Assembly: GCA_023249725.1 (NCBI GenBank)
Contig: JAHFBZ010000016.1
Location: 1 to 33,095 of the forward strand
DNA: 33,095 nt
Origin: Methanobacteriaceae archaeon
GTDB lineage: Archaea; Methanobacteriota; Methanobacteria; Methanobacteriales; Methanobacteriaceae
Direction of reading: 5' to 3'
Below, piece after piece: positions 1-33,095 of this stretch. The notes beneath the pieces are model-generated. The model was not told the DNA's origin. It was given only the letters and a program-made list of their open reading frames with translations, and ran no database searches. The position numbers and the translations under genes were made by a program. Each line of letters opens with the position of its first letter. Within the stretch, counting starts at the first letter, position 1.

Positions 1-204
1 AATTGCTGCTTTAACTTACGGGCCAGATTCCTAACAACAGGATTAGTTTTAAACCCATTCTGCGTTTTAACCATATTCTATGCTTGGAAATTCAACATCT
101 TAACTTCCATGGAATGGATTCTGGCCTTTATTATGGGTGGAGTTTATATTTTGGTTCTAATGTTGAATACGACTAGGTTACGTAGAGAGAATAATTCTTC
201 TTAA
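1..204 (+). CDS. C-terminal fragment of an integral membrane protein
   Basis: An open frame enters from the left edge in frame 1 and stops with TAA at 202-204, giving the last 67 residues of a protein. Two hydrophobic stretches are visible, roughly residues 13-31 (rich in L, V, F) and 39-58 (WILAFIMGGVYILVLML), and the tail ends with basic and polar residues (RLRRENNSS). This fits a polytopic membrane protein with a short cytoplasmic tail. The family cannot be named from this fragment. Confidence 0.55.
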   Translation, partial: NCCFNLRARFLTTGLVLNPFCVLTIFYAWKFNILTSMEWILAFIMGGVYILVLMLNTTRLRRENNSS

Positions 205-405
205 GGTAACAAATGATATTAAACCCAAATTTTATTATTCTTTTTTTATTTTATTTTTAATTAGAAAAAAACCACATCTGGAGTTATAACAGACCATATG
301 GAGAAATAAATCATTTATAGGAAAGGAGTTCATTATATAATTTTTTTGACGAATTTTTACTCAGAAAACGATAACATTATAAACATTAATGCTTAAGGAA
401 ATTTT

Positions 406-1032
<627 letters not shown>

Positions 1033-1254
1033 GGGAATTTTTGAATTAAATATTAATTTGATTGAAATTTTATCTTAAAAAATAAGATTAAAAATTTTAG
1101 TTTTTAGTATAATTTAGTATGGTTAATTGGTGCTGTTTTTTCTTATGTATAGCATTAAGCGGATTATATGGTAAAGGTTTTGTCTCTTCTAAATTTTAAA
1201 AGCTTATTGTGATAACATTGGCTACTTCATACTATTTTCATGTGGAAAATGATT

Positions 1255-2910
1255 TTACAATGTATCCACACAATTGGAAAGTAATTTTTTTAGTTTAGAT
1301 CTATTTGAAGGCCATAAAATATATAAAAAGCTAATTAGTTTTAACAAGGAGGAAGGTTCAGGTATCTCAAGTTTATCACGCATTTCCTCTGTTGCTGGAA
1401 GCCCAGCTAATCTGAGTCTATTTAGTATTGGGTCAGCATAGCCGGTTGATTCTGCAAAACCTCGACCAATGGAATTTCCTTCGGGATCTTTTAAGTATAC
1501 TGCACCTTCTGAATAATGTAGTCCATTTGCAAAAAATCCTGATTGACCAACGTTTACGATTGGAATCATGGTAAAATTCCGGATATCCTCTGGAACATCT
1601 TCATCAAAGCTAAATTCCCATTCTTGAGGATACCACACGTTAGTAACTGGGTATAAATCGGGGTCCTGTGATTTTTCGCTTCTTATCCATTTAGTAATCT
1701 TTAAGGTTCCTTTAACTTTTTTAGAGTTGCTTTCCTCATCCACATATTTCCCTGAAACATCAGCATCCATTGTTCCTGGAGGATTGGCCCCTGTATGATT
1801 AAGAAACTGCAACATTTCATGTGAATGTATGGAGGCCATTGTTAATTCCCTATCTCCATTAAATTGGGCCATGAACCAGTCCCATCCTCCTGCAGCCTTT
1901 TTATTCATATTATTAGCCGCTCTTAAAACCTTTACTCGAGGGTTACCTGCTGGAAGCATTCCATTGCACCACTGATGGTCGTACCAGAATTTACCGCTTT
2001 TTAAGGAAACTTCTTCTTCATTAATTCTTAAAATACTTTGATCTGGATCGATTCCAAGGTTTGGTACAGAATAATATAGCGTTCCAACTCCTCCACAGCA
2101 AGGATCGCATCCATCTTTGCCCTGAAGTAAATATTCTTTGGTTTGTGTTAGTGTAATATCCACTTCAATTTCTGACCCGGAATCAGGATTTGAATCTACT
2201 CCCCAACCTTTAATTTGCAGAGGAAAGGTGCTATCTTCACTTAAAGACTTTATTTTATTCTTTCCCAGAGTATAATCAAATGGATTGTTTGAAAAATCTA
2301 TTAATCCGGTTGTACCTGCAATGGCTAAAGGTTTAGAGCGATGATGCTTTCCTCCAGCCTCACTCACAGCAAGGTGCAATTCAATGAACTGATTTTCAAT
2401 GTCAGAAAGTCCAAAATGCTTAGCTATTTCTGGAGGTAGCAGTGCATATTGCCAAAACATAAATTGAACGCCATATTCTTTTCCATTCTCTCCAATACAG
2501 CTTCCAACAATAAAATGCCAGCCCAATTGGTAATCCCATTGAGGAACATCATCCTGTGGAATTTTAAAATCCGCCTTTGCAGGTATAGATTTATAACCTT
2601 TAGAACTATCCATTCCTAAAAAGAATGTCATTGCATATGCTTGATGTGGTGTGAGTGATTTTGAATGCTCAATTAAGGTTTCGTAAACATTTTTGTACTT
2701 TGGAGTGAATGAATCAGGACTTTTTAACTTTTCCCTCAAAAGATACTGCATTCTCTCTCCAAAACTTTCATTGCTGTTTTTTTCGCTTTCCAATCTTTCA
2801 ATAATCTCGTCTGGAATTTCTTCAGCATTAAATTCATGCATCCATAGAAGTTTGGATATATTATCCTTAGTTTCTTCATCCAATTTGGCCAGTGAATCTC
2901 GAGTTTCCAT
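1255..2910 (-). CDS. CrtC/AttH-type lipocalin-fold protein (hydroxyneurosporene synthase-like)
   Basis: A 551-residue protein resembling the CrtC/AttH family (carotenoid 1,2-hydratase and relatives, tandem lipocalin-like domains). The N-terminal ~110 residues are helical and acidic. The family-like core starts near residue 125 with a tryptophan-rich strand (QLGWHFIVGSC, then EYGVQFMFWQYALLP), followed by a HHRSKP segment and a central WYDHQWCNG motif that matches the DHxWG-type motif of the family. A CDPCCGG cluster lies near residue 270. The C-terminal ~35 residues hold a hydrophobic patch (LLKLISFLYILW) that may contact a membrane. An AAAGGGAT ribosome site precedes the ATG. Other CrtC/AttH members act on isoprenoid or lipid-like substrates. 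No carotenoid genes are visible here, so the substrate is unknown. It is transcribed alone, away from the DJ-1 gene. Confidence 0.7.
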   Translation of the reverse strand: METRDSLAKLDEETKDNISKLLWMHEFNAEEIPDEIIERLESEKNSNESFGERMQYLLREKLKSPDSFTPKYKNVYETLIEHSKSLTPHQAYAMTFFLGMDSSKGYKSIPAKADFKIPQDDVPQWDYQLGWHFIVGSCIGENGKEYGVQFMFWQYALLPPEIAKHFGLSDIENQFIELHLAVSEAGGKHHRSKPLAIAGTTGLIDFSNNPFDYTLGKNKIKSLSEDSTFPLQIKGWGVDSNPDSGSEIEVDITLTQTKEYLLQGKDGCDPCCGGVGTLYYSVPNLGIDPDQSILRINEEEVSLKSGKFWYDHQWCNGMLPAGNPRVKVLRAANNMNKKAAGGWDWFMAQFNGDRELTMASIHSHEMLQFLNHTGANPPGTMDADVSGKYVDEESNSKKVKGTLKITKWIRSEKSQDPDLYPVTNVWYPQEWEFSFDEDVPEDIRNFTMIPIVNVGQSGFFANGLHYSEGAVYLKDPEGNSIGRGFAESTGYADPILNRLRLAGLPATEEMRDKLEIPEPSSLLKLISFLYILWPSNRSKLKKLLSNCVDTL

Positions 2911-3025
2911 ATTTATCCCTTTAATTTTATTATTTCTTAAATATTATCTTTTGGAGGAATAATATAAATTTTCCATAATGATCTCCTCAATCTAACAATC
3001 TCAGACTTCAAGGATGGAATCAAAG

Positions 3026-3064
3026 AGGCCTGAAATCCAACTTCGTAAATTCCGGTTTAGCAAA
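3026..3064 (+). repeat. Dispersed repeat, copy A
   Basis: A 39-base segment beginning AGGCCTGAAAT and containing AACTTCGTAAATTCCG and TTTAGC recurs, with a few substitutions and one indel, at 3941-3978 in the same orientation. Similarity stops at both ends. The two copies bracket the GNAT gene. It may be the remnant of a mobile element end or a small interspersed repeat; no transposase is visible. Confidence 0.6.
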
Positions 3065-3190
3065 TAATTGAAGTGGTCAGCATAAAAAGAATTACTAAAA
3101 AAAAGGCCAAAGAGATTAAAAAAACTTACGAAATGAAATGATTGTATTGAATATCCTATCTTTTCTGCTCATTTTAGATTGATCATATCC

Positions 3191-3646
3191 CTACTGCTGG
3201 CAATTATAATTTTTTTCCAGATAAACCATGTCAATAAGTTGTACTCCCTCTTCAAACATTGGATGATCATAGTTATCAGTGAAAAAATTCTTGATAACAT
3301 GTGATTTCTCAAATCCGCAATTTTCATAAAATGACAATATTGAAGGGACATCGCCTGTTCCGACTAACATTGTTTTATAGTTGTTTTTATAAGAATCAGA
3401 GACGAATTTTATCATGGCCTTGGCATATCCTTTACCTTGATATTTTTCATAGGTTGCTATGTTTTTCAATTCACAGGTTTCTCTGTCTATTGCCACAACA
3501 ACACAAACAGTCTTCAAGTCATCATCAAATAATGCAAACATGTCGCCATTTGCCAAATACCGGTCAATCATATTCTCTTGCTCGTCGGCTAATAGTAACA
3601 AGTCAAGGTATTGTTTCTTGTTATCGGTAATCTTTTCTACTCTCAT
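3191..3646 (-). CDS. GNAT-family N-acetyltransferase
   Basis: A 151-residue protein with the GNAT fold. The acetyl-CoA pyrophosphate-binding motif A is clear: [20 protein letters not shown], with Q/R-x-x-G-x-G/A realised as YQGKGYA near residue 78. It is followed by a motif B-like segment ([14 protein letters not shown]) around residues 107-120. An in-frame ATG lies five codons further upstream (3661), but the sequence between the two ATGs is itself AAAGGAG, a strong ribosome site, so the downstream ATG is chosen. The substrate cannot be predicted. The gene lies alone in an AT-rich stretch bracketed by two copies of a ~38-base repeat, in keeping with an acquired gene. Confidence 0.85.
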
Positions 3647-4118
3647 TTTTTCTCCTTTCAATAAAACTTGTTACATAAAAAGTTACTCTTTCCCAAACAA
3701 TTTCTTAATTCTCTATCGAAATTTATGTTTATATTCTAAATAGTTTCAATAAAAAAATTTTCTAGAAATAATCAACCATAAGGCAAAATATAGTCAGTAC
3801 ATCTATTTATAAATCATTTCAATATTACTTGCTCTATTATGATAGGCAAAATTAATTTAATGATATCTAGGCCAATATTAATGAAAGTTAGATGATGAAA
3901 TATACATATACCATGTGATTTAGCGTAGTTTTGGATTTTTAGGCCTGAAATTGAACTTCGTAAATTCCGTTTAGCGAAGATTGTTTGAATTCTGCTTTGA
4001 TCAATCCAAACTAACAGAGAATATGAAGGGAATTTTTGAAATTTAAGAAAAAAATATTTTTTAATATAAACCCAATAATCGTTTTGCACAATTAATCAAA
4101 TCTAATATAATATAGAGA
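3647..4118. other. Gene-poor spacer with repeat B
   Basis: About 470 bases of AT-rich DNA between the GNAT gene and the end of the ABC-3C operon. It holds repeat copy B at 3941-3978. A 91-codon open frame on the minus strand (3814-4089) spans it, but it has no recognisable domain and no good ribosome site, and was not called as a gene. No RNA gene was recognised. Confidence 0.5.
3941..3978 (+). repeat. Dispersed repeat, copy B
   Basis: The second copy of the repeat at 3026-3064, same orientation, about 915 bases away. It begins AGGCCTGAAAT and contains AACTTCGTAAATTCCG. Differences are CC to TG near base 12, loss of one G in the GG pair, and A to G near the end. It lies between the GNAT gene and the ABC-3C operon. 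Confidence 0.6.
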
Positions 4119-6035
4119 TTACCAGTCAGTAGGAACTAACTTATTTCCCTCTCTCCAATTTGCTATAACACATTCTTGGAACCATTCATCATTAAAATTC
4201 GCATGGTCAGTCATTATAATTTGTAGTTCAGATTCTAATTCGTTTGTTAAATCAATGGCAGATTTATATATTTTTTTAACTTTTTCCACATCCACTCTAT
4301 TATCTTCTTCATCTTCATTGAAATCTATTTCTTCTGGAAAGTACACTTGGGAAGGTTGATCAAGTAATAAAAATCTTGGGAGCGGCCTCAATTGTTTTAC
4401 AAACCATTTATGTAGTGCAAAATAGGTCATAAGATGACATCCCAACCAATTTTCAGCACTACCCATAGAATCCATTGTTATCGGACCGCTTTCAGTATCT
4501 GCAATAACTGTAAGTTTTTTAATATCTAATCTGAAAACTGATTCTGAGTGTTCCAATTCAAATTCTTTAGCCCATGAACCCATATAATTATTAATAATAT
4601 TCATGATTGAATTAAGCCTTTCTTCAATATTTTCAGAAATTAATTCAGAATTTAATGAATCAATTTCATCTTTTGTAGTTTTTATTTCATCAAGAAGATC
4701 ACTACCATCTTCAATTTGAGGCAAACTATCCAAATATAAACTAATTTTACCTTTCATGAAAGATAAACGATTGTTATATTCCTTAATCTCTCTTAATTCC
4801 CTGGTATTTTTTTGTATTGAATCGATAGCTTTTTTGTTATCATCTAATTGTTTATTAACAGAATCTAATTTCTCTTTTAATTCCCTAATTGCTTTTTGTA
4901 ATTGTGGTGATTCCTTTTCTACTGAACTCATTTGAGAATTTAAGTTACTAAAAGATTCTTTTAGATCATTAATTGTAGCTATCGAATTATCTTCCAGTGA
5001 TGAATTGCATATGGGGCATGTTAAGTCACCTGATTCTTCATCAAATAATTCTAAACTTTTTAACCTCATTAGATGAATTTCTGCTTCTTTAGAGTATCCT
5101 TCTCCATCAGAAAATAATTTTTCAACTGATCTTAACTGTCTTTGTAAAAAGGATCCTTCCTGTCTTAAACTTAATTCTTCTTCTTGTAATTCTTCAAAAG
5201 CATTCCCCTCTATAATCATTTCACTATTAAAAGATTTATTCATTATATCTTTAAGTAATTCAATACAATCAGACCAATTTTCAGGAATATCTCCACCATA
5301 TAGCCCAAAATCTTTTGATTGGAATAATAGTAATTGGGCTTGACTTATCCCATCTCCTTTAATAGATTCTAATTCTTTTAAATTTCTATTTAATTTATAT
5401 AACTCACTACGAAGAACTTGTAATCGTTTCATTTTTCTTACATGATCCTGTTCATAAGCACCTAAAAAGTAGGGTAAGACCGCCCTAATGGTATTAGGAC
5501 CATGTTGTTCACCTTGTTTATGAAATAAAAATTTATTATTACTAATTTCCGTTTGATGCTGAAAAATAAAATGAGTTGTGTGTCTAATATTAGATTCTAA
5601 CCTCGTAATTCTTCCATAATTCATCTCTTCAGAATTTTCATGAATTCCTACATGTTTTGATAGGAGATTTCTTAAAGAAATAAGATTAATATTCGTACTT
5701 AACTCAGAATACTCTTTAATGTCAATTTTCTGTCCAATTTCATAATATATTTCTGAAGAGCTATCCGTAGATATATCTGGAATTTTTCTTGCGATAAAAA
5801 CTTCTCCTTCTATAAGTTTAAGACGAATAGCTACCCAACTAACAGTATTTCTAATATATCCCCGTGGAATATGACAATGTCCACTTCCCAAACAGTAATC
5901 AATAATGCTAAGAAGAGCAGTTTTGCCTGTTTGACTTTCACCAGAAATAATATTCAGTTTACCTAACTCAAAATCTAGTTTTTCTATAGCTCCTTCGTGA
6001 TTGTATAATATTAAATTAAGAATCTGAAAATTCAT
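4119..6035 (-). CDS. ABC-3C system ATPase (DUF3732 family, SMC/Rad50-like)
   Basis: A 638-residue ATPase, predicted motor of a three-gene ABC three-component conflict system. Walker A is GESQTGKT (residues 32-39). A long coiled coil spans about 200-475 and carries a central CPIC pair (C340, C343) like a Rad50 zinc hook. The signature-like MGSAENWLG lies near 524, Walker B LLLDQPS near 556-562 (Gln where most ABC ATPases have the catalytic Glu), and a switch histidine in TDHAN near 611. The MGSxENW and LDQPSQVYFP segments are hallmarks of DUF3732 proteins. An upstream in-frame GTG (6050) exists, but the ATG at 6035 is preferred: GGGGGAT precedes it and it makes an ATGA overlap with the middle-component stop, mirroring the other junction in the operon. 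There are no membrane segments, so it is not a transporter. Confidence 0.87.
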   Translation of the reverse strand: MNFQILNLILYNHEGAIEKLDFELGKLNIISGESQTGKTALLSIIDYCLGSGHCHIPRGYIRNTVSWVAIRLKLIEGEVFIARKIPDISTDSSSEIYYEIGQKIDIKEYSELSTNINLISLRNLLSKHVGIHENSEEMNYGRITRLESNIRHTTHFIFQHQTEISNNKFLFHKQGEQHGPNTIRAVLPYFLGAYEQDHVRKMKRLQVLRSELYKLNRNLKELESIKGDGISQAQLLLFQSKDFGLYGGDIPENWSDCIELLKDIMNKSFNSEMIIEGNAFEELQEEELSLRQEGSFLQRQLRSVEKLFSDGEGYSKEAEIHLMRLKSLELFDEESGDLTCPICNSSLEDNSIATINDLKESFSNLNSQMSSVEKESPQLQKAIRELKEKLDSVNKQLDDNKKAIDSIQKNTRELREIKEYNNRLSFMKGKISLYLDSLPQIEDGSDLLDEIKTTKDEIDSLNSELISENIEERLNSIMNIINNYMGSWAKEFELEHSESVFRLDIKKLTVIADTESGPITMDSMGSAENWLGCHLMTYFALHKWFVKQLRPLPRFLLLDQPSQVYFPEEIDFNEDEEDNRVDVEKVKKIYKSAIDLTNELESELQIIMTDHANFNDEWFQECVIANWREGNKLVPTDW

Positions 6036-6529
6036 ACTCTTATCCCCCACAATGCCATTACTGTTTCAGTATTTCCACTTGTTGCAAACCATTTGCCTAA
6101 AAATTTTGCATGTCTTATAATTTCCCTATTATCTTCTTCAAAAAGTCTTAAAAATTTATTGATATCTCTCGCAGTTTGGGATGTTATCAAATTACCAGAT
6201 TGATCAATGCTTAACCAATTGTGAGTAATACTAAAAAGTATAGACTCTTGTACAAAAGGTTTCAAAGAAATTGCTATCTCTTGAAGCAATAGTCTTGATT
6301 CAGTATTATTATCAATCCAACTTGCTAAAGATGTTCTAATAGATGTTGGAAGTTTTTTTTCTATTTTATTATTCAATAAAACAGGCAAAGCAATAAACGA
6401 CAGAGCTAATGGCATACCTTCTGGCCGTATATTAGAATAACTGATTACAGAGGTCGTTAATGCAACACTACAAAAAGCAGGATTATATAAGTGTGCAACC
6501 TCTTTTGGCCTCATAATCCACTTATTCAT
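6032..6529 (-). CDS. ABC-3C system middle component
   Basis: A 165-residue helical protein between the effector and ATPase genes, overlapping each neighbour by four bases (ATGA at 6526-6529 and 6032-6035), so the three are translated as a coupled unit. The N-terminal pattern RPKEVAHLYNPAFCSVAL and the length match the middle-component family that accompanies DUF3732 ATPases. There is no enzyme motif. The family is thought to bridge the ATPase and the effector. Translation could also begin at M6 (MRPKEV), but the ATG at 6529, behind GGTGA, gives the overlap. Recognition rests on context and the N-terminal motif; a profile search would settle which middle-component type it is. Confidence 0.8.
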   Translation of the reverse strand: MNKWIMRPKEVAHLYNPAFCSVALTTSVISYSNIRPEGMPLALSFIALPVLLNNKIEKKLPTSIRTSLASWIDNNTESRLLLQEIAISLKPFVQESILFSITHNWLSIDQSGNLITSQTARDINKFLRLFEEDNREIIRHAKFLGKWFATSGNTETVMALWGIRV

Positions 6530-7710
6530 GATTCACCAATTATTATATCTTGTAATTTCTTTTCAAATTCAGGATGCCAACCTATTTTCTTTTCATTAGA
6601 TAAAATTTGGTAAGAACCCCTTGTAACAAAAGCCTCGGTTATATTAGGTCTTAAAGGCACAAATTTAGTTTCAGCCCACCGATACAAAGCTTTTCCATAT
6701 TTTATTTTATCTTCATCTGCTTTACTATCACCAATTTTATCTTGAATCCTCTCAAAGCAGATTTCCCATTCTTCTATTAATTGTTTTTCATAACGATCCA
6801 ATTCTTCAGGCAATACAAATCCTTCTTGTAACCACCTAGATCTGTGTTCAAAAGCCCGATAATAATTTTTTACAGCTCGAAAAATTCCATTATTCATATC
6901 AACTAATTTTAACTGTTTAACAAAAATATAATCGTCGAACTCACTCTCATTAACTTCAAAATCTAAAATATCATTATCTATGGGTAGATTATACTTACTA
7001 AATTGGTCTCGCAAGATATCCATTTTCGCCCTAATTTCTTGACTTTTAATCAGATCATTTTCATCATTGATATGATCAAATACACGATTTAACCACCAAC
7101 CAACAAATCTCTTCCTGAACGATCCCAATAAATGTTCTCTTGCCGCATTAGATATCTCTTTACAAATTTCAACATCTATATCTTCAATGATTGGATTTTT
7201 ATCAATAATAACTACATTTTCAAACAATTCTTGTTTTTCATTATAAGTCATTGAATTAAATAACTTGTAGGCTTTTTGATTTGATTCATTTTTCGAAGTT
7301 TTACTAACTTTGGATAACGTATCAATCACTTTAAAAATATCTCTATTATTCTCTTTTAAACAATGCGCAGCACAATCAGATGGAATTACACCAGTTGTGA
7401 TTAAAAAAAATTTTGTTTCAGAAGAAAAATATCCCTTTGAAATACCATCACACCAAATTCTAATAGTTTTCCATAAATTAGTAGAATAATCACCAACATC
7501 AGCTTCATCTTTTGATGTATGTTTTATTTGTGATGATTCTATTACCTGATTATCCTTTTTAATAACAACATCATCTTCCGCCTCAATTACAATATCAAAT
7601 TTACTACCATCTTTCATTTTTTGAAGACTTAATAACAATGCAATTTTGCACTGAAATAAATAACCTTTCAATGAATCTCTTGCAGAAAATTGTGATTTAT
7701 TCTTTGCCAA
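6526..7710 (-). CDS. ABC-3C system effector: nuclease-like N-terminal domain plus ABC-3C C-terminal domain
   Basis: A 394-residue protein and first gene of the operon. The N-terminal ~65 residues resemble the restriction-endonuclease-like domain of DUF4297/Cap4-type effectors: a GYLFQCKIALLLSL helix, then an acidic strand (IVIEAEDDVVI, residues 40-50) and a QIKH motif (Q61, K63), together an E/D...QxK active-site pattern. The C-terminal half (about 190-394) has the aromatic and charged helical pattern of effector C-terminal domains in these systems (VKNYYRAFEHRSRWLQEG). The start is a TTG at 7710, supported by AAAGGGGAT five bases upstream; no in-frame ATG gives a better start. By family analogy the ATPase and middle component sense a threat and license the nuclease. 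The target is unknown and activity is inferred. Confidence 0.78.
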   Translation of the reverse strand: MAKNKSQFSARDSLKGYLFQCKIALLLSLQKMKDGSKFDIVIEAEDDVVIKKDNQVIESSQIKHTSKDEADVGDYSTNLWKTIRIWCDGISKGYFSSETKFFLITTGVIPSDCAAHCLKENNRDIFKVIDTLSKVSKTSKNESNQKAYKLFNSMTYNEKQELFENVVIIDKNPIIEDIDVEICKEISNAAREHLLGSFRKRFVGWWLNRVFDHINDENDLIKSQEIRAKMDILRDQFSKYNLPIDNDILDFEVNESEFDDYIFVKQLKLVDMNNGIFRAVKNYYRAFEHRSRWLQEGFVLPEELDRYEKQLIEEWEICFERIQDKIGDSKADEDKIKYGKALYRWAETKFVPLRPNITEAFVTRGSYQILSNEKKIGWHPEFEKKLQDIIIGES

Positions 7711-8026
7711 TAAAATCCCCTTTAATATCTTATTAATAATTATAAATAATTATAATATGAATAAGTTTTTTGATTTGGGAGTAATCAAAAAGTTTATATT
7801 AAGTAAATTGTTTTGAAACTTAAGTTAATGAAGTTATGATGGTTTTAACAAAAAATACACTCGGAAATTGTAATTAGAAACAACTTAATTTACAATTACT
7901 CTAAATTATACAATGAACATTAAATTCCATGAAAATAATAAAGATGAAGCTAATATAAAAATCTCAATTTGGAAAAGGCTCTAAAAAAGAAAATAATAAA
8001 TAATTCAATTTAAGAATAGAACACTA
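7711..8026. promoter_or_regulatory. Divergent spacer between the ABC-3C operon and a membrane protein gene
   Basis: About 315 bases of very AT-rich DNA. On the minus strand a TATA-like TTATAATTATTTATAAT lies near 7735-7755, just upstream of the AAAGGGGAT ribosome site, so the ABC-3C leader is probably short. A perfect 10-base palindrome AACTTAAGTT lies at 7816-7825. A 23-codon open frame at 7913-7984 was seen but has no supporting ribosome site. No operator can be assigned. Confidence 0.35.
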
Positions 8027-8374
8027 ATGAAACTAATCAAAATAAAAGATGAAGATCTGTTCAAAGAATGTATTGCATGTTTCTTTGACAAATTGAATAT
8101 TATTCTCACATTATTAGGCCTAATTATAACAAGTACTATTGGAATTACCGCCTATTACAAAGAACAACCACTAGTTAACTTTTTTATCAATATTTTAGTA
8201 GTTTTAGGATTTTACTACTTGATATTAACATTTTTATTGCTAAAATTGTACAAAAATAAACTTAAATTGAAAAAATTAGAGGAAACTAAAAAAAAGGAAC
8301 CTGAAACAGAACCTGATCCCATAGCCATTGGTTTTGCTCCAAGCTTATTTAGAGAAAGATATAAAAAATGGTAA
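8027..8374 (+). CDS. Small two-helix membrane protein of unknown function
   Basis: A 115-residue protein. Two hydrophobic segments, about residues 24-43 (LNIILTLLGLIITSTIGITA) and 52-73 (FINILVVLGFYYLILTFLLL), are joined by a short charged turn, so it is probably a membrane hairpin with both ends on the same side. The C-terminal ~40 residues are highly charged (KKLEETKKKEPETEPDP) and end in a basic RERYKKW. No family was recognised. No clear ribosome site precedes the ATG, so expression could be leaderless or weak. It is transcribed divergently from the ABC-3C operon and sits just before the cysS remnant, inside the defence-like island. A role in that island is possible but unsupported by motifs. 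Confidence 0.55.
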   Translation: MKLIKIKDEDLFKECIACFFDKLNIILTLLGLIITSTIGITAYYKEQPLVNFFINILVVLGFYYLILTFLLLKLYKNKLKLKKLEETKKKEPETEPDPIAIGFAPSLFRERYKKW

Positions 8375-8464
8375 TGATCTATTCATAACTTACTTCTCTA
8401 AAATAAAATTAACATTTACTCATTACATAATTGAGTTAAATTTACATAGAAACTGAAATAGGAA

Positions 8465-8574
8465 TTAATTATCCTCAATATCAATACCCCGATCCTTCAA
8501 GCGACTGCTAATATCATCAGATAATCCCATTCCTTCTTTTCCCTGAGTTTCTGTCGGATATCTTTAATGATGTT
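8465..8574 (-). pseudogene. Remnant of a second cysS 3' end (frameshifted)
   Basis: Reading the minus strand recovers a sequence matching the last ~36 codons of the intact cysS at 11056: NIIKDIRQKLREKKEW, then a one-base deletion, then LSDDISSRLKDRGIDIEDN and a stop. The intact gene has DIIKDVRQKLREKKEWALSD and ends RLNDLGIDVED. By eye nucleotide identity is about 78%, and most differences are at third codon positions, so this copy evolved as coding sequence before it was cut off. Similarity ends upstream near 8575 and at the stop codon. It lies about 2.5 kb downstream of the real cysS end, in the same orientation, with the SNIPE-like gene between. Confidence 0.85.
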
Positions 8575-8615
8575 AAGATAACTGAATTAGATAAATAAAA
8601 AATAAATAATAAATC

Positions 8616-9848
8616 TTATTTATTACTCATTTTATCAATTTTCAAAGTATCATAATACTCCTGTGCCTCTGGTTTATCACTAAAACTATGCGCTAACTCT
8701 TTGTTCTCTTCAACAATTTTCTTAACATCATCATATGTAATATTGAAAAATTCTTTTCTACTATTTACTTTATTCACTCTTTTATGATCAAATCGGTGAT
8801 GTAATTCTCTTTCTAACTCAAAAGCTTCTTTACTAAAAATAAATACATGAGTATCGAATCTAAATGGAACTGATGCATTGGATAATTCCCTTACTCTATC
8901 TTGAGGTTCATCTCTTCTTGTTACCCCTATTTTATACACATCTTCTCCGAAGGAACCTATATTAGATAATATATATACATATCCTGCGCCTGTTCGTTTT
9001 CTTCTATTGTTTATCTGCTCAATATCGTCATTACTTTTTGCTAAAGCTAACTCTAATTCTCTGATTCTAAGTTTTAATTTTTCTTTTTCTTCATCAGATG
9101 CACTTTCCCTTAATTCAGCCCCTATTTTATTTATATCAGTTTCCAATCTCTTTTTTTGTTCATTGATCTTTTTCTCTTCAGCATCTAATTGTCTTTGTAT
9201 TTTTCGCTCTTCTCTTTCCTGTTCTCTTGCTTCCCTCAGCAAATCTTTTTCTTCTTGCTTTTTCAACTCATATTCAATAGCTACATCAAGTTCTTGCAAT
9301 TTCAAATCCAAATATTGTGGGGTGATTTTTACAACATTTCTTTCATTTAATTTATTCAACGCTTCAAATGATTTTTGTATTCTTTTAACAGAATTTTCTC
9401 TATTTGAAATCTTTACTTTACTTATTACCATATCACAATCTAAATTAAAATTTCTAAGTATTTGTTTTATATTAGCATTAGTTAGTGCTCTCCCTTGTTG
9501 TATGCTATCATTCACTGTCCATTCCGATTCACAAACTGCTGCTCTTTTATTTGTTATAAGATCTTTTTGTTTCTTCCTTATTTCATCTAATTTTTCTTTA
9601 TATAATACAGCTGTTAAAAAATCATATTTTGGTTCATATAAACCTACTTCTTGCATTTCAAGCGCATCATTCACCAATATTAATCCTTTCTTTTTCTTGT
9701 TTAACTCATAATTTAGATTAGTTAATTGGATTCTTCTTTCTTGTAATCTACTATCAATTTTTTTTACCTTTTCTTGTAATCTAATATCTATTTCTTTTAC
9801 CTTTTCTTGTAATTTAATATCTATTTCTTTTACCTTTTCTTCTTCCAT
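8616..9848 (-). CDS. SNIPE-like nuclease, C-terminal part: coiled coil, DUF4041, GIY-YIG (T5orf172/Mug113)
   Basis: A 410-residue frame that begins with ATG immediately after an in-frame TAG closing the upstream frame; the two are in the same phase and were clearly one gene. Residues 1-55 continue the upstream coiled-coil repeats. Residues about 60-200 look like DUF4041 (YDFLTAVLYKEKLDEI, then CESEWTVNDSIQQGRALT). A second charged coiled coil spans about 195-285. The C-terminal GIY-YIG-type nuclease domain runs from about 287: GYVYILSN (289-296), VYKIGVTRR (304-312), RVRELSNAS (318-326) and FELERELHHRF (343-353), with likely catalytic Tyr, Arg and Glu. DUF4041 plus Mug113 with an N-terminal membrane anchor is the layout of SNIPE, an anti-phage nuclease that acts at the membrane on entering DNA. 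Alone, this part would lack the anchor. Confidence 0.8.
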   Translation of the reverse strand: MEEEKVKEIDIKLQEKVKEIDIRLQEKVKKIDSRLQERRIQLTNLNYELNKKKKGLILVNDALEMQEVGLYEPKYDFLTAVLYKEKLDEIRKKQKDLITNKRAAVCESEWTVNDSIQQGRALTNANIKQILRNFNLDCDMVISKVKISNRENSVKRIQKSFEALNKLNERNVVKITPQYLDLKLQELDVAIEYELKKQEEKDLLREAREQEREERKIQRQLDAEEKKINEQKKRLETDINKIGAELRESASDEEKEKLKLRIRELELALAKSNDDIEQINNRRKRTGAGYVYILSNIGSFGEDVYKIGVTRRDEPQDRVRELSNASVPFRFDTHVFIFSKEAFELERELHHRFDHKRVNKVNSRKEFFNITYDDVKKIVEENKELAHSFSDKPEAQEYYDTLKIDKMSNK

Positions 9849-10604
9849 CTATTTCAATTTACCATCAATATTAGCTAATTCCTCATTTTTACCCTTCAAT
9901 TTTTCATTTATTTCCTTCTCCTTCTCCTTCTCCTTTTCTTCCAATTTGACATCTAAATTAGCTAATTGATTTTCTTTCTCTTTTAATTTAATATCTATTT
10001 CTTTTACCTTTTCTTCTTCCATCTCTTTCAATTTACCATCAATATTAGCTAATTCCTCATTTTTACCCTTCAATTTTTCATTTATTTCATTTTCTTTTCC
10101 TTTTAATTTAATGACTATCTCTTTTACCTTTTCTTCTTCTATCTCTTTTAATTCGTTATCTAAATTAGCTAATTGATTTTCTTTCTCTTTTAATTTAATA
10201 TCTATTTCTTTTACCTTTTCTTCTTCCATCTCTTTCAATTTACCATCAATATTAGCTAATTCCTCATTTTTACCCTTCAATTTTTCATTTATTTCCTTCT
10301 CCTTCTCCTTTTCTTCCAATTTGACATCTAAATTAGCTAATTGATTTTCTTTCTCTTTTAATTTAATATCTATCTCTTTTACCTTTTCTTCTTCCATCTC
10401 TTTCAATTTACCATCAATATTAGCTAATTCCTCATTTTTACCCTTCAATTTTTCATTTATTTCATTTTCACCTTGATTAGCCTTTTTGTTTAAAAAATAT
10501 GCTCCAATTATTATCAATGGAATTCCTAAAAAGAATAAATACACTGATATTGTTAATATTATACCAATAATTATTATTGCTAGTCCATGATCACTAAATT
10601 TCAT
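9849..10604 (-). CDS. SNIPE-like nuclease, N-terminal part: membrane anchor and repeated coiled coil
   Basis: A 251-residue frame ending at a TAG (9849-9851) directly followed, in phase, by the ATG of the nuclease part. Residues about 8-40 are strongly hydrophobic (LAIIIIGIILTISVYLFF, then LGIPLIIIGAYFL), enough for one long or two short membrane helices. The rest is a Lys/Glu-rich coiled coil of near-identical units such as EINEKLKGKNEELANIDGK followed by LKEMEEEKVKEIDIKLKEKE. In the earlier copies of the unit the codon at the stop position is GAG (KLKEMEEE), while here it is TAG, so one G-to-T change splits a 662-residue gene. A strong AAGGTGATTAA ribosome site precedes the ATG. The product as read is a membrane-anchored coiled coil without an enzyme. 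Confidence 0.8.
   Translation of the reverse strand: MKFSDHGLAIIIIGIILTISVYLFFLGIPLIIIGAYFLNKKANQGENEINEKLKGKNEELANIDGKLKEMEEEKVKEIDIKLKEKENQLANLDVKLEEKEKEKEINEKLKGKNEELANIDGKLKEMEEEKVKEIDIKLKEKENQLANLDNELKEIEEEKVKEIVIKLKGKENEINEKLKGKNEELANIDGKLKEMEEEKVKEIDIKLKEKENQLANLDVKLEEKEKEKEKEINEKLKGKNEELANIDGKLK
9852..10466 (-). repeat. Intragenic tandem repeats coding for coiled-coil units
   Basis: A nearly identical segment beginning TTTCAATTTACCATCAATAT on the plus strand starts at 9852, 10026, 10233 and 10401. Spacings are 174, 207 and 168 bases, all multiples of three, so units can be gained or lost without changing frame. The protein unit is about 56-58 residues, one copy carrying an extra 11. 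DNA identity is higher than coding needs would explain, which suggests recent duplication or ongoing gene conversion. Confidence 0.85.
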
Positions 10605-11055
10605 TTAATCACCTTATTAATTAAGAATAATATTTTGTGCATTATATAATTTATGACGATATAATGCGATTAAAAACATTTTAATGATAAAAAAATTCGT
10701 GATTAATATTTTATAATATTAGTATTGAGAATTTTTTCAATTAAATAATTTTCAACATTTTAATTCTCTTTTAAAGCCCTCAAAATACGTTATGTTTAAT
10801 TTAATTTCTTTTTGAGATCTTCTTGGAATTTTAAAAATATTCTAATAAAATAAGACACAAAATCAAAAAAATTAATTTGAAATATATATGTTTATATGGT
10901 CTCTTAGAACAGTTTTGCAGAGTATGGGATTTTTAATAGATATGAATTCAAAAAAAACATGAAATTATGTTCTATAGACCAAGAACAACTTATTAGATTT
11001 AATGTGGTATAAATAATACTACATTTTTGTAATGTTTTCAAATAAAAAAATTTAA
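10605..11055. other. AT-rich spacer between the SNIPE-like gene and cysS
   Basis: About 450 bases, very AT-rich, downstream of cysS and upstream of the SNIPE-like gene. No open frame, tRNA or recognisable operator was found. A small TACATTTTTGTA inverted repeat lies at 11020-11031, just after the cysS end. No similarity to the DNA flanking the cysS remnant on its other side was seen, so the duplication is limited to the coding tail. Confidence 0.5.
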
Positions 11056-12420
11056 TTAATCCTCAACATCTATCCCCAAATCATTCAATCGGCCACGAAT
11101 ATCATCAGATAAGGCCCATTCTTTCTTTTCCCTTAGTTTTTGGCGAACATCCTTAATAATATCCAGTAATTCTCCAGAAATATCTCCATCATTAGACTTG
11201 ACGGCCAAATCAAAGCCCATAATTTCCCCGAATTCATTGAAGAATGAAATTATATCTTTCAATACTTTTTCTGACGGAGTTTTATCTTCAAAGGCCTTAT
11301 TCAATTCTTTAACAAAATTAAAAATATGTGCTAAAGCTTCAGGTGTATTAAAATCATTGTCCATTGATTCCAAGAATTTAATCCTGTAATCCTTTAACAA
11401 TCCACTGAAATAATCATCATCATTACCAGCAGAACTATCCAGTAACTCATTTAATTTTTCCACCGTCTTTTGAATTCTTTTCAAACTTTTAGCGGCCTGA
11501 TCCAGGGTTTTTTCACTGAAATCAATGGGACTCCTATAATGAGTAGATAATACAAAGAATCTGAATACTTGGGGATCATGGTCCTCCAGTAAGTCCCGGA
11601 TGGTGATGAAGTTCCCCAGTGATTTGGACATCTTCTCCCCGGAAACATTTAAAAAACCGGTGTGCATCCAGTATCTGACCATGGGGCTTTTACCAGAGGC
11701 GGCCTCCATCTGGGCAATCTCGGCCTCGTGGTGAGGGAAAATCAGATCTAAACCGCCGCCGTGGATATCGTACTGGGGCCCGAAGTATTCTTCGGTAATG
11801 GCCGTATCTTCAATGTGCCAGCCCGGCCTTCCGGTTCCCCATGGTGAATCCCATAGTGGTTCTTCATCTCGTTTTTTCCACAGGGCAAAATCTCCCGGGT
11901 TTTTCTTGGTTTGATCAATATTCACCCGGTGGACATTTAAATCCTCTAAATTACGCCTTGATAGTTTCCCAAAGTTTTCAAATTTAGCCTCATCAAAGTA
12001 AACTCCTGTGGAAGTCTCATAAGCAAAACCTTTTTCAATGAGGGTTTCAATCTGGGATATGATCTCTGGAACGTGATCCGTGGCCCGGGCAAATAAATTA
12101 ACTCCATTTACTCCAAGTGCTTCCATATCTTCCTGGTAACGCTTTTCAAACTTACGAGCTAGTACCTCAGGATCAGCATCTACCTCAGCAGACCTATTAA
12201 TAATCTTATCATCAATATCAGTCACATTCTGCAGGTAGAATACAGAATATCCCTTATATTCCAAGTACCGTTTTATCATATCAAAGGAGATGTAGGTACG
12301 GCCATGGCCAATGTGGGCATCATCATAGACGGTGGGGCCACATACAAACAGTTTTACCCGTTGATCGTTCATCGGCTTAAACTGTTCTTTTTTTCGGCTC
12401 ATGGTGTTGTAAATTTTCAT
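11056..12420 (-). CDS. cysS: Cysteinyl-tRNA synthetase
   Basis: A 454-residue class I synthetase that charges tRNA-Cys. The HIGH motif (YDDAHIGHGRT, residues 36-39) and the KMSKS motif (GEKMSKSLGNF, 263-267) are intact. Zinc-site elements are C27 (FVCGPTVYDD) and the HHE cluster in FPHHEAEIAQ near 230. The position that is Cys in the E. coli enzyme (HIECS) is Asp here (WHIEDTA, D205). The C-terminal anticodon-binding helices end in GIDVED. A GTG three codons upstream (12429) is possible, but ATG 12420 fits the family start MKIYNT. It lies directly downstream of tRNA-Cys on the same strand, about 85 bases away, so the enzyme and its tRNA may be co-transcribed. A broken second copy of its tail lies at 8465-8574. 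Confidence 0.95.
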   Translation of the reverse strand: MKIYNTMSRKKEQFKPMNDQRVKLFVCGPTVYDDAHIGHGRTYISFDMIKRYLEYKGYSVFYLQNVTDIDDKIINRSAEVDADPEVLARKFEKRYQEDMEALGVNGVNLFARATDHVPEIISQIETLIEKGFAYETSTGVYFDEAKFENFGKLSRRNLEDLNVHRVNIDQTKKNPGDFALWKKRDEEPLWDSPWGTGRPGWHIEDTAITEEYFGPQYDIHGGGLDLIFPHHEAEIAQMEAASGKSPMVRYWMHTGFLNVSGEKMSKSLGNFITIRDLLEDHDPQVFRFFVLSTHYRSPIDFSEKTLDQAAKSLKRIQKTVEKLNELLDSSAGNDDDYFSGLLKDYRIKFLESMDNDFNTPEALAHIFNFVKELNKAFEDKTPSEKVLKDIISFFNEFGEIMGFDLAVKSNDGDISGELLDIIKDVRQKLREKKEWALSDDIRGRLNDLGIDVED

Positions 12421-12506
12421 TTTTCCCACTCTCTTGATAATAATGATATATGTACTCTTTTAATTAATATAAAAATTAGTTTTTGAATTATTTAAATATA
12501 AAATAA

Positions 12507-12577
12507 GGCCAAGATTGGGATTTGAACCCAAGTATCATGGTTTGCAGCCATGCACCTCGCCTCTCGGTCATCTTGGC
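12507..12577 (-). tRNA. tRNA-Cys (anticodon GCA)
   Basis: On the minus strand a full cloverleaf folds: acceptor stem GCCAAGA/TCTTGGC with seven pairs, D arm, anticodon stem CATGG/CCATG around loop CTGCAAA (anticodon GCA), a four-base variable loop, and T arm TTGGG-TTCAAAT-CCCAA. There is no intron and CCA is not encoded. The discriminator base reads C, whereas cysteine tRNAs usually carry U73. It is followed by TTATTT and lies just upstream of cysS. Confidence 0.92.
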
Positions 12578-12676
12578 ATGATTATAGCTAATTTGAAAGG
12601 CATATTATAAATTGACTAAATATATTTATAAATTTATATACAATAGCCCATCATCATATTTTGCGACAAGATTAAG

Positions 12677-12694
12677 TTAACAATCGTTATATAA
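12677..12694 (+). promoter_or_regulatory. TAACAATYGTTA-type operator, imperfect copy
   Basis: TTAACAATCGTTATATAA differs from the perfect palindrome at 12840-12859 by one central base. It overlaps a TATA-like TTATATAAATA at 12687-12697 and lies between tRNA-Cys (leftward) and the sulfhydrylase gene (rightward). It may control either direction. Confidence 0.5.
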
Positions 12695-12818
12695 ATACTT
12701 TTCGCTGAAAATTTATAGTGAATGCATATTATAATTTAAGCATAATCAAATTATAATCATCGGAATAAAAAAAAATAATTAAATAAGGATTAAAATTTAT
12801 TTTGCAAGATAAACTATC

Positions 12819-12859
12819 GAAACATTTATAAATGAAATTAATATAACAATTGTTATATT
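12819..12859 (+). promoter_or_regulatory. Sulfhydrylase promoter with perfect 20-base palindrome at the start site
   Basis: A BRE/TATA pair (CGAAACA then TTTATAAA, 12819-12832) is followed by AATATAACAATTGTTATATT (12840-12859), a perfect palindrome. Transcription should begin about 25 bases after the TATA box, inside the palindrome, so a protein bound there would block initiation. The same layout recurs upstream of the ThiS-like gene and the cystathionine synthase gene. Confidence 0.6.
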
Positions 12860-12911
12860 GTGGTATTCTACTAAAATAAACCCGGAATAACAAATCTGGA
12901 TTTAAAGTTAA

Positions 12912-14439
<1,528 letters not shown>

Positions 14440-14499
14440 ACCAATAAATTCATTACATAATTTTATAACTATAGTGATATAATTATAATGTGATGAATT

Positions 14500-15969
14500 A
14501 TGAAAAAAGAATCTGTAGGATTGGTAGAAACTCAACACTTTCATCTGCCAGGTGAACTCCATCTAGAAAGTGGCAAAAAGCTTCAAGACATAACTATAGC
14601 CTATGAAACTTATGGAAAATTAAATAAGGAAAAAAATAATGCTATTTTAATATGTCATGCCCTTTCTGGAGACGCTCATGTGGCGGGATGGCACGAAGGA
14701 GATGCCAAACCCGGATGGTGGGATATAATTATTGGTCCAAACCGATGTTTGGATACCAAGAAATACTTTATAATTAGTTCCAACGTCTTAGGGGGGTGTA
14801 AAGGTTCTACCGGCCCCGCATCTATTAATCCAAAAACTGGAAAACCATATGGTTTAGATTTCCCAATCATAACCATTAAAGACATGGTAAAAGCTCAAAA
14901 GAAGTTAGTAGAAAATTTAGATATAAAACAGCTACTAGCCGTTATTGGCGGATCAATGGGAGGTATGCAAGTACTTGAATGGTGTAATTCCTATCCAGAA
15001 ATGGTTAGAAAAGCTATTCCAATTGCTACCGCAGCCCATTCATCACCACAACAAATTGCCTTTAATGAAGTTGGTCGAAGAGCCATAATATCCGATCCCC
15101 AATGGAAAAATGGATCGTATTCACCGGGAGAAAACCCCAAGGATGGATTAGGCCTGGCCAGAATGATAGCTCACATTACTTATCTCTCTTATGAGTCAAT
15201 GTATGAAAAATTCGGCCGCAGATTACAGGATAAAGAAAAATATAGTTTTGATTTTGACCTGGACTTTGAAGTAGAAAGTTATCTTCACTATCAAGGCGAA
15301 TCATTTGTAAAACGCTTCGATGCTAATTCTTATCTATACATTACCAAAGCAATTGATTATTTTGACTTAACCAGTAATGGGTCCTTAATTGAAGGATTGA
15401 AAAATATAAAATCAAAAATGCTGGTCATTTCCGTTGATTCAGACTGGTTATACCCACCTTCACAATCTAAAGAAATTTTAGAGGCACTCTCTGCTAATGA
15501 AGTTGATGTAAGCTATTCCGAAATTAAATCACCCTATGGACATGATGCATTTCTCTTAGAGGCCGGGCAATTAAATTATATTATTGGAAATTTCCTTTCA
15601 GATAATCTGGTACAAGATGTAATGGCCTACTCAGTTCCATCTATTGAAGAAAATGCTACCTTAGAAGAAGCAGCTAAATTAATGATGGACTGCCGGGTGA
15701 CCCATATACCAGTTGTTTCTAATGAAAATACATTAATTGGTATTGTAACAGCATGGGACATATCAAAGGCCGTTGCTTTAAAAATTGAAAGTTTAGATCA
15801 GATAATGACCAGAAAAGTGGTGGTATCTCGTCTTGATGAGACCATAGAACAAGCTGCAGAAAAAATGAAAAAACACAATATTTCTTCATTGCCAGTGATT
15901 GATAATAAACAGAAAATAAAAGGATTGATAACCACCGACCATATCAGTACGCTTATTACCAAATACTGA
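14500..15969 (+). CDS. metX: Homoserine O-acetyltransferase with C-terminal CBS domain pair
   Basis: A 489-residue protein that transfers acetyl from acetyl-CoA to homoserine. Residues 1-370 are an alpha/beta-hydrolase of the MetX family: [11 protein letters not shown] near 50-60, nucleophile elbow GGSMGGM with S152, catalytic aspartate D315 ([10 protein letters not shown]) and histidine H348 ([10 protein letters not shown]). Residues about 372-486 are two CBS domains ([20 protein letters not shown] and [20 protein letters not shown]), which commonly bind adenosyl ligands and could report S-adenosylmethionine or ATP as feedback. Such MetX-CBS fusions are known in methanogens. The gene follows the sulfhydrylase by 60 bases, so the two form a two-step homocysteine operon. 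A GTGATG element precedes the ATG. Confidence 0.93.
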
Positions 15970-16256
15970 ATTTATTTAACCATCCCATTAAATTTTAAAT
16001 GCATTTTTATATATTAATAAAATAACTAATATGTTTACAATCTAAATTTAGTTAAAGACATTTATTTATAGTGTATTTTTATATATAAATAATCCATAAT
16101 CAGTTAATAGGAATTTAAACAAATAAATAACTTAAATATTCCAATATAATCAGAATTAAATTAAATAACAGATAAAACTTAATAAATAACATATACTGTC
16201 ATAAAACATTTTTAAACTAATTAATTTAACCATAGTGAATTAGGAGGTAAGGATAT

Positions 16257-17423
16257 ATGATTTATATGGATAACTCAGCCACTTCACACTTAGATCCTGA
16301 AGTTCTAAGAGAAATGGAACCATTTTTAAAAGAAGAATTTGGTAATGCATCTACTTTTTATTCTCTAGGTAGAAATGCTCGTAAAGCATTAGAAATCGCC
16401 AGAGAAAATGTTGCTGCACTAATAGGGGCCAGCCCACAGGAAATAATATTCACCAGTGGAGGTACTGAGTCAGATAACATGGCCATAAAAGGAACTGCTT
16501 ATAAGTGGAAAAGTAAAGGAAAGCACATAATTACCAGTGTTATTGAGCATCCCGCTGTCAGAGAAACTTGTAAATACCTGGAAACACAGGGTTTTGAAGT
16601 TACTTATCTTCCGGTTTATGAGGAAGGAATAGTTAGCGTTTCTGATGTGGAAGCTGCCATAAGAGATGATACTATCCTTATCACTATAATGCACGCCAAC
16701 AATGAGATTGGAACTATTCAACCCATTGCTGAAATCGGGAAAATCGCCCGGGAGAAAGGAATTTACTTCCACAGCGATGCCGTGCAAAGTGTTGGTAAAA
16801 TACCAGTTGATGTTATTGAGTTAAATGTAGATCTATTATCCATATCTGCCCATAAGTTAAATGGTCCTAAGGGAATCGGAGCATTATATGTGCGAAAAGG
16901 AATCATTTTAGAACCTTTAATTCACGGCGGAGGCCATGAACGAGGCATCCGGCCGGGAACTGAAAATGTGCCCAGTATAGTTGGACTAGGAAAAGCATGT
17001 TCACTGGCCAGCACCCATATGGACGAAAACATTGCCTATCTTACTCAATTAAGGGATTCATTAATTAATGGTATTCTGGAGAATATTGAAGAGTCTTATC
17101 TCAATGGTGATAGAAACAATCGGCTTCCTAACAACGCTCATTTCAGATTCACTGGAATTGAAGGAGAATCATTAGTATTACATCTTGATTCTAAAAACAT
17201 TGCTGCTTCTACCGGTTCTGCATGTTCTTCTAAGAATTTAGAGCCTTCACACGTTTTAATGGCTTTAGGATTGGAAGAAGTGGCAGCTCATGGATCACTA
17301 AGATTAACTTTGGGCAAAGAAAATAAACCGGAAGACATACCATATACTATAACATCTATTAAAGAAGCTGTTGAAACTCTGCGAAAATTGTCACCACTAT
17401 GGTGTAGTGCAGAGAATTTATGA
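16257..17423 (+). CDS. nifS: Cysteine desulfurase (NifS/IscS family)
   Basis: A 388-residue PLP enzyme that takes sulfur from cysteine as persulfide for Fe-S clusters, thiolated tRNA or other acceptors. Key residues are visible: EHPAV with H98 stacking on PLP, DAVQSVGK, the PLP lysine K200 in SAHKLNGPKG, the RPGTEN loop near 232-237, and catalytic C323 in STGSACSSKNLEPSHVL. The loop is of the group I (NifS/IscS) type. A full AGGAGGT ribosome site lies eight bases before the ATG. The scaffold gene nifU starts ten bases after it, forming an operon. In this window the likely sulfur clients are NifU and ThiI. Confidence 0.95.
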   Translation: MIYMDNSATSHLDPEVLREMEPFLKEEFGNASTFYSLGRNARKALEIARENVAALIGASPQEIIFTSGGTESDNMAIKGTAYKWKSKGKHIITSVIEHPAVRETCKYLETQGFEVTYLPVYEEGIVSVSDVEAAIRDDTILITIMHANNEIGTIQPIAEIGKIAREKGIYFHSDAVQSVGKIPVDVIELNVDLLSISAHKLNGPKGIGALYVRKGIILEPLIHGGGHERGIRPGTENVPSIVGLGKACSLASTHMDENIAYLTQLRDSLINGILENIEESYLNGDRNNRLPNNAHFRFTGIEGESLVLHLDSKNIAASTGSACSSKNLEPSHVLMALGLEEVAAHGSLRLTLGKENKPEDIPYTITSIKEAVETLRKLSPLWCSAENL

Positions 17424-17432
17424 GGTGAAATA

Positions 17433-17810
17433 ATGTATACTGATAAAGTAATGGATCATTTCTCTAATCCAAGAAACGTGGGAGATATTCCTGATGCAAG
17501 CGGTGAGGGAACCGTGGGAAATCCTACATGTGGTGATTTAATGACTATTTACATCAAGGTTAAAGATGATGTAATTGAAGACATTAAATTCAAAACCTTT
17601 GGCTGTGGTGCCGCTATTGCTACCAGTAGTATGGTAACTGAACTGGCCATGGGCAAAAACGTGGATGAAGCCTTAAAAATAACCAGAAACGATGTGGCCG
17701 ATGCCCTGGAAGGCCTACCACCAGTTAAAATGCATTGTTCCAATCTGGCCGCTGATGCTCTACAGGCCGCTATTGAAGATTATAAGAAGAAGCAGGCCGA
17801 AAAGGAATAA
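17433..17810 (+). CDS. nifU: Fe-S cluster scaffold protein (NifU N-terminal/IscU family)
   Basis: A 125-residue scaffold on which [2Fe-2S]/[4Fe-4S] clusters are built with sulfur from NifS. The three conserved cysteines are present: C33 in GNPTCGDLM, C58 in FGCGAAIATSS and C102 in KMHCSNLAADAL; D35 after the first Cys is also conserved. It is the short single-domain form, without the ferredoxin or NfuA-like domains of nitrogen-fixation NifU. It is co-transcribed with the desulfurase (gap of nine bases, GAGGTGAAATA ribosome site within the gap). A T-rich terminator follows. Confidence 0.95.
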   Translation: MYTDKVMDHFSNPRNVGDIPDASGEGTVGNPTCGDLMTIYIKVKDDVIEDIKFKTFGCGAAIATSSMVTELAMGKNVDEALKITRNDVADALEGLPPVKMHCSNLAADALQAAIEDYKKKQAEKE

Positions 17811-17819
17811 TTTATTTAA

Positions 17820-17848
17820 TTTTTCTTTCTTTATTCTAATTTTTTTAT
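17820..17848 (+). terminator. T-rich terminator after nifSU
   Basis: Directly after the nifU stop the plus strand has several T runs (TTTTTCTTTCTTTATTC, then TTTTTTT). Archaeal RNA polymerase terminates at such U tracts. No hairpin was seen. Confidence 0.5.
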
Positions 17849-17936
17849 TGAATTAACTAATCTTAAATTAATATTTTTAATTTTAAATAAAAACTAAAGT
17901 ATTATTCATTTTTAACTTTATAAAAACTAAAATTCA

Positions 17937-18302
17937 CTATTTAAGCTCTGAAATAGATCTAGAGATAGCATATTTAAGATGTTCCTTCTTTATAGGTTTA
18001 CTTAAAACAATAGCGTCTTCTGATAGTTGTAAAGATTTATTTAAACAATTTTTAATAAAAACAGTCAGGAATATAATTGGAATTTTATAAAGATTTTCTA
18101 TTTCTTGGGCCGCTTCTACACCACTCATGGGGCCTTTTAATTTTATATTGATTAAAATTAGATCTGGGTTTAGATCTTGAGCATATTGAATGGCCTCTTC
18201 TCCACTGGAAGCTACAGCAACCACATTATGGTCTAAATTTCCTAAAATGGTTTTTAAATCCAAAATAGTGCTAGATTCAGTTTCAGCAATTAAAATATTC
18301 AT
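17937..18302 (-). CDS. Stand-alone receiver-domain protein lacking the phosphoacceptor aspartate
   Basis: A 121-residue single receiver (CheY-like) domain with no output domain. The fold pattern is clear (NILIAETES at the N-terminus, [47 protein letters not shown]). The residue where phosphate is normally taken, Asp in the usual LILMDIKL, is Asn here (N52). The acidic pair near residues 7-9 reads ETE rather than ED. The switch Thr (FLT) and the Lys of the KP motif remain. The codon reads AAT, one base from GAT. It may be a pseudo-receiver acting by binding alone, or a recently inactivated response regulator. No histidine kinase gene lies nearby. It is convergent with nifU. Confidence 0.85.
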
Positions 18303-18430
18303 GAAAATCTACACATTTTCCTTTAGCAATTAATATTATTAATATTTACTAATTATTTTTATATTTAATTTTTAAAAGATGCAATATTTACCAGAATTAA
18401 TAATAAAAAAAATTAATAAATTCAATGGAG

Positions 18431-18790
18431 CTATTCCATAATCGGCTCCATTATAGCTGAAACATTACCTTCAGTATCCTCAAAGGCGGCCATGACCCCA
18501 ATTCCAGGAACACTCATTTTCTCAGTGATCATGGTACCACCATTCTTTTGAATTTTCTCAGCAAATTCATCAAAAGATTCAACAGCAATGGTGTTTTTAA
18601 CTATATCACCCATTTCTTTAGTCATTAAGGCCCCATCGATTCCAGGTTCCCCTTCTTCACCGGTTTTTATTAACCAGTAATCAAATGGCCCATCCCATTT
18701 AGTTATTTCCCATCCAAAAACATCTTCATAGAATTTTATGGCCCTTTCTGGATTTTCTACAGGTATTTCAAAATGAATTACTCTATTCAT
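18431..18790 (-). CDS. VOC (glyoxalase/bleomycin-resistance) family protein
   Basis: A 119-residue protein with the vicinal oxygen chelate fold. There are two beta-alpha-beta-beta-beta halves: the first opens HFEIPVENPERAIKFYEDVF and continues FGWEITKW, the second has FDEFAEKIQKNGGTM and ends GNVSAIMEP. H6 and the C-terminal Glu are placed as in metal-binding members. This subgroup (about 120 residues, GWEITKWDGP) is usually annotated as a glyoxalase/bleomycin resistance protein, without a proven substrate. A strong GGGGTGAT ribosome site precedes the ATG. It is divergent from the Lrp-type regulator, which may control it. Confidence 0.87.
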   Translation of the reverse strand: MNRVIHFEIPVENPERAIKFYEDVFGWEITKWDGPFDYWLIKTGEEGEPGIDGALMTKEMGDIVKNTIAVESFDEFAEKIQKNGGTMITEKMSVPGIGVMAAFEDTEGNVSAIMEPIME

Positions 18791-18902
18791 AAAATCACCC
18801 CTTTTGTATATATTCTGAATTTTATGAGATATAATTTTATTAGACTGGATATATGGTAATTATCATCCCAATACTAAAAATTTCTCAAAATAAAAATTTT
18901 AT

Positions 18903-18960
18903 TTGGTAAATTTCCTAATAAATAAAAAAATATTGGTAATCTTCCTATATATTTATATAT
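18903..18960 (+). promoter_or_regulatory. Promoter of the Lrp-type gene with direct-repeat operator
   Basis: TTGGTAAATTTCCTA (18903-18917) and TTGGTAATCTTCCTA (18933-18947) are near-identical and start exactly 30 bases apart, about three helical turns, just upstream of and touching a TATA-like TATATATTTATATATT (18945-18960). A weaker ATGGTAATTATCAT copy lies near 18854. The position suits autoregulation by the Lrp/AsnC protein encoded 65 bases downstream, and perhaps control of the divergent VOC gene. Confidence 0.5.
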
Positions 18961-19024
18961 TAATAGTAGGATACTAAGTTTAATTATAAAAATTTAGAAA
19001 ATTTAATAAATAGGGTGAAATTAA

Positions 19025-19465
19025 ATGGATGAGATAGATTCAGATATAATTCGCTCCCTGATGAAAAATTCTAGGATAACCCTCTCCCAAATGTCAAAAG
19101 ACATAGATGTGCCTGATGCCACAATTTCCAACCGACTGAAAAAGCTTGAAAACGATGCTATAAAACAATATACTGTAATTTTAGATCAAAACAAATTAGG
19201 TTTAACAGTTACGGCTATTATCATTATTCAAACAGAATCAGAAAAGCATAGAAATGTTGAAATTGAACTATCTAAACTCGCAGAAGTTTCAGAAGTTTAT
19301 AGTATTTCTGGAGCATATGATATTCTTATTAAAGTCTGGGCCCAGGATCTGGAAGAGCTTAATAAGATAGTAAACAGTAAAATTCGTTCCGTTGATGGAG
19401 TAGAAGACTTAACTGAAATGATTGTAATGGAAAGAGTTAAAGAAACCATGACTCCGCCGTTTTAA
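19025..19465 (+). CDS. Lrp/AsnC-family transcriptional regulator
   Basis: A 146-residue regulator in the standard Lrp layout. Residues 1-60 form the helix-turn-helix ([20 protein letters not shown], then [13 protein letters not shown], the recognition helix). Residues about 65-146 form the RAM/AsnC ligand-binding beta-alpha-beta sandwich ([42 protein letters not shown]). Members form dimers to octamers and respond to amino acids or other small molecules; the ligand here is not predictable. A GGGTGA ribosome site precedes the ATG. Repeated operator-like sites upstream suggest autoregulation. The start of the PRC/MgtE_N gene follows about 80 bases later. Confidence 0.93.
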
Positions 19466-19545
19466 TTAATCTAGCCATATTATATCCCACAAATATTATA
19501 AATTAATATAAATAATCAATATAATCAAAAAAGGAGGTGAACGGC

Positions 19546-20784
19546 TTGTACATAAGTGAGTTTATTAAAAAACCAGTCCTAACACCAGATGGTGCTGAAA
19601 TTGGAAAATTAAAAGATGTGATAGTCTCACCACTTCACTCATACCCCATAATTAAAGCCCTTACAATAAATACTTCTGATAAAAAATTAATGAATATCTC
19701 CTGGAAATATGTGGATAATATAAATAAAGAAATAATCCTGAAATCTGATTTAAATCAATTAAAAGAATACGAATTAAAAAAGCACGAAATTTGTCTTTTT
19801 AAAGATGTTATTGATAGACAAGTAGTGGATATTGAGGATAAAAAAGTCAGACGAGTGAATGATCTTAAAATATCACCTACTAATGGACATTATCATATCA
19901 TTGGTGTTGATATTGGATTCAGCGGCATATTAAGAAGATTAGGCTTGGAAAAAATTACTAAACCACTGGGTATTAGTTCAAGCGAAGACCTCATCTCCTG
20001 GGAAGATATTGACACTTTAAAAAGTGATTATTCACTTAAATTAAAAGTTCCTAAACAGAAAATAAAAAAGCTCCACCCAGCAGATATGGCCGAAATTATA
20101 GACCAATTAGGCCTGAACGAATCATTAACCATTTTAAATTCATTGGATGATGAGTCTGCAGCAGATGCTTTAGAGGAAATTTCCCCTGAAAGACAAGTAT
20201 CTTTACTGGAAGGGATGGAAAGTAAACGTGCCGCTGAAATTCTGGATGAAATGTCTCCTGATGATGCTGCAGATGTTTTAGCAGATTTAACAGAAGAAAA
20301 AGCTGAAGAATTACTGGATTTAATGGAACCTGAAGAATCTAAAGATTTGAGGGAGTTACTGGAATATCCTGAAAACACCGCCGGTGGAATAATGACCACC
20401 GAATTTGCAGAAGTAAATCAGAAATTAACTGCCGATGAAGTAATGAATTCACTCCGTGAGATTGCTAAAGATGTAGAAACAATTTATTATATCTATGTAG
20501 TTTCTAAAAATAAAGATCTTGTGGGAGTAACCTCCATAAGAGATATCCTATTAGTAGATCCTGAAACACCTGTTGCTGATTTTATGCATACCAATATCAT
20601 CAAAGTAGATGTAATGGAAGATCAACATGACGTGGCCCAACAAATTGCTAAATACAATTTGATAGCTCTACCCGTTGTGGAAAATGAAAGTAAATTAAAG
20701 GGTATTATCACTGTAGATGATGCCATAGATATTGTTCTTCCCACCGCATGGAAAAAAAGAGTTCCTAGAATGTTTGGAAGATAA
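19546..20784 (+). CDS. PRC-barrel / MgtE N-domain / CBS protein (cytoplasmic)
   Basis: A 412-residue soluble protein. Residues about 1-75 and 80-160 look like two PRC-barrel units (PVLTPDGAEIGKLKDVIVSP and RQVVDIEDKKVRRVNDLKI). Residues about 170-270 are the MgtE intracellular N domain of helical repeats (LHPADMAEIIDQLGLNESL, SAADALEEISPERQ, DDAADVLADLTEEKAEEL). Residues about 280-400 are two CBS domains. MgtE's membrane channel domain is absent, so this is the sensing half alone. A GTG at 19537 lies inside the AGGAGGTGA ribosome site, so TTG 19546 is the likely start. The next gene, 190 bases on, is an NRAMP-type transporter that this protein probably gates or regulates in response to Mg2+ or nucleotides. 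Confidence 0.88.
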   Translation: MYISEFIKKPVLTPDGAEIGKLKDVIVSPLHSYPIIKALTINTSDKKLMNISWKYVDNINKEIILKSDLNQLKEYELKKHEICLFKDVIDRQVVDIEDKKVRRVNDLKISPTNGHYHIIGVDIGFSGILRRLGLEKITKPLGISSSEDLISWEDIDTLKSDYSLKLKVPKQKIKKLHPADMAEIIDQLGLNESLTILNSLDDESAADALEEISPERQVSLLEGMESKRAAEILDEMSPDDAADVLADLTEEKAEELLDLMEPEESKDLRELLEYPENTAGGIMTTEFAEVNQKLTADEVMNSLREIAKDVETIYYIYVVSKNKDLVGVTSIRDILLVDPETPVADFMHTNIIKVDVMEDQHDVAQQIAKYNLIALPVVENESKLKGIITVDDAIDIVLPTAWKKRVPRMFGR

Positions 20785-20976
20785 ATAATAATTTTCAATT
20801 AAATTTTTAATACCAGTTATAGTTTAATAGTTATAGTATAATTATAGCCATAAGGTCTTTTTAACCTAATATCCTCATGATTAATAATAATTTAAAAAAT
20901 AGTCATTATCCTTAATTTTTTAAATTAATTTTAAACTTATAAATTAATATTTAAACCAATAATAGCCGTGATAACT

Positions 20977-22236
20977 ATGGATTTTCGTATTTTTAGCCGT
21001 AGGATTATTAAAAATCCTTTCATCATCAGCTTTATAATTTTTCTCTCAGTGATGGGGCCCGGTATAATTACTGCAAACGTAGATAACGATGCTGGAGGTA
21101 TAACCACTTATTCACTGGCCGGTTCACAGTTTGGTTATAGTTTATTATGGCTATTTATTCCCATGATAATAGCATTAGCTGTTATTCAAGAAATGGGTGT
21201 AAGAATGGGTATTGTAACGGGTAAAGGATTGGCCGATCTCATTCGTGAGAAAGTAGGAGTTAAATTCACATTCTTAATGATGATAGCACTTTTACTTGCC
21301 AATTTTGGTAATGTGTTGGCTGAATTTTCAGGAATTGCCGTAAGTACCGGGATATTTGGTATTCCACGAGTTATAGCCTTACCCCTGGCCGCACTATTTG
21401 TATGGCTTTTGGTAGTAAAAGGAACTTATAAAAGTGTGGAAAAAATCTTTTTGTTAGCTTCTGCTCTTTATATTTCATACATCATTGCTGGATTTCTAGC
21501 CCAGCCAAACTGGGGGTTTGCTGCCCAAAGTTTGATAATGCCCCAGATAACCATTAGTAAGGCATATATAACCATGGTAATAGGAATGGTAGGTACTACT
21601 ATTGCTCCCTGGATGATGTTCTATCTCCAATCCTCCGTGGTAGAAAAAGGGATTAGTTTAAAAAATCTGAAATATTCTAAAGCAGACGCGGTTATTGGAG
21701 CTATTGTAGTTAATATTGTGGCCTTTTTCATTGTTTTGGCCTGTGCTGCAACCATATTCAGTAGTGGGATAGAAGTAAACGATGTTGCTGATATTTCTAA
21801 AGCATTGGTTCCTCTGGCCGGACAATACGCTAGCATATTATTTGCCTTTGGTTTTTTAAATGCTTCTTTATTTGCAGCCAGTATATTGCCTCTTTCTACC
21901 GCATATTATGTTTGTGAAAGTTTAGGTTTTGAAGCAGGAGTTTCTAAAAGCTTCCGAGAAGCACCCATATTTCATGGATTATACCTTGGATTGATAATAT
22001 TGGCAGTTATAATAATAATGATTCCTAATGTGCCGTTATTATCCATACTTTATCTTTCCCAAGTCGCTAATGGATTGCTTCTACCATTTGTACTAATATT
22101 AATGCTTTTAATCATTAATGACAAAAGTATAATGGGTGAACATGTTAATTCCCGATTATTTAACTTCATTTCTATTGCTACTGTTTTAATTGTAATGGGA
22201 CTTAGTATTGGCCTGGTAATAAGTATGATAATCTAG
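20977..22236 (+). CDS. NRAMP-family divalent metal transporter
   Basis: A 419-residue polytopic membrane protein of the NRAMP (SLC11) family, with about eleven hydrophobic segments. TM1 carries GPGIITANVDNDAGGITTYS (D36-N37-D38-A39-G40), at the site of the DPGN metal-binding motif of classical members. TM6 has TTIAPWMMFYLQ in place of the MPH motif. These replacements place it in a divergent branch, so Mg2+ or another divalent ion is as likely as Mn2+/Fe2+. A GTG at 20968 is possible, but GTGATAACT is itself a ribosome site for ATG 20977. Pairing with the MgtE_N/CBS protein just upstream supports a Mg2+-linked role, by inference. Confidence 0.9.
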   Translation: MDFRIFSRRIIKNPFIISFIIFLSVMGPGIITANVDNDAGGITTYSLAGSQFGYSLLWLFIPMIIALAVIQEMGVRMGIVTGKGLADLIREKVGVKFTFLMMIALLLANFGNVLAEFSGIAVSTGIFGIPRVIALPLAALFVWLLVVKGTYKSVEKIFLLASALYISYIIAGFLAQPNWGFAAQSLIMPQITISKAYITMVIGMVGTTIAPWMMFYLQSSVVEKGISLKNLKYSKADAVIGAIVVNIVAFFIVLACAATIFSSGIEVNDVADISKALVPLAGQYASILFAFGFLNASLFAASILPLSTAYYVCESLGFEAGVSKSFREAPIFHGLYLGLIILAVIIIMIPNVPLLSILYLSQVANGLLLPFVLILMLLIINDKSIMGEHVNSRLFNFISIATVLIVMGLSIGLVISMII

Positions 22237-22303
22237 AATTAATTATTTTATTCTATTATTTCATTTAAAAAGGTGTATAAAAAAATTTATTAATAATATA
22301 TTT

Positions 22304-22843
22304 TTATTTATTTTTAGTTTGAATTTTAAGTTTTATAATAAAAAATAACCTGCTAATAAGAGATATTACTGTAAAAATAACTATTAAAATTAACAATACG
22401 TAATTTGAATAACTATTATGGAATATATCTGCTATGAGCGTTATAAAAATAACTAAAAATAGGAAAGCACCATAATATTTACCAATGGGATCATAAACTG
22501 GAACTTTAAATTTAGAGGTTATTATAAACTGTAAAAACATGATTATAATCAGAATTAGAATCCAGTAATGATAAATTCCATTTATAGTAAAGGCCACAAA
22601 TCCAGTTAAAATTAGTATTAAATCAGCAGTTATATCTAAATAAGCTCCTAAAGGAGTAACTGAATCAAGTATTCTGGCAAGATGACCATCAATTGCATCA
22701 GTGGCAACGGCTATAATGTATATCACAATAGACAGAATTAAATTATTTTCCAAAAATGCTATTAAAAACAAAGGTGCTAAAATTATCCTTATAATAGACA
22801 CTAATGACGGAATTGCATTTTTTAATCTTTTATCTAAAATCAT
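22304..22843 (-). CDS. CDP-alcohol phosphatidyltransferase family membrane protein
   Basis: A 179-residue integral membrane enzyme. The family motif D-x2-DG-x2-AR-x8-G-x3-D-x3-D is complete: D49, D52-G53, A56-R57, G66, D70, D74 (TDAIDGHLARILDSVTPLGA, then YLDITAD). It transfers a phosphoalcohol from a CDP-lipid to an alcohol acceptor in phospholipid synthesis. Five or six hydrophobic helices follow the usual pattern. In archaea, acceptors include glycerol phosphate, inositol phosphate and serine; this one is not identified. A TTG at 22852 is an alternative start, but ATG 22843 is taken. It is convergent with the NRAMP gene. Confidence 0.9.
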   Translation of the reverse strand: MILDKRLKNAIPSLVSIIRIILAPLFLIAFLENNLILSIVIYIIAVATDAIDGHLARILDSVTPLGAYLDITADLILILTGFVAFTINGIYHYWILILIIIMFLQFIITSKFKVPVYDPIGKYYGAFLFLVIFITLIADIFHNSYSNYVLLILIVIFTVISLISRLFFIIKLKIQTKNK

Positions 22844-22970
22844 TTGACCCAATTTTTATATAGGATGTTTATTTTAAATATTTTCCGAATTAGTTTTAAA
22901 TTATTAAAAAAAAGTATAGGTCTTAACTAAATTAAAAATTATTAAAAAAATAGTGCATAAAAAAAATATG

Positions 22971-23189
22971 TTATACCAGCGTCTTTTTCACTTCAACTGG
23001 CATTTTGCTATTCTCACATATTTCAAATACATGGCCACATTCGCCACATTTAACAATACCCACCGAACCTTGTGGTATATGTGGAATATAAAAGGCATCT
23101 TCACTGGAACTGGAATTCCTTCTTCTGGATATTCTTTTATCTTTGCAACCACATTCTGGGCATTCTTGATTTAGATTTTCGCATTTCAT
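22971..23189 (-). CDS. Small zinc-ribbon protein
   Basis: A 72-residue protein with two cysteine knuckles, CPECGCK near residue 10 and CGECGHVFEIC near 48-58, which would bind one Zn2+ or Fe. A further pair (KCEN...EC) lies at the extreme N-terminus. A Ser/Arg-rich linker (RISRRRNSSSSED) separates them. No enzyme domain is present, so it may bind nucleic acid or protein. A TTG at 23207 opens the frame, but GGGGAAGAT just before ATG 23189 decides the start. The promoter region carries three TTCGT/ACGAA elements shared in style with the MOSC gene. Confidence 0.75.
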   Translation of the reverse strand: MKCENLNQECPECGCKDKRISRRRNSSSSEDAFYIPHIPQGSVGIVKCGECGHVFEICENSKMPVEVKKTLV

Positions 23190-23241
23190 TTTATCTTCCC
23201 CAACCAATTATAATTTTAATAAATTCACCATCTAAAAACTA

Positions 23242-23303
23242 GTTCGTGTCTTATCGAATGTACTATATTATACGAACAATGGTATTTAAAGTTTACTCTT
23301 CGT
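23242..23303 (-). promoter_or_regulatory. TTCGT/ACGAA elements at the zinc-ribbon promoter
   Basis: GTTCGT (23242-23247) and ACGAAC (23272-23277) form a long inverted repeat, and a further TTCGTA lies at 23298-23303. On the minus strand a TATA-like TTTAAATACC (23282-23291) sits between the outer elements, so the inverted repeat covers the expected start site. The half-sites recall the TTCGTA-N-TACGAA boxes reported for the redox regulator MsvR of methanogens, but the spacing differs. Confidence 0.4.
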
Positions 23304-23371
23304 AAAAAAATGAGAAATAATCATTAAAATAATAGGAAATTTTGAAAAGAAAATATAATAAAAGATAATAA

Positions 23372-23476
23372 AAAGAGTTTAAAGAGTTAAAAAGAGATAA
23401 AAAGAGATAAAAAGAGATAAAAAGAGATTAAAAGAGATTAAAAGAGTTTAAAAGAGATTAAAAGAGTTTAAAAGAG
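23372..23476 (+). repeat. Ten-base tandem repeat, eleven AAAGAG units
   Basis: AAAGAG recurs eleven times, from 23381 onward in exact 10-base register (AAAGAGATAA, AAAGAGATTA, AAAGAGTTTA variants). It lies directly 3' of the MOSC gene. On the transcribed strand it reads as repeated CUCUUUU tracts, which could act as a multiple U-tract terminator. The 10-base period is close to one helical turn, so the A tracts are in phase and may bend the DNA. Confidence 0.85.
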
Positions 23477-23496
23477 AAAACCCAAAAATAACTTAT

Positions 23497-23934
23497 TTAA
23501 TCTTTAATCAGAATTTGATCCCCTGATTTAATTATTCCACCTTCTAAAACCACGGCGAATATCCCTTCAGTAGGCATTACACAGTTTCCAACCTGGTGAT
23601 AAATAGCACAGGGTGTGTGGCATTCTTTTCCAATTTGAGTAATTTCCAAAAGAACCTCTTCCCCGGCCTTCAATACAGTACCTATGGGAAGAGATTTAAG
23701 ATCAATATCAGTAGTGGTAAGATTCTCAGCAAAATCACCAGCTTTAACATCCAGGCCTTGAGCTTTCATTTTATCAATACTTTCCTGGGCCAGTAATGAT
23801 ATCTGACGGTGCGAATCACTATCTGCATGAGCATCACCTTCCAGACCATGATTTTTTATAATATGACCCATAGTAATGTCCTTTTTCTTGGTTTGTTTTT
23901 CATTACTGATACAAACTGCAATTATTTTTCCCAT
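23497..23934 (-). CDS. MOSC domain protein
   Basis: A 145-residue stand-alone MOSC domain, the beta-barrel found at the C-terminus of molybdenum cofactor sulfurases and in the bacterial YiiM and YuaD type. Family features are ITMGHIIKNHGLEGDAHA, HRQISLLAQESIDKM, the conserved cysteine in IGKECHTPCAIY (near residue 105), and the closing EGIFAVVLEGG-IKSGD. Such proteins are thought to carry or deliver persulfide sulfur, often linked to molybdopterin enzymes. Methanogens need a Mo/W cofactor for formylmethanofuran dehydrogenase, a plausible client here. It is transcribed alone, with an inverted repeat at its predicted start site. Confidence 0.9.
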   Translation of the reverse strand: MGKIIAVCISNEKQTKKKDITMGHIIKNHGLEGDAHADSDSHRQISLLAQESIDKMKAQGLDVKAGDFAENLTTTDIDLKSLPIGTVLKAGEEVLLEITQIGKECHTPCAIYHQVGNCVMPTEGIFAVVLEGGIIKSGDQILIKD

Positions 23935-24014
23935 GATATTCTACCCTTGATTAAATTATTAAAGTAGCCAGCAAATATATTCTTTAAAGTCAATTCTAAA
24001 AAAAGATATCGAAC

Positions 24015-24038
24015 TTCGTTAAAGTCTAATTAAACGAA
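24015..24038 (-). promoter_or_regulatory. TTCGTT-N12-AACGAA inverted repeat at the MOSC promoter
   Basis: A perfect 6-12-6 inverted repeat lies about 80 bases before the MOSC start codon. On the minus strand an AT-rich TATA-like stretch near 24045-24060 precedes it, so it covers the expected transcription start. The half-site matches those upstream of the zinc-ribbon gene. Confidence 0.45.
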
Positions 24039-24102
24039 CTTACCATTCAAAATAATATTTATATTTTTAATTCTCAAAAAAATAAAAAAAATGTAAGTAG
24101 AA

Positions 24103-24927
24103 TTATTTACTTACCTTAGCTGCTTCAGAAGAGAGTTTACTATCATTTTCATTCTTTAGTAAATCGATAGCAATCTCAGCAACTCTTTCACCAGAAACTA
24201 ACATTCCACCAAAGGTAGGTCCCATTCGGGACTGTCCAAAGGCAGTTGCAACAGCCATTCCAGTGACTAAAACTCCAGGGAAAACTTCCTGAGTGTTTTC
24301 AACAATGGCATCTTCGGATTTTTCCACCCACATAGGCGAAAATCCTTCAATATCAACCAGGCCTCTTTCTTCTAAGGAACTAACAACCACTGCATCGTGT
24401 CCTGTAGCATCAATAACCAGTTTAGATTCAATAGCGACTGGGTCAACACAGGTGATAGCCCTTGGAAGAGCAGAAACTGGAGTCCAGTTAATAACAACAC
24501 CGGAAACTTTTCCATCCCTTAAAACAACATCATCAAACTTAGTCATGTTTATAACTTTAACACCAGCATCACATGCACTTGCAATAAGCTTAGAACATGC
24601 ATGAGGTCCATCAGCTACATATAAACCTTCTTGAAACTCTTTATATGGTACTCCAATTTCATCGAGGATTTTTTGACCTGGAGCTCTGACCGTGAGCTTA
24701 TTCATTAAATATCCACCAATCCAGAAACCCCCACCCAAATAATTGTTGCTCTCAATTAGTAGAGTTTTAACACCAGCTTCACAAAGTTTTTTAGCAGCAT
24801 ATAATCCACTAGGGCCTGCACCTATTATAATAACATCACTTTCAATATATTCTATAAATTCTTCAGCAAATTCAGAAACAATAGCTTTAGTTACATCCTT
24901 TTCAGATGCGCTAGAAAATATAACCAT
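24103..24927 (-). CDS. thi4: Thiamine thiazole synthase (Thi4 family)
   Basis: A 274-residue flavoprotein-like enzyme that builds the thiazole phosphate of thiamine from NAD and glycine. The dinucleotide-binding [11 protein letters not shown] lies at 36-46, followed by [29 protein letters not shown], the TGHDA segment and the C-terminal [19 protein letters not shown] are typical. At the position that supplies sulfur in yeast Thi4 (Cys before M/V-D-P) this protein has Cys (C160 in AITCVDP), whereas the Methanocaldococcus enzyme is known to have His and uses free sulfide. A start eight codons upstream is possible, but GGAGGTAAG before ATG 24927 settles it. Older annotation calls this family ribose-1,5-bisphosphate isomerase. 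ThiI lies upstream on the same strand. Confidence 0.92.
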
Positions 24928-25022
24928 TTTTCTTACCTCCAAAATTTTCATTTTTATTATAAATGAATTTGAAATTAACTCTGTTAAGTTGTGAATTAAA
25001 AAAATTTTTAAATTAAATATGA

Positions 25023-26207
25023 TTAAAATTTTAATTCAATAATATTGTCAAATACATCATTTAGATCTAATTTTAGATCAAGATCATCTTGAACTTCCAG
25101 AGTCTGATCTAAATTAGCATTGGTTTCAGGATATCTGGGAGCAGCTTTGCATCCACTGTCTGGAAGGGTTGAAATAGGAAAAGTTCCAATTTTTCTACCA
25201 ATATTCTCGATTTCCAACTTGTCCAATCCTATTAGTGGACTTAAAACTGGAAGATTTGCCGAATATCTGGTGGCTAAAATATTAGGGAGTGTTTGAGAAG
25301 CTACTTGCCCTACACTACTACCATCAATAATGGCTAGTGCTCCTTCATGTTCAGCAAGTTTTTCTGCAACTTGATACATCCCACTTTTACAGAAAACACA
25401 GGTCATTCTCTCTGGTGCTTCATCTTGGCATTTTTTCAGATAATCTCCATATTTTGCCTGGTAAACTTTTAATTTAGAACCCGAAGCATATTCTTTCAGT
25501 TTTTTGGCTATTTTTAAAAGCTTTTCAGATGGTTCAGTAAAAGGTTGATTATTAAAATTTAATATAGTTACATCACATCCCCTTTTCATCATGAGATATG
25601 TAGCCACCGGAGAGTCAATTCCCCCAGAAACCAGAGCAATTACTTTGCCTTGAGTACCCAGAGGCATTCCTCCGGGCCCTTGTAATTTTTCGTGATATAT
25701 GAAAGTTTTATTTTCTCTAATTTCTAAATAAAGAACAAAATCAGGATTAGAAAGGTCAACCTTTGATTCAGTTTTTTCAAAGAATGCTGAACCAGCAAAA
25801 GCAGCGATTTCTTGGCTGCTAAAATCATGATCTCCTACTCTTCGAGCCCGAATAGCAAATGATTGTTCAGGAGAGAATATTCCTTCTTTTAATAAGTTTT
25901 CCACATATTCCTGAACCTTAATCTTAATATTTTCTTTGGTGGTTGTGGTTTCCACTGCTGGTGAAAAGGAAACTATCCCAAATATTTTATAAAGCTTTTC
26001 CAGGGCCGATTCAATGAGGTTTACAATTTCTTCATTTTTGTTGTCTTTATCACGAGGATAAAGTAAAAATCGACCACCATCATTTATTATTTTACCATCT
26101 AAAGCGGCGTGAATATTATAAATCAATTTCTTTTCAAATCTTCTTCTAACTGGCGGGCTTTTAATACCAATTTCACCATATCTCAGTAATATTAAATCAT
26201 ATTTCAT
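25023..26207 (-). CDS. thiI: tRNA 4-thiouridine synthase ThiI (no rhodanese domain)
   Basis: A 394-residue enzyme that adenylates U8 of tRNA and inserts sulfur. Residues 1-75 are the N-terminal ferredoxin-like part and about 76-170 the THUMP RNA-binding domain. The PP-loop is [13 protein letters not shown] (194-206). The E. coli-type rhodanese tail is missing, as in other archaea. Three cysteines, C270 and C273 (MTCVFCKSG) and C353 (DSGCKAAPR), match the CxxC plus third Cys that bind an Fe-S cluster in the Methanococcus enzyme. A GAGGGGAT ribosome site precedes the ATG. Thi4 follows about 95 bases downstream and could be co-transcribed. Confidence 0.94.
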
Positions 26208-26317
26208 ATAATCCCCTCAAATTAATTAATAGTAGTTCAGTTTTAGCAAGCTAAAATTAGAAATTAAAATATTAAATAGAAATTATCATAATTAATACAA
26301 ATTCCAGTAAATTTTAG

Positions 26318-26530
26318 TTATCCTCCATGAATAACCTGGATTATTTTAACTTCATCCCCTCTTTGGAGAATTGAGCTTTCCAAAACTATCTTTCCATTTT
26401 GAGTAACTACTACTTCCACAGGATTTATTTCCAGCTGTTTTAGCATTTCTTCTACAGAAATATATTCTGCTTCAAGTTGAATTTCTGAGTCCTGGAAGTC
26501 TATTTTCATATTATTCACAATATTATCCAT
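26318..26530 (-). CDS. ThiS/MoaD-like ubiquitin-fold sulfur carrier
   Basis: A 70-residue beta-grasp protein ending in the HGG tail (residues 68-70) that E1-like enzymes adenylate. The pattern VEEMLKQLEINPVEVVVTQN and SSILQRGDEVKIIQVIHGG matches ThiS/MoaD/SAMP proteins. Because Thi4 here may provide thiazole sulfur by itself, the carrier may instead serve tRNA thiolation, molybdopterin synthesis or protein modification. Translation may begin at ATG 26530 (very close to a TATA-like stretch) or at M8 (26509) behind TTGTGA. It lies upstream of thiI, and its promoter has the same palindrome as the two Cys/Met genes, linking it to sulfur supply. Confidence 0.85.
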   Translation of the reverse strand: MDNIVNNMKIDFQDSEIQLEAEYISVEEMLKQLEINPVEVVVTQNGKIVLESSILQRGDEVKIIQVIHGG

Positions 26531-26571
26531 TATATATTAATCCAAATAAAGTCTTAATTTAAATAAATCTC

Positions 26572-26616
26572 TTAACAATTGTTATATGAATATTGTTATA
26601 TAAATATTGTTATATT
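26572..26616 (-). promoter_or_regulatory. Promoter of the ThiS-like gene with TAACAATTGTTA operator cluster
   Basis: TTAACAATTGTTATAT (26572-26587) contains the perfect core TAACAATTGTTA. Two further half-sites, TATTGTTATAT, follow in tandem up to 26616. On the minus strand ATATTTATATAAC (near 26590-26605) is the likely TATA box, which puts the palindrome at the start site. The start codon is about 42 bases downstream. Confidence 0.6.
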
Positions 26617-26756
26617 TTTTATAGCTATTTTGATGATTTTAAAGAATATTTTCCGAAAATAAAGGAAAATAAAAAAATCAGAATTAATAATTAAAAAATT
26701 ATTTAATTAAAAGATTATTCTAATCCTTTTATCCAATCTTTCAATCAAAATCAGCA

Positions 26757-27884
26757 TTAATCCAGCCCTTTAGCCAAATCCTCGATTAAATCATCAACAT
26801 CTTCCAGCCCAATAGATAATCTAATAAGTTGGTCGGTGATTCCTGTTTTTAAACGGGCTTCAGGATCCATGGAAGAGTGGCTCATGGTTGCGGCATGTTC
26901 CACCAGGGAATCAGCACCACCTAAAGATTCAGCCAGTAAAAATAGATCCAGTTTATTTAAAAAGGTTTTTACATCTGATTTTAAATTAAAGGAAACTACC
27001 CCACCATAGCCTTGCATTTGTTTTTTAGCAATTTCATAGCCCTGATGTGATTCTAATCCTGGGAAATATACCTCATCTACAGCTGGATGATCAAATAAAA
27101 ACTCAGCAACCGCGATGGCACTCTTCTCATGCTGTTTCATTCTAACTGGAAGAGATTTAATTCCTCTTAAAACAAGCCAAGAGTCAAAGGGTGCAGCATT
27201 TGTTCCTAAACCATTTAATAGGAAGTGAATATCTTCTGCCAATTGTGGTGTGGTGGTGATAACCGCTCCCCCAATAACATCGGAATGGCCATTCAAGTAC
27301 TTGGTAGTAGAGTGAACAACCAAATCAATACCAAAATCAATAGGTTTCAGAAAATAAGGAGTAGCAAAGGTATTGTCTGATACTGATAAAAGATCATGTT
27401 CTTTTGCAATTTTAGCAATCATTTCCAAATCAGTTATGTTTACTAATGGATTTGAAGGAGTTTCCACCCATATTAACTTAGTATTAGGTTTAATAGCATC
27501 AATTATGGCTTCTTCATCATTTAGTTTCATGAATGTGGTTTCAATACCAAATTTAGACATTATTTCATCAAAAAGACGATATGTTCCACCATATATATCA
27601 TCAGAAGCAATTACATGATCTCCTGATTTTAAAAGATGGAGAGTTGTGGATATGGCAGACATTCCACTGGAAAATGTAAATCCTGCGTTTCCTCCTTCCA
27701 ATGCGGCTAAAGCATCTTCGAGAGCACTTCTAGTTGGATTACTGGTTCTTGAGTAATCATGCTCTTTAGGTTGGTTATAATCATCAAATACAAAGGTAGA
27801 TGTCTGATAAATAGGAGTTGTTACAGCTCCAGTTGTTGGATCAGGTTTTCTACCAGCATGTACTGATTTTGTAGAAAATTTCAT
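26757..27884 (-). CDS. Cystathionine gamma-synthase/gamma-lyase family PLP enzyme
   Basis: A 375-residue PLP enzyme of the Cys/Met family, near the usual ~380. The N-terminus is STKSVHAGRKPDPTTGAV. The loop YSRTSNPTRSALE (residues 44-56) supplies phosphate and PLP contacts, the aspartate is in VSDNTFATPYF, the PLP lysine is K195 in HSTTKYLNGHSD, and SLGGADSLVEHAATMSH and GLEDVDDLIEDL are C-terminal family motifs. It could join O-acetylhomoserine (or another activated homoserine) with cysteine, or run the reverse way and make cysteine from cystathionine; motifs do not separate these. An AGGAG precedes the ATG. With metX/metY it gives the cell routes between homocysteine and cysteine. The promoter carries the shared palindrome. 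Confidence 0.9.
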   Translation of the reverse strand: MKFSTKSVHAGRKPDPTTGAVTTPIYQTSTFVFDDYNQPKEHDYSRTSNPTRSALEDALAALEGGNAGFTFSSGMSAISTTLHLLKSGDHVIASDDIYGGTYRLFDEIMSKFGIETTFMKLNDEEAIIDAIKPNTKLIWVETPSNPLVNITDLEMIAKIAKEHDLLSVSDNTFATPYFLKPIDFGIDLVVHSTTKYLNGHSDVIGGAVITTTPQLAEDIHFLLNGLGTNAAPFDSWLVLRGIKSLPVRMKQHEKSAIAVAEFLFDHPAVDEVYFPGLESHQGYEIAKKQMQGYGGVVSFNLKSDVKTFLNKLDLFLLAESLGGADSLVEHAATMSHSSMDPEARLKTGITDQLIRLSIGLEDVDDLIEDLAKGLD

Positions 27885-27999
27885 TTTTCATAGCTCCTAA
27901 GTCAATTTATATAGAATTTTTAAGCTTAACATATAATCAGGTAATTTTTAAGTCTTTAATTAAATGGAAATTTAATTATAGGAATGTATCCTCAAAGTT

Positions 28000-28030
28000 T
28001 ACAATAGTTATATAACAATAGTTATATAAA
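28000..28030 (-). promoter_or_regulatory. Promoter of the cystathionine synthase/lyase gene with tandem operator
   Basis: ACAATAGTTATAT (28001-28013) and ATAACAATAGTTATAT (28012-28027) are two overlapping imperfect copies of the TAACAATTGTTA palindrome. On the minus strand TTTTATATAAC (about 28020-28031) is the likely TATA box, so the proximal copy covers the expected start site. The rest of the 300-base spacer down to 28184 on the other side of the gene is plain AT-rich DNA. Confidence 0.55.
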
Positions 28031-28183
28031 AGTTACTGTTTTTTGGATTAAATATAAATAAAAAATTTTAATTTTATAAATAATTTAAAAAAAAAGAATT
28101 TATAAAAATCTGAAAGAAAAATAAAAAAATAACAAAAGTAAAAATGATTTTAAATAAAAAGTATGGAAAATGAAAAAATTAAA

Positions 28184-28819
28184 CTAATTACGTGCCCGGG
28201 CAACTTTACGGGCAATAACCATTTCCCCTATAGCAATCAAACCGACAAAGAATTTTTCTAAACCACCAGTGGCCCAAATTGCTTCTCCAAAGGTAGCATC
28301 TTTAATATTTTTTTCATATTCTTGAGGTTTAATACGTTTACCAATTCTACGACGAGTAACAATAGCAGAAGCTTCCATTAGTTCGTCCCAGCTAACACCT
28401 TTCAATTCCTGTTCCATGGCCTCAAATATTTTGGAAACCTTAATTTCATAAAGCTGAGAAAGAGTTTCTACGATATCAAAAGATCTTACAACACCCATAA
28501 CTACATCATTATCATCAATAACTGGTATACTAACTAATTTGTGATGGGAAGTCTCCAGAACAGCCAATCGAGCAGGATCGTTTTCATGGACATGAACAAT
28601 ATCATCTTTGGGATGCATAATATCCGAAACAGTTTTTAAATTTTCTCTTAATCCTCTCGTAACATCCAGTGAAGTAATCCATCCCACTAAATGGTTTTCA
28701 CTATCAACCACAGGTGTAGTGAACTTTTTATGTTTTTCCATTTTAATAGAAACTTCTATCAAACCTTGATCAGGGGATACATCAATAAATTCCTTGTCCA
28801 TAATCTCCTTAACTTTCAT
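28184..28819 (-). CDS. CBS-domain protein
   Basis: A 211-residue protein. Residues 1-120 form two CBS domains (VKEIMDKEFIDVSPDQGL, TTPVVDSENHLVGWITSLDV and DIMHPKDDIVHVHENDPA, VSIPVIDDNDVVMGVVRS). The remaining ~90 residues are a conserved-looking helical tail (EAMEQELKGVSWDELME, RRIGKRIKPQEY, ATGGLEKFFVGLIAIGEMVI). CBS pairs bind adenosyl nucleotides and regulate partner proteins. Its ATG overlaps the end of the polyferredoxin gene by 11 bases, with GGAGAGGAT as ribosome site, so the two are translationally coupled and the partner is probably that electron carrier or its complex. Confidence 0.9.
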   Translation of the reverse strand: MKVKEIMDKEFIDVSPDQGLIEVSIKMEKHKKFTTPVVDSENHLVGWITSLDVTRGLRENLKTVSDIMHPKDDIVHVHENDPARLAVLETSHHKLVSIPVIDDNDVVMGVVRSFDIVETLSQLYEIKVSKIFEAMEQELKGVSWDELMEASAIVTRRRIGKRIKPQEYEKNIKDATFGEAIWATGGLEKFFVGLIAIGEMVIARKVARARN

Positions 28820-29573
28820 GGGCCATCCTCTCCAGTTTTAAAGCGTTTACTGGACATTTTGTCGAGCAAACATCACATAATATACATTTATCTTTATCAA
28901 GAACAACTTCGCCATCTTCTAATTTAATGGCCATTGTAGGGCAATTTTCTTCACAAATTAAACATTCCACACAAGTATCCTGGTCAATAAGTAATTCCTT
29001 GGTTACAATAACAGGTCCAATTTTCCTTTCCAAGTTTATGGCCTGTTGTGGACATACACTAGCACAAGAGCCACATCCCACACACAATTTTTTGTTTATC
29101 TCTGCCGGAAGCTCATTTTCTACCTTGATTGCTTGAGTGGGACATAACTTAACGCAGGTCCCACAGGAAGTACACTTTTCAGGTGATACTTCAATATTTT
29201 TCATGCGAATAACTCTATGAGGAATATTAATGCTTTCCAGCCTATATTCGATTTGATCATCAACAGCGGCTGTGGTTTTTAAAACATTAATACATCGTAC
29301 TGGACAGGTTTGAGCACATATTTCACATTTAACACAATTATTAAGTATTTTAGCAGGCTTTATGGTATTAGCCATTTCAATTGCATCAACAGGGCATTCT
29401 TGAGTACATAGATTGCAGCGGACACATCGGGGAGAAATATTAATGAATTTATCTGAAAGAGAACATTTCTCGATTTCAACCTCAAAATCCTCAACATACT
29501 CTTCTAAATCAGCTGATTTTAAGGCAACCTCTTTTTGCAGGTCTCCAACTTTCTTTTTAAAACTTATATCCAT
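28809..29573 (-). CDS. Polyferredoxin with six [4Fe-4S] cluster motifs
   Basis: A 254-residue electron carrier. After an N-terminal helical segment of about 45 residues come six CxxCxxCxxxCP motifs: CVRCNLCTQECP, CVKCEICAQTCP, CTSCGTCVKLCP, CVGCGSCASVCP, CVECLICEENCP and CILCDVCSTKCP. Six [4Fe-4S] clusters would form a wire. A six-cluster polyferredoxin is a known member of Eha hydrogenase operons, and a six-cluster homologue also occurs near the formyltransferase II gene of relatives; which one this is cannot be fixed here. The start ATG 29573 is preceded by AGAGGT; an in-frame TTG two codons upstream is less likely. It overlaps the CBS gene. Confidence 0.92.
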   Translation of the reverse strand: MDISFKKKVGDLQKEVALKSADLEEYVEDFEVEIEKCSLSDKFINISPRCVRCNLCTQECPVDAIEMANTIKPAKILNNCVKCEICAQTCPVRCINVLKTTAAVDDQIEYRLESINIPHRVIRMKNIEVSPEKCTSCGTCVKLCPTQAIKVENELPAEINKKLCVGCGSCASVCPQQAINLERKIGPVIVTKELLIDQDTCVECLICEENCPTMAIKLEDGEVVLDKDKCILCDVCSTKCPVNALKLERMAHES

Positions 29574-29770
29574 AATCAAACCTCTGGACTAAATAATTGC
29601 GAAATATTTTGTAATAGATAACTGTAAGGGATAATTATTATATTTAATTATAATTTAACTTAATTTTATTTATTAATATCCAATTTTAAATGAACTTAAA
29701 AATTCTTCTTGCTTAAACAAAATTATTTAATTCATTAATGTTTCAATTAAATATGCATAGTTTTAACTTA

Positions 29771-30784
29771 TTAATTCTTTTCATATTTTTCTAGGTCAAT
29801 GTTAGAAATTGAGGGTAGGCCATTAGTAGCTCCCGTACACTCCACACATTTTGAGGCCACCAAATTTCCAAATTCACAGGACTTTTCCAGTGAAAAATCA
29901 TTAATTTTAGCATATAAATAGCCAGCATTAAATGAATCTCCAGCACCAGTAGTATCAATACATTTCACGTCAAAACAGGGCACAAAAACCTCTTGAGATC
30001 CATTAAAGGCAAAAGATCCTTTATCTCCCATTTTAACCACTATGGTATCAATGCCCATATCCATAAAAATATCAAATGATCTTATTAAATTAGATTTATC
30101 ATTAGACTCTTTATCAAGATTAGATAATAAATCAAAGTTATTTAAATTAGATTTAATGTTAGAATCATTTTCACTGGCCAATATTATCTTTAATTCTGCT
30201 TCATTAATAAGCAAAATATCAGTTCGATTTAAAATCTTTTTTAAAGCATTAAATCCTTTTTCAGCATAGATTCTACCTGGATCAAAGCTTACCATAACTT
30301 CATCTGGAATCTGGGACAATAAATCTTCCTGAGCATTAAAAGAATTCCCAACAAATGAACTTAAATGAATAATTTTACTTTTAGAAACATAATCAACATC
30401 TATTTGATCAATGGTTATTTCATCATTAATTCCGGGCTCAACATATAGTGCTCGGTCACCTTTTTTATCTACAAAACCCATGACCCGGCCACTTCTACCT
30501 TTTGGTGAGATAATAATGCTATTTACATCAACACCTTCCTGGATTAAATTTTGATAAAGTAAATCGCCCTCACGATCAGAAGCTAATTTACCAACAAAAC
30601 CTGTTTTAAGGCCTAAACGTGAAGCTCCTATAATTGTATTAGCAGCAGAACCACCACAAGACTCCTGGAATCCATGGATAAAGCTCTCTTCATCAGAGCC
30701 GGCGATTTTATCCACCATATGGAGTTGGTCCATATTAAGGGCACCAAAGCCAATAATATCCATTTGATCGTTTTTATTTGTCAT
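29771..30784 (-). CDS. PfkB-family carbohydrate/nucleoside kinase
   Basis: A 337-residue sugar or nucleoside kinase of the ribokinase/PfkB family. The first PfkB signature is seen in ESCGGSAANTIIGASRLGLK (residues about 40-59), and the second, with catalytic aspartate and anion hole, in DTTGAGDSFNAGYLYA (about 285-300). It should phosphorylate a hydroxymethyl group with ATP. The archaeal branch includes broad nucleoside kinases (MJ0406 type); the substrate is not assigned. A relatively long insertion rich in Asn, Asp and Ser (about 205-235) is unusual. It lies between the formyltransferase and the polyferredoxin on the same strand. M8 (MDIIGFGA) is an alternative start. Confidence 0.88.
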   Translation of the reverse strand: MTNKNDQMDIIGFGALNMDQLHMVDKIAGSDEESFIHGFQESCGGSAANTIIGASRLGLKTGFVGKLASDREGDLLYQNLIQEGVDVNSIIISPKGRSGRVMGFVDKKGDRALYVEPGINDEITIDQIDVDYVSKSKIIHLSSFVGNSFNAQEDLLSQIPDEVMVSFDPGRIYAEKGFNALKKILNRTDILLINEAELKIILASENDSNIKSNLNNFDLLSNLDKESNDKSNLIRSFDIFMDMGIDTIVVKMGDKGSFAFNGSQEVFVPCFDVKCIDTTGAGDSFNAGYLYAKINDFSLEKSCEFGNLVASKCVECTGATNGLPSISNIDLEKYEKN

Positions 30785-30931
30785 AATTGTCTTTTAATAG
30801 TTTAAATTTCTTAAACAAAGATTTAATCTATTTTAATAGCTTTAATGATTTAATTTAATGATTTAATTTACAAATTGATTTATTATGAATGATTTATGAA
30901 ATTGATCTTTTTAATGAATATAAATGATAAA

Positions 30932-31822
30932 CTAAAAAAGATCTTTTAAATGAAGATTATATTTACCTAATTGGCCATTATAATTGCCTGCAGAGATTTT
31001 AGTAACACCATCTACTTCACAGGCCGCTTCAATACCTACTTTCATGGCTTTTTTTACACTTTCCATGTCCAGCCCATTAATAACTATTTCTGGAATGAAA
31101 TTTGCATTTTCAGGTACTAAAGACTGTTCTTTGAGTTTGGACCTTAGTGAAGGACAATAAGGATGATTAGTTGTAGGTCCGATCCAGGGATAATTAGTTT
31201 CAGGTTTAGAAGCTGCTGAACAAATATCAAATGGTGTTATAACTCCTTCAACTTCTTTAATAGCCTCCAATGCCCTTTGGCCAGCTTCAATTACTGATTC
31301 TCTGGTCTGACACATATACCAAAAATTGGCACCCATGAAACCTGTTTTATATCCTAATTTACTCTCAATTTTAAAATCAGGAATAGCAATAGGAACTATA
31401 ATCATATTACGACCATATAATTCTTCTTCCCATTCATATCCATCCCCACAGTGGCCTACTTGTTTCATCATGCCTATGAAACCATCGGCATCATGCGTGG
31501 CATTAAACATAGAAGTAAATGGTTTTACCAGTATATCTTGGCGAATTCTATAGGATAATTCTACTTCAAATTTCTCCATATCATTTAATCCAAACCAGAA
31601 TTGTAATATGGCACCATTTCTACCATCAGGAGTTTTAGTGGAATCAATGAAGGATTCTAAACCACCTTCAACTCTTCCAATCACTGCACCTGGAGTGGAG
31701 GTTGCGTCATAGGCAGCTCTTTCAATGATTTGATCATTATACCCAGTTATAATGGCCCTTACGCAAGTTCCATCGAAAATCTCGCAGTAAGTATCTTCAA
31801 TTTCTATTCCATTAATTTCCAT
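30932..31822 (-). CDS. ftr: Formylmethanofuran:tetrahydromethanopterin N-formyltransferase
   Basis: A 296-residue enzyme of the methanogenesis pathway that moves the formyl group from methanofuran to tetrahydromethanopterin, in the cytoplasm as a homotetramer. Full-length family match by eye: N-terminus [17 protein letters not shown], then [68 protein letters not shown], and a C-terminus rich in family residues ([20 protein letters not shown]). Sizes in relatives are 296-298. A GGGGAG ribosome site precedes the ATG. Its position beside an EhaR-like gene and polyferredoxins suggests it is the second isozyme (Ftr II) linked to eha in Methanobacteriales; another copy probably exists elsewhere. 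Confidence 0.95.
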
Positions 31823-31891
31823 TAATTTAACTCCCCATCATCTAAAATATTCAATAAATCCCTAATTTCAATACATTATAATAAAATTTCA

Positions 31892-32926
31892 TTATCCTAA
31901 TCCACCAATAGATTCTCCTCTAAGTTCTTTTCGACATATTAAACTTTTTTTGATGAGTTCTTCCCGGTTTTCATCATTAATTAATTCAATTATAGGTAAA
32001 TCGGAGCCAAATATTTCTTTAAATTGTTCCAAAAGCTGGAAACTTACCCTGAAGTTGGCCAATGCTCGTTGAGGATCTATGACATAGCCTTCCACGAATC
32101 TTTTTACATAATCACTATTGAATTTAGAATGTAAATCAATTAATATTGATGTGGCCATGGTATTTTTGGATATTATAGCAATATCTGCAGCATTGATGGC
32201 ATATTCATTACCATTAAATGAAACTGAAACTCCATGATTCTCCTTTGCAAATTTTAATGGCTCCACATCAGTAATGCTGTCGCCAACATACATGACACTA
32301 TCTGTGGAGGCATCATTCTTTTTTATAATATCCTCAACTGCCAGTTTTTTCCCTCCTCCACCTACAGTTTTTACATCACACAGTATTTTGCCAATTTCCA
32401 TTTGGGGGAGCTCTTCAAAGAAGATTTTATCCATGGTTTCAAAATCAGCACCATTAACTATTAGGTCCTTGATTTCCATCAATCTTTGCTTTTCCGTAGG
32501 TAAAAGAGCATGTTTGTCTAAGTCAGCTTGAGTAAAATATGTATTTTCAAAGGAGAATCCAGTTAAATCACAAAGTGCATTAATATACTGGCCATAACTA
32601 GTGCTTACTATGAATGAAGGCATGGTAGATTCAACATAAGCCATGGTTTCAGTAGCACCAGGAACCATCATGACATTTTCTCGAGAAAAATCAATGATTT
32701 TTTGGTTATCCACCCCATATGCTTTTAAAAAAGGAATAATCAATTTAAGAGTATCACCCGCATTATAACCTGGCCTTTTAACTTCTTCTACCATCACATC
32801 ATCATAATGGCTAACTTCTGAGAAGAATTTTTCTCCATCAGGGATGAAATGGCCTGCTAATTCAAATGCATTGTCATTAACAGACAAAGGTCCTTCACAA
32901 TCAGTAATAAATATTTTTTTTGGCAA
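31892..32926 (-). CDS. ehaR: HAD-superfamily protein, probable energy-converting hydrogenase A subunit R
   Basis: A 344-residue archaeal HAD-fold protein. Motif I is FITDCEGPLS (D9-C10-E11, DxE instead of the usual DxD of phosphatases), motif II lies in SFIVSTSYGQY, a Lys is in KKLAVEDIIKK, and motif IV is MYVGDSITDVEP. A long helical cap is inserted after motif I. The family (archaeal COG4030 type) is encoded in eha operons, where its role is unknown. An ATG at 32941 opens the frame, but it precedes GGAGGAGG, a ribosome site, so TTG 32926 (MPKKIFITD) is the likely start. It lies between a polyferredoxin and ftr on the minus strand. The ehaR name rests on similarity and context. Confidence 0.78.
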   Translation of the reverse strand: MPKKIFITDCEGPLSVNDNAFELAGHFIPDGEKFFSEVSHYDDVMVEEVKRPGYNAGDTLKLIIPFLKAYGVDNQKIIDFSRENVMMVPGATETMAYVESTMPSFIVSTSYGQYINALCDLTGFSFENTYFTQADLDKHALLPTEKQRLMEIKDLIVNGADFETMDKIFFEELPQMEIGKILCDVKTVGGGGKKLAVEDIIKKNDASTDSVMYVGDSITDVEPLKFAKENHGVSVSFNGNEYAINAADIAIISKNTMATSILIDLHSKFNSDYVKRFVEGYVIDPQRALANFRVSFQLLEQFKEIFGSDLPIIELINDENREELIKKSLICRKELRGESIGGLG

Positions 32927-33043
32927 AGTGCCTCCTCCCATTAAATATTATAAATATAAAATTTCTGATAAATTAAAATGTAATTCAATTAAAATGTTAA
33001 TTTAAAATTAAAGATTTTAAATTCAATTAACATTAAATAATAT

Positions 33044-33095
33044 TTAATCCTTTACACTAACTTTAATTGAATTTACAGGACATAGAGACTGACAT
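33044..33095 (-). CDS. C-terminus of a polyferredoxin (partial)
   Basis: The minus strand entering from the right edge reads CQSLCPVNSIKVSVKD and stops at 33044-33046. CxxxCPV followed by a hydrophobic/basic strand is the end of a [4Fe-4S] ferredoxin motif. It lies about 120 bases upstream of the EhaR-like gene, where a large polyferredoxin (EhaQ type) is expected in eha operons. Confidence 0.75.
   Translation of the reverse strand, partial: CQSLCPVNSIKVSVKD

Follow-up and report, generated by a model that had tools for sequence, protein, structure and literature searches.

The locus and its surroundings

The window analysed here is the whole 33,095-nt stretch of contig JAHFBZ010000016.1 from a Methanobacteriaceae archaeon (assembly GCA_023249725.1). 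On its minus strand, positions 10604-8616 comprise 663 codons in one phase, in which the sole internal stop is a TAG (9849-9851) abutted by an ATG (9848-9846, minus strand) with a spacing of 0 nt (Table 1). The initial annotation had described two frames in phase, parted by this one TAG with an ATG beside it, and re-reading confirmed that description, with both frames on the minus strand. Shuffled versions of the gene (n=300) contained a mean of 71 in-frame stops and a minimum of 51, so the long phase common to ORF1 and ORF2 is not a product of chance, and the two halves belong together. A KLKEMEEE motif occurs four times, and it is the fourth occurrence, also the last long repeat of a coiled-coil stalk, that holds the TAG. 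At this codon GAG stands in the other copies (residues 65, 121, and 190) and in a related ELKEIEEE motif, as the initial annotation had noticed for the earlier repeats. A scan for promoters and terminators returned nothing in excess of shuffled sequence.

Table 1. Features of the interrupted gene and its immediate neighbourhood (positions in the window)
Feature	Position	Strand	Remarks
Shine-Dalgarno AAGGTGA of ORF1	10609..10615	-	4 nt before ATG; duplex energy with 16S 3' end -8.9 kcal/mol
ORF1, 251 aa: two-helix membrane hairpin, then coiled-coil repeats, to TAG	9849..10604	-	N-terminus matches that of L015 at 44/46 residues
Membrane hairpin GLAIIIIGIILTISVYLFFLGIPLIIIGAYFLNKK	10482..10583	-	Kyte-Doolittle 19-residue maximum 2.9; motif conserved in archaeal copies
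Stalk coding tandem repeats	9737..10463	-	Units of 168/207, 87, and 33 nt; longest exact repeat 138 nt
In-frame TAG, last long repeat copy	9849..9851	-	ATG next, at 9846-9848
ORF2, 410 aa: stalk end, DUF4041, long helix, GIY-YIG (T5orf172/MUG113) nuclease	8616..9848	-	
DUF4041 core (PF13250)	9300..9467	-	E=3e-19; sole DUF4041 place in genome
GIY-YIG nuclease domain (PF10544/PF13455)	8706..8984	-	ORF2 E346 lines up with E414, the catalytic residue in E. coli SNIPE
Decayed cysS 3'-end duplicate	8465..8571	-	3' of SNIPE; identity 80% with cysS of this genome, 87% with cysS of G010; 1-nt deletion
Lmu-like ABC-3C operon, complete: LmuA/CTD7 with Cap4-like nuclease, MC3, DUF3732 ATPase	4119-7710	-	Downstream of SNIPE

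The gene is situated in a defence island. The genuine end of cysS (from 11056) and the decayed duplicate of a cysS 3' end bracket the segment, and as the duplicate is nearer to the cysS of another genus (G010) than to the cysS of its own genome, it appears to be a trace of arrival from elsewhere. The cargo that follows cysS differs among the related genomes G002, G001, and G010 (loci L039, L040, and L041): restriction-like and RmrA-like matches occur in G002, and genes that resemble, by reading only, a helicase and an ATPase occur in G010. As related genomes carry other defence-like genes at this place, the post-cysS region looks like a defence hotspot. A small predicted membrane protein of 115 aa (8027-8374, plus strand), for which no family was found, is encoded convergently with the interrupted gene.

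Identity of the interrupted gene

The gene is SNIPE by descent, although intact function is not asserted. SNIPE is the name now given to PD-lambda-1, an E. coli inner-membrane protein that cuts phage DNA during injection (PMC13190303). Interaction with the tape measure protein is a further trait of this system. The initial annotation had proposed a SNIPE relative in an archaeal host, with anchor and coiled coil parted from DUF4041 and GIY-YIG, and this was supported by the match of ORF2 to PADLOC PD-Lambda-1 across 398 residues (E=1.6e-135), and by DUF4041, T5orf172, and MUG113 profiles that all scored over their cut-offs. ORF2 also retains the catalytic glutamate, the replacement of which by alanine (E414 to Ala) abolishes defence in E. 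coli SNIPE (PMC13190303). The only anchor lies in ORF1, where residues 8-41 form a hydrophobic hairpin, the hydropathy maximum of ORF2 being just 0.68. Thus DUF4041, a C-terminal GIY-YIG domain with its catalytic glutamate, and an N-terminal membrane anchor are all encoded at this locus, whereas the single polypeptide that joins anchor to nuclease in the relative L015 is here divided by the TAG. No second copy of the gene was found elsewhere in the genome. An AF2 model (pLDDT 78) had no significant match in the PDB, and sequence and fold searches of the PDB returned nothing useful.

The window gene has in common with E. coli SNIPE an N-terminal anchor, a helical region, DUF4041, and a C-terminal GIY-YIG domain with catalytic glutamate (PMC13190303), and the identity between the bacterial protein and ORF2 is about 35-38%. 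The archaeal gene differs in that its anchor is a two-helix hairpin rather than one transmembrane helix, its stalk is far longer and repetitive, and a TAG stands between anchor and nuclease. Archaeal SNIPE would be expected at the cytoplasmic membrane, where it would cut viral DNA during injection. The phage DUF4041/GIY-YIG proteins of phrog_1847 (E=1.1e-131; 36.5% identity for one example, gp19 of Salmonella phage ES18) have the domain order of the window gene; they are carried by bacterial phages, whereas the window copy lies in a chromosomal defence island.

An archaeal clade of SNIPE genes

SNIPE matches were found in 20 of the 152 Methanobacteriota genomes searched, all in one family, the Methanobacteriaceae. 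In a tree of 23 sequences the archaeal copies form one group apart from the bacterial ones (support 100/98). Several have viral-type genes as neighbours. The L015 copy (3929-5440) adjoins an integrase, a Cdc6-like ATPase, a DNA N6-methylase, and a PCNA-like gene; the L023 copy (4608-6167), the locus of which is in IMG/VR, adjoins a pseudomurein endoisopeptidase and an integrase; and integrases lie near the copies at L043 and L045. The neighbours in L023 and L015 suggest carriage by viruses or proviruses of methanogens. Two copies (L009 and L010) represent an N-terminal variant of SNIPE, in which a zinc-ribbon-like segment, CFNCGNPLDENSKFCKKCG, lies ahead of the membrane hairpin. A contig binned as Bacteroidota (L016; JARKQC010000248.1) holds an archaeal SNIPE fragment of 86% identity, and is probably misbinned. 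The paper that describes SNIPE does not mention archaea (PMC13190303), and a literature search turned up no report of SNIPE in methanogens.

The nearest relative (L015/L006) encodes both halves, with the same hairpin, in one open frame of 503 codons, and the split in the window gene is therefore derived. L015, from the metagenome-assembled genome Methanobacteriaceae archaeon C17_concoct.bin.30, is 79% identical over ORF2; its ORF is uninterrupted and its stalk measures 114 aa, against 276 aa in the TAG-split gene. Relatives from other genera likewise join a similar hairpin, stalk, DUF4041, and nuclease in a single frame, and no split homologue was found among the relatives. The initial annotation had allowed for orthologues with separately encoded halves, and the opposite was encountered: those that keep the anchor are single ORFs, and an origin as two separately evolved genes is accordingly rejected. 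Two genomes of the same genus were examined, and both lack a SNIPE gene.

The sequence downstream of the TAG is well preserved. The dN/dS of ORF2 against L015 is 0.27, and that of the window branch is 0.42, with an interval of 0.12-2.9 that is too wide to speak for or against relaxed selection. Of 140 columns that are conserved in the other copies, the window gene departs at six, in each case conservatively. An old pseudogene is rejected, given that ORF2 carries no further lesions and retains these columns. Elsewhere in the clade the copy of G055 (L007/L042) has an in-frame TGA directly before its GIY-YIG domain and that of G194 is frameshifted, and on the evidence of these two broken copies decay of archaeal SNIPE recurs.

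The stalk of this gene is an outlier as well. Between the end of the hairpin and a conserved GLYEP motif lie 276 residues, compared with 100-187 in the measurable archaeal copies, and the extra length consists of near-identical coding repeats. The base that makes the TAG is the lone mismatch in a 120-nt stretch common to another repeat copy, and the TAG-bearing repeat has exact homology to three other copies over 63-78 nt to its left and 25-41 nt to its right. The stalk repeat was sought in viral contigs, and none was found to contain it.

Interpretation of the internal stop codon

We propose, with somewhat more belief than doubt, that a recent nonsense change in the expanded repeat inactivated this archaeal SNIPE gene. 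The ancestor was one protein, in which the two-helix membrane hairpin was joined through a long coiled-coil stalk to DUF4041 and the GIY-YIG nuclease. In this genome near-identical coding repeats have recently been duplicated, and the stalk has lengthened as a result. One nonsense change, situated in the final long repeat, would then stop translation ahead of DUF4041 and nuclease, and the main product would be a membrane-bound coiled coil without nuclease, for which reason the lineage that was sequenced has most likely lost this defence. That all downstream sequence is intact makes the change look recent. Among the four options offered by the initial annotation, recent inactivation is thus the one favoured; sequencing error ranks second, as a minority possibility that deserves to be taken seriously, and restart after the stop, while possible, is less likely again, as is readthrough, which the data argue against.

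Were the TAG an artefact, whether a wrong base or a mixed-strain consensus among near-identical repeats, the gene would be intact. The genome is a draft in 143 contigs, the suspect base is the one mismatch in its 120-nt shared stretch, within a gene that also holds an exact repeat of 138 nt, and the two further broken archaeal copies, in G055 and G194, also come from drafts. Yet a collapse of repeats would be expected to favour the majority codon. Survival of the minority base in this assembly presumably required reads with TAG; we therefore lean towards a real allele. Moreover, an interruption was seen in none of the window's other annotated genes. We judge an artefact to be a distinctly less probable account than inactivation of a genuine gene.

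The remaining accounts accept the TAG as real. Readthrough, by which a full protein would be made at low level, is favoured by a frame and codon phase that run on past the TAG without other damage. However, TAG terminates seven other genes in the window (ORF1 being the eighth) and is an ordinary stop here; in profile searches for PylS and PylB (genome 94% complete) every match fell below its curated cut-off; and in a tRNA search with 32 matches there was no CUA anticodon among the 30 examined. The tRNA missed by ARAGORN reads as an intron-bearing CAT tRNA. Decoding of amber as pyrrolysine is rejected on these grounds, which also make readthrough by a dedicated tRNA unlikely, and we regard readthrough of any kind as the least credible of the accounts. 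Alternatively, translation might stop at the TAG and restart at the adjacent ATG, so that an anchor-stalk chain and a DUF4041-nuclease chain rejoin via their coiled coils. The 0-nt spacing falls within the range of -8 to +10 nt from which termination-reinitiation is predicted in Haloferax and E. coli, and Shine-Dalgarno motifs are not strictly essential to that process in Haloferax (PMC10666635, PMC6728339); in addition, related coiled-coil repeats are kept on both chains. Against this, the ATG encodes the methionine present in each KLKEMEEE repeat, needs no selection as a start, and is therefore not evidence of an evolved one; the Shine-Dalgarno of ORF2 is weak and badly spaced (-3.2 versus -8.9 kcal/mol for ORF1); no homologue split in this manner was found among the relatives; and the stalk remnant on ORF2 is short, while in E. 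coli SNIPE is toxic once it has lost its anchor, and then binds host DNA and cuts it (PMC13190303). Some nuclease chain may nonetheless be produced by restart at the ATG, but given the toxicity of anchorless SNIPE in E. coli, efficient restart should be harmful for as long as the two chains stay apart. A working two-chain SNIPE is, in our judgement, improbable. Still more doubtful is a reversible switch, in which recombination among stalk repeats removes or converts the TAG copy and so toggles the nuclease in the population: the exact homology that flanks the TAG repeat on both sides would permit it, and stalk lengths do vary among relatives, from 100 to 276 residues, but a lone nonsense change in a repeat is explicable without a switch. 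We accordingly give little credence to the wider notion that the TAG, as reversible off-switch or as part of a two-chain arrangement, controls the membrane tethering of the nuclease.

Significance

Beyond the stop codon, what is new here is a clade of SNIPE genes in the Methanobacteriaceae, often in provirus-like contexts, and this clade is a more durable result than the interrupted copy. This well-supported clade, several members of which lie by viral-type genes, suggests that cutting of DNA at the point of injection is also directed against archaeal tailed viruses, and that viruses compete with one another by this means. The TAG-bearing copy, for its part, would be a natural anchor-loss allele, and the making of such a product is toxic in E. 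coli; it thereby poses the question of whether SNIPE in archaea, too, must be held at the membrane if the host genome is to be spared.
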